From: Chloroflexota bacterium
GTDB taxonomy: Bacteria > Chloroflexota > Dormibacteria > CF-121
Direction of reading: 5' to 3'
NCBI GenBank assembly: GCA_005882775.1
Contig: VBDY01000124.1
Location: forward strand, 1-41,644
DNA length: 41,644 nt
Shown: piece by piece, positions 1 through 41,644 of the stretch
Position numbering within the stretch: position 1 is the stretch's first letter
How the letters are laid out: each line of letters begins with the position of its first letter
Translations under genes and position numbers: made by a program
The notes under the pieces: model-generated
Database searches by the model: none
Seen by the model: the letters and a program-made list of their open reading frames with translations, nothing else
Told to the model about the DNA's origin: nothing

Positions 1-1
1 G

Positions 2-328
2 TGCGGCCCGTGCCGCGAGGAGCTGCCACTGATCGTGCAAGCCTACCGAGCCCACCGGGCCGAGGGGCTGACTGTGGTCGCAATCAACTTCGGCAACGAA
101 TCAAAGTCCACGGTCGTCAAGTTCTGGAAGGACATGAACCTTGAACCCGCCCCATTCCTGGACCCGGAAGGAAAGGCCAGCTCCGCCTACGGCGTCAAGC
201 TGGGCTTTGGCAGCACCGGGCTGCCTGTCTACGTATTCGTCGACCGGCAGGGCATCGTAAGGAGCTTTCAACAGTCGCTGGTGATCGGCAATGGTTTCCT
301 CGATGCTCAGCTCAAGCTGATCCTCTAG
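2..328 (+). CDS. Thioredoxin-like (TlpA/ResA family) thiol-disulfide protein, 5' truncated
   Basis: The reading frame is open from base 2, so the start lies outside the window. The first residues are Cys-Gly-Pro-Cys followed by Arg-Glu-Glu-Leu-Pro, which is the CGPC redox site and the helix after it in TlpA/ResA-like thioredoxins. About 108 residues remain, including the central VVAINF strand, a TGLPVYVFVD segment carrying the cis-proline, and the last strand. Family members reduce disulfides of extracytoplasmic proteins or cytochrome c apoproteins. The N-terminal anchor or signal peptide that would show location is missing. The stop lies 4 bases before threonine synthase, so the two may be co-transcribed. 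The fold is secure; the substrate is unknown. Confidence 0.85.
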   Translation, partial: CGPCREELPLIVQAYRAHRAEGLTVVAINFGNESKSTVVKFWKDMNLEPAPFLDPEGKASSAYGVKLGFGSTGLPVYVFVDRQGIVRSFQQSLVIGNGFLDAQLKLIL

Positions 329-332
329 ACCT

Positions 333-1298
333 GTGAACCAGGTCGCACAACCAGGGGCTTGGTCCGGTGGAGGACTCTGGCGCTATCGCCGCGACCTCTT
401 GATCGACGGCGACCCGGTGACGCTGGGCGAGGGGGCCACCCCGCTGCTCCGCCACGGTCAGGTCTGGCTGAAGCTGGAGGGCATCTCGCCGACCGGATCC
501 TTCAAGGATCGCGGGGCATCGACCGCAATCACTGCCGCCAGAGCCGCGGGCGCGCGCACCGTGGTCGAGGACTCTTCCGGCAACGCGGGAACCAGTGTCG
601 CTGCCTACGCGGCGGCTGCCGGGCTCAGGGCGCGGATCTTTGCGCCGGAGGACATCGTAGCGGCAAAGGCCAGAGCCATCGTCGCCCTGGGGGCCGAGCT
701 GGTCAGGGTCTCCGGGCCTCGTTCGGCCGTGACCGCGGCGGCGATCGAAGCCGCCCGGGACGCATACGACGCGGGTCACGCCCGCGACGACCGGTTCCTC
801 GAGGGGACCAAGACGATCGCGTTCGAGCTGTTCGAAGAGATGGGGTCGTCGCTGACGGATGTGATCACGCCGGTCGGACAGGGCACGGTGCTGATCGGCC
901 TGGCGATGGGCTTTGCCGACCTGGTCGCCGCCGGAAGACTGGAGAGGACACCTCGCCTGCACGGTGTGCAATCGGAGGCATGCGCGCCCCTTGTGCGTGG
1001 GGCAGCGATTGGCCGTCCGGCCCCGGTGGTGCCGCAGCCCTCGCTGGCGGACGGGATCCGCATCCCGGAACCGACCCGCTCCGAGCGGAGCTACGCGGCG
1101 GTGCGATACAGCGGTGGCCGCTGGCTTTCCGTCTCGGAGGACGCGATCGGGCGCGCCTGGCATGAGGCGGCACATGCCGGTCTACTGATCGAGCCGACGT
1201 CCGCCGCTGCGCTGGCCGGCGCCAGGGCTCTAAATCTTCCGCCCAGTGCCGCGGTGATCATCACCGGCTCAGGGCTCAAGGCTGTGGATCGATACTGA
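333..1298 (+). CDS. thrC: Threonine synthase
   Basis: This is a 321-residue fold-type II PLP enzyme. Threonine synthase converts O-phosphohomoserine to threonine and phosphate. The PLP-binding lysine is K58 in PTGSFKDRG, the classic threonine-synthase signature. SSGNAGTS supplies the substrate and cofactor loop, and a TGSG-type phosphate loop (TGSGLK) sits near the C-terminus. The GTG start lies 4 bases after the preceding stop. The length is slightly below the usual 350 or so. Related enzymes (threonine dehydratase, cysteate synthase) share the fold, but PTGSFKDRG favours ThrC. The 3' end overlaps the convergent gene at 1276 by 23 bases. Confidence 0.8.
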   Translation: MNQVAQPGAWSGGGLWRYRRDLLIDGDPVTLGEGATPLLRHGQVWLKLEGISPTGSFKDRGASTAITAARAAGARTVVEDSSGNAGTSVAAYAAAAGLRARIFAPEDIVAAKARAIVALGAELVRVSGPRSAVTAAAIEAARDAYDAGHARDDRFLEGTKTIAFELFEEMGSSLTDVITPVGQGTVLIGLAMGFADLVAAGRLERTPRLHGVQSEACAPLVRGAAIGRPAPVVPQPSLADGIRIPEPTRSERSYAAVRYSGGRWLSVSEDAIGRAWHEAAHAGLLIEPTSAAALAGARALNLPPSAAVIITGSGLKAVDRY

Positions 1299-1626
1299 GA
1301 CGTTGTCGCGCGCGGGCCAGGTCGTCCGGATCGTAGGCCAGGGCAAGCCGCGCGCCCCACAGGTCGATGTGGTAGCCGGGCAGGCGCCGCCGAACCGAGC
1401 GCGGGCCGCTAGCCAGGTCGGGGAGCGACTTCAACTGCAAGGCCCTGGCCGGAATGCCTTTCGTGCGCGCCCAGCGTAGCAAGCGCTCCGGATCCGCGCT
1501 AACGACCTTGCCGTACCAGCCTGCACCAAAGCGGGCGCTGGGCAGGTAGACCAGCGGCGCCAGCCAGAGGCCACCGGAGGCGGCATGGCGAAACCCGTCG
1601 GCTCGGCGGTCAAACTTCTGCGGCAT
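1276..1626 (-). CDS. Uncharacterised small protein, weakly DUF4031-like
   Basis: This is a roughly 116-residue protein from ATG 1626, which has a GGTGG-like ribosome site just upstream. A GTG at 1665 would overlap the thiO stop and has no visible ribosome site. The arrangement of a KVVSAD strand, a helix with LLRWARTKGIP, then GYHIDLWGARLALA recalls the short DUF4031 family, but I cannot confirm that by eye. It directly follows thiO on the same strand and is probably co-transcribed with it. No catalytic motif is recognisable. The 3' end overlaps the end of thrC on the opposite strand. Confidence 0.6.
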   Translation of the reverse strand: MPQKFDRRADGFRHAASGGLWLAPLVYLPSARFGAGWYGKVVSADPERLLRWARTKGIPARALQLKSLPDLASGPRSVRRRLPGYHIDLWGARLALAYDPDDLARARQRLSIDPQP

Positions 1627-1654
1627 CAGTCCACCATCCCCGGCGACGTCCTGG

Positions 1655-2773
1655 TCAGGCGGCACGGACCAGGAAGCGCGCCGGATCGAAAGCGTCGATG
1701 GAAATGCGCGGACGGCCGTATCCGATCAGATCGGCAATGATCTCCCCGGTGATGGGCGCCAACAGGACACCGTTGCGGAAATGCCCGGTGGCGACCGATA
1801 CACCGGTCCAGCCCGATAGCCTGCCGATCACGGGCAGGCGGTCAGGTGTGGCCGGGCGCAAGCCTACACGCATAGTGTGGAAGGCCGCCTGGGACAATCC
1901 GGGTGCAAGTCGCAGGGCTAGCTGGAGCAAGCCAGCCGCCCCATCGAGAGTCGGCCTCGAATCAAACCCCACCTCCTCCTCCGTCGCTCCCACATAGATG
2001 TTGCCGTCGTGCTTGCGAACCAGGTAGCCGTTCTCATTGAAGATGATGTTCCGGGGCAGCAGGTGATCAGACCGCAGGCTGACGATCTGGCCGCGTACTG
2101 GGCGAATCGGCAGGCGGCACTCCAAGCTTTCCGACCAGGAGCCAGCCCACGCGCCATTCGCCAGGACGACCTCGGGCGCGCGGGTTTCGTCAAGGCCGCA
2201 ACGGACCCCGGCCACGCGGTCACCCTCGATCAGGAGCGAGTCAACCGTCGCACCCCTGTGGACCGTGGCGCCAAGGGAGACCGCGGCCACAAGGCATGCA
2301 TCGGCCAGTGAGGGCGCGTCGACCTGGTGCGCGTCAGCCGAAAACAGGGCTGCCTGGCAGGTACTACCGAGCGCCGGCTCGACCTCCTGGGCCCGGTCTC
2401 GATCCATCCAGGTGACGCTGATCCCGGCCCGCTCATCCCACGAGCGGCGCAGGCGCAATCGCCCCACCTCAGCCTCGTTCAATGCGACCTGAATCAGGCC
2501 GCTCCGCCTGTAGCCGACGTCGACGCCGGTCCGTTCGCGCAGTTCCGATGCCAGGGCATCGAACAGGCGAAGGCTCTCCCGGCCGAGCTCGAACATCGGC
2601 CCCTGCCGGGCGCCTTCGGCTACCGGTACCAGCAGCCCGGCAGAGGCCAGGGTTGCCGGACCTGGATCCTCGCCCCGGTCGATGACTGTTACAGTGGCAC
2701 CGCGTTTGGCGAGCTGGTAGGCGATCGAGGCGCCGACCACTCCGCCGCCCACCACGATCACATCGGGCGACAT
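1655..2773 (-). CDS. thiO: Glycine oxidase ThiO (FAD-dependent)
   Basis: This 372-residue FAD oxidoreductase of the DAO/GlyOX family oxidises glycine to iminoglycine, which feeds thiazole formation in thiamine synthesis. The N-terminal GGGVVG at residues 9-14 is the dinucleotide-binding turn, and the later ATGHFRNGVLLAP segment is characteristic of ThiO. RVGLRPATPDRLPVIG matches the family's substrate-side motif. No other thiamine gene lies in the window and no TPP riboswitch was seen upstream. A TACTAT box at 2780-2785 ends 6 bases before the ATG, which suggests leaderless transcription. Other amino-acid oxidases of the family are the main alternative. Confidence 0.85.
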   Translation of the reverse strand: MSPDVIVVGGGVVGASIAYQLAKRGATVTVIDRGEDPGPATLASAGLLVPVAEGARQGPMFELGRESLRLFDALASELRERTGVDVGYRRSGLIQVALNEAEVGRLRLRRSWDERAGISVTWMDRDRAQEVEPALGSTCQAALFSADAHQVDAPSLADACLVAAVSLGATVHRGATVDSLLIEGDRVAGVRCGLDETRAPEVVLANGAWAGSWSESLECRLPIRPVRGQIVSLRSDHLLPRNIIFNENGYLVRKHDGNIYVGATEEEVGFDSRPTLDGAAGLLQLALRLAPGLSQAAFHTMRVGLRPATPDRLPVIGRLSGWTGVSVATGHFRNGVLLAPITGEIIADLIGYGRPRISIDAFDPARFLVRAA

Positions 2774-2822
2774 GTCTGGATAGTACGGGTGGGAGGCCGC
2801 GGGTGGGTTCAGGGAATCGCCG

Positions 2823-3035
2823 TCAGTCGATCAGGCGGCGCAAACGCAGGTCTTCGGTACTGCGGGCGGTCTGATAGAGAAGGCAGGTGGCGGGCTTGCT
2901 CAGACAGGGCGGCGTCGGCCATTTGATAGCGCCGCGGAAGCGGTGCACCTTCCCATCGACATGGCAATCGGCCTGAAAGACCTTCAGGAAGAGTTGGCGC
3001 TTACGGATGATCTGCTCTAAATAGGGGCACCGCAT
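2823..3035 (-). CDS. Small cysteine-containing protein of unknown function
   Basis: This is a 70-residue reading frame starting MRCPYLE at ATG 3035; an upstream TTG at 3056 would add seven residues. It has four cysteines and a basic centre (IIRKRQLF). The CPYLE start and spaced cysteines suggest a small metal-binding or redox protein, but no family can be assigned. It lies 49 bases upstream of thiO on the same strand. The upstream DNA is unusually AT-rich for this window, as expected of a promoter, and no Shine-Dalgarno sequence is visible. Confidence 0.5.
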   Translation of the reverse strand: MRCPYLEQIIRKRQLFLKVFQADCHVDGKVHRFRGAIKWPTPPCLSKPATCLLYQTARSTEDLRLRRLID

Positions 3036-3220
3036 AGCTAGATAACTTGATAGCAATAGACTAACACGCGCGACTCGGCCCGCCCCGGGACCAATCTAGA
3101 TTTCCCGTCCACGGCAGAGCAACGTTCGTTACGGATGCTTCCGGCCTGACGCTACTGACCCGTTACACTCTTCGTTCAAATGTTCGATCCCGACGCGGCG
3201 GAATCAGCCGCGTAAGCTCC

Positions 3221-4192
3221 ATGCCGGAGGATGGGTTCTGGCGATCAGGCCGGATGCTTTCCTGGTGGCGACGCCGCCGGACTCCGTTATCGCCGCCGCT
3301 CCCTGCGAGCCGGCGGCTGGTCTTCGTGCTGGGCGGTGGCGGCAGCCGGGGCGCTTGCACGGTTGGTGTGCTGCGGGCGCTTCTCGAAGTCGGGATCAAG
3401 CCCGATGGAGTTGTCGGATGCAGCTCGGGTGCCTTTAATGCGGTGGCCCTTGCCTGGAAACCCGACCTTCAAACAATCGAACGCCTTGCCAAGGTATGGG
3501 AGTCGATCCGAAACCGCGACCTATTCAATCGGAATCCGCTTCGGATGGCCTATCGGTTCGCCCGTAGCCACAACAGTTTCTTCGACAGCCGCTACCTTCG
3601 CACGCTAGCCGCGGTCAACCTGCCCGCCACCTTCGATCAGCTGGTCCTCCCGTGCGCCGTGATCGCCACTAACCTGACCCGCGGGCGCAAGGAGATTTTC
3701 ACGTCGGGCAGTGTTCCGGATGCGGTGGCGGCGTCGTCCGCCATTCCTGGTGTTTTTAATCCTTACCGGATCGGCGATGAGGAGTTCATCGACGGCGCCG
3801 TTACCGAGAATGTTGGCCTGGCTGAGGCGATCGCGCTGGGCGCGACCCATGTGATCGCGATCGACAACAGCACCGCCAATCCCAGGCGGCCACCCAGCAA
3901 CAGCCTGGCCGGCGTCCTGGCCCAGAGCGTCCAGATCATGCTGGCCCAGCGAACCATGGAGGAGTATCTCCGTTACTGCGAAAAGGCAGAGATCACGCTG
4001 CTGATGCCCAACGTTGAGTTCGGAACGGAGGGAACAGACTTCAGCCAGGTCCAGCGGCTGATCCAGGAGTCGTATGCAAGGACCGCCGCCTTTCTCGCCG
4101 CGGGTGGGCTCGGCGAGGACGGACGGGTCGAGCCCGGCATCCACTGTATGCTGCCTCGGCGTCCGCAAGGCATCGTTTCACTGGCTCAGTGA
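3221..4192 (+). CDS. Patatin-like phospholipase (RssA/YlbK type)
   Basis: This 323-residue serine lipid acyl hydrolase has a patatin Ser-Asp dyad. The oxyanion loop GGGGSRGA is at residues 38-45, the nucleophile elbow G-C-S-S-G puts Ser68 at the active site, and the DGA motif supplies Asp191. These proteins are usually cytoplasmic or membrane-associated and release fatty acids from phospholipids. The first 20 residues are basic and aromatic (SWWRRRR), which could help membrane contact. The next gene starts inside this stop codon (GTGA, 4189-4192), so the two are probably translated together. A TACACT box at 3164-3169 is a possible -10 element. Confidence 0.88.
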   Translation: MPEDGFWRSGRMLSWWRRRRTPLSPPLPASRRLVFVLGGGGSRGACTVGVLRALLEVGIKPDGVVGCSSGAFNAVALAWKPDLQTIERLAKVWESIRNRDLFNRNPLRMAYRFARSHNSFFDSRYLRTLAAVNLPATFDQLVLPCAVIATNLTRGRKEIFTSGSVPDAVAASSAIPGVFNPYRIGDEEFIDGAVTENVGLAEAIALGATHVIAIDNSTANPRRPPSNSLAGVLAQSVQIMLAQRTMEEYLRYCEKAEITLLMPNVEFGTEGTDFSQVQRLIQESYARTAAFLAAGGLGEDGRVEPGIHCMLPRRPQGIVSLAQ

Positions 4193-5442
4193 AGGGCGCC
4201 CCGTCAAGGCGCGGCCACGCACCACCACTCGTGCGCTGGCTCTGGCCCCTTCCCCTGCTGCTGATCGCCCTGCTGGCTGGCCCGCTCCGCGCCCGGGCAG
4301 ATTACCCGGGAATGCCGTGCTCGGCCGGTCTCGCCGGGCTGCTGCAGGACGCGTCCTATGCGGCGTTGTTCGTTCCGGTTGGCGTCGTGCTGGTCCTCCT
4401 CGGGATTGCCTGGCAGCGGGCGCAAGTTGCAAGCCGCCGGCCGATCGCGGCCGGATTCGCGGCGTGCGCGGCTCTGGTCGCCATCGGCTACCTGGCCCTA
4501 GGCAATATCCTGTGGCTTCCAGCACGGGCCGAGCACCTGGTGAGCTGCCCGGCATCGAGTGGCGGCTACCAGCCCGTACGCTGCTGGACCACGGATCCAC
4601 CGAACAGCGTGTTCGAGATGAACGCGACTGGACAAAGGCCGCTGAGTGCTTCCTCCCTGGTGCAGCTGGCCCGGGCGCTCGCCGCGCATCGATCCGATGC
4701 CTACTACCTCTACCAGGCGTTCGTTCTCAACACCACCGACGCAAATGTGACCAGCTATCCGAGCGGCTGGCTTTTTGTGCTCTCCCGCGCCGACCAGTCG
4801 CCGTTTGGGTCGGGTTGCCTGCAGGAAGCCCAACTCAAGGATGCTGAGTTCCAGTCGCACCGCGTCGGCTTCTACCGGTACAGCGCCCAGCAGTCGCCCC
4901 CCGTTGATGCCTTCTTCCTGCAGGACGCTGGGCCGAACGGCGAAGCCGGGTACGAGGTCATAGACTTCCGCCACGGCGGTGAAGCGCTTGCCTATGTCAG
5001 GCCCGACGACCTGCTACCGGCGGAATCGCAGTATCTCGACCGGGTCTCGGCGGGACTCGCGACCCTTAACACCGACCTCGACAAAGAGACCCAGTCGGCG
5101 GCACCAGCCGGGGCGCTCGGCACCATGCGACAGGACTTCACCCGAGTCACCGCCGACCTGGCCATCAACGTACCACCCCGGTTGAAGGCATATCAGCAGG
5201 GACGGTTGCGCCGGTTTCTCGAGAACTACGACCTGATCCTCGCGGCGGAGGAGAGCACCGCCCAGGGACGCACGGGCCAGGCGATTCACACCTCCGCCTA
5301 CGAGCAGCACCGGACCTTCTACTATCAGGAACCGCGCATCACCAGACTGATCGGCTATCTGTACATCCAGGAATCCGGGCAGGTCGCCGCAAGAAACTTC
5401 ACCGACGACGAGCTCTCCAGCGTCAACTGGGCAGTTTTTTAG
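4189..5442 (+). CDS. Unknown membrane-anchored protein coupled to patatin
   Basis: This is a 417-residue protein starting at a GTG that overlaps the patatin stop by 4 bases. Hydrophobic segments lie at about residues 17-36 (signal or anchor), 57-74 and 87-110. They are followed by a soluble domain of about 300 residues, probably outside the membrane. That domain is rich in Tyr and Gln, has a pair-forming cysteine pattern in its first half, and a charged helical C-terminal third. I recognise no family. Coupling to a phospholipase suggests a role in envelope lipid handling, which is inference only. Its stop overlaps the convergent glycosidase gene by 4 bases (TTAG). Confidence 0.75.
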   Translation: MKGAPSRRGHAPPLVRWLWPLPLLLIALLAGPLRARADYPGMPCSAGLAGLLQDASYAALFVPVGVVLVLLGIAWQRAQVASRRPIAAGFAACAALVAIGYLALGNILWLPARAEHLVSCPASSGGYQPVRCWTTDPPNSVFEMNATGQRPLSASSLVQLARALAAHRSDAYYLYQAFVLNTTDANVTSYPSGWLFVLSRADQSPFGSGCLQEAQLKDAEFQSHRVGFYRYSAQQSPPVDAFFLQDAGPNGEAGYEVIDFRHGGEALAYVRPDDLLPAESQYLDRVSAGLATLNTDLDKETQSAAPAGALGTMRQDFTRVTADLAINVPPRLKAYQQGRLRRFLENYDLILAAEESTAQGRTGQAIHTSAYEQHRTFYYQEPRITRLIGYLYIQESGQVAARNFTDDELSSVNWAVF

Positions 5443-6605
5443 GCCGGGAGCGAAATAGCTGGGGCTGCGGCTTCCTGGGCGAGGACTGACTTCACGGTGT
5501 CCACCCACCGCGAATCGCCGTGGTCCGCACGCCAGAGCCAGTACTCGCTTCCCCAGAGCAATATCGTGGTGTACCCGGCGTCCTTGAGGGTCGCAAAATT
5601 GGCGGCGATGTCTTTAGGGGTGATGCTGAGGGGCGAGGCCAGGGTGGTGTAGCTCGCCTCCCACGGCTCCGCCTGGGCCTCCATGATCCAGGCCTGCTTC
5701 CCCTGCTTCTCGGCCAGGCCGCGAAGTCGCTCCAGCCGGTCCGGCCAGTCGGCGTCGGCGCGACTGACGTGGTTCTGTCCCAGCAACTGGTAGCCGATGG
5801 CTGTATAGACGTCCAGCCCGAGGATATCTCTCTTTCCAAGCGCTGACAGGCTGTCACGCTCGGCACCGTCCGTGTCGAATCCCAGCAGCTCGCCCACGTT
5901 GAAGCCGTTGCGATCGGATGCCTGGTCAACGATCAGGTTGAAGTGTGTAAAGGCATTTACGATTACCGGCCGGTGCCTATCAAGCGATTTGAGAGTGGCG
6001 ATCTCCTGCTTGAGAAATGAGCCATCCACCCACAACCGGTTTGGCCCCGACCTGTTGAAGGGTTCGTTCTCGACCTGCCAGGCCACCAGGGACTGATTCA
6101 ACCGATAGCGCTCCACCGTGTAGCGAACAAAGACGAGGGCCGCCGCATCGAGGGCCGGCTCGCTGCCCAGGTCCTGGCCGTCGTGAAAACCGCCTTCGGG
6201 GACCAGGGCATCCGGTACATAGAACTCAGGCCAGCCAAGGCCCTTCATGCCCACGGTCAGGACGACCGATTGATGCGACTGCCTGGCTTCCGTCATCAGC
6301 CAGTCGAGCCGGTCGTACCCGTTCGAATCGATCTCACTCCAGTAGGCGGATAGACGAATCACCCGGAAATGCAGGGCCTCCAGGCGTTTAAAAGCGACCT
6401 GGTAGTCGAGCCCGAGCGCGTCCGTCCGGCGAGGGCTGAAGCTGATACCGACCTGGACCGGCCCGGTATTCACATGAGCCTTCGCCCGAGCTGGGGCAAA
6501 CAGGTGCAGCGGCCCGGCAACCGCGAAGGAGACTGCCAGCATCCCGGCAAGGACCTGGGCTCGGCGGCTTCGCAGAGTTGGACGGATGCTCCTGGTGAAT
6601 CTCAT
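5439..6605 (-). CDS. Secreted glycoside-hydrolase-like TIM-barrel protein
   Basis: This 388-residue protein has an N-terminal basic then hydrophobic signal segment (about residues 12-43, ending APARAKA). The rest reads as a clan GH-A (beta/alpha)8 barrel. VAWQVENEPFN ends strand 4 with the expected Asn-Glu (Glu181, acid/base), and WIMEAQAEPW provides the strand-7 glutamate (Glu309 or Glu313). Clan GH-A includes families 5, 39 and 42, and the family here is uncertain. It probably acts outside the cell on a polysaccharide, but substrate cannot be told. It diverges from the glycerophosphodiesterase gene across a short spacer that holds an inverted repeat. Confidence 0.75.
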   Translation of the reverse strand: MRFTRSIRPTLRSRRAQVLAGMLAVSFAVAGPLHLFAPARAKAHVNTGPVQVGISFSPRRTDALGLDYQVAFKRLEALHFRVIRLSAYWSEIDSNGYDRLDWLMTEARQSHQSVVLTVGMKGLGWPEFYVPDALVPEGGFHDGQDLGSEPALDAAALVFVRYTVERYRLNQSLVAWQVENEPFNRSGPNRLWVDGSFLKQEIATLKSLDRHRPVIVNAFTHFNLIVDQASDRNGFNVGELLGFDTDGAERDSLSALGKRDILGLDVYTAIGYQLLGQNHVSRADADWPDRLERLRGLAEKQGKQAWIMEAQAEPWEASYTTLASPLSITPKDIAANFATLKDAGYTTILLWGSEYWLWRADHGDSRWVDTVKSVLAQEAAAPAISLPA

Positions 6606-6685
6606 GCGCGATCACCGGGAGAAGCCCTGGCGGCCCCCCCGCTGATGGCTTCAAGGCGCTATCCGGTGGATTTCTTGCGTTTGGC

Positions 6686-6706
6686 CGCGGATGTAAAGCA
6701 TCCGCG
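6686..6706. promoter_or_regulatory. Perfect inverted repeat in a divergent promoter region
   Basis: Two 8-base arms, CGCGGATG and CATCCGCG, flank the 5-base spacer TAAAG. The site lies between the divergent glycosidase-like gene (start 6605) and the glycerophosphodiesterase gene (coding from about 6748). Its symmetry and position fit an operator for a dimeric repressor. A hairpin in either leader is the alternative. There is no following T-run, so a terminator is unlikely. Confidence 0.45.
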
Positions 6707-6747
6707 ACGGTTTGCGGAACGGATAGCATGACCGCATCGCGGAGACC

Positions 6748-7503
6748 CTCACGGTCAGGCTGGGCAGTGGCCGCATCCTGCTCGGCGGGCATCGGGGCAA
6801 CGCCGACGAGTTCCCGGAGAACACGCTGGCGTCCTTTCGGTCCGCCATCGAGCTGGGCGTCGATCTCATCGAGTGCGACGTCCACCTGACCGAGGATGGC
6901 GCTCTGCCCGTGATCCACGATCACCTGCTCGACCGCACCAGCAACGGCAGCGGCCTGGTGCGCGACCTCACGATGGCCGAGCTCAAGGCCCTCGATGCGG
7001 GCAGCTGGAAAGACCCGCAGTTCAAGGAGGAGCGCATCCCCACCCTGGGGGAGGTCCTCGACCTGGCCCGCGGCCGGGTCGGGGTGGCGATCGAGATCAA
7101 GAACCTACCTCTTCCGTATCCGGGCATCGAGCGGGCCCTGGTTCGATCCGTCGAACTAGCCGGAATGGAGGACCAGGTGATCGTCATCTCCTTCGACCAT
7201 CGCTGCGTGAAGCGCGTCCGCGAGCTCGAGCCTCGGATACTTGCCGGGATCCTCGTGGCGTCCCGACCGGTCGATCCTCTACGGGTGATGGCCGATGCGG
7301 GCGCCGAGGTCTACTGCCCGCACTGGGCCAGCATCGAGCCAGACACGGCGAAAGAGCTTCACGACGCGGGGAAGCTGATCGGGGTCTGGACCGTCGATGA
7401 TCCGGTTGCCCTAGCCTGGTCGAGCGCTCTACCGGCCAACGCGATCTATACGAACAAGCCTCGTGTCGTCCGACCGGGCGGCCTGGCGGGCAGCCGGCCG
7501 TAG
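6748..7503 (+). CDS. Glycerophosphodiester phosphodiesterase, start codon unclear
   Basis: The frame reads GGHRGNADEFPENT, then ELGVDLIECDVHLTEDG, then PVIHDHLLDRT, which are the metal and catalytic motifs of the GDPD family (HRG..ENT, E-x-D, H-D). These enzymes cleave glycerophosphodiesters to glycerol-3-phosphate and an alcohol. The frame is open from base 6727, just after an in-frame TAG, but has no ATG, GTG or TTG before GTG 6910. Starting at 6910 would delete the HRG motif. Candidates are CTG at 6748, 6760 or 6778. The ATG at 6728 is in another frame, so a one-base indel or sequencing error is also possible. The start given is a compromise. Confidence 0.8.
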   Translation, partial: LTVRLGSGRILLGGHRGNADEFPENTLASFRSAIELGVDLIECDVHLTEDGALPVIHDHLLDRTSNGSGLVRDLTMAELKALDAGSWKDPQFKEERIPTLGEVLDLARGRVGVAIEIKNLPLPYPGIERALVRSVELAGMEDQVIVISFDHRCVKRVRELEPRILAGILVASRPVDPLRVMADAGAEVYCPHWASIEPDTAKELHDAGKLIGVWTVDDPVALAWSSALPANAIYTNKPRVVRPGGLAGSRP

Positions 7504-7508
7504 GCGAC

Positions 7509-8669
7509 TTACTTGAAGGCGCTGAGACCCGTGATCTCCTCGCCGATCGCGAGCATGTGGACCTCGTTGGTACCCTCGTAGGTCAGCACCGTTTCCAGGT
7601 TCGCCATGTGGCGCATCACCGGATATTCGAGGCTGATTCCGTTTGCCCCCAGGATGCTGCGCGCGTCCCGCGCGATCTGGAGCGCCTGGCGCGCGTTGTT
7701 CATTTTCGCCATTGAGATCTGGGTCGCGCTAGCCTTGCCGCGGTCCTTGAGGCGGCCGAGCTGCAGCGCCAGCAGCTGCCCCTTTGTGATCTCGGTGATC
7801 ATGCCGACCAGTTTTTCCTGGGTGAGCTGGTAGCCGGCGATAGGCCGGTCGAACTGGACCCGCTCCCTGGCGTATTCGAGCGCGCTCTGATAGCAGGCGA
7901 TTGCCGCTCCAAGTGACCCCCAAACGATGCCGAAGCGCGCCTCGTTCAGGCAGGAAAGCGGTCCCTTCAGGCCGCGCGCTCCCGGTAGCTCACTGGAGGC
8001 AGGCACCCGGCAATCGTCAAGTATCAGCTCTGAGGTAACGGACGCTCGCATGGACAGCTTGTTGTGGATCTCGCGCGCCTCGAAACCTTTCGTGCCTTTC
8101 TCCACCAGGAAACCTCGGATGCCATCGTCGGTTCGAGCCCAGACCAGGGCAAGGTGGGCCAGGTTGCCGTTGGTGATCCAGCGCTTGGTCCCGTTCAGGA
8201 TCCAGTCATTGCCGTCCCGTCGGGCCCTGGTCGCCATCCCGGCGGGGTTGGACCCGAACTCGGGTTCGGTAAGGCCGAAGCAACCGATCACCTCTCCACG
8301 GGCCATTGGCGGCAGCCAGCGCTCCTTCTGCTCCTGCGAACCGTAGTGGTTGATGGGAAACATGCAAAGCGAACCCTGGACGGACACAAAGCTGCGCAGT
8401 CCGCTGTCTCCGCGCTCGAGCTCCTGGCAGGCGAGCCCGTACATGACATTGCTCATGCCGGCCGCGCCGTACCCCTGCAGGTGCATGCCGAAGAGCCCCA
8501 AAGAGGCGAGCTCAGGGACGATCTCCATCGGGAATGTCCCGCGCTCGTAGTGCTCTGCCACTATGGGGATGAACCGCTTGTCGACGAATCGACCCACTGT
8601 GGATCGGACCAGGCGCTCCTCGTCATTCAGGAGCTCGTCAGTGTTATAGAAATCGACCGAGCCTGGCAA
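7509..8669 (-). CDS. Acyl-CoA dehydrogenase, probably glutaryl-CoA type
   Basis: This flavoprotein of about 386 residues oxidises an acyl-CoA to the enoyl-CoA. GCFGLTEPEFGSNP is the FAD/substrate loop, RVQFDRPIAGYQLTQ the second signature, and TYEGTNEVHMLAIGE holds the catalytic glutamate in the position and context of glutaryl-CoA dehydrogenase. N-terminal DELLNDEERLVRSTVGRFVD also fits that subgroup. Glutaryl-CoA dehydrogenase works in lysine and tryptophan breakdown. Other short-chain acyl-CoA dehydrogenases remain possible. I chose TTG 8669 because the GTG at 8711 would run through the divergent promoter and into pheA. It ends 5 bases from the convergent glycerophosphodiesterase gene. Confidence 0.8.
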   Translation of the reverse strand: MPGSVDFYNTDELLNDEERLVRSTVGRFVDKRFIPIVAEHYERGTFPMEIVPELASLGLFGMHLQGYGAAGMSNVMYGLACQELERGDSGLRSFVSVQGSLCMFPINHYGSQEQKERWLPPMARGEVIGCFGLTEPEFGSNPAGMATRARRDGNDWILNGTKRWITNGNLAHLALVWARTDDGIRGFLVEKGTKGFEAREIHNKLSMRASVTSELILDDCRVPASSELPGARGLKGPLSCLNEARFGIVWGSLGAAIACYQSALEYARERVQFDRPIAGYQLTQEKLVGMITEITKGQLLALQLGRLKDRGKASATQISMAKMNNARQALQIARDARSILGANGISLEYPVMRHMANLETVLTYEGTNEVHMLAIGEEITGLSAFK

Positions 8670-8681
8670 AGCGCACTCAAT

Positions 8682-8689
8682 TCTATAGA
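8682..8689. promoter_or_regulatory. Shared palindromic -10 box (TCTATAGA)
   Basis: The palindrome TCTATAGA provides a TATAGA hexamer on both strands. It lies 15 bases before the pheA ATG (8705) and 12 bases before the proposed TTG of the acyl-CoA dehydrogenase (8669). It could serve as a bidirectional -10 element with very short leaders. No good -35 hexamer was found on either side, so this is a suggestion. Confidence 0.4.
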
Positions 8690-8704
8690 GTGGCGGGAAC
8701 ACGA

Positions 8705-9604
8705 ATGGCACTCACCATGGGCTATCAGGGTGAACCCGGCGCGTACTCGGAGGAGGCGCTGACCGCGAGCTTTCCCTCAGTCGAGCCGGTCGCCCAAAGG
8801 ACGCTGCGCCACGTGTTCCACCGGGTAGCCGACCGGACGGTCGATTTTGCCCTGGTTCCCATAGAGAATTCCCAGGCGGGAAGCGTGCTGGATACCTACG
8901 ACCTGTTGCTCGAATATCGAGTACTGGTTGTGGGGGAGGTTGCCCTGCAGGTCGATCACTGCCTGCTGACCCTCCCCGGCGCGCAAGGTGCGGGCCTTCG
9001 CCGGGTTCTCTCGCACCCGCAAGCGCTCGCCCAGTGCGAGGCTTTCATCGTCCGGGAGCGGCTCGATCCCGTCCCGGTTTATGACACCGCGGGTGCGGCC
9101 CGACAGATCCAGGCCGAGGCAAAGCCCGATCAGGCTGCCATCGCCAGCCAGCGCGCGGCCGGCCTCTACGGGCTCGAAGTCAGGAACGAGCGGATCCAGA
9201 CGGTGCAGGAGAATGTGACCCGGTTCTTCGTGGTCAGTCGCCGGGGCCCGGGGCGCCCCAAGCTTCCAGCGATCAAGCGCAAGCGCTTCGGTTGGAAAAC
9301 CTCGGTGGTCTGCTCGGTCCGAAACGAGCCGGGCGCGCTCTACGAATTGCTGAGCTGCTTCAAGGAGCAAGGGGTGAATCTCTCAAAGCTCGAATCGCGG
9401 CCGCGGCGAGACCCGCCCTGGGAGTATGTGTTCTACCTCGACCTGGACGGGCGCCGCTCGGAGCGCCCGGTCGCCGCGGCCCTTCGGGCGGCTCGTCGGG
9501 CGACCACCTTCATCCAGGTCCTGGGCACCTATCCCCGCGCACTGCCCCTGGCGGTCCCGCCTCTCCGCCGTCGGGCCCGGCGAGTTCCGGCCGGAGCCCC
9601 GTGA
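8705..9604 (+). CDS. pheA: Prephenate dehydratase with ACT domain
   Basis: This 299-residue monofunctional enzyme converts prephenate to phenylpyruvate in phenylalanine synthesis. The catalytic domain (about 3-180) begins GYQGEPGAYSE, contains VPIENSQAGSV, and ends with NVTRFFVVSR. Thr172-Arg173-Phe174 is the conserved TRF motif. An ACT domain follows (about 197-275) with GALYELL and LESRP, the phenylalanine-sensing motifs, so feedback inhibition is expected. The basic tail after residue 280 is extra. ATG 8705 is preferred to GTG 8690 because the conserved strand starts at once after it. No chorismate mutase domain is present. Confidence 0.93.
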   Translation: MALTMGYQGEPGAYSEEALTASFPSVEPVAQRTLRHVFHRVADRTVDFALVPIENSQAGSVLDTYDLLLEYRVLVVGEVALQVDHCLLTLPGAQGAGLRRVLSHPQALAQCEAFIVRERLDPVPVYDTAGAARQIQAEAKPDQAAIASQRAAGLYGLEVRNERIQTVQENVTRFFVVSRRGPGRPKLPAIKRKRFGWKTSVVCSVRNEPGALYELLSCFKEQGVNLSKLESRPRRDPPWEYVFYLDLDGRRSERPVAAALRAARRATTFIQVLGTYPRALPLAVPPLRRRARRVPAGAP

Positions 9605-9636
9605 CGCATCCTTCTTATCATGGGTGAGACGGATGT

Positions 9637-11388
9637 ATGGTCAATCCCCTCTCCCTGCGGCACTTCTATCTGCGCAACAAGCGCAAAGTCATTCCGGTCA
9701 TTGGGATCCTGGCGCTGGCGATCGTGGGCGTGGTGGTCACCGACTCGTTGCTGGCGTCGGCCCGCCAGACCGCCTATGCAACCTTCAGTAGTTACCAGAA
9801 GCTGATCCTGGTCGCCCCCCGGGCGACTCGCGACCAGGATCTGGCCAACCCACTTCAGCAATCCCTGGCGCAGCTCAAAGAAGTCCAGGCTGGAGTGGAC
9901 GCGCTGGCGGGCGACCAGGGCATCTCCGCCTACTACGCGTCCTTGAGCGCGCTACCCCTCGAACTGCGCGCGCGCGTTCCGGCGCTCGATCAATTGCAGC
10001 GCGATGCCGGCAACTCCCGCTACTACGCCGCCCGGCTCCGGGGCGACCTGACGCCCCTTGCCCAGCTGATAACGCGCGTCCAGCGCCTGCAGGCTGAGGA
10101 GCAGGCGTTCTCCAGGCTGGCCGACCGGCTCGCCCAGAACCCGCGCGACCCCGCCGCGCTCATAAGCTACCTCCAGAATCACCAGACCTGGCTTCGCTCG
10201 CTGCTGCCGGACATCTCGCAGCTCGGTCAGCTTCAGGCCGCCGTGACCAACGCCTCCGCCGACCTTCAGGGTTTGCAGCGTTCGCTCGAAGCCGCCAACC
10301 GGGACGCCGCCTCCCTCAATGCAAGGAGCTTTTCACTTCCTCCCATCCCCCCACCGCCGCCGTCGCCGGAGGCGCAACTGCGGCAATTTCAGGCGTCGCT
10401 CGACCGGCTGGGACAGACCCTGTCATCGTTCGAGGCGCCTCAGGCCGACATCGACAAGCTGGTGGCCGCCAGCCGGCAGATCGCCGGCACCGACTTTGCT
10501 CAAGCGGATGCCTACTCGAACCTGAACGTGAACATGCTGGCCGGGAACGCGCAGTTCGACCTATATGGAGTCAGCGGCAGCGGCATGCAGCAGCTCCTCG
10601 GCCTCTACGGCGACCGGCTCAAGGCAGGCCGGCTCCCCAGGCAGACCGCGAGTGAGATTGCCCTGTCGGAGGAGGTCGCACGCTCCAAGGGAGTGGGCAT
10701 CGGCGGCCAGGTCGGGAACAGCTTCGACGAGCTGGATCGCCTGCCCGATGCCTTCACCGTGGTCGGAATCCTGGAAGGCCCGGCCCGAGTCGGACTGATC
10801 CCGTTCGATTACATGACCCAGCACTATCTGTTCGAGCGCCGGTATGAGGGCCTGGTGGTGGCGCCGCTGGCCGGCCATGAGCTGCAGGTTCATCAGGCGC
10901 TCGAGCAGCTGGTCGCGGGCAAACCGTTCCGGCTCTTCGACTGGCCCTACATCAAAGCCAAGATCGACAGCCTGATCCAGAACCTGGACACCATCAACCG
11001 CTTCCTCATCCTGCTGGTCACGATCGTGCTCTCGCTCGTAGTCGGCCTCCTCAACAACCTTTTCTTCAAGCAGCGGATGAACGAGTTTGGCCTGCTCGCC
11101 GCCATCGGCTATGCCCGCTGGCGCCTGATCGGGCGGGTAGCCTGGGAATCCCTTGGGGTGACGCTGGCGGCCTGGGTAGTCGGCTTGGGTCTGGGCATTG
11201 GCATCCTCTCGTGGTTCAACCAGAGCTTCATCGTGCCCCACGGGCTGTTGATGAATGTTTTCGACTGGGGCCTGCTGCTCAGCCACACGCTGCCCATCCC
11301 GCTGATGGTCTTCATCTTTGGCATGGGGACCGTGGCCTGGCAATTACTGAGGCTCGACCCGATTTCGATCATCGAGAGGCGCGACTGA
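9637..11388 (+). CDS. ABC transporter permease (FtsX/MacB-like) with long coiled-coil insert
   Basis: This 583-residue permease has one membrane segment near the N-terminus (about 15-37) and three near the C-terminus (about 457-478, 505-527, 547-571), the FtsX/MacB topology. Between them lie about 230 residues of Gln/Leu/Ala-rich helix with coiled-coil character, a proline-rich break (PPIPPPPPSPE), and then a short MacB-type periplasmic domain. The usual family has no such helical insert, which may reach across the envelope or contact a partner. A TATCAT box at 9616-9621 may be its -10. The ATPase gene starts within its stop codon (TGATG), so the two form a transporter. The cargo is unknown. 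Confidence 0.8.
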   Translation: MVNPLSLRHFYLRNKRKVIPVIGILALAIVGVVVTDSLLASARQTAYATFSSYQKLILVAPRATRDQDLANPLQQSLAQLKEVQAGVDALAGDQGISAYYASLSALPLELRARVPALDQLQRDAGNSRYYAARLRGDLTPLAQLITRVQRLQAEEQAFSRLADRLAQNPRDPAALISYLQNHQTWLRSLLPDISQLGQLQAAVTNASADLQGLQRSLEAANRDAASLNARSFSLPPIPPPPPSPEAQLRQFQASLDRLGQTLSSFEAPQADIDKLVAASRQIAGTDFAQADAYSNLNVNMLAGNAQFDLYGVSGSGMQQLLGLYGDRLKAGRLPRQTASEIALSEEVARSKGVGIGGQVGNSFDELDRLPDAFTVVGILEGPARVGLIPFDYMTQHYLFERRYEGLVVAPLAGHELQVHQALEQLVAGKPFRLFDWPYIKAKIDSLIQNLDTINRFLILLVTIVLSLVVGLLNNLFFKQRMNEFGLLAAIGYARWRLIGRVAWESLGVTLAAWVVGLGLGIGILSWFNQSFIVPHGLLMNVFDWGLLLSHTLPIPLMVFIFGMGTVAWQLLRLDPISIIERRD

Positions 11389-12041
11389 TGCTTACCGCTG
11401 AGTCCGTGGGGCTCGACTATCGCAACGGCGGATCGGTCAACCGCGCAGTCGACGGCGTTTCATTGAGCATCGATCCTGGCAGCTTCCTCGGGGTGATCGG
11501 TCCGTCGGGGTCGGGAAAAAGCTCGCTGATGTACTTGCTTTCCGGGATGAAGCGCCCCAGTCGAGGGCGCCTGGCTTTCGAAGCCCGCGATTACGCCGCT
11601 ATGCAGGCCGCCGAGCTGATGCGGCTACGCCGCCGGCGTTTTGGCTTCGTCTTCCAGCAGCATTTCCTGATCAACTACCTCAGCGTTTTCGAGAACGTGC
11701 TGGTCGGAGCGGTGCGGCGCGACCACGCGACCGCTGCCCGGGCGCATCAACTTCTCGGCCAGGTCGGGCTTGCGGACGAGCTCCACAAGCGCCCGTTTCA
11801 GCTATCGATCGGCGAGCGGCAGCGAGTTGCGGTCGTGCGAGCCCTGGTCCACCTGCCCGCGATCGTTTTCGCGGACGAGCCCACGGCCTCCCTTGACCAG
11901 GCGACCGGCAGGCAGGTGGTTGAGGTGCTGGGCCACTTCCGCCAGCAGACCGGCGGCGCGGTTGTGGTCGTCACGCACGATCCTGACATGCTGACCGGCG
12001 CGGACCAGATACTCCATATGCGCGACGGGCGCTTGAACTAG
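11388..12041 (+). CDS. ABC transporter ATP-binding protein (LolD/MacB type)
   Basis: This 217-residue ATPase is partner to the preceding permease, its ATG overlapping that gene's TGA by one base. Walker A GPSGSGKSS is at 38-46, the Q-loop near 90, Walker B AIVFADEP at 158-165, D-loop ASLD after it, and the H-loop histidine at 197. The signature is LSIGE (139-143) instead of LSGGQ, a notable departure in the ATP-sandwiching loop. Such ATPases power lipoprotein release, macrolide export or cell-division signalling rather than classical import. The stop codon shares CTAG with the convergent HD-domain gene. Confidence 0.88.
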   Translation: MLTAESVGLDYRNGGSVNRAVDGVSLSIDPGSFLGVIGPSGSGKSSLMYLLSGMKRPSRGRLAFEARDYAAMQAAELMRLRRRRFGFVFQQHFLINYLSVFENVLVGAVRRDHATAARAHQLLGQVGLADELHKRPFQLSIGERQRVAVVRALVHLPAIVFADEPTASLDQATGRQVVEVLGHFRQQTGGAVVVVTHDPDMLTGADQILHMRDGRLN

Positions 12042-12616
12042 CCGGCGGCCCCGACGCCTGCCAGCCCCAGCGGCTCGGCGCTGGTCTTCATGGCGTCGAT
12101 CACGGTCTGGATGTGCAGGTCCAGGTCGACGCCAAGCTGCTCGGCCCCGGCAAATATCTGCTCGCGGTGCACGCCCCGGGCAAAAGCCTTGTCTTTGAAC
12201 TTCTTCTTGACCGAGTTGACTTCGACCTCGGAGATCGACTTGCTTGGACGGACCAGGGCCACGGCGGCCACGAACCCAACCAGCTCGTCGACCGCGTAAA
12301 GGACCTTCTGCATGGGCGTCGTCCGGGGCGCATTGGCGTGGTCGGAGTGGGACAGGACCGCGTACCAGATCTCCTCCGGCCAGCCACGCTCTTTCAGGAT
12401 GGCCGAGCCACGCATGGCGTGTTCTGACGCGTCGGGAAATCGCTCGTAGTCGTAGTCGTGGAGCAGGCCGGCGATCCCCCAGGTCTCCGGGTCGCCGCCA
12501 TACTTTGGCGCATAGGCGCGCATGGCCGCCTCCACCCCGAGGCCGTGCTTGACCAGCTGGGGGTTCTTGGTGAACTCGTTGAGGACGCTCCAGGCCTCCG
12601 CCCGGCTTGCCGCCAT
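12038..12616 (-). CDS. HD-domain metal-dependent phosphohydrolase-like protein
   Basis: This 192-residue protein has an HD-superfamily pattern: His24 in LVKHG, His53-Asp54 in LLHDYDYERF, then His residues in SEHAM and SHSDH. These would bind one or two metal ions. Members hydrolyse nucleotides or other phosphates, and this compact subgroup is often annotated only as HD domain. ATG 12616 is chosen over an upstream GTG at 12664, which lies in a promoter region. A TAGACT box at 12625-12630 ends 8 bases before this ATG, so the transcript may be leaderless. The substrate is unknown. Confidence 0.78.
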   Translation of the reverse strand: MAASRAEAWSVLNEFTKNPQLVKHGLGVEAAMRAYAPKYGGDPETWGIAGLLHDYDYERFPDASEHAMRGSAILKERGWPEEIWYAVLSHSDHANAPRTTPMQKVLYAVDELVGFVAAVALVRPSKSISEVEVNSVKKKFKDKAFARGVHREQIFAGAEQLGVDLDLHIQTVIDAMKTSAEPLGLAGVGAAG

Positions 12617-12648
12617 GGCCGTCGAGTCTAGCAGGGCAATCTGGCCTA

Positions 12649-12677
12649 TTGACGGCCTTCCCAAACGGTCATACGCT
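12649..12677 (+). promoter_or_regulatory. Sigma-70-type promoter of the 46-residue membrane protein
   Basis: TTGACG at 12649-12654 and TACGCT at 12672-12677 are separated by 17 bases. The start codon it serves is 22 bases further on at 12700, with a strong ribosome site between them. Confidence 0.6.
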
Positions 12678-12699
12678 GGCGTCAGGAGGGTATCGAAAA

Positions 12700-12840
12700 A
12701 TGGTCCGCCACGTGGGCCACTGGATCGACATGGTCGAGGCCGTCTTGATCATCGGGGTCCTGCTGGTCATCGCCTGGCTGGCCTGGCAGGCCGTCACGCA
12801 GGCCTATGGGCCGGTCGTCAACATCCTGGGCAAGTTCTGA
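12700..12840 (+). CDS. 46-residue single-span membrane protein
   Basis: The frame starts at ATG 12700, preceded by AGGAGGG (12684-12690), the best Shine-Dalgarno sequence in this part of the window, and by a good promoter. The product has a short amphipathic start (MVRHVGHWIDMVEA), one hydrophobic helix of about 20 residues (VLIIGVLLVIAWLAWQA), and a short tail. No family is recognised. It could be a regulator of a membrane complex or a toxin-like peptide. It is followed after about 45 bases by tRNA-Lys, which has its own -10 box. Confidence 0.65.
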   Translation: MVRHVGHWIDMVEAVLIIGVLLVIAWLAWQAVTQAYGPVVNILGKF

Positions 12841-12873
12841 AGTCGTCGAGCCAGGACGTCGCACTCGCGTTCC

Positions 12874-12879
12874 TATAAT
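12874..12879 (+). promoter_or_regulatory. -10 element of tRNA-Lys
   Basis: A perfect TATAAT lies 8 bases before the mature tRNA 5' end. No convincing -35 hexamer is visible at the expected distance. Confidence 0.55.
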
Positions 12880-12886
12880 TCGGGGC

Positions 12887-12958
12887 GGGGGTGTAGCTCA
12901 GTGGTAGAGCACCTGCCTTTTAAGCAGGGTGTCGAGAGTTCGATCCTCTCCGCCCCTA
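12887..12958 (+). tRNA. tRNA-Lys (anticodon TTT)
   Basis: A complete cloverleaf can be folded: a 7-pair acceptor stem (two G-U pairs), the D stem GCTC/GAGC, an anticodon stem CCTGC/GCAGG with loop CTTTTAA, and a T stem GAGAG/CTCTC with loop TTCGATC. The anticodon TTT is at 12919-12921. The discriminator is A12958 and no CCA is encoded. The last three bases are also the stop codon of the convergent amidohydrolase gene. Confidence 0.96.
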
Positions 12959-14587
12959 GTCTGTTGCCTCATAGGCCAGCTGGCCTCCAACGATCGTGGC
13001 GCGGACATGAGCCGAAAGCACCGACTCAGTGGGCACCGACAGAAGGTCCTGATCGAAAACCGTGATGTCGGCCAGCATCCCAGGCGCCAGGGACCCCTTC
13101 TCGCCCTCGGCGAACTCGGCGTAAGCACTTCCCACGGTGTACGCCTCCAACGCCTGCGGCACTGTCAGCCGTTCATTTGGGATCCACCCTCCGGCGGGCT
13201 CGCCCTGCTGCGTCGTCCGGTTGACCGCCGTGTTGAGACCCAGCCGTGGGTCGAGGAAGACAACCGGCCAGTCTGATCCGAAGGCGAGCCTACCGCCGGC
13301 CCGCTGGATCGACGCCCATGACCAGCCGCGGGACGCACGGTCCGTACCAATCTGCTTGACCCAGACCTCGAACAGATTCTTCGAAGGGTCCGCGTGGTAG
13401 GGCTGCATGCTGGCCACCACGCCCAGCCGGCCAAAACGAGGAATGTCGGCCGGGTCAATGGCCTCGATGTGCTCGATCCGGTGACGCCGCTCGCGAGGAC
13501 CATTCGCTCGGGCCGCTGCGTCGAACGCGTCGAGCGCGGTGCGGATGGCTCGGTCGCCAATGGCATGGGCCTGCACCTGCCAACCGCGCCGATCGGCGAT
13601 CAGCAGCGCCGCCTCGAATTCCCGAGGCTCCCAGCGGGGGTGGCCGGTCGCATCGGGTTGGCCGGCCCGTGCCCCTTCGTAGGGCGCCAGAAAAGAGGCC
13701 GTCCTCGATTCCACCACGCCGTCCATGAATGTCTTGAGGATGCCGCCTCGCAGCCATAAATCGTCCCGGCGCGGGAATGCATCGTCCTCGTACCCCGCGA
13801 GGCGTTTCTCCCAGTCCGCCATCGACTGGCCAGGCACCATGATCCGCGACAGACGGACGCGGATTCGTGGGAGGCCGCGCTCGCGTAGCCGCTCGAAGGT
13901 CTCAAATGGTATGGCCGGCAGGCATGCGTCCTGGACACTCGTCAACCCATGGCGCACGGCCAGTTGCATGGCCTGCTGGATGAGTTCAAGCTCGGCCGCA
14001 GGCGATAGAGCCGGCAGCACCCGGTCGACCAGCTCCATTGCCGTTTCCTTGAGTATCCCGGTGGCTTCGCCCCGCTCGTTTCGTACGATCTGGCCCCCCG
14101 CGGGATCCGGCGTGTCCTTCGCGATCCCCATTCGAGCGAGCGCCGCCGAGTTCACCCACATGGTGTGCATGTCATAGGAGCCGAACGCGGCCGGCCGATC
14201 GGCGACGACGCTGTCGAGCAGGATACGGTCGGGGAACCCGCCTGGGAACTCGCCGTAGAACCAGCCGCGGCCGTTGACCCAATCACGGTCGGGATTAGCG
14301 CGGGCAAATTGAGCGATCCGCTCGAGAATGCCCGCCACGGAGGTCTCGCCAGACAGCTCGAGGTTGGCGAGCTGTCGGGCTCCGTTGTGAATGTGCTGGT
14401 GCGCGTCGTTGAGGCCGGGGCTGACCAGACCCCCCCGGGCGTCGAGTAAGCGTGCTCCTGGTCCGGCCAGGTCGCGGACCTGGCGGTTGTCTCCAATTGC
14501 CAGAATTCGCTCGCCCTCGATCGCAATCCCAGTGATGGTGGGGGCGGCCCCGAGGATGCGTCCGTTGATGATGACGAGCCGGCTCAC
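12956..14587 (-). CDS. YtcJ-like metal-dependent amidohydrolase
   Basis: This is a 543-residue amidohydrolase-superfamily enzyme of the amidohydrolase-3 (YtcJ) type. The start VSRLVIINGRIL (GTG 14587) is the family's small beta domain. The metal motif AHQHIH gives His63 and His65, QAHAIGDRAI the later histidine, RIEHIEAI another ligand, and GSDWPV the strand-8 aspartate. The frame continues upstream to 14749, but that part would overlap the divergent hydrolase and is not family-like. Substrates in this family are poorly known (N-substituted amides, N-acyl amino acids). The TAG stop lies within the 3' end of tRNA-Lys. Confidence 0.85.
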   Translation of the reverse strand: MSRLVIINGRILGAAPTITGIAIEGERILAIGDNRQVRDLAGPGARLLDARGGLVSPGLNDAHQHIHNGARQLANLELSGETSVAGILERIAQFARANPDRDWVNGRGWFYGEFPGGFPDRILLDSVVADRPAAFGSYDMHTMWVNSAALARMGIAKDTPDPAGGQIVRNERGEATGILKETAMELVDRVLPALSPAAELELIQQAMQLAVRHGLTSVQDACLPAIPFETFERLRERGLPRIRVRLSRIMVPGQSMADWEKRLAGYEDDAFPRRDDLWLRGGILKTFMDGVVESRTASFLAPYEGARAGQPDATGHPRWEPREFEAALLIADRRGWQVQAHAIGDRAIRTALDAFDAAARANGPRERRHRIEHIEAIDPADIPRFGRLGVVASMQPYHADPSKNLFEVWVKQIGTDRASRGWSWASIQRAGGRLAFGSDWPVVFLDPRLGLNTAVNRTTQQGEPAGGWIPNERLTVPQALEAYTVGSAYAEFAEGEKGSLAPGMLADITVFDQDLLSVPTESVLSAHVRATIVGGQLAYEATD

Positions 14588-14659
14588 AGGGGTCGCGGTG
14601 CTGGTCGTGCGATCCTCTCGTGGCACTCGGTACCGACTAGGATACGGCGGGAGACCTGA

Positions 14660-15496
14660 TTGAGCTCGTTCCTGCTTGGCGTTTCGCAGCTCACGCCCGC
14701 TCGTCTCGACAAAGAAGCAAACCTGCTGCGGATCGAGTCGGCCATGCAACAGACGGCGGACGCGGGCGGCGAGGCGATCATCTTCCCCGAGCTATTTCTG
14801 ACGGGCTATTTCCTCACTGAGAAACTGGCGAGCCTCGCCGAGCCGTTGGGCGGCCCCAGCCTGGTGCGGCTGTCGGCGCTCGCCCGCCGCTACCACCTGC
14901 TTACGATTTGCGGTTGGCCGGAAGCGGCTGACGGGTCGCGGCCGTACAACAGCGCCGTGATCATCGAGCGGGATGGTGAGGTGGTGGGCGCCTACCGGAA
15001 GACCCACCTGTTCGGCCGGGAGCCCGAATTTTTCGCCGCCGGTGACCGGCTCAGGGCGTTCGACTCCAGCGTGGGACGGATCGGTGTCCTGATCTGCTAC
15101 GACATGGAGTTTCCCGAGGCAGCTCGGATCCTCGCCCTGGACGGAGCGGCGGTCCTACTGTCCCCAACCGCCAATATGAATCCCTACTCCGCCTACCAGG
15201 CGGTCTACGCACGAGCCCGTGCCATGGAGAACGGCGTTTATGTTGCGACCGCTAACACCGTCGGCCGCCTCGATCGATTCGATTTCTTCGGAGAGAGCTC
15301 CGTGGTTGACCCGGAGGGTATCGTCCTTGAAATCGCGGGTGCCGAGGAGCGCGTTCTCATGGTTTCGGTGGATCCTGCTCGTGTCCCGCGATCCGAAGCG
15401 GCGCTTCGATACCTTCAGCACAGGCGGCCTGACTTATATGCCAGGCTAGCCCAGGTTGACGGGAGCCAACCCATGGGCCGCTCAAAGTCGAGCTAG
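14660..15496 (+). CDS. Carbon-nitrogen hydrolase (nitrilase superfamily)
   Basis: This 278-residue amidase has a Glu-Lys-Cys triad: Glu44 in FPELFLTGY, Lys114 in YRKTHLF, and Cys146 in LICYDMEFPE. These enzymes hydrolyse amides, carbamoyl compounds or nitriles. The TTG start at 14660 is preceded by GGCGGGAGA at proper spacing, with a TAGGAT box at 14638-14643. Omega-amidase, N-carbamoylputrescine amidase or a similar small-amide hydrolase are all possible. The divergent neighbour is another hydrolase acting on amide-type bonds, so the pair could serve one catabolic route, but this is inference. The stop overlaps the lipoprotein gene by 4 bases (CTAG). Confidence 0.87.
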   Translation: MSSFLLGVSQLTPARLDKEANLLRIESAMQQTADAGGEAIIFPELFLTGYFLTEKLASLAEPLGGPSLVRLSALARRYHLLTICGWPEAADGSRPYNSAVIIERDGEVVGAYRKTHLFGREPEFFAAGDRLRAFDSSVGRIGVLICYDMEFPEAARILALDGAAVLLSPTANMNPYSAYQAVYARARAMENGVYVATANTVGRLDRFDFFGESSVVDPEGIVLEIAGAEERVLMVSVDPARVPRSEAALRYLQHRRPDLYARLAQVDGSQPMGRSKSS

Positions 15497-16275
15497 AGCG
15501 TGCTGGCGTGCGTCAGGCTCTCGATAACGTCGACGACCAGCTTAGCCATACCGGCGCCGGCCGGGTCATCATCGCCTCGACTCAGCGCGCCGGCGATGTA
15601 AAATCCTGCGATCAATCCGGGTGGCACCTCGAGCACGGCGGCGCCGCCGCCCTGGCAGGAGAGGGTCGCCCAGGTCCGGCTGGGACCGTCGGCCCGCATC
15701 GCCAGGGTGGCATCGGCCTGGGTCGGATAGTGGTAGTTGGTCCCCGAGAGGGCGAAGGGAGATGAGAGCCGCGCCCCGTACTGCCAGTCGACGCAGCCGG
15801 GCGCCAGGCTGAAGTCCATGCGACCGATCAGCGTCTCGCCTCCGAGGATGCTATTTGTTCGCGAGTTATCGCTCAGCGCCAGTGCATAGTCGAAGAGTCC
15901 AAGCCGCCGGCCCGATGCCGTGAACGCAAGGAGCGCGTTCATGTCGTCGCGATCCAGGATCGCGTCGTGGCTGATGTCAACGATCAGGACGCGATAGTGT
16001 GCCATGTCGACGCCCTTGAGGCTGGTCACGACCTTGCCCTCGAAGCAGCTATGACCAGTCCCCCAAACATCGACGAACCGCCTTACCGCGTTGAGCTCGG
16101 CCGGCACCACCTCCTTGGCCAGGAAGATCACTGGAATGGCGGGCTTGGTCGCACCACCGCGGCAGGCGTCCGCCGGGTGCGGCGATGCCTGATTCGGCGC
16201 ACCCGTCGCCGGACCAGCGCCACAGGACGCCAGCAGGAACGCGATCCAGATACCGAGCCAGGCACGCCGGTTCAC
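15493..16275 (-). CDS. Predicted lipoprotein of unknown function
   Basis: This 260-residue product starts at GTG 16275: basic MNRRAW, a hydrophobic run, then the lipobox LASC with Cys18, so it should be lipidated and anchored outside the membrane. A low-complexity Pro/Ala stretch follows. The mature domain has alternating strands and helices (VLIVDISHD, LLAFTASGRRLGLFDYAL), resembling a Rossmann-like or class I glutamine-amidotransferase-like fold without an obvious active site. Upstream codons to 16491 look non-coding. It sits between the convergent hydrolase and rsgA. No family is assigned. Confidence 0.7.
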   Translation of the reverse strand: MNRRAWLGIWIAFLLASCGAGPATGAPNQASPHPADACRGGATKPAIPVIFLAKEVVPAELNAVRRFVDVWGTGHSCFEGKVVTSLKGVDMAHYRVLIVDISHDAILDRDDMNALLAFTASGRRLGLFDYALALSDNSRTNSILGGETLIGRMDFSLAPGCVDWQYGARLSSPFALSGTNYHYPTQADATLAMRADGPSRTWATLSCQGGGAAVLEVPPGLIAGFYIAGALSRGDDDPAGAGMAKLVVDVIESLTHASTL

Positions 16276-16336
16276 ACAGATGAAACGAGGTCGACCGCGA
16301 TGTCCTGCCAGCCTGGACGAAGCGCCACGAAAGCGT

Positions 16337-17407
16337 CTAAGGCCGTGGACGGACCGCCCTGTGGATTGCCTTCCAGCGCTTCCGCTCCTCCGCCTGCAGG
16401 CGAACGTCACTTCGAACCCGGAGCGCCCGCAGCTCACGCTCGAGTTTTCGGTAGCTCGAAAGCCGGGCCTCCAGGAGCCGGCCCTGGGCAATTGCGAGCT
16501 TCACAGCACAGTCAGGTTCGTTGGCGTGCTTGCAGTCGTTGAAGCGACATCCCTGGGCCAGCTCTTCGACGTCGGCGAAGGTTTGACCGAGCCCCGCGTC
16601 CGCGTGCCATAGCTGGATCTCTCGGAGCCCGGGCGTGTCGATTATCATCCCGCCCTTGGGAAGCATGATCAGCTCCCGCCGGGTGGTCGTATGCCGTCCC
16701 CTGCCGTCGGCACGGACCTGGCTGGTGGGAAGGGCTGCACCGCTCAGATGATTGATCAGGGTGGTCTTCCCCACCCCGGACGAGCCGATCAATACGGCTG
16801 TAACCCCCGGGCGAAGCCGCCCGGCGATCAGGTCCAGCCCCTCGCCGGTAACGCTGCTGGTCATGACTACGCCGGCTCCCGTTGCCATGGTCTCGACCTC
16901 ACGACGGACCTCATCCAGGCGTTCACCGAGGTCCGCCTTTGTCAAAACGATGATCGGCTCGGCGCCACTCTCGTAGGCGACCGTCAGGTAGCGCTCGAGC
17001 CGGCGCAGGTTGAGGTCGCCGGTGAGAGCGCTCACGATGAAGACCAGGTCGACGTTGGCGGCGACCACCTGCTCCTCAGTGGTTTCGCCCGCCGCCTTGC
17101 GCGAGATCATGGTGCGGCGCGGCAGGACCGCCTGGATCAAGGCTGGAGTTGCGCTCAGGTCCAACGCGACCCAGTCGCCGGCCGCGGGGCGAGTCGCGCC
17201 GACCAGGTCGCGCCGGAGCCCGCCAGTGAGCTCAGCCGTAGTCCCGCCCCAGCCTGTCTCCACAGCAAAGGCGGCGCCGAAGACGGCGGTGACACGGCCG
17301 GGCTCAAGGGCCCGCTCCCGAAATGGTGAGAATCGCTCATCGAACCAGGCAGACCAACCGATAGCCTGGAGTTGGTTCGACGTCGAGTCGCCGGCGATTG
17401 AATGCAT
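16337..17407 (-). CDS. rsgA: Small ribosomal subunit biogenesis GTPase RsgA
   Basis: This 356-residue, circularly permuted GTPase checks late 30S subunit maturation. An N-terminal OB fold (about 35-100) precedes the permuted G domain in the order G4 (TKAD, 156-159), G1 (GSSGVGKT, 208-215), G3 (DTPG, 257-260). A zinc knuckle follows with Cys287, Cys292, His294 and Cys300, then basic C-terminal helices. ATG 17407 has a good GGGAGG ribosome site 4 bases upstream. The gene appears to be transcribed alone or with the downstream lipoprotein, 61 bases away. Confidence 0.95.
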   Translation of the reverse strand: MHSIAGDSTSNQLQAIGWSAWFDERFSPFRERALEPGRVTAVFGAAFAVETGWGGTTAELTGGLRRDLVGATRPAAGDWVALDLSATPALIQAVLPRRTMISRKAAGETTEEQVVAANVDLVFIVSALTGDLNLRRLERYLTVAYESGAEPIIVLTKADLGERLDEVRREVETMATGAGVVMTSSVTGEGLDLIAGRLRPGVTAVLIGSSGVGKTTLINHLSGAALPTSQVRADGRGRHTTTRRELIMLPKGGMIIDTPGLREIQLWHADAGLGQTFADVEELAQGCRFNDCKHANEPDCAVKLAIAQGRLLEARLSSYRKLERELRALRVRSDVRLQAEERKRWKAIHRAVRPRP

Positions 17408-17598
17408 ATGTCCTCCCGAGCAAGTTGATGACGGGGGCGGACGGACCGCCGCCGCGGCTCAGGAGGCGCCTGTTGTGCTAGTGGCGCGCCGGCGAGGAGG
17501 CGGACGGTCTTCCGGACAAGCGAACCAATCTCATCAAGACCATGTGTTCGTCACCTCCTCGGGTGATACGCAGTCCCGAAAGCTTATCAAAGACATAT
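17408..17598. other. Intergenic region between divergent rsgA and an unknown gene
   Basis: About 190 bases precede the promoter at 17599 and contain no plausible gene. They hold the rsgA ribosome site, a GGCGG/CCGCC inverted repeat at about 17435-17449, and a GGTCTT...AAGACC pair (17506-17511, 17536-17541). Base composition shifts from GC-rich to AT-rich towards 17600. None of the repeats has a clear role. Confidence 0.4.
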
Positions 17599-17626
17599 TT
17601 GCTTCGCGAGGAATCGCTGATACAAT
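17599..17626 (+). promoter_or_regulatory. Sigma-70-type promoter for the unknown gene at 17674
   Basis: TTGCTT (17599-17604) and TACAAT (17621-17626) are separated by 16 bases. The predicted start site near 17633 gives a leader of about 40 bases before ATG 17674. Confidence 0.65.
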
Positions 17627-17673
17627 TTCCGAGGCCCCAGTTTTTGTAAGCGTTCTCACGGAAGGGAGTGGCA

Positions 17674-18321
17674 ATGGATCCTCAAGAGGCTGGCTGTTTA
17701 ACGCAACGCTCCCAGCTGGAGCGGCTTCGCGAGATCGCGGATGGTTGGGCCAAGGACCGGCTCGTCGGGCTGGACGCATCCGCCAAAAATCTGGGGACCG
17801 CGTTGATCGTCCTGCGCGCCGACTCCGAGCCTTCCTGGGATGCGCGCGAACTGGGCGTTGCTCCGGGCGTTCACGGCCCAACCGATTGGCCGCCGCCGGA
17901 CCCACAGGCCGCGCTCTCCCAGTTCATCCCGGTGCAATCGATCATGCGCATCCTTCGTGCCAGGCCCGCCAACGCCGCCGCCCTGATCACCCCATTCCCG
18001 AGCGCCATGCTGGCCCTGCAGATCGCCGACTTCGACCACGAGGAAAGCCTGACTGCGCGGATCATCCGCCAACCTGACGCCTCGCCCACCCTTGGAAAAT
18101 GGGACTACGCGAACGTGACCTGGAGCGTCCGGCTCAAGCAGATGTTGCGCGGGGCGCGCGGCGGAGCCAACGCGGGCCGGAGTGCGAGGGAAACCACGGT
18201 CATCGTTCCAGCGAAAGCGCAAAAGCTCGAACCCAGCGGCCAGGGCCGCCGGGCGCACGTTCGCGAGCTCCGCGAGCAGCTCGGCCAGGAGCCGGCTGCG
18301 GCACCCTCCTGGCTTCAGTAG
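17674..18321 (+). CDS. Unknown 215-residue protein
   Basis: The frame starts at ATG 17674 with a strong ribosome site (GGAAGGGAG, ending 5 bases before) and a good promoter. The middle third (about 30-170) is rich in hydrophobic strands and helices with no membrane span. A proline-rich stretch (GPTDWPPPDPQ) lies near residue 75. The last 45 residues are basic and look disordered (KAQKLEPSGQGRRAHVRELREQLG), as in many nucleic-acid-contacting tails. I recognise no family or catalytic motif. Strong expression signals with no recognisable family make it a good candidate for a lineage-specific gene. Confidence 0.75.
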   Translation: MDPQEAGCLTQRSQLERLREIADGWAKDRLVGLDASAKNLGTALIVLRADSEPSWDARELGVAPGVHGPTDWPPPDPQAALSQFIPVQSIMRILRARPANAAALITPFPSAMLALQIADFDHEESLTARIIRQPDASPTLGKWDYANVTWSVRLKQMLRGARGGANAGRSARETTVIVPAKAQKLEPSGQGRRAHVRELREQLGQEPAAAPSWLQ

Positions 18322-18324
18322 GTA

Positions 18325-18352
18325 TTGACTTGGCCGGGGCTCGGCTTATGCT
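18325..18352 (+). promoter_or_regulatory. Promoter placed for a leaderless transcript
   Basis: TTGACT (18325-18330) and TATGCT (18347-18352) are separated by 16 bases. Only 6 bases separate the -10 box from ATG 18359, so transcription should begin at or next to the start codon. Confidence 0.65.
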
Positions 18353-18358
18353 CGGCTC

Positions 18359-18523
18359 ATGGGAATGTGGCTGCTGGTTGGCGCGATCCTGATCGCCGCG
18401 GTCGGCTACACCGCCTGGGAGTTCCGCTGGTACTGGGGCACGCTCGTCAAAACCTGGCGAAACGACGACGGTGGCAGCGAGCGCGAGCCCGACCGTGAGC
18501 TCACCGGCCACAAGAGCCACTAG
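18359..18523 (+). CDS. 54-residue membrane-anchored small protein
   Basis: The product has an N-terminal hydrophobic helix (about residues 3-20, MWLLVGAILIAAVGYTAW), an aromatic patch (EFRWYWG), and a charged tail (RNDDGGSEREPDRE). It would be a single-span protein with a short soluble end. The start is set by a promoter that leaves no room for a leader, so ATG 18359 (or the ATG two codons on) is used without a ribosome site. The stop codon TAG shares CTAG with the stop of convergent pyrE. No family is recognised. Confidence 0.6.
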   Translation: MGMWLLVGAILIAAVGYTAWEFRWYWGTLVKTWRNDDGGSEREPDRELTGHKSH

Positions 18524-19110
18524 ACCGCCGCCGGACTCGGCTTGCTCCCACGCGGAGCCGACAGTGGCGTCCCTGCCCGACACAGCGGACATGCCGATGC
18601 CGGATAGGAAGGGAACTCGACGGTAAGGCAGGCGTAAAAGGGTACCGCCAGCCGGCGGAAGCCACCGGTTCGATCACCGAGAACCCCGGCGCCGATCACG
18701 CTCCCCCCCGCGGTTTCGATGCAGGCAACCATCTCCTCGAGCGAGCCGCCGGTGGTTACGATGTCGTCGACTATCAGCACACGAGTCCCGCTGCCGACCG
18801 CGAAGCCGCGCCGCAACACCCACCCGTCGGTCGGTCCCCGCTCTGCATAGACCGCCTGGACACCGAGCTGGCGGGCGACCTCGAAGGCAAGGATGATCCC
18901 GCCGGTTGTGGGCCCGGCCACAAGCTCTACCTCGCTGTCCCGAAAACGGGCAGCGATCAGTCCGGCCAGGGCCGTCGTTGCCACCGGGTCCTCGAGGATG
19001 CGGAACTTCTCCAGGTAATCCGCCCCGTGTCGCCCACTCGTATAGACGAAATGGCCCTTCAACCAGGCGCCCGATCGCTCGAAGGCCTCGATCGCCAGCT
19101 GCTCAGACAT
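18520..19110 (-). CDS. pyrE: Orotate phosphoribosyltransferase
   Basis: This 196-residue enzyme transfers phosphoribose from PRPP to orotate, the fifth step to UMP. The PRPP loop VLIVDDIVTTGGS is at 111-123, GPTTGGI near 66-72 binds the ring side, and HFVYTSGRHGADYLEK near 20-35 matches the N-terminal substrate segment. The C-terminus carries a CPLC pair, a feature of the longer PyrE subgroup. ATG 19110 overlaps the end of pyrD by 8 bases. It is the last gene of the pyr operon, and pyrF, which would complete UMP synthesis, is not in the window. Confidence 0.94.
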   Translation of the reverse strand: MSEQLAIEAFERSGAWLKGHFVYTSGRHGADYLEKFRILEDPVATTALAGLIAARFRDSEVELVAGPTTGGIILAFEVARQLGVQAVYAERGPTDGWVLRRGFAVGSGTRVLIVDDIVTTGGSLEEMVACIETAGGSVIGAGVLGDRTGGFRRLAVPFYACLTVEFPSYPASACPLCRAGTPLSAPRGSKPSPAAV

Positions 19111-20041
19111 GGACCGCCTTCCGCCTCGGCCGCAGAGCGATGTCACCGAGGTCAGGCAGTCCTGAGTCCGCAGCGAAGGCCACAATCCCGTCGCGCACGA
19201 GGCGGGCAGCGTCTGGCCGGACATAATTCACAGTCCCCAGCTGGACGGCCGCAGCGCCGGCCAGCAAGAACTCCAGCGCATCCTCGGCGGTAAAGATCCC
19301 GCCGACGCCGACAATGGGAATCTCGACTGCGGACGCCACCTCCCAGACCGCACGCAGAGCGAGAGGCTTTATGGCCGGACCGCTGAGACCGCCCAGGCCG
19401 TTGGCGAGTGCCGGGCGCCGGCGGGCCACGTCGATGCTCATCCCAAGGTAAGTGTTGACGGCGGAGATGCTATCCGCCCCGGCCGCCTCGATGGCGCGGG
19501 CGATGCCGACCAGGTCGGTGACGTTCGGAGTCAGCTTGACCATGAGCGGCATCTCGGTCGCGGCTCGGACCGCCTCGGTTACCTGTGCCGCCAGCCGGGC
19601 GTCGACCCCGAACTGGAGTCCCGCTTCGACGTTCGGGCAAGAGATGTTGAGCTCGATTCCGGCGACGCCCGGCCGGCCGTCAAGCCGTCGGGCTACCTCG
19701 ACATAGTCCTCGATACTCTCGCCCGCAATGTTGACGATCACCGGCAGATCCCATTCGACCCACTGGGGCGCGTAGGTCTGGGCGACATAGTCGACTCCCG
19801 GATTCTGCAGGCCGATGGCGTTGAGCATGCCGGACGCCGTTTCGGCAATCCGCACAGGAGGATTGCCGGTCCGCGCGGCCCGCGTGGTTCCCTTGGTCAC
19901 CATCGCCCCGAGCGCTGAGCGGTCCACCTGCGGCGCGTCGAACCCGTAGCCGAAGGTACCGGATGCCACCATGACCGGGCTCCTCAAGCGAAGACCACGG
20001 CCCAGGTCGACGGCCAGGTCAACGGGCATGTCAGATCCCAT
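19103..20041 (-). CDS. pyrD: Dihydroorotate dehydrogenase B, catalytic subunit
   Basis: This 312-residue FMN barrel oxidises dihydroorotate to orotate. SPVMVASGTFGYG opens the barrel, NAIGLQNPG and ELNISCPNVEAG are family signatures, and Cys135 in SCPN is the active-site base that marks class 1 enzymes. C-terminal IVGVGGIFTAEDALEFLLAGA binds FMN phosphate. Class 1B enzymes work with PyrK and use NAD, which fits the pyrK gene that precedes it and overlaps its start by 11 bases. An alternative ATG at 20029 would remove the overlap. Confidence 0.94.
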   Translation of the reverse strand: MGSDMPVDLAVDLGRGLRLRSPVMVASGTFGYGFDAPQVDRSALGAMVTKGTTRAARTGNPPVRIAETASGMLNAIGLQNPGVDYVAQTYAPQWVEWDLPVIVNIAGESIEDYVEVARRLDGRPGVAGIELNISCPNVEAGLQFGVDARLAAQVTEAVRAATEMPLMVKLTPNVTDLVGIARAIEAAGADSISAVNTYLGMSIDVARRRPALANGLGGLSGPAIKPLALRAVWEVASAVEIPIVGVGGIFTAEDALEFLLAGAAAVQLGTVNYVRPDAARLVRDGIVAFAADSGLPDLGDIALRPRRKAVHV

Positions 20042-20825
20042 CCATACGGTCCCAGTCGAGCCGGTCAGCCGTCACACAGGGCCCGTCCTGACACGCCAGC
20101 AGGTAGCCGCCCCCACGCGCAGGCAGAGCGCATCCGAGGCAGGTCCCAATACCGCAGCCCATGGGCGTCTCCAGTGCAACCTGGACCCGCTCGAGGGGGA
20201 AGCCGAGCTCACGACAGGACCGGACCACGGCCAGGAGCATCTCGTTTGGCCCACACATGAAAAGCTCGACATCATCGTGAAGGGCTCTCGGTAATAGAGC
20301 CGTAACCCGACCGGTGTGTCCGGCGGAGCCGTCGTCGGTTGCGACCCGGACCTCGGCGCCCCGAAGGCGGTCCGCGGGAAGAAGCCAATCCGAAGATCTG
20401 GCACCCAGGAGCACAACAGTCCGGCGCCCGAGCCGGTCGCGCCCCTTGACCAGGCCGACGAAGGCCGCGATGCCCAGGCCGCCGGCGATGCAAACCGCGG
20501 TGCGATCCGGGCCGGGCGTCGCGAACCCGTTCCCAAGCGGACCCAGCAGCTCGACGGGTTGACCTGCTTCGCGCGCGCCCAACCAGGCACTGCCAGCTCC
20601 CACGACGCTGAAGATGAATCCGATCCGGCCGAGATCCGGGTTGGCCCAGGCGATGCTGTACGGTCGCCGAAGCAGAGTATGTTGCGCGTCCACGCCGAGT
20701 TGAAAGAACTGACCGGGCTTCGCCGCGACTGCGGCTTCCGGCTCGTGCAGTACCAGTTCTACGGCTGTCCGCATGGGCGCAGACCGCTCCAGGACGGTAG
20801 CCCGGCGAAGCGTCGCCACCGTCAT
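20031..20825 (-). CDS. pyrK: Dihydroorotate dehydrogenase B, electron-transfer subunit
   Basis: This 264-residue iron-sulphur flavoprotein passes electrons from PyrD to NAD. The FAD site has RRPYSIA (53-59), an NAD-binding Rossmann part begins near [12 protein letters not shown] (111-122), and the [2Fe-2S] ligands are Cys224, Cys229, Cys232 and Cys245 in the expected C-x4-C-x2-C-x12-C order. ATG 20825 overlaps the carAB stop by 4 bases. The frame continues upstream to 20954, but that part lies inside carAB and is not family-like. Confidence 0.93.
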
Positions 20826-23800
20826 GGCATCGCCGATTCCGGGATGCCCATCGACCGGTACTCGGTCAGAGTCGCCACCTGCCAGCGCGGATTGTGCCGG
20901 ACGTGGCGCAGCGCCTGGACCAAGGATCGGGCCGTATCCAGTGAGGTCAAGCACGGGATCCGGCGCTCGACCGAGGCGCGCCGGATCTCGTATCCGTCCC
21001 GCAGGGTCACCGGGCCAGCCTCCCGGGCGGAGCCATTTCCAGACACGGTATTCACCACCAGGTCGACGGCTCCGGAGCGGATCACGTCGATCACGTTGGG
21101 GTGGCCCTCACGAAGCTTGTCGACGGCAACGGCCTCGACGCCCGCCGCGGAGAGAAACCGCGCCGTGCCGGCGGTCGCGAATATCTTCAGCCCGAGCTCG
21201 CGCAAGGCTGCCACCACGGGCAGCGCCTCTGCCTTGTCTGCGTCTGCGATCGAGCAGAGAGCGCCGCCGTCAGGCGGCAACTCGTCCATGGTGGATAGGA
21301 AAGCCTTGTAGTGGGCGCTGGCGAGGTCTTCGGCAATGCCCATGGCTTCCCCGGTCGATTTCATCTCCGGTCCGAGCACCGCATCCACGGAGAGCAGCTT
21401 GGCCATCGAGAACACTGGTGCTTTGACAGCAAACAGGTTGCGGGCCGGGGTCAGGCCGCCCGGTTCCGGCAAGGGAATGCCCAGCGCAGCCTCGGTGGCC
21501 ATTCGAACCATGGGCACGCCGGTGACCTTGCTCAGGAAGGGCACCGTCCGGCTGGCCCGCGGGTTGACCTCCAGCACGTAGGGAACACCGTCCTGAAGGG
21601 CGAACTGCACGTTCATCAGGCCAACCACGCCGAGCCGCTGGGCAAGCGTCGTCGTGGAGGACACCACATTTGTCACCTCATCAGGCTTCAGCGAGATAGC
21701 CGGGTATACCGCGAAGGAATCCCCCGAATGGACACCAGCCCGCTCGACGTGCTCCAGGATCCCCGGAATCACGACCGTGCGGCCATCCGAGATGGCATCA
21801 ACATCGAGCTCGCGCCCAAGCAGGTACTTATCGACCAGGATGGGACCTCGCAGGCCCAGGGCGATGACCGCGTCGATGTAGCGGCGAAGATCCGAGGCCG
21901 AATGGACGATCTCCATCGCCCTGCCACCCAGTACGTACGAAGGTCGGACCACGACCGGGTAACCGACCCGAGCCGCAATCGCCAGCGCTTCCTCGGCGCT
22001 GGCGGCCGATCCACCGGGCGGACGGGGAATGCCGATCTCTCCCAGCAGGGCGTCGCAGCGCCGTCGGTCCTCGGCCAGGTCGATCGTATCCACGGTTGAA
22101 CCGAGCAGCCGGACGCCCGCTTCAGCCAGCCCGTCGGCAAGGTTTAGTCCGGTCTGCCCACCGAACTGGACGAGGACGCCGACCGGATCTTCACGACGAA
22201 GCACGTTCAGCACGCCCTCGAGGTCGAGCGGCTCGAAATAGAGGCGGCTGGAGGCATCGAAGTCGGTGCTCACCGTTTCCGGGTTGCTGTTGATGAGCAC
22301 GCTGTCGTAGCCGGCGGCCTGGAGCGCGTTTGACGCATGCACGCTGCAGTAGTCGAACTCAATCCCCTGACCGATACGGATGGGTCCCGATCCGACCACC
22401 GCCACCGGACGCCGGGTTGAGGCGAGGACCTCGTCCTCGTCTTCGAAGGTCGAGTAGTAATAGGGCGTTATCGCCTCGAACTCCGCAGCGCAGGTGTCGA
22501 CCTGCCTGAAGGTCGGCGGCATCACAGCCGGTACCGGCGCCTGGCTCAGCTCGCTGATCGAGGCATCCGAAAGGCCGGCCTGCTTTGCACGCCGGTATAG
22601 GCGCTCGTCGAGTGGTTCGGCGGCCAGCCGGCCTTCGAGTGAAACCATGCCGGCCAGACGCTGGGTGAACCAGGGCGCGTAGCCGGTGGCGCCGGAAACC
22701 TCCTCCGCAGAGAGCCCATCGCGCAGGGCCTGCAGGGCGGCAGGCAACCTGCGGTCGGTTGCTTGGTGCAAGAGATCGGAGCGACCTCGTAGCTCCGTAG
22801 CCGCCACAGGCCGCTGCTCGAGAGCCCGAAGCGCCTTGTTCAGGGCTCCCTCGAAGGTGCGCTCGATGGCCATCACCTCGCCCGTGGATTTCATCTGGGT
22901 ACCCAGCGTCCGGTCGGCGGCAGGGAACTTGTCGAACGGCCAGCGCGGAATCTTGACGACGCAGTAGTCCAGGGCCGGTTCAAAGGCGGCGCTTGTCTTC
23001 CCGGTGACCGCATTGGAAATCTCGTGCAGGTTCCGCCCGACCGCGATCTTGGCCGCTACCCGGGCGATCGGGTATCCGGTTGCCTTCGAGGCCAGCGCCG
23101 AGGAGCGGCTCACCCGGGGATTCACCTCAATCACGTAATAACCGTCGGATTCGGGGTCAAGGGCGAACTGGACGTTGCAGCCACCTTCAATCCGCAGCGC
23201 CCGGATGATGCGCAGCGCCGCCGAACGCAACATCTGTACCTGGCGGTCTGAGAGAGTCTGGCTGGGCGCGACCACAATGCTGTCGCCGGTGTGCACGCCC
23301 ATCGGGTCAAGGTTCTCCATGTTGCAGACCGCAATGCACGTGTCCTGGGCGTCGCGCATGACCTCGTACTCGATCTCCTTCCAGCCCAGCAGCGCTTGCT
23401 CCACCAGCACCTGCCGGATCGGACTGGCAGCCAGGCCTTCCTTGACCACGGCCTCCAGCTCGATCGGGGTGCCCGCCATTCCGCCACCTGTTCCCCCGAG
23501 GGTGTAGGCGGGTCGGACCACCAGAGGAAAGCCTATGTCGGCCGCGAACTCCTGCGCCTCCTCAACCGACACCACCGATCGACTCGCGGGGACCGGCTCT
23601 CCGATGCGCAGGAGCAGCTGCTTGAATGCTTCACGGTCCTCGGCGGCCCGGATGGAATCGAGCGGTGTGCCCAGAACGCGCACCGCATGGCGGTCGAGTA
23701 TGCCGGCATCAGCCATCCCGACGGCCAGGTTGAGCCCGGTCTGTCCGCCCAGGGTGGCGAGGAGTCCGTCGGGCCGCTCACGCTCGATAATGGCCTCGAG

Positions 23801-25231
23801 CGACTTCAGCGTGAGTGGCTCGATATAGATCCGGTCGGCCACGCCCTCGTCGGTCATGATGGTCGCCGGGTTCGAGTTGACCAGGATCGTGCGCACGCCC
23901 TCCTCGCGGAGCGCCTTGCATGCCTGGGTGCCGGCGTAGTCGAACTCCGCCGCCTGCCCGATCACGATCGGACCCGAGCCGATAACCAGCACAGACCTTG
24001 GCACACTACTGCCTCTATTGCGCGCGTCACGACGCGCGCTTTGGGCCGGCGGGCCCGGCTCGGGCCTGGATCGGCCCGCGCCTCCGGTAACGCGCGCGAT
24101 AGAGGCAGTGCTGGGCAACAGGTCCAGGAACTCGTCGAAGATGCCCTGGTTGTCCTGGGGACCCGGTGCGCCTTCGGGGTGGAACTGCACCGACCGCACC
24201 GGCAGCGAGCGATGTGACAGGCCCTCGACCGATCCATCGTGGAGGTTGCGATGGCTGACGTAGAATCCCTCAGCCTCGGAAAGGCCGGCGGGGTCCACCT
24301 CGAACTCGTGGTTCTGCGAGGTGATGGTGACTTTCCCGCTCCGCACGTCCATCACAGGGTGGTTCCCACCATGGTGGCCGAAGCGAAGGCGGCGGGTGCG
24401 TGCTCCGGCCGCCTGGCCGATCAGCTGATGACCCAGGCAGATACCGAGCAAGGGGATCCGGCCGATTAATGCGCGGGTGACCGCGACCGCCGGCTGAAGG
24501 CGTGCCGGATCGCCCGGCCCATTGGAGAGGACGACACCGTCCGGCTTGCGCGAGAGAATGGCTTCGACGCTAGCGTCATACGGCACCACGTCGACGGTGA
24601 GGCCACGCGAGCGCAACGAGCGCAGGATGTTCCGCTTGACGCCGAAGTCGACCAGCACCAGCCGCACGCCGGGCCACTGTCGCGATACGTCATGCGCAAT
24701 GGCGGGGTCGATCGGCTCGTCCACGTCGACGAACGCCCCGGAGACCTCTTTGACCAGGTCCTGCTCCTCAAGGGACGGGACGCCGCGGGCTCGCGCCACC
24801 AACGATTCGAGGTCCGCCGCGTCGTTTACGGTCACGATCACCCCACGCTGGGCGCCGGTCCCGCGTAGATGGCGCACCAAGCGCCGCGTATCGACGCCCG
24901 TGAGAATCGGCACACCGTAACTGTCCAACCACTCGCGGACTGACCCGTCCCGGCGCCAGTGCTGGTCGTCGGGACTGAGACTGCGGGTGATCAAGGCCCG
25001 CACCCATGGCCGGCCCGACTCCAGAAAGGCTTGACTGACTCCGTAGTTGCCGATCAAGGGGTAGGTCATGACCACCAGCTGGCCGGCATACGACGGATCC
25101 GACAGGACCTCCTGGTACCCGCTCATGCATGTGTTGAAAACGACCTCGCCTCCGGCATCGGTGGCGCTGCCTCCACGTTCACCCGAAAGCATGAAGCCGT
25201 CTTCGAGCACGAGCAGCATGCGCTCAGGCAA
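20822..25231 (-). CDS. carAB: Fused carbamoyl-phosphate synthase (CarA-CarB)
   Basis: A single 1469-residue frame contains both subunits, which make carbamoyl phosphate from glutamine, bicarbonate and ATP. CarA is residues 1-374: the GATase triad is Cys265 (LGICLGHQ), His351 and Glu353 (FHPEG). CarB is 410-1469: two ATP-grasp halves, each opening with V-x-GSGPI-x-IGQ, an oligomerisation part, and a C-terminal MGS domain for allosteric control. Residues 375-408 form a Pro/Arg/Gly-rich linker encoded by a 102-bp inverted-repeat segment. The TTG start has GGAGG 6 bases upstream and overlaps the pyrC stop. GTG 24004 (residue 410), with AGAGG 7 bases upstream, could also start a separate CarB. Bacteria usually keep these genes separate. 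Confidence 0.93.
24008..24109. repeat. 102-bp inverted-repeat element at the CarA-CarB junction
   Basis: Arms at 24008-24027 and 24090-24109 are complementary at 19 of 20 positions. The space between them is very GC-rich, and an extra perfect hairpin (arms GCGCGT/ACGCGC) lies next to the left arm. The segment is 102 bases long, exactly 34 codons, and matches the extra residues 375-408 between the two enzyme halves. In the carAB mRNA it would form a long stem whose 3' strand holds AGAGG, a possible ribosome site for internal initiation at GTG 24004. No target-site duplication or second copy was found in the window. Confidence 0.75.
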
Positions 25232-26375
25232 CTGCTACCTCCGCGCCATGCACCACTTTGCCCCCGACGACGGTCATGACGACGCGGCCGCGCATGCGCC
25301 GGCCCTTCAGCGGTGTGTTGTGCCCGCGGCTATAGAAGGATTCGGGCTCGACCAGCCACTCCTGGTCGGGATCGATCAGGATCCACTCGTCGAGGAGCTC
25401 CTGGCCGAGGATGCGGCGGGGCCCGGCGACGCATGCTCGGTGGACGACCTCCCAGGGCAGTCCCAGTGTCAGCACCGTGGCCAGCGCCGTCTCGAAACCG
25501 TGCAGACCGTAAGCCGCAGTTTCCTCGTCATGCTTCACCGCGTCCTCGTGGGGTGCGTGGTCGGTCGCAATCACATCGACGATGCCGTCGATGAGCGCGT
25601 CGCGAAGGGCGATCGCATCCGCGGCGGTACGTAGGGGCGGATTGACCTTGGCAAGCGGACCGCTGATTCGTAGCTCCGCTGCCGTCAGCGCGAGGTGATG
25701 AGGCGTGACCTCGGCTGTCAGGCGCAGTCCGGCTCCCTTGGCAGCCGCGATCAGGCCGATGCTTCCCTGGGTGCTGACATGTTGCAGATGGAGGTGGGCA
25801 TCCGCGGTGCGCCGCAACGCTTCGATGGCTTCGCGAATCGCCTCGACCTCCGCAGCCGGCTCCGTGCCGAGTCGCTCGAGCTGGGGATGGATCAGGACGG
25901 GAAGGCCGGCACCTCCGGCGCGCCAGAGACCGACCTCGAGCAGTCCTGCCTCGAGCGCGTGGCGGCCGTCATCCGAAAGGGCGACCGCGCCAGCGGATTT
26001 CAGAGCCCGGGCGTCGGTCAACGAATCGCCGGTCAGACCCTTGGTGAGCGCACCCACGAAGTCGACCTTGATCGGCAGCGCCTCGGACCGACGGCGGAGC
26101 TCGGTAAGGCGGCCGGCCGAGTCCGTGGGCGGATCGGTGTTCGCCATGGCAACCACGTGGGTGAACCCACCGGCGGCTGCACTTCGGGCCCCAGTCTCGA
26201 GCGTTTCCTTCTGCGGAGCCCCCGGGTCCCGCAGATGCGCATGCAGGTCCATCCACCCGGGCGAGAGGACGAGGCCCCGCGCGTCGCGATCGGGCTCGTC
26301 TCCGGCAGCGATGTAGAAGGTGTCCGGCGCGCTCAATCCGTTCGATCGGAGCAGCCGGGCGTGGTGCAGCCGCAT
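25224..26375 (-). CDS. pyrC: Dihydroorotase
   Basis: This 383-residue amidohydrolase closes carbamoyl-aspartate to dihydroorotate. The metal motif [10 protein letters not shown] (His45, His47) is the type I dihydroorotase signature. GALTKG, SDDGRH and the strand-8 ATDHAPH follow in order. As in the Bacillus/Aquifex group, the SDDG aspartate stands where other dihydroorotases have a carboxylated lysine. Its ATG overlaps the pyrR stop by one base (TGATG), and its end overlaps the carAB start by 8 bases. Confidence 0.94.
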
Positions 26376-26920
26376 CAGGCGCCGTCCCGCTCGAGGATCC
26401 TGACCGAGTCCTCGCCATCGATCTCGCTAAGGTGCACTTCCACCCATTCCTGCCGGGACGTCGGCACGTTCTTTCCTACGTAGTCCGGACGGATTGGCAG
26501 TTCGCGGTGACCTCGGTCAACCAGCACCGCCAGCTGGATCAGCAGCGGCCTGCCGGCGGCGACCACGGCATCTACCGCCGCTCTCGCCGTCCGGCCGTTG
26601 AAGAGAACGTCGTCCACCAGCAGCACCGGGCGATCCTTTACTCGATCGGCCGGCAGCGCCGGCGGTGGCGCCTGAGACCGGGGCAGGTCATCGCGGTAGC
26701 CACGCACGTCGAGCGGAATCACGGGCGGCGCGATCCCCTCGAGCTCGTGCAGGAGCTGGGCCAGACGTTGCGCCAGCGGAACGCCCCTGGTGACGATCCC
26801 GAGGATGGTCAGGCGCTCCAGGTCGGGCTGCCGCTCGATGATCTCGTGGGCGATCCGCCTCAACGACCGGCGAATGCCGTCGCCGTCGAGGATGACGGCC
26901 TTCGGCGTAGACATGATCAC
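26375..26920 (-). CDS. pyrR: PyrR, pyr operon RNA-binding regulator / uracil phosphoribosyltransferase
   Basis: This 181-residue PRTase-fold protein binds a specific mRNA hairpin when UMP is high and represses pyr genes; many members also make UMP from uracil. The PRPP loop VLLVDDVLFNGRT is at 99-111 (the usual Thr before Gly is Asn here), and the C-terminal VLVDRGHRELPIRPDYVGKNVPTS block is diagnostic. The GTG start overlaps the pyrB stop by 4 bases; ATG 26914 is an alternative. It is the second gene rather than the first of the operon. Its predicted RNA target lies at 27877-27907, over the pyrB ribosome site. Confidence 0.95.
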   Translation of the reverse strand: MIMSTPKAVILDGDGIRRSLRRIAHEIIERQPDLERLTILGIVTRGVPLAQRLAQLLHELEGIAPPVIPLDVRGYRDDLPRSQAPPPALPADRVKDRPVLLVDDVLFNGRTARAAVDAVVAAGRPLLIQLAVLVDRGHRELPIRPDYVGKNVPTSRQEWVEVHLSEIDGEDSVRILERDGA

Positions 26921-27870
26921 GTGCCCATCGCCAGCCAGTACAGGACCGCCATCCGGACAAAGAGACCGTTTCGCGCCTGCCGGAAATAGGCCGCCCGCGG
27001 GTCGCTATCGACCGACTCATCGATCTCGTCGAGTCGTGGCAGTGGATGCATCACGATGGCGTGCTCTGGCAACCGGCGCATCAGGGCTGCATCAACCCTT
27101 GAGACGGACCGCACCTGGTCGTACTCGGTGACGGATGCGAACCGCTCCCGCTGGATGCGAGTCTGGTAGAGCACATCAGCACCCGCCGCCGCCGCCGACA
27201 GGTCACGCTCGTCGCGGATGCTGACTCCGGTGCGATGCAATTGGTGCCGGACGTCCTCCCCCAGGCGCAGCTCGTCTGGGGAGACCAGGGTGAGCTGGTT
27301 GCCTGGATAGCGAGCGAGCAACAGGGCCAACGAGCGGGCTGTTCGCCCGAACTTCAGGTCGCCTGACATCACGATCCGCAGGTGGTCGAGGCGTCCACAC
27401 TCTTTCTTGATCGTGTAGAGGTCCAGCAGAGCCTGGGTCGGGTGGTGACCCGCGCCGTCGCCGGCGTTGACAAGGGGGACGGGCGAGACCCGAGCGGCGC
27501 GTTCCGCCGCGCCGATCTCGGGATGCCTGAGGACGATCAGGTCCGCGTAGCCGCCGATGATGCGCACCGCATCCTCGAGTGACTCGCCTTTTGCCGCGGA
27601 CGATCCGGTCGCGGCGCTCTCGACGCTGATCACCTGGCCCCCCAGGCGCAGCATGGCGGCCTCGAACGAGAATCGCGTCCGGGTGCTCGGTTCGTAGAAG
27701 ACGCTGGCCATGATCCTGCCCCGCAGCGGTGCCTGGGCCGGAGATTGCCCCTGCCGCTCCATGTCGCTCGCAAGCGCAAGCAAACTCTCAACCAGGGGAA
27801 GATCGAGGTCAGAAGGGCTGACCAGGTGCCGCGCCGGGGCGGCGGTCGGGGCGACCAGACTATCGCTCAC
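26917..27870 (-). CDS. pyrB: Aspartate carbamoyltransferase catalytic subunit
   Basis: This 317-residue enzyme joins carbamoyl phosphate to aspartate, the committed step to pyrimidines. STRTR at 62-66 (within FYEPSTRTRFSFE) binds carbamoyl phosphate, SSAAKGES supplies the loop from the neighbouring subunit, HPTQALLDLYTI and MHPLPR complete the site. No regulatory chain (pyrI) is present, so the catalytic trimer probably works unregulated or in a Bacillus-like form. It is the first gene of the pyr operon, starting at GTG 27870 with AAGGAG upstream. That ribosome site lies in the stem of the predicted PyrR hairpin. Confidence 0.95.
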   Translation of the reverse strand: MSDSLVAPTAAPARHLVSPSDLDLPLVESLLALASDMERQGQSPAQAPLRGRIMASVFYEPSTRTRFSFEAAMLRLGGQVISVESAATGSSAAKGESLEDAVRIIGGYADLIVLRHPEIGAAERAARVSPVPLVNAGDGAGHHPTQALLDLYTIKKECGRLDHLRIVMSGDLKFGRTARSLALLLARYPGNQLTLVSPDELRLGEDVRHQLHRTGVSIRDERDLSAAAAGADVLYQTRIQRERFASVTEYDQVRSVSRVDAALMRRLPEHAIVMHPLPRLDEIDESVDSDPRAAYFRQARNGLFVRMAVLYWLAMGT

Positions 27871-27876
27871 GGATTC

Positions 27877-27907
27877 TCCTTGCGGTCTCTCTGGGCCGTT
27901 TAAAGGA
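27877..27907 (-). promoter_or_regulatory. PyrR-binding RNA hairpin overlapping the pyrB ribosome site
   Basis: On the mRNA strand a lower stem TCCTT/AAGGA, an asymmetric internal loop (TAAA opposite C), an upper stem CGG/CCG and the terminal loop CCCAGAGAGA can be drawn. The Bacillus PyrR sites have the same plan, with loop TCCAGAGAGG; 8 of 10 loop bases agree. The 3' strand of the lower stem is the Shine-Dalgarno sequence of pyrB. Binding would therefore block translation, as described for mycobacterial PyrR, rather than cause transcription termination. No terminator hairpin was found in the leader. Confidence 0.75.
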
Positions 27908-28109
27908 CGAAGGTCTGGGTCAGTTTAGCGCATCCGGTTGCGGGCCTGATATAAGTTGCGCCTATGGCCGCGATCGATTGAATATATTGGACAAATACCA
28001 AGACCCGTGATAGTTTTAAGGCGAAGCTCCTTATAGGGGCGCTATAAATTGATATGTAAACGGGCGCGCCGCGGGCCCCTTACAGAAGAAAAGAGGAACT
28101 GGGCGAAAA
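27908..28109. other. Divergent control region between the pyr operon and the glutaredoxin-like gene
   Basis: About 200 bases, AT-rich for this genome, hold no gene. Several -10-like boxes occur on the pyrB strand (for example TATATT and TTATAT) without a convincing -35 partner. On the plus strand, TTGGAC at 27987-27992 with TAGTTT 18 bases on is a weak candidate. A perfect inverted repeat, TTATAG and CTATAA around GGGCG, lies at 28031-28047, and a GC-rich palindromic run at about 28061-28078. Confidence 0.5.
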
Positions 28110-28352
28110 ATGGAAGTCATCGTCTACACCCGACCCGATTGCGACAAGAGTCGCCTGATCAAGGAGATACTGGCTGACCACGGCGTGGAGTTCCAGGAGC
28201 ACGTCTGTGCCGACGGCAAGCTCGACGGCCGCGACCTGCGCGGGCTGGAGATTACCGAGCCCCAGGTACCGTTGACAGTGATCGACGGCGTGCCCATCGA
28301 GGGGATGAACCGGGCGCGGATCGAGCAGGCGATCGGCTGGGTCGGTTTTTAG
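28110..28352 (+). CDS. Glutaredoxin-like protein with CxxS-type site
   Basis: This 80-residue thioredoxin-fold protein begins MEVIVYTRPDCDKS, a glutaredoxin strand-turn-helix. The active site is C-D-K-S (Cys11, Ser14) instead of CPYC, so it is monothiol. VPLTVIDGVPIEGMN supplies the cis-proline and the following GSH-side glycine-containing loop seen in glutaredoxins. It may reduce mixed disulfides or have lost redox function. ATG 28110 is preceded by AGAGGAAC about 10 bases upstream. It diverges from pyrB, but no functional link is evident. Confidence 0.7.
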   Translation: MEVIVYTRPDCDKSRLIKEILADHGVEFQEHVCADGKLDGRDLRGLEITEPQVPLTVIDGVPIEGMNRARIEQAIGWVGF

Positions 28353-28388
28353 GGCCGGGTCGTAATACTGCGCGAGTAGCATGGGAAC

Positions 28389-28607
28389 ATGCCCGAGATC
28401 GGGCGTGTGCTCATCCTGATCGGCGGCCTCATCGTGCTGGTGGGTGTCGTCTTTGTGGCTGGCTGGCGGATTCCGTTTCTCGGCCGCCTACCCGGTGACT
28501 TTTCCTATGAGCGCGGCAACTTCCACGTCTATTTCCCCCTGGCAACCGGGATCGTACTGAGCGTGGTCCTCACCCTTGTCCTCAACCTTTTCTTTCGAGG
28601 ACGGTAA
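28389..28607 (+). CDS. DUF2905 family membrane protein
   Basis: This is a 72-residue protein with two membrane helices (about 6-24 and 50-68) joined by a loop with GRLPGDFSYERGNFHVYFPL. The LGRLPGD and YFPL pattern is typical of DUF2905, a small family of unknown function. It follows the glutaredoxin-like gene by 36 bases and ends 6 bases before convergent dnaJ. Confidence 0.85.
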   Translation: MPEIGRVLILIGGLIVLVGVVFVAGWRIPFLGRLPGDFSYERGNFHVYFPLATGIVLSVVLTLVLNLFFRGR

Positions 28608-28613
28608 CCAGGC

Positions 28614-29630
28614 TCAGCCTTTTCGCGCGTCCCTCAGCCGCTCGTAGAGCGAGCTAATCTCGGGAGTGATCGTGTCGGGCACGCGGATCTCGAGCGTGGC
28701 GTAGAGATCTCCGGGCACACCGCCCTTCAGGCCCGGCAGGCCTTTGCCTTTGAGCCGGAAGACCTTGCCGGTCTGGCTGCCTGCCGGAACGCGCAGTTGC
28801 AGCTGGCCGGTCAGCGACGGGACCACGACTTCGTCACCCAGGACAGCCTGGTCATCGAAGACGGGAACGGCGGTGTAGAGGTCTCGCCCCTTCGCAGCAA
28901 ATTGGGGATGGGGAAGGAGGTGCACCCGCAAATAGAGGTCGCCGTGCTCGCCGCCACGCTGGCCCTCCCCTTTGACGCGAATCCGCGAGCCCTCGGTCAC
29001 GCCGGCGGGAATCGTGACACGGAGCTGTCGGCGGGTGGGTCTCACACCCTGGCCGCCGCAGGTGGGACAGGTGACCCCTTCCATCAGGGTCTGGCCCTTC
29101 ACCTGCCGGCGTTCCGCGACGTAGCCAGAACCGCCACATGTGGGGCAGGTCTCGGGGACCTCGGTCTGGATGGTACGCTCGCCGCCACGGGCGGCCTCTT
29201 CCAGGGTCACATCCAGCGGATGCTCGATATCCTCTCCCCGCCGAGCGGCGGTCGCCGTGCGCCCGCGGGTGCCCTCGAATCCTGAAAACCCCGAGAACCC
29301 GCCCTCGCCGGCGAAGAAGGCGTTGAAAAAATCACTGAAATCGCCAAAGCCGGCGGGACCCTGGCCCTGGGTCTGGTACTGCCGGGCAAACTCCTGCTCA
29401 CGTTCGACCCGCTCCCAGTCGGAGCCGAGCTGGTCGTATTTGACGCGTTTCTTTGGATCGCGCAGGACCTCGTAGGCTTCGTTGATCAGCTTGAAGCGGT
29501 CGGTGGCCTTGGGATCCTTGTTGACGTCGGGGTGGTATTGCCGGGCCAGACGCCGGTAGGCGGACTTTATTTCCTTCTCGGAGGCCGTGCGATTGACCCC
29601 CAGGGTGGCGTAGTAGTCCTTGTATTCCAT
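28614..29630 (-). CDS. dnaJ: DnaJ-type co-chaperone with two-repeat zinc region
   Basis: This 338-residue Hsp40 has a J domain (1-70) with HPD at 33-35, a Gly/Phe-rich part with repeated GFSGF (about 85-120), and the two C-terminal substrate domains (about 135-335). The cysteine-rich region has only two CxxCxGxG repeats (162-169 and 188-195) instead of the four of classical DnaJ, enough for one zinc site. It stimulates DnaK ATPase and delivers unfolded proteins. No dnaK or grpE lies nearby. The symbol is by domain; a CbpA-like role is possible. Confidence 0.88.
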
Positions 29631-29697
29631 GCGCTATCGGTTAGATGCCCAAAAGCCGGTGGGCCGAAACGCTCGCCCGGAGGCGAGGGCATCCTAT

Positions 29698-31104
29698 CTA
29701 GCGGCTATGGACGGCCAGGAACTCCCTGCAGTGCGTGACCAGTTTTTCTGTCAGTAGCGGATTCTGTCCGAAGTGCAGGTGGACGTAGCTGGCCAGGAGA
29801 TTCGGCGCGACGAAACCTTCATAGCCGATCAGGTCACCCTCGGCGTTCAGCATCTGATAGGCGGGTTTGAGACCTCCGTCGTGATTCACGATCCGGCTCC
29901 AATGGAACTCGTGCCCGCGGTAGAACTGGCCCTTGGGCGAGAGGATGCTCTCTTCCAGGGTCAGTAGCTGCCGGTAGCCGAAGCGATGGATCTGGCCATC
30001 CATCTGAACATCGACCGGGATCACGTTCGCCATGGCATGGGTGGCACCGTCTTCAGTGCGCAGGCTCCGGCCCAAATACATGAGACCGCCACACTCGGCG
30101 TAGATGGGCATGCCGTTGCGATGGGCCCGCTGGAGCGCCTCGGCCATTGAATGGTTGTTCGCCAGAGGCTCGACAAACACCTCCGGAAAGCCGCCCCCCA
30201 GATAGACTCCGGAAACGTCCTCCGGCAGGTGGCTGTCCTCGAGCGGGCTGAACGGCACGATCTCTGCCCCGTTCTCCTCCAGCAGCTCGAAATTCTCCGG
30301 GTAGTAGAAATTGAAGGCATCGTCATAGGCGACAGCCAGGCGGACCTGCGCCGGGCCGGCAGGCTTGCCCTGGAATACCTTCTTCGGGACGAGCGGGAGT
30401 AGCTCCGCCTTCTCCCCGATTCTCCGCAGCACGTCTAGGTCGATGTGCCGGGTGACGGCGTCGACGAGCAGGCCGATGATCCGATCCCAATCCTTGTTCT
30501 CGGTCACCGGAAGCAATCCGAGCTGGCGCTCCGGGATCCCCAGGTCGGCCATCGCGGGCAGGGCTCCGAGGACCGGGAGCTTGGCCACGTTCCAGATGGC
30601 GTCCTCGACCGTGCGACGGTGGCCGTCGGAGGAGACGTTGTTAAGAAGCACGCCGGCCAGCTTGAATCCGGGTGAGTAGTTCTTGAAGCCAAGAGCGATT
30701 GCAGCCGCACTCTCCGACATCTTGCCCACGTCGATCACCAGGACTACCGGGGCCCGTATCGCATGAGCCACCTCAGCCGTGCTGCCCTCACTACCGCCAC
30801 CGCGGCCGTCGAAGAGGCCCATCACGCCCTCGACGATTGCGAAGTCCGCGCCCAGGCAGCCCTGCGCGAGCACCTGGCGGAGGGCGCCCTCCCCCAGCAT
30901 CCACGAGTCCAGGTTTCGGCAGGGGCGACCGGTCACGTGCGCCAGGTAGGCGGGGTCGATGTAGTCCGGCCCGACCTTGAACGACTGTACGGTCAGGCCC
31001 TGCGCTCTGAGGGCGGCAATCAGGCCAGCGGCAAGAGTTGTCTTACCGACGCTGCTGGCGGTACCGGCGATCACGAGCCGTGGAGTTCGGACCTCGTCCA
31101 GCAA
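29698..31104 (-). CDS. cobB: Cobyrinate a,c-diamide synthase (CobB/CbiA)
   Basis: This 468-residue, two-domain glutamine amidotransferase amidates cobyrinate (or hydrogenobyrinate) side chains a and c using ATP and glutamine. The N-terminal ATPase domain has P-loop GTASSVGKTT (14-23), SFKVGPDYIDP and VEGVMGLFDG. The C-terminal class I-like GATase has VYLGGGFPEVF and Cys near 338 in AECGGLMYLG, with the late histidine in ASYVHLHF. TTG 31104 has GAGG 5 bases upstream; the frame continues to 31419 inside recJ but that is not family-like. No other cobalamin gene and no B12 riboswitch was seen, so a salvage or scattered pathway is likely. Confidence 0.9.
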   Translation of the reverse strand: MLDEVRTPRLVIAGTASSVGKTTLAAGLIAALRAQGLTVQSFKVGPDYIDPAYLAHVTGRPCRNLDSWMLGEGALRQVLAQGCLGADFAIVEGVMGLFDGRGGGSEGSTAEVAHAIRAPVVLVIDVGKMSESAAAIALGFKNYSPGFKLAGVLLNNVSSDGHRRTVEDAIWNVAKLPVLGALPAMADLGIPERQLGLLPVTENKDWDRIIGLLVDAVTRHIDLDVLRRIGEKAELLPLVPKKVFQGKPAGPAQVRLAVAYDDAFNFYYPENFELLEENGAEIVPFSPLEDSHLPEDVSGVYLGGGFPEVFVEPLANNHSMAEALQRAHRNGMPIYAECGGLMYLGRSLRTEDGATHAMANVIPVDVQMDGQIHRFGYRQLLTLEESILSPKGQFYRGHEFHWSRIVNHDGGLKPAYQMLNAEGDLIGYEGFVAPNLLASYVHLHFGQNPLLTEKLVTHCREFLAVHSR

Positions 31105-31198
31105 TCTTGCCTCGCGAATTGAGATCGAGAAGGCGCCACTTCCCCAGGGCGCCTGCCCCTGGCTACCGTAGCACAGGCCGCCGCTGCCGTAAAGGCGG

Positions 31199-32914
31199 TC
31201 AGCGGGAAGCGGTGACCGGCGACAGCTCCCGCACTGCGCGCAGGTCGCGAAGCTGCAGGCGAATGCGATCGAGTCCATCCCACCGCTCACAGAGGAGGGT
31301 ATAGATGATGTCGATCCGGCGGCCGCCCGGAAGGTGATCGAGCGCGGGCGCCTTGTCGAAGGCGATCGCCTCGGCACTGGCGGTGCGATCACGGAGCTGC
31401 ACACGAAGGTGCCTTCCATCGCTCCCGAAGGTTTCGCTGCGGAGGACTTCGACGTCTCGGCTCATGAGCAGCGGCTCCCGGTTGCCAACGCCAAAAGGCG
31501 CGAGCGTGTGGATCTCCTGATGGAGACTGGGCTTGAGATCCGCCAGCGCGGCCACCGCCTCCACCACCAGCGGGCGGCGGAACGCATCCCCATCGAGCCG
31601 CTCCGAGGCATAGGAGTTGAGACATTCGGCGAGATCGGCGAACCGGTCACGGGCGACGGTCAGACCCGCTGCCATGGCGTGACCGCCGTATCGCTCGAGC
31701 AGCGGCGCGCAATGTCGCAGGCATTCGACCAGGTGAAAGCCCTCGATGCTCCGAGCCGAGCCGCGGCATTCATCGCCGTCGAGGTTGAAGATGAAGGTCG
31801 GACGGTAGAACTCTTCGACCAGCTTGCTGGCTGCCAGACCCAGGACACCCAGGGGCCAGTGCGAAGCGCCGAGGACAATGGCCGCCTCGCCCTGGGCCAG
31901 CTCGGTTACCCGGGCGCGTGCCTCGCGGACGATAGTCGCGGTCGCCTGTTGACGCTCGGCATTCTGCTGCTGCAGCCGCTCAGCCAGCGGCACGGCCGCC
32001 TGTTCCGATGGCGCCATCAGGAGGTCGAGCGCCAGCATGGCGTCCTCCATCCGTCCGGCGGCGTTGATGCGGGGGCCGAGCTGGAAGGCGAGGTGCTCGG
32101 CCGTAACCGGCGGGGCGATGCCCGCGATCCGTAGCAGCGCGGCACATCCCGGGCTGGGTTCGCGGCTCAACCGCTGCAGTCCCGCCCTTACCAGAGCACG
32201 GTTCTCGCCCAGCAGGGGCACGACGTCCGCAACCGTCCCCAGTGCGATCAGGTCCAGCGATCCCGCGGGGTCGAACCGCCCGGGGAACGCCACCCGCTCG
32301 AGCGCCACCAGCAGCTTGTAAGCCACCCCGCACGCGGCCAGGCCGTCGAACGGATACGAGCAGTCGGGCTGCTTGGGATTGATCAGGGCATCGACAGGCG
32401 GCCGCTGCTCGCCGATCTCGTGGTGATCCGCAACGATCAGCTTCATCCCGGCGGGCCGCCCCTCGGCCACCGCGACCGAGTTTGTCCCGCAGTCGCATGC
32501 GATCACCAGGCGGGCGCCGCGTGAGTGCAGGTCGCGGAGCGCCTCGAGGTTGAGACCATAGCCCTCGCTGAACCGATTGGGGATGTAGGTGATCACGTCA
32601 GCGCCGGCTGCGGATAGGCCTCGGGCCAGGCTGGCACATGCAGTCACCCCGTCGGCGTCATAGTCGCCGTAGATGGCAATCCGGTGTCCCTCATCGACTG
32701 CCTCTTTGACCAATTCGCACGCGACGGCCATGTCTTTGAGCAAAAACGGGTCCGGTGCGCCGGCCAGATCGAGCCTGAGCCAGGGCTCGAGATGAGCCGG
32801 TGTGGTCAGGCCGCGTCCGTGGAGGACCTGGCGAAAAACTGTGGAAAACGCCTCGAGACCCGGCTGCGCCCGCAGCGGCTCAGGCAGGATCCAGTTGCGC
32901 CGTTCCTTCTTCAA
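31199..32914 (-). CDS. recJ: Single-stranded-DNA-specific exonuclease RecJ
   Basis: This 571-residue 5'-3' exonuclease acts in recombination and mismatch or base-excision repair. The DHH phosphoesterase motifs are present: GDYDADG at 83-89, DCGTN near 141, and the name-giving DHH at 163-165, then the DHHA1 motif GGHAMAAG near 415, and an OB-fold C-terminus. TTG 32914 is the start. A CATAAT box at 32923-32928 ends 8 bases upstream of it, so the transcript is probably leaderless. A GACAGG/CCTGTC inverted repeat lies just beyond the box. Confidence 0.94.
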   Translation of the reverse strand: MKKERRNWILPEPLRAQPGLEAFSTVFRQVLHGRGLTTPAHLEPWLRLDLAGAPDPFLLKDMAVACELVKEAVDEGHRIAIYGDYDADGVTACASLARGLSAAGADVITYIPNRFSEGYGLNLEALRDLHSRGARLVIACDCGTNSVAVAEGRPAGMKLIVADHHEIGEQRPPVDALINPKQPDCSYPFDGLAACGVAYKLLVALERVAFPGRFDPAGSLDLIALGTVADVVPLLGENRALVRAGLQRLSREPSPGCAALLRIAGIAPPVTAEHLAFQLGPRINAAGRMEDAMLALDLLMAPSEQAAVPLAERLQQQNAERQQATATIVREARARVTELAQGEAAIVLGASHWPLGVLGLAASKLVEEFYRPTFIFNLDGDECRGSARSIEGFHLVECLRHCAPLLERYGGHAMAAGLTVARDRFADLAECLNSYASERLDGDAFRRPLVVEAVAALADLKPSLHQEIHTLAPFGVGNREPLLMSRDVEVLRSETFGSDGRHLRVQLRDRTASAEAIAFDKAPALDHLPGGRRIDIIYTLLCERWDGLDRIRLQLRDLRAVRELSPVTASR

Positions 32915-32961
32915 CCCGGGGCATTATGGCACCGGGGTGTGACAGGTGCCTGTCGCAGTTT

Positions 32962-33993
32962 TCAGGCGGCGCCGAGAGCTTCCGTTGAAGCCACCAGCAC
33001 CGGCGGGCGGCGCTCCTTCGTCCAGTTCAGAGACAAAATCACCCCCAGGAGCAGCGCCGTCCCGACCACCTGGGCCGGGAAATAGAAAGGTTGCCCAAAG
33101 CCCCAGGGATAGGGCAAAGCGGCAAGAAGCTGGATGGTGACGGGCAGGGTGAGCTCCGCAATCGTGGCAAGCGATGCGGGCGTGCTGACCAGGCCGCGGT
33201 AATAGATGAGAAGGCCGATCACGCCGGGAACGATCGCGATGTACAGGAAGTTGGGCAGGAAGTACGACAGCTGATAGTGGCTGAAGCCGCTCAGACCACC
33301 CTCGATCAGGACGATCGCAACCAGGACCGGCAGCGCCACAGTGAAGCGCAGAGCAGTCGTGGTTTGAAAGCTCAGGTCGCGGAGCACAAAGCGACCGAAG
33401 ACGGTGCCAGCCGCCCATAGCACCGCTGCGCCCAGGCCTTCCAGCCCTGCCACCAGACGAGTGTCCGCCGTCCCGGCCAGCTGCCCTCCTTGCAGAACGG
33501 CCAGCGGTTCACCGGGATCACGCGCAAACACCACCAGATACACGCCCACCATGCCCACGGCGGCGAGAGGCCAGAACCAGGGACGGCGTCGCTCGCCCAG
33601 GATGATCCAGGCGAGGGCGATGGCAATCAACGGTTGGGTCTGCTGGGCGATATATGTGACCGCGAATACGTGATGGGCAAAGGACTTGGTAAAGAGCCAG
33701 GTGGCAATCGCCTGCGGCCCGACGCCGATGATCAGGACGCCGAGCCAGCGCGAACCGGTAAGGCTACGAAGCTCGGCGAAGCCGCGGATCAGGAATGGCA
33801 GCAGGATGAGGGTGACCAGGGCGTCCTCCATGACGACGATCTGCGAGGCAGAGAGGTGCTCTGTCAGAGGGTTCCTGAAGTACGCGTCCGAGACCCAGAG
33901 GATGGCGGCAAACGCGATCAAAAGGACTGAGAAGCGATCCGGAAAACTCTGTCGCCGAGACGCCGGGTGGGTCTTGCGTGCCGTCGCCGCCAT
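32962..33993 (-). CDS. EamA-family transporter, predicted riboflavin importer (RibN-like)
   Basis: This membrane protein of about 343 residues has ten hydrophobic helices in two repeated EamA halves, the drug/metabolite transporter fold. Helix 3-4 with GVGPQAIATWLF and the LGERRRPWF loop are typical. The EamA family alone does not tell the substrate, but the gene lies directly downstream of an FMN riboswitch, as do the RibN riboflavin importers of this family. ATG 33993 has GGGAG 6 bases upstream; the ATG one codon earlier is possible. It is downstream of purH on the same strand. Confidence 0.88.
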   Translation of the reverse strand: MAATARKTHPASRRQSFPDRFSVLLIAFAAILWVSDAYFRNPLTEHLSASQIVVMEDALVTLILLPFLIRGFAELRSLTGSRWLGVLIIGVGPQAIATWLFTKSFAHHVFAVTYIAQQTQPLIAIALAWIILGERRRPWFWPLAAVGMVGVYLVVFARDPGEPLAVLQGGQLAGTADTRLVAGLEGLGAAVLWAAGTVFGRFVLRDLSFQTTTALRFTVALPVLVAIVLIEGGLSGFSHYQLSYFLPNFLYIAIVPGVIGLLIYYRGLVSTPASLATIAELTLPVTIQLLAALPYPWGFGQPFYFPAQVVGTALLLGVILSLNWTKERRPPVLVASTEALGAA

Positions 33994-34055
33994 CATGCAC
34001 TCCCGGACATCGGGGCAGAAATTGAGCGGTGCGCTAGCGCGCCAGCCGCCCTAGG

Positions 34056-34182
34056 GGTCTTCTTCCATCCCGACTTTACGGTCGGCCCCGGAGTTGGGCT
34101 CTAGCCTTCACCGGATCATGCGATGTCGATCGCTCGCGGGCTTTACCGCCGATCGGGGAGTCTCACCCCTGCCCCGAAGACC
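34056..34182 (-). promoter_or_regulatory. FMN riboswitch (RFN element)
   Basis: Read on the minus strand, the conserved RFN blocks occur in order: CGGGGCAGGGGTGA, GGCGGTAAAGCCCGCGAGC, ATCCGGTGAAGGC, CCGACCGTAAAGTCGG and GGATGGAAGAAG. A perfect 7-pair P1 stem joins GGTCTTC (34176-34182) and GAAGACC (34056-34062). The next gene is the EamA transporter. Between them a GCGC/GCGC-centred hairpin (about 34027-34050) could be part of the expression platform. There is no long T-run, so translation control is the more likely mode. FMN should lower expression. Confidence 0.93.
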
Positions 34183-34206
34183 TGAAGCAACAATAACAAG
34201 TTCGGG

Positions 34207-35727
34207 CTAGTGGCGAAAATGGCGCTCGCCGGTGAAGACCATGGCGACCCCGGCAGCGTCGGCGGCGGCTATCACGTCGGCGTCCTTGACCGACCCGCCG
34301 GGTTGGACGATAGCTCGAACGCCGGCTCGCGCCGCGACCTCGACACCATCCGGATAGGGGAAGAATCCGTCACTCGCGAGCACGGCGCCATGGGCGCGCT
34401 TGTCCGCGCGGCGGACGGCAAGCTCGACCGCCTCGACCCGGCTCATCTGTCCGGCGCCAATTCCGACGGCCACACCATGCTTGGTCAGCACGATCGCGTT
34501 CGAGCGCACGTGTTTGACCACGCTCCAGGCCAGCTGAAGGTCCTTCCAGCCGGCCTGGTCAGGCTGCGCAGACGTCACCACCCGAGCTTCGCCGAGCGCG
34601 CTCCCAATGTCGTCACTGGTCTGGACCAGAAAGCCGCCCGTAATGGGACGCATATCGAAGGCTGGTGTGGCCGGACCGCGCCCGGGCTGCAGGATGCGGA
34701 GCTTAGGCCGGGCCGTCAGCACCTGGAGGGCGCCCTCGTCGAACGATGGCGCGATCACCACCTCGAGGAAGGTCTGGACCAGCTGCTCGGCGGTTGTCCC
34801 ATCGACTGGCCGGTTCAGGGCTACGATTCCGCCAAATGCCGATCGCGGATCGCAGGCGAGCGCGTCCACATAAGCCTGCGTGAGATCGTGGCCGATGGCC
34901 ACGCCGCAGGGGTTCGCGTGCTTGATGATGGCCGCGACGGGATCGGCGAACTCCGATACCAGGGACCAGGCGGCTTGCGCGTCGAGCAGATTGTTGTAGG
35001 AGAGCTCGAGCCCCTGCCATTGCTTGGCTCCGGCGATCCCGCCGCCGTCGACGGTGCGATACAGCGCTGCCGCCTGGTGCGGGTTCTCGCCGTAGCGAAG
35101 GTCTCGGACTTTATGCCCGCCGATGGTGAAATCGAGCGCGAGCGGTTGCGCCTTCGCGCCGTTGTGCAGGTGACCGGCAATGGCTGCGTCGTAGGCGGCG
35201 GTGTGCGCGAAGGCGACTGCCGCCAGGTGACGCCGGACCTGGGGCCGAATGCCATCCGGCCGGCGCAGCTCCTCGAGCACCATCGGGTAGTCGCGCGGAC
35301 GGACCACAGGAAGCACGTGATCGTAGTTCTTTGCCGCCCCGCGCAGCAAAGTGACGCCGCCAATGTCGATTGACTCGAGGGCATCGAGCCCGGTCGCGCC
35401 GGAGGCCACCGTATCGACGAACGGGTAGAGGTTGACGACGACAACGTCTATCAACGGCAGGCCCCGCTCCTCGAGCTCCCTCATGTGTCGCGGCTCCTCG
35501 CGCCGAGCGAGGATGCCCGCGTGGACATTGGGGTGGAGGGTCTTGACGCGACCGTCCAGCATCTCGGAGAACCCGGTCAGCTCCTGGAGGGCGCGGACCT
35601 CGACGCCGGCTTCGCGAAGCGCTCGCTCGGTACCGCCGGTGGCAAAGAGTTTTACTTCAAGCTGAGCCAGGCCCCGAGCAAAGTCGACCAGTCCCGCCTT
35701 GTCGGAGACGCTCAGGAGGGCATTCAC
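34207..35727 (-). CDS. purH: Bifunctional AICAR transformylase / IMP cyclohydrolase
   Basis: This 506-residue enzyme does the last two steps to IMP. The N-terminal cyclohydrolase (MGS-like) domain has [11 protein letters not shown] and the KTLHP motif (62-66). The C-terminal transformylase domain has [10 protein letters not shown] and [13 protein letters not shown] with the catalytic Lys-His. GTG 35727 overlaps the purN stop by 4 bases. It is the last gene of the purine operon and ends 24 bases before the FMN riboswitch, so the riboswitch may be reached by read-through as well as by its own promoter (TG-N-TATTGT at about 34190-34198). Confidence 0.96.
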
Positions 35728-36317
35728 CGGCGCAGGCTGGGCTCGTGCTCGGCGATCTGCCTGACGATCTCCGGCAGCAGCCGATGTTCCTCGGCCTTGA
35801 TCCGGGCGTGCAGGCGCGCCGGGGTGTCACCGGATAGCACCGGGACTCGGCGCTGGCCCAGGATCGGCCCGGCATCGACGTCGTCCGTCACCAGGTGGAC
35901 CGTGCAGCCGGTCTCCGAGACGCCCGCGGCCAGCGCCCGGTCCACCGCGTCCATCGAGCCCTTGAAGGCCGGCAACAGTGAAGGATGGACGTTGAGGATC
36001 CGGCCCAGGAATTGCCCGGTGAACCCGGGCGTCAGGATCGAGTCGTAACCGGCGCAAACCACCAGCTCAACACTCCGCGCCTTCAGTGCCGCGGCCATCG
36101 CCTGGTCGCGCGCATCGCGGCTCGGAAAATTAGCCCGCAGAAAGGCTGCTGTCTCAATGCCTGCCGAGCGCGCATGGTCCAGCGCAGGCGCCGCACGGTT
36201 GGCACACACGATCACGACCTGCGCCGGATAGCCAGGGGCACGGCTGGCTGAGATCAGGGCTTGCAGGTTGCTGCCCTGGCCCGACACCAGGACCCCCACC
36301 CTCAGCCGGTCTTTCAC
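35724..36317 (-). CDS. purN: Phosphoribosylglycinamide formyltransferase
   Basis: This 197-residue enzyme transfers a formyl group from 10-formyl-THF to GAR. The N-terminal VGVLVSGQGSNLQALI is the substrate loop, and NVHPSLLPAFKG holds Asn109 and His111; Asp145 in TVHLVTDDVDAGPI completes the catalytic trio. GTG 36317 overlaps the purM stop by 4 bases. The frame continues upstream into purM, but that part is not family-like. Confidence 0.95.
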   Translation of the reverse strand: MKDRLRVGVLVSGQGSNLQALISASRAPGYPAQVVIVCANRAAPALDHARSAGIETAAFLRANFPSRDARDQAMAAALKARSVELVVCAGYDSILTPGFTGQFLGRILNVHPSLLPAFKGSMDAVDRALAAGVSETGCTVHLVTDDVDAGPILGQRRVPVLSGDTPARLHARIKAEEHRLLPEIVRQIAEHEPSLRR

Positions 36318-37318
36318 TCGATGATCTGGACGCGAGGTTGCTGCGCGGGGACAACCCGGCCCACCGCGTAGGCGTGACCCTCGAGCGCATCGATCGACCT
36401 GGCGGCGTCCTCGCTGGCGACGACGGCGACCATCCCGACGCCCATGTTGAAGGTGCGCCACATCTCGTCGTCGGGCACGAATGGGTTGAGATATCCAAAT
36501 ATGGCAGGCTCCGGCCAGCGCCCCCGCTCGATCACGGCGCCAAGGCCGGCTGGCAAGATGCGCGGCACGTTCCCGGGTAGTCCCCCACCGGTGATGTGGG
36601 CCAGGCCCTTGACATGTACATCGGCGCGCAGCCGACGGACCGGCTCCAGGTAGCAGGTGTGAGGCTCTAGCAGAGCGTCGAGAACCGTCTGGTCATCGTC
36701 GATTGGCTGAGCCAGGCTCTGGCCTGGAATCACACGGCGAGCCAGGCTGTATCCATTCGTATGCAGGCCGTTGGAGGGCAGTCCAAGGAGGACATCGCCC
36801 TCTCTGATCTCGGTCGTGTCGATCAGCCGGTCGCGCTCCACCACGCCCACCATGAACCCGGCGACATCATAGGTGCCGTTCGCGTACAGGTCGCGCAGCT
36901 CGGCGGTCTCGCCTCCGAGCAATGTGCAGTCGACCGCCCTGCAGGCCTGGGCAATGCCCTGCACAATCTCGGCGACGACCGGCGGATCGAGCCGGTTCAC
37001 ACCGACATAGTCGAGGAAGAACAGCGGGTCCGCACCCGAGGTGAGTACGTCGTTGACGCAGTGATTGACGATGTCCACGCCCAGCGAGCGATGCCGGCCG
37101 TGCGCCGCTGCCAGGAGAACCTTCGAGCCCACGCTGTCGGTGGTGGCGACCAGCACGGGCTGCCGGTAGCGCGACGTCTCCAGCGCAAACAGCCCGCTGA
37201 ACGGACCCACCCCGGCCAGCACCTCTGACCGATAGGTCGCGGCCGCCACCGGCTTGATCAACTCGACCACTTGCTCGCCTGCGTCGATATCGACCCCGGC
37301 CTCGCGATAAGTCGCCAT
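36314..37318 (-). CDS. purM: Phosphoribosylformylglycinamidine cyclo-ligase (AIR synthase)
   Basis: This 334-residue ATP-dependent enzyme closes the imidazole ring of AIR. The start TYREAGVDIDAGEQVVELIK is characteristic. Further landmarks are ATTDSVGSKV, the GGETAEL motif with the nucleotide-binding acidic residues, and GLPSNGLHTNGYSLAR and ITGGGLPGNVPRILP. Its ATG shares one base with the purF stop (TGATG). The length is as usual. Confidence 0.96.
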   Translation of the reverse strand: MATYREAGVDIDAGEQVVELIKPVAAATYRSEVLAGVGPFSGLFALETSRYRQPVLVATTDSVGSKVLLAAAHGRHRSLGVDIVNHCVNDVLTSGADPLFFLDYVGVNRLDPPVVAEIVQGIAQACRAVDCTLLGGETAELRDLYANGTYDVAGFMVGVVERDRLIDTTEIREGDVLLGLPSNGLHTNGYSLARRVIPGQSLAQPIDDDQTVLDALLEPHTCYLEPVRRLRADVHVKGLAHITGGGLPGNVPRILPAGLGAVIERGRWPEPAIFGYLNPFVPDDEMWRTFNMGVGMVAVVASEDAARSIDALEGHAYAVGRVVPAQQPRVQIIE

Positions 37319-38754
37319 CAGTCGGCTACCGCCGTCTCGAGCGCCAGCTTGTCCATCTCGAGCTGCACCGGGACCGGCACCGGGTAGTCACCATCGAAGC
37401 AGGCCATGCAGAACCCAGTGACATTCTTGACTGCCCGGAAAAGACCCTGCTTGCTCAGGTATCGGAGGGAATCGGCGCCTATCACGCGCTCGACTTCTTC
37501 CACCGTCCTCCCGGACGCGATCAGCTCAGTACGGCTGGCGATATCGATCCCCATGAAGCAGGGCCACTGAATCGGCGGGCTGCTGACGCGCATGTGCACC
37601 TCTTTCGTCCCGGCCTGGCGGAGCTCCTCGACGATCTTGCGGCTGGTAGTGCCACGCACGATGGAGTCGTCCACCAGGACCACCCGTTTGCCGCGGAGGA
37701 TCTCGCGCAGAGGGTTGAATTTCAACTTGATGCCAACGTTACGAAGACGTTGGTTCGGTTGTATGAACGTCCGGGTGATGTACCGGCTCTTGATCAGCCC
37801 TTCGCTGTAAGCGATGCCGCTCTGTTCGGCGAAGCCGACCGCGGCCGGCGTGCCTGAGTCCGGTAGGGAGATCACGATATCGGCGTCGGCCGGCGCCTCG
37901 ATGGCGAGCTGGCGACCCATATTGCGGCGGGCCTCGTAGAGCGACTGTCCCTGCAGCTGCGAGTCCGGCCTGGCGAAGTAGATGAACTCGAACATACACA
38001 TCGCCTTGCGGTGCGAAGGCATAAGTTGATGCGGCTGCGGCTCTCCGTCGCCGAGTACGATCGCCTCGCCCGGCTCGACCTCGCGGACCAGCTCCGCCCC
38101 GACCGTGTCCAGGGCGCAGGTTTCCGAGGCGATGATGGCGCCACCTTCCGGTAGGCGGCCCAGGCACAATGGCCGTATCCCCAGGGGGTCACGCACGCCG
38201 ATCAGCCGGTCACGCGTCAGGATCAGCAGGCAGTAGGCGCCCTGCAGCTGGGGTAAGGCCCGCCTGATCACCGAGAGCAGGTCGAACCCAGGCGTATTCG
38301 CGAGCAACTCGGCGATGACCTCGGTATCGCTCGAGGTCTTGAAGCGCACACCGTCCCGCTCCAGCGCCGCGCGGAGCGTGGTTGCGTTCGTCAGGTTGCC
38401 GTTATGCCCGATCGCGACCGGGCCCAGCTGCGGATGCTCGACCACGATCGGCTGGGCGTTTTCGAGCCGGTTCGACCCGGTGGTGGAATATCGAGTGTGA
38501 CCCAGGGCCAGGTGACCGACGAGCCGGTCGAGCGCGGCCTCGTCGAACGCCTGGGCGACCAGCCCCATGCCCTTGTGAAGACGCATCTGGGAGCCGTCGC
38601 TCACCGCGATCCCTGCGCTTTCCTGGCCCCGGTGCTGCAGTGCGTACAGGCCGAAATAGGTAAGGTTGGCGACCTCCTCGCCCGCGGCGTCGATGCCAAA
38701 GAGGCCACACGCTTCATGCATTCGCTCGAGCGCGAGAGGGGAGTCGCGTCTCAC
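37318..38754 (-). CDS. purF: Amidophosphoribosyltransferase (Fe-S type)
   Basis: This 478-residue enzyme makes phosphoribosylamine from PRPP and glutamine, the first purine step. The nucleophile is Cys16 in ACGLFGI, which must become N-terminal after removal of a propeptide of 15 residues. [10 protein letters not shown] and GHNGNL belong to the glutaminase domain. The PRPP loop [13 protein letters not shown] is at 358-370. Cysteines 253, 399, 449 and 452 fall at the four cluster-ligand positions of Bacillus PurF, so an oxygen-sensitive 4Fe-4S cluster is expected. GTG 38754 gives the operon's usual 4-base overlap; GTG 38757 and ATG 38721 are alternatives. Confidence 0.95.
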
Positions 38755-40952
38755 CACGGCGTCTCCCAGGCCTGGCGCACCCGGTCGAGGCTGAGCCGGA
38801 CGGGTCCGACCTGCAGCTCGTCGCCGCCGACGACGCCGAGCGCGTGTGCCGGGACACGCTGGCTGGTCAGGATCGACCGCAGCTCGGGGACCCGGCGCGG
38901 CTCGACGCTGATGATGATCCTCCCCTGCGACTCACCAAAGTAGGTTGCAGCCGGGCTGGCCCCGCTGCTCAATGCCGGGCACTGAACGCCCAAGCCGGCG
39001 AACAGAGCGGCTTCGGCCAGCGCCACCAGCGTGCCTCCTTCGGCCACGTCATGCGCGGAGCGCACGATGCCTCGGGCTATCCCTGCCAGCACCGCGTTGT
39101 GCAGGTCGCGCTCGGCTGCCATGTCAACCCTGGGCGGCTCGCCCGCATCTCTGGCTGCTGGCCCCTCGCCGACTCCCAGTGCTCCCGCCGAGGCAAACAG
39201 TCGTGAATACTCGCTACCAGCCAGCTCCTCACGCGTATCGCCGAGCAAGAAAATCAAGTCGCCCGCTCGACGGAATCCTGCCGGACAGCGCAGGGAGAGG
39301 TCTTCGAGCAGTCCGACCATACCGATCACGGGGGTTGGCGGAATGTTGCGACCGCTGGTCTCGTTGTAGAGGCTGACGTTCCCACTCACCACGGGAAGCT
39401 CGAAAGCTCGGCAGGCATCGGCCAGGCCTCGCACGGACTCCTGCAACTGCCAGAAAACGTGCGGCCGGTCGGGGTTCCCGAAGTTCAGACAGTTTGTAAC
39501 CGCCAGGGGCCGGGCGCCGGTGCAGACGATGTTGCGGGCCGCTTCCGCGACCGCAGCCCTGGTGCCGGCGTAAGGATCGAGCGCGACGTACCAGGGATTT
39601 CCATCCGTTGTCAGCGCCAGGCCCTTGTTGGTCCCCGGGACTCGCAGCAGGGCCGCGTCGAAGCCCGGACCGAACACAGTGTTGTCCTGGACCTGGTGGT
39701 CATAGGTTCGAAAGATGGGCCGGCGGCTTCGCAGGTTGGGTCGTGCCAGCATCTGCAGGAGCGTAGCCGCGGGGTCCACGAGGGGCGGGACCGGCACAGA
39801 TGTGGGTGGCGGACCCGGTGCGCTGGGCGGTGTTCGCAGCGGGACTCCGTCGACGAGGGCGGACAGGGGCAGGTCGGCCGCGACGTCGCGGCCATCGCGG
39901 ACCCGTACCCGACGGTCGGACGTGATCCGGCCTACCCGATCGGCGTGCAGCTCGAAGGCATCGAAGATGGCGCGAGCCTTGGTCTCTCCGCCCGGTTGGA
40001 TGACGACCAGCATCCGCTCCTGGGACTCGGACAGCATCACGTCGTAGGCAGTCATGCCGCGCTCGCGCCGGCTGACCCGAGCCACGTCGAGGTCAACCCC
40101 GCGTCCGCCCCGATGCGCCACCTCGCAGGCGGCGCTGGTCAGCCCGGCGGCACCCAGGTCCTGGATCGCGGTGACCTCTTCGAGCTCGTTGAGCTGGAGG
40201 CAGGCCTCACAAAGCAGCTTCTCCAGGAAAGGATTGCCGACCTGCACCGCCGGGCGCCGAGTATGGGACCCCTCGTCCAGCTCCACCGAGGCAAAGGTCG
40301 CGCCGTGGATACCGTCACGTCCGGTGTCGGCACCTACCAGCAACAGGATGTCGCCCGTACGGTCGGCACGCGCCGTCCGAATCCGGTCGCTCCGGACCAG
40401 GCCGACGCACATCGCGTTCACGATCGGGTTGTCGGCATATCCATCGTCGAAGTAGACTTCGCCGCCGACCGTCGGGCATCCAAAACAGTTGCCGTAGCCG
40501 CCAATCCCGGCCACCACGCCCTGGAAGAGGTATCGATTGCGCCCGCCGTCGGGTATGCCGAAGCGCAGCGAATCCAGGACGGCAATCGGACGCGCCCCCA
40601 TTGCGAATACGTCCCTGAGGATGCCGCCGACTCCGGTCGCCGCCCCCTGGTAGGGCTCGATCGCCGATGGGTGATTGTGTGACTCGATCTTGAAAACCAC
40701 CGCCAGCCCGTCGCCAATGTCGACGATCCCGGCGTTCTCTCCCGGCCCCTGAAGGACGCCCGGGCCGCTGGAGGGCAGGTCACGGAGCAGCGGCTTCGAC
40801 GTCTTGTAGCCGCAGTGCTCACTCCAGAGCGCGCCGAACATGCCCAGCTCCAGGTGGTTGGGCTCGCGTCCGAGCTTCTCCAGGATCACCTCATACTCCC
40901 GGGAACTGAGCGCGACGGCGCGCAGGTCGCGCTCCGGCGCGGCTACCGGCAT
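38751..40952 (-). CDS. purL: Phosphoribosylformylglycinamidine synthase subunit PurL
   Basis: This 733-residue protein is the ATP-dependent synthetase of the small-type (PurLQS) FGAM synthase. WSEHCGYK with His46, the [25 protein letters not shown] block, GDGIHGATF and the later DNTVFGPG and TNCLNFGNP segments are standard. It depends on PurQ for ammonia, whose gene immediately precedes it (one-base TGATG overlap), and on PurS, not seen here and presumably upstream. The length fits the ~740-residue class rather than the 1300-residue fused type. Confidence 0.96.
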
Positions 40953-41644
40953 CAGGCGACCAGCGCGGCCAGGGACCGCATGGCGGATTGGAAGACCAGG
41001 TTGCCATCGGCGCCCCCGAGCAGCTCCTCGCAGGCTCTCTCCGGGTGGGGCATCATGCCCACCACGTTGCCCCGCTGATTGCTGATGCCGGCGATATTCG
41101 CCAGCGATCCGTTGGGGTTGGCGGCCGCCGTGATGCGACCATCCGGCGCGCAGTAACGGAAGAGCACCTGGCCGCGGGTCTCGAGATCGCGGATGGTTTC
41201 GGGTTCCGCGTAGAAGTTGCCCTCCCCGTGCGAGATCGGGATGCGCAAAACCTGACCGGGCCGGCAGCGATTCGTGAAGGGCGAGTCAGCGTGCTCAATC
41301 CTGAGGTTGGTCCATTCGCAACGGAATTCGCAGGAAGCGTTCCTGAGCAAGGCGCCCGGTAGCATCCGGGCTTCCTGCAGAACCTGAAACCCGTTGCAGA
41401 TCCCGAGCACCAGCCCACCGCGGTCGGCGAAAGCGGCCACCGCGTCCATGACCGGCGCGAAACGGGCGATGGCGCCGCATCGCAGGTGGTCTCCGTACGA
41501 GAATCCGCCGGGAAGAACGACCAGGTCAAGGTCTTCGAGCCGTCGGGCCCGGTGGTCGATATAAGCGATGGGTTGCCCCAGGATGTCGCCCAGGGCGTGG
41601 CCGCAGTCGCGGTCACTCCAGGTTCCCGGAAAGACGATGATGCC
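40952..41644 (-). CDS. purQ: Phosphoribosylformylglycinamidine synthase subunit PurQ, 5' truncated
   Basis: The frame runs off the window end, lacking only the first few codons: it begins [18 protein letters not shown], which is near the normal N-terminus. This class I glutamine amidotransferase feeds ammonia to Pur[21 protein letters not shown] and [10 protein letters not shown] with the nucleophile Cys, and the C-terminal MMPHPER with His-Glu, form the active site. The usual FPGSNCD motif reads FPGTWSD here. It is the first visible gene of the purine operon, and purS and perhaps purC would be expected just outside. Confidence 0.95.

Follow-up and report, generated by a model that had tools for sequence, protein, structure and literature searches.

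The window, that is, the whole stretch of 41,644 nucleotides analysed here, comes from the genome of a soil bacterium (G000; 2.85 Mb, a draft MAG of 234 contigs) that, judged by its kinship, is most likely a member of the Dormibacterota. Its minus strand carries a single open reading frame of 1469 amino acids that runs through the CarA-CarB junction without a stop codon and encodes both subunits of carbamoyl-phosphate synthase. According to Pfam, both subunits are complete, with the small-chain domain, the GATase, two synthetase halves and MGS, so that whole glutaminase and synthetase domains lie in one open frame, as expected of a fused carbamoyl-phosphate synthase. The original prediction of a single frame with a normal CarA end at residue 374 is thereby confirmed, CarA homology stopping there and CarB homology beginning at residue 412. 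The position of carAB 3' of a pyrC-like ORF is consistent with a pyr operon. The features of the locus are as follows.

20822..25231, minus strand: fused carAB (carbamoyl-phosphate synthase, glutaminase plus synthetase), 1469 aa; from the ORF, Pfam and homology.
24110..25231, minus strand: CarA part (CPSase small chain domain and GATase), homology to residue 374; from Pfam and homology.
20822..24007, minus strand: CarB part, homology from residue 412; from Pfam and homology.
25224-26375: pyrC-like ORF, directly upstream of carAB; labelled by reading its translation.
24008..24109, no strand assigned: 102-bp palindromic insert, read in frame as 34 codons on the minus strand; from the arms (19/20), the fold (z -8.7) and AlphaFold pLDDT.
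24011..24085, plus strand: full copy of the dispersed element, GCCTC...CTCC (match to model R1 at 24009-24087); from the genome search, with bounds from nested copies.
24020..24039, plus strand: hairpin 1, GCGCGCGT-CACG-ACGCGCGC; from covariation over 26 copies.
24057..24082, plus strand: hairpin 2, in which GGC and GGGCC pair with GGCCC and GCC around a small internal loop; from covariation (one G-C/C-G pair, 7/26 copies).
24087..24109, minus strand: inverted partial copy of the first ~20 nt of the element, forming the right arm; from side-by-side alignment and the arm match.
24012..24016, minus strand: AGAGG, proposed Shine-Dalgarno sequence, within the element and paired in the predicted stem; from the RNA fold.
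24002..24004, minus strand: GTG, proposed internal CarB start, for which the comparison of start signals gave no support.

The insert corresponds to about residues 375-408 of CarAB. Its arms (24008-24027 and 24090-24109) match at 19 of 20 positions, and this match together with the translation bears out the 102-bp unit with 20-base inverted ends and 34 in-frame codons that had been proposed. The RNA of the junction is predicted to fold with z-scores of -6.9 and -8.7, none of 200 shuffles being as stable. In the AlphaFold model of the fused CarAB, the two domains are predicted with high confidence and the insert with low confidence (pLDDT below 50 over most of its length, low at model residues 227-252, the insert occupying 226-259), as expected of a disordered spacer; the insert peptide is probably such a spacer and would affect the enzyme little. 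Alignment resolves the palindrome into one full two-hairpin repeat of 73-79 bp and an inverted partial copy of the start of that repeat. Since the right arm is this inverted partial copy, the palindrome is particular to the carAB copy, which is also atypical in an extra T before GCCTC. The earlier description of a small palindromic or MITE-like element therefore holds as far as a mobile, dispersed hairpin is concerned, but the unit that is repeated is the inner 73-79 bp (24009/24011-24085/24087) and not the 102 bp.

When the insert was searched against its own genome, about 28 other places matched it, only over about 24011-24087, and a covariance model recovered 26 copies at full length, plus about 5 that are partial or weak. 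The alignment of these copies defines the element as 73-79 bp with two hairpins, and across the 26 copies 4 pairs show changes on both sides, in 13 cells where shuffling predicts 2.3. The full copies other than that of carAB lie between predicted genes or at their edges, mostly in the same orientation as the adjoining co-directional genes where they are intergenic, and the carAB copy is the only one of the 26 that is clearly intragenic. Two further candidates flagged for gene overlap (L023 and L025) are doubtful as intragenic copies, the element lying before or at the likely gene start. On contig G000:C123 (42695-43113), two opposite-facing copies (L003/L010) surround about 260 bp to which no identity is assigned, and could represent a compound arrangement. 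The same covariance model found no copy in 60 relatives, 17 of them of the same family; this is the search of the genome and its relatives called for in the original prediction. Sequence searches of phages, plasmids and IMG/VR viral contigs likewise gave none. Judged by the genomes compared, the element is specific to the G000 lineage. Searches of Rfam matched no family to the carAB locus or to other expanded linkers, the microRNA names returned falling far under their gathering scores.

The evidence for mobility comes from nested copies, of which four lie inside others and two pairs share their arrangement at different loci. Cutting the insert of 73-75 nt out of the four nested copies leaves an outer element that is essentially intact, with no target duplication and with AC^G as the site, and this precise, duplication-free insertion indicates that the repeat is mobile. 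The sequence 5' of the element, read for 23 copies, has a corresponding preference: position -3 is A or T in 22 of 23 (P about 1e-9), position -2 is A in 18 and position -1 is C in 16. On these sequence grounds, the element is classed as a non-autonomous mobile hairpin. The features of a MITE are not those of the mobile unit: it runs GCCTC...GCCTCC, so that its ends are direct and not inverted, the 20-bp inverted arms belong only to the carAB copy, and the four nested excisions leave an intact target where a duplication would be sought. IS200/IS605-type elements carry subterminal hairpins, cause no target duplication and insert 3' of a short fixed motif. The G000 element resembles a non-autonomous member of this type in having a hairpin near each end, in leaving no duplication and in inserting 3' of WAC; it differs in that no Y1 transposase (PF01797) was matched in the G000 draft, which is about 94% complete and from which such a gene may be missing, or the gene may have been lost, so that an IS200/IS605-type mechanism is a putative one.

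The strong pair covariation, together with the shared orientation of intergenic copies and their co-directional neighbours, might instead be taken to mean that the repeats are selected structured RNAs or terminator-like signals rather than mobile DNA, the carAB copy being a stray. We consider this unlikely, since there are nested copies with exact, duplication-free insertion, the repeats have no Rfam match and they are missing from all 60 relatives. Covariation can, moreover, also stem from the homogenisation of hairpin arms by template switching, a process known in other systems (PMC8794818, PMC8604942).

A regulatory role had also been proposed: by covering a ribosome-binding sequence ahead of the GTG at 24004, the hairpin would set how much CarB is made free and how much as fused CarAB. 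The AGAGG does lie 7 nt before this GTG and is buried in the predicted stem, and that part of the proposal stands. The ratio control itself is very improbable: of 56 fused genes, 1 has a strong Shine-Dalgarno sequence with a start near the beginning of CarB, compared with 23 of 39 unfused genes, and most relatives lack a hairpin altogether. The near-absence of start signals from fused genes shows that internal initiation at CarB is not conserved. Nor is the palindrome at all likely to be an assembly artefact of a repeat, a reading to which we give slightly less weight still. The carAB locus does rest on one MAG assembly in 234 contigs, in which some repeats lie at contig ends (L004), but no exact match to another copy is longer than 34 bp, which makes misassembly unlikely, and the gene order is as expected, with the frame intact on both sides.

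The age of the fusion can be read from its distribution. The junction protein was present in 59 of the 61 genomes searched, and all 57 readable junctions of the class (from 56 genomes) are open and fused without a stop, while 56 of the 57 lack the G000 element. Linker length, counted between EFL and VLVI, is usually 29-32 aa (46 junctions), with 3 junctions at 35-39 aa and 8 at 44-92 aa; the linker of G020 measures 48 aa, and members of the G000 family mostly have linkers of 29 aa and no stop. Outside the class but within the same phylum, most junctions have stops or separate frames. In one genome from outside the class (G063, L236), CarAB is likewise a single fused frame, and its linker is 57 aa long. 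The comparison of carA-carB junctions that had been suggested thus places the element in a fusion that already existed, and by these alignments the CarA-CarB fusion is class-wide and older than the element. The idea that the element hit the carA stop and so created the fusion, being kept as a linker, draws on the coincidence of the extra codons with the palindrome and can be put aside as the least probable reading, given that genomes without the element, including same-family members with their 29-aa linkers, are fused and open throughout. The original prediction had named two observations that together would argue against a mobile element, namely a different linker in close relatives and the lack of other genomic copies. 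The first was made and the second was not; since other copies exist in G000, the mobile-element part stands. A limited literature search found no report of a bacterial CarAB fusion or of a Dormibacterota palindrome.

The reading we prefer, with a probability of about 0.82, is that a lineage-specific, non-autonomous mobile hairpin inserted at the glutaminase-synthetase linker of an already fused carAB. Without the 34 codons, the G000 linker measures 17 aa, 12 fewer than in its relatives, which suggests a partial loss of the old linker at or after the insertion, the insertion length and the 12-codon loss both being estimated from other genera. The proposed history would begin with the entry of the mobile hairpin into the linker, after which a fold-back template switch may have added the inverted partial copy and produced a 102-bp palindrome, a multiple of three; a second, inverted insertion followed by a deletion could also account for the inverted arm. 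About 12 codons of the old linker would have been lost, for a net gain of 22 codons over the usual 29-aa linker, and from then on selection would need only an open frame.

Expanded linkers in other genera are likewise built from dispersed hairpin repeats. The linker of G001 contains a C-rich hairpin with 40 matches in its genome, two of them identical over 33 bp; the linker repeat of G028 has three other copies; that of G022 matches 4 other places; and that of G050 has 11 matches, i.e., 10 other places, the best at 89% over 115 bp. The congeneric species G036 and G048 share a related element in their linkers. Four distinct repeat types occur: those of G000, of G001, of G028/G036/G022 and of G050. 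On a CarAB tree, three changes suffice to explain which linkers are normal and which expanded, and independent insertions are accordingly argued from the differing repeat sequences and not from the tree. That this linker has taken up dispersed hairpin repeats of unrelated sequence in other lineages makes it look like a tolerant, recurrently used landing site. Between G036 and G048, the inner part of the element is well conserved, and the outer arms are strongly different yet self-complementary, a pattern that would fit homogenisation of the arms by template switching, with selection on structure as the alternative. A broader proposal, to which we incline only slightly, is that in the Dormibacterota this linker receives unrelated mobile hairpin families in frame, which would recurrently make new protein sequence in an essential enzyme, and that template switching keeps the arms identical even as they change in sequence, G036 and G048 being an example.

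Some further repeats were seen in these genomes. The repeat of G028, G036 and G022 (L237 200-350, L238 230-366, L239 210-345, L209, L212, L256, L260) has a conserved core, GGCGAGTTCC...TGAGCAAG, and outer stems that differ at each locus and are still self-complementary; the repeats that were searched have no Rfam match. A DNA polymerase III alpha gene (DnaE-type) of G028 contains an in-frame copy of this family in the region of the HHH motif (L244 1440-1625); REPs have been described in DnaE2 genes of other bacteria (PMC3733652). Short C-rich/G-rich hairpin repeats occur in frame in G001 (L180, L183, L184, L190), e.g., in amidohydrolase and carboxyltransferase domains. The resemblance of the L053 linker, TAGGCCTCTCTTGCGGGCG, to the start of the G000 element was rejected as chance, its residues RPLLRAVGG aligning with the conserved linkers of relatives.

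Mobile palindromes within proteins have been known mainly from Rickettsia and from scattered REP cases, and were possibly a quirk of reduced genomes. A similar process would now be seen in soil bacteria, several lineages of which have different element families at one defined spot of an essential enzyme, so that the origin of new coding sequence from selfish DNA becomes testable. The same junctions provide a natural set of linker variants for a fused carbamoyl-phosphate synthase, and a CarA-CarB fusion shared by a whole bacterial class is a useful counterpart to CPS1 and CAD of eukaryotes.

Among known systems, the Rickettsia palindromic elements (RPE) are short dispersed palindromic repeats, one of which lies in frame inside a metabolic-enzyme gene (PMC10969869). 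The likeness to them that had been proposed holds for a palindromic repeat family dispersed in one genome, with 26 full copies and two covarying hairpins, and for a copy read in frame within a metabolic-enzyme gene. It does not extend to many in-frame copies in different genes, only the carAB copy of G000 being clearly intragenic, and the G000 element further differs in belonging to an unrelated bacterium, in its core of 73-79 bp with two separate hairpins, and in its site, a linker between domains that several repeat families have entered in related genera. By analogy, the carAB element would work like an RPE or an intragenic REP, which is a likeness of behaviour. REP elements (GTAG and CGTC tagged) measure 20-40 bp and are in some cases intragenic (PMC3733652); the G000 repeat shares their GC-rich hairpins, mostly intergenic and now and then inside open frames, but is longer, ends its consensus hairpin without a GTAG/CGTC tag and has no RAYT-type Y1 transposase (PF01797, 0 matches) in its genome. 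Human CPS1 (5dot, 6uel) similarly unites glutaminase-type and synthetase halves in one chain and aligns with CarAB over residues 7-1445; carAB, in contrast, is bacterial and its linker holds a mobile element. Finally, the coding palindromes of Nematomorpha mitochondria (PMC6649704) and the template-switch changes within genes of yeast (PMC8604942) are, like the carAB insert, translated inverted repeats with arms kept alike; as far as these two accounts go, no dispersed insertion element is described there, whereas for carAB the source repeat family has been identified.

Follow-up and report, generated by a model that had tools for sequence, protein, structure and literature searches.

A conserved PyrR-type hairpin contains the Shine-Dalgarno sequence of a pyrB-first pyr operon in an uncultured class of Chloroflexota and is a probable translational operator

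We analysed a stretch of 41,644 nucleotides from a Chloroflexota bacterium (contig VBDY01000124.1, referred to here as the window), which carries a pyr operon with the gene order pyrB, pyrR, pyrC, fused carAB, pyrK, pyrD and pyrE (Table 1). The initial annotation had described a pyrB-first operon with PyrR encoded by the second gene and a fused carAB further downstream, and profile searches bore this out. PyrB scored 324 bits against TIGR00670 (cut-off 237). The product of the second gene scored 215 bits against NF003549 (cut-off 138), was the sole protein in the genome above that cut-off, and gave matches to PyrR chains in the PDB down to 3e-54, while the CarA-CarB fusion is 1469 amino acids long. 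The pyrB/pyrR junction reads TGAtcATG, with the ATG of pyrR 2 nt past the pyrB stop codon, and pyrR should therefore be shut off together with pyrB. At the pyrR/pyrC junction (TGATG) the start of pyrC overlaps the pyrR stop, and carAB likely starts at the ATG 4 nt past the pyrC stop (TGAgcgcATG). For pyrK and pyrE, translation probably begins inside the listed open reading frames rather than at their first codons. In one relative, pyrR was split into two matches by an internal stop codon (G014:C37:8921-9341), which reflects either a sequencing error or a decayed gene.

Table 1. Features of the pyr operon and its leader in the window.
Feature	Position	Strand	Basis
PyrR-type hairpin	27877..27907	-	Sequence; out-of-sample covariance model; class-wide conservation; f3 covariation
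Shine-Dalgarno AAGGAG of pyrB, 3' arm of lower stem	27876..27881	-	Sequence; 5 nt before GTG
Conserved -10-like box TAAACT, 16 nt before CUUUAA	27922..27927	-	Conservation in most f1 leaders
pyrB, first in the operon, with GTG start; aspartate carbamoyltransferase	26917..27870	-	Pfam/NCBIfam
pyrR, regulator/uracil phosphoribosyltransferase	26375..26914	-	NF003549, PDB PyrR matches
pyrC, dihydroorotase	25224..26375	-	NCBIfam/Pfam; start overlaps pyrR stop
Fused carA-carB, carbamoyl-phosphate synthase	20822..25231	-	Pfam/NCBIfam; junction
pyrK, pyrD, pyrE	18520..20954 (ORFs 20031-20954, 19103-20041, 18520-19224)	-	Pfam/NCBIfam

The leader of pyrB contains a sequence with the anatomy of a PyrR site (UCCUUUAAACGGCCCAGAGAGACCGCAAGGA, minus strand 27907-27877), and the slightly longer segment CGUCCUUUAAACGGCCCAGAGAGACCGCAAGGAG (27909-27876) is followed by AAUCC and then by the pyrB GTG at 27870. 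The lower stem of the hairpin is UCCUU/AAGGA and the upper stem is CGG/CCG, with a C-G pair closing a terminal AGAGA loop and with UAAA as a 5' internal loop of the UUAAA type. PyrR recognizes the terminal loop, the top of the upper stem and an internal bulge, with the consensus ARUCCAGAGAGGYU (PMC7430163), and these determinants are mostly present in the window hairpin. The CC-NGNGA-G core, comprising the terminal loop and the top of the upper stem, is found as CCAGAGAG. The bulge and the pair next to it differ from the Bacillus consensus, reading CCC...GACC with a C.A mismatch. As in other PyrR elements, it lies beside pyr genes and a cognate pyrR gene.

The 3' arm of the lower stem is also the Shine-Dalgarno (SD) sequence of pyrB, and the start codon follows just after it, which is a trait of operators of the mycobacterial type. 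No intrinsic terminator or T-run was found between the window hairpin and the start codon, and the sole terminator-like site lies within pyrB. Thus, a two-stem PyrR-like hairpin with the core loop, a lower stem that pairs with the ribosome site of pyrB and a leader without a terminator, all proposed earlier for this locus, were recovered here. Among the hairpins whose energies we computed in the window's own family (f1) and a sister family (f3), that of the window is the weakest, at -5.3 kcal/mol, the others ranging from -7.6 to -15.4 kcal/mol. The TAAACT box upstream, together with its distance from the hairpin, is common to most f1 leaders, and its position predicts a very short leader. A generic sigma-70 consensus scan of the window leader returned no promoter, and the assignment of this putative -10 box therefore relies on conservation.

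The folding energy of the window sequence alone was unremarkable (z of -0.10 to +1.07), and chance therefore had to be excluded by comparison. An Rfam scan of the window gave no match to RF00515 at the curated cut-off of 54 bits, placing the site outside that family as it is defined. Since neither folding energy nor Rfam was informative in the window, we built a covariance model (R1), trained only on 20 hairpins from f3, with the window's family outside the training set. The site was the best match of this model in the window (28.8 bits, E = 1.5e-7; next match, E = 0.4), and it ranked first in the whole 2.85-Mb genome (E = 1e-5; next match, 0.15), which argues strongly that it did not arise by chance. 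The best genome-wide match stands at pyrB, with one site per genome. A strict loop pattern matched in 44 of 110 genomes of the class, and reversed controls gave no match. A second match to a loose pattern in the genome of the window (C117:16484) was absent from the list of R1 matches and was taken as chance.

The initial annotation had suggested examining related pyrB leaders for conservation and covariation. Ninety leaders were collected from the class, and a PyrR-type loop was present ahead of pyrB in all 88 in which the hairpin region was readable; a few f3 leaders had shifted loop letters, for example CACGGUGAUG. AAGGAG in the 3' arm, followed by the start codon, was found in each of the 55 f1 and f3 leaders scored. 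In the upper stem of f3, five pairs were double-changed, giving 15 cells, a result seen in none of 500 shuffles and compared with at most 4 cells in slid controls. Four of the five pairs of the f3 lower stem were invariant, as expected of a segment that must serve both as SD and as stem, and the lower stem therefore showed no covariation of its own. These counts were made only on the equal-length f3 hairpins, because a first MAFFT alignment (A1) of hairpins of mixed length placed the lower stem out of register. Two stems and a 5' internal loop with compensatory change, as in a PyrR element, are thus seen in f3, and the related leaders spoke for the hairpin on both counts. We also observed that pyrB adjoins and precedes pyrR in the large majority of those genomes of the class that have both genes, a class-wide rule that goes beyond what had been noted for this operon, and that genomes without a pyrB match mostly had no pyrR match either. 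Taken together, these sequence comparisons confirm that a conserved PyrR-type hairpin at the start of the operon is real.

Two leaders of the class (L199 in G094 and L180 in G089) have a different organization, in that the hairpin SD belongs to a short reading frame, ~26-28 codons in length. This frame closes 2 nt short of a second start codon, which is in frame with pyrB, and it looks like a leader peptide derived from a partial duplication.

On this basis, we consider it very probable that the leader is a PyrR-binding RNA acting as a translational operator. When UMP is plentiful, the PyrR-UMP complex would bind the loop, the upper stem and the 5' internal loop, and clamp the otherwise weak hairpin shut. 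Because the 3' arm is the pyrB SD, the closed hairpin would hide it and bar ribosomes from initiating on pyrB. Expression of pyrR, pyrC and carAB would fall with that of pyrB through translational coupling, perhaps aided by Rho polarity, so that PyrR would repress its own operon. When UMP is scarce, PyrR would be released, the hairpin would open and the operon would be translated. We infer PyrR binding, its dependence on UMP, repression at the level of translation and coupling from what is established for PyrR (PMC7430163; Fields and Switzer, 2007).

The same loop motif drives transcription attenuation in Bacillus (PMC7430163), where PyrR binding makes a downstream leader terminator form, and such a mode could be considered here too. 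Leaders of f3 (for example L018, L019, L022 and L030) have a run of 5-6 T between the SD-bearing arm and the start codon, and this feature is nearly specific to pyrB: GGAGRTTTTTTNRTG occurs only once or twice per f3 genome, and all 8 genomes that were tested had it at pyrB. The run might be a pause site or a weak terminator beside the PyrR hairpin. However, the window has neither a terminator nor a T-run in this region, and its hairpin ends 5-6 nt before the GTG, too close for an antiterminator/terminator pair to fit in between. Attenuation is therefore a very improbable mode of control for this operon.

A second possibility is that a 5' antisequestor frees the SD when PyrR is not bound, making the window leader a two-state switch as well. 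A candidate antisequestor, GGGACcuucGUCC, is found in genus g4, whose leaders show GGAC/GUCC complementarity beside the 5' arm, and it is partially present in the window. Nevertheless, G001 and G002 have the element in weak form or not at all, and the cost of opening the SD was not clearly lower than with shuffled upstream sequence (4.93 versus 5.20 kcal/mol in f1; 4.33 versus 4.37 kcal/mol in f3). Opening costs thus lend no support to a 5' antisequestor in f1 and f3, and we regard this reading of the window as very unlikely. Finally, it is barely conceivable that the site is no PyrR site but a hairpin formed by chance, or simply an SD, since the out-of-sample model match in window and genome, the empty reversed controls and the class-wide conservation at pyrB outweigh an unremarkable folding energy and the missing Rfam match.

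We then compared direct occlusion of the SD by a PyrR hairpin, the reading we favour, with known systems. PyrR-dependent translational repression has been reported for Mycobacterium smegmatis (Fields and Switzer, 2007, J Bacteriol 189:6236, as cited in PMC13328217 and PMC6455119), and the initial annotation had likened the window to this mode. Leaders of Actinobacteria, including one from a Mycobacterium MAG (L104), read CCUUU...CCCGUGAG...AAGGAGG, followed by the start codon, directly before pyrR as the first gene. This shared placement of the SD in the stem substantiates the likeness, and argues for grouping the window site with the translational operators of mycobacteria. In both systems, the SD of the first gene forms the 3' arm of a PyrR-type hairpin, the leader lacks a terminator, and PyrR is encoded in the operon. 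In contrast to the pyrR-first M. smegmatis type, the window has pyrB first and pyrR second, a fused carAB, and belongs to the phylum Chloroflexota. The pyr attenuators of Bacillus (anti-antiterminator, RF00515) share with the window the determinants of the PyrR-bound loop and stem, but the window has no antiterminator or terminator and its hairpin ends beside the start codon.

Hairpins of the direct layout, ending in AAGGAG, were found in 93 of 400 sampled Chloroflexota genomes, the window's class included, compared with 2 matches in the reversed control. At sampled loci with a pyr match outside the class, the hairpin is followed by pyrR and then by pyrB; these sites resemble that of the window in the AAGGAG of the 3' arm, whereas the class is pyrB-first. 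The PyrB proteins of the class form a long branch separate from those of Actinobacteria and other Chloroflexota, which served as the outgroup of the tree. Since this branch stands apart from the pyrR-first lineages, the pyrB that precedes pyrR in the class may have come in as a replacement and taken the PyrR leader over. In other Chloroflexota (L203-L224), the SD-bearing hairpin precedes the PyrR match by ~50-360 nt or more, so that a leader peptide or an N-terminal extension could fit in between. RF00515 scored 32.5-49.9 bits on the relatives L017, L018, L203, L221 and L223 (cut-off 54), and standard annotation would therefore miss such PyrR sites; across the scanned sample, operators of the class were either below the cut-off or without a score.

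Two further sister families, f2 and f4, have a different layout, in which ~80-125 nt lie between the hairpin and the downstream coding match, and a distinct GGAGG, downstream of the hairpin, serves as the SD. We computed partition functions for these leaders and compared the cost of opening the SD when the PyrR hairpin was forced with that when its 5' strand was blocked. Forcing the hairpin raised the cost by a mean of 3.8 kcal/mol in 33 leaders, against 0.8 kcal/mol with shuffled linkers. With one leader per genus, the means were 4.1 and 1.0 kcal/mol, respectively, and the Fisher combined p of 3e-6 is optimistic because the genera are related; 8 of 13 genera individually reached p ≤0.05, and five (g9, g15, g25, g28 and g31) were above it. 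In G042 and G030, CCUCCUC pairs with the SD (GAGGAGG) when the hairpin is formed, and GGCAAGG pairs with CCUUGCC when its 5' strand is blocked. The free minimum-energy fold was the hairpin state in G042 and G030, and the alternative state in G048, G036 and G080.

The higher predicted cost of SD opening with the hairpin forced suggests that a Bacillus-style alternative pairing controls an SD sequestor in f2 and f4. A hairpin closed by PyrR would release a downstream CCUUGCC-like element to pair with the real SD, and in the open state the 3' arm of the hairpin would pair with that element and leave the SD free. This logic resembles that of the Bacillus attenuators, with an SD sequestor replacing the terminator. 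It is somewhat more likely than not that one PyrR hairpin has two translational wirings within the class, namely direct hiding of the SD in f1 and f3 and an anti-antisequestor in f2 and f4. The latter families, which form a weakly supported group (76) in the PyrB tree, appear to have rebuilt the direct hairpin into a two-state RNA switch. Such a conversion could have occurred as the old SD arm became a competitor for a new anti-SD.

These observations would extend translational control by PyrR to an uncultured class of Chloroflexota, and they yield a set of ~88 naturally varying copies of a single short operator with the cognate pyrR genes next to them. The presence of two layouts in one class offers a clean natural comparison of direct occlusion with an alternative-pairing switch, and the alternative-pairing layout of f2 and f4 is a more novel lead than the window site itself. 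Elsewhere in the window, an FMN riboswitch (86.3 bits; 34053-34185, minus strand) precedes a gene for an EamA-family transporter (32962-33996, minus strand), which is likely a riboflavin importer.
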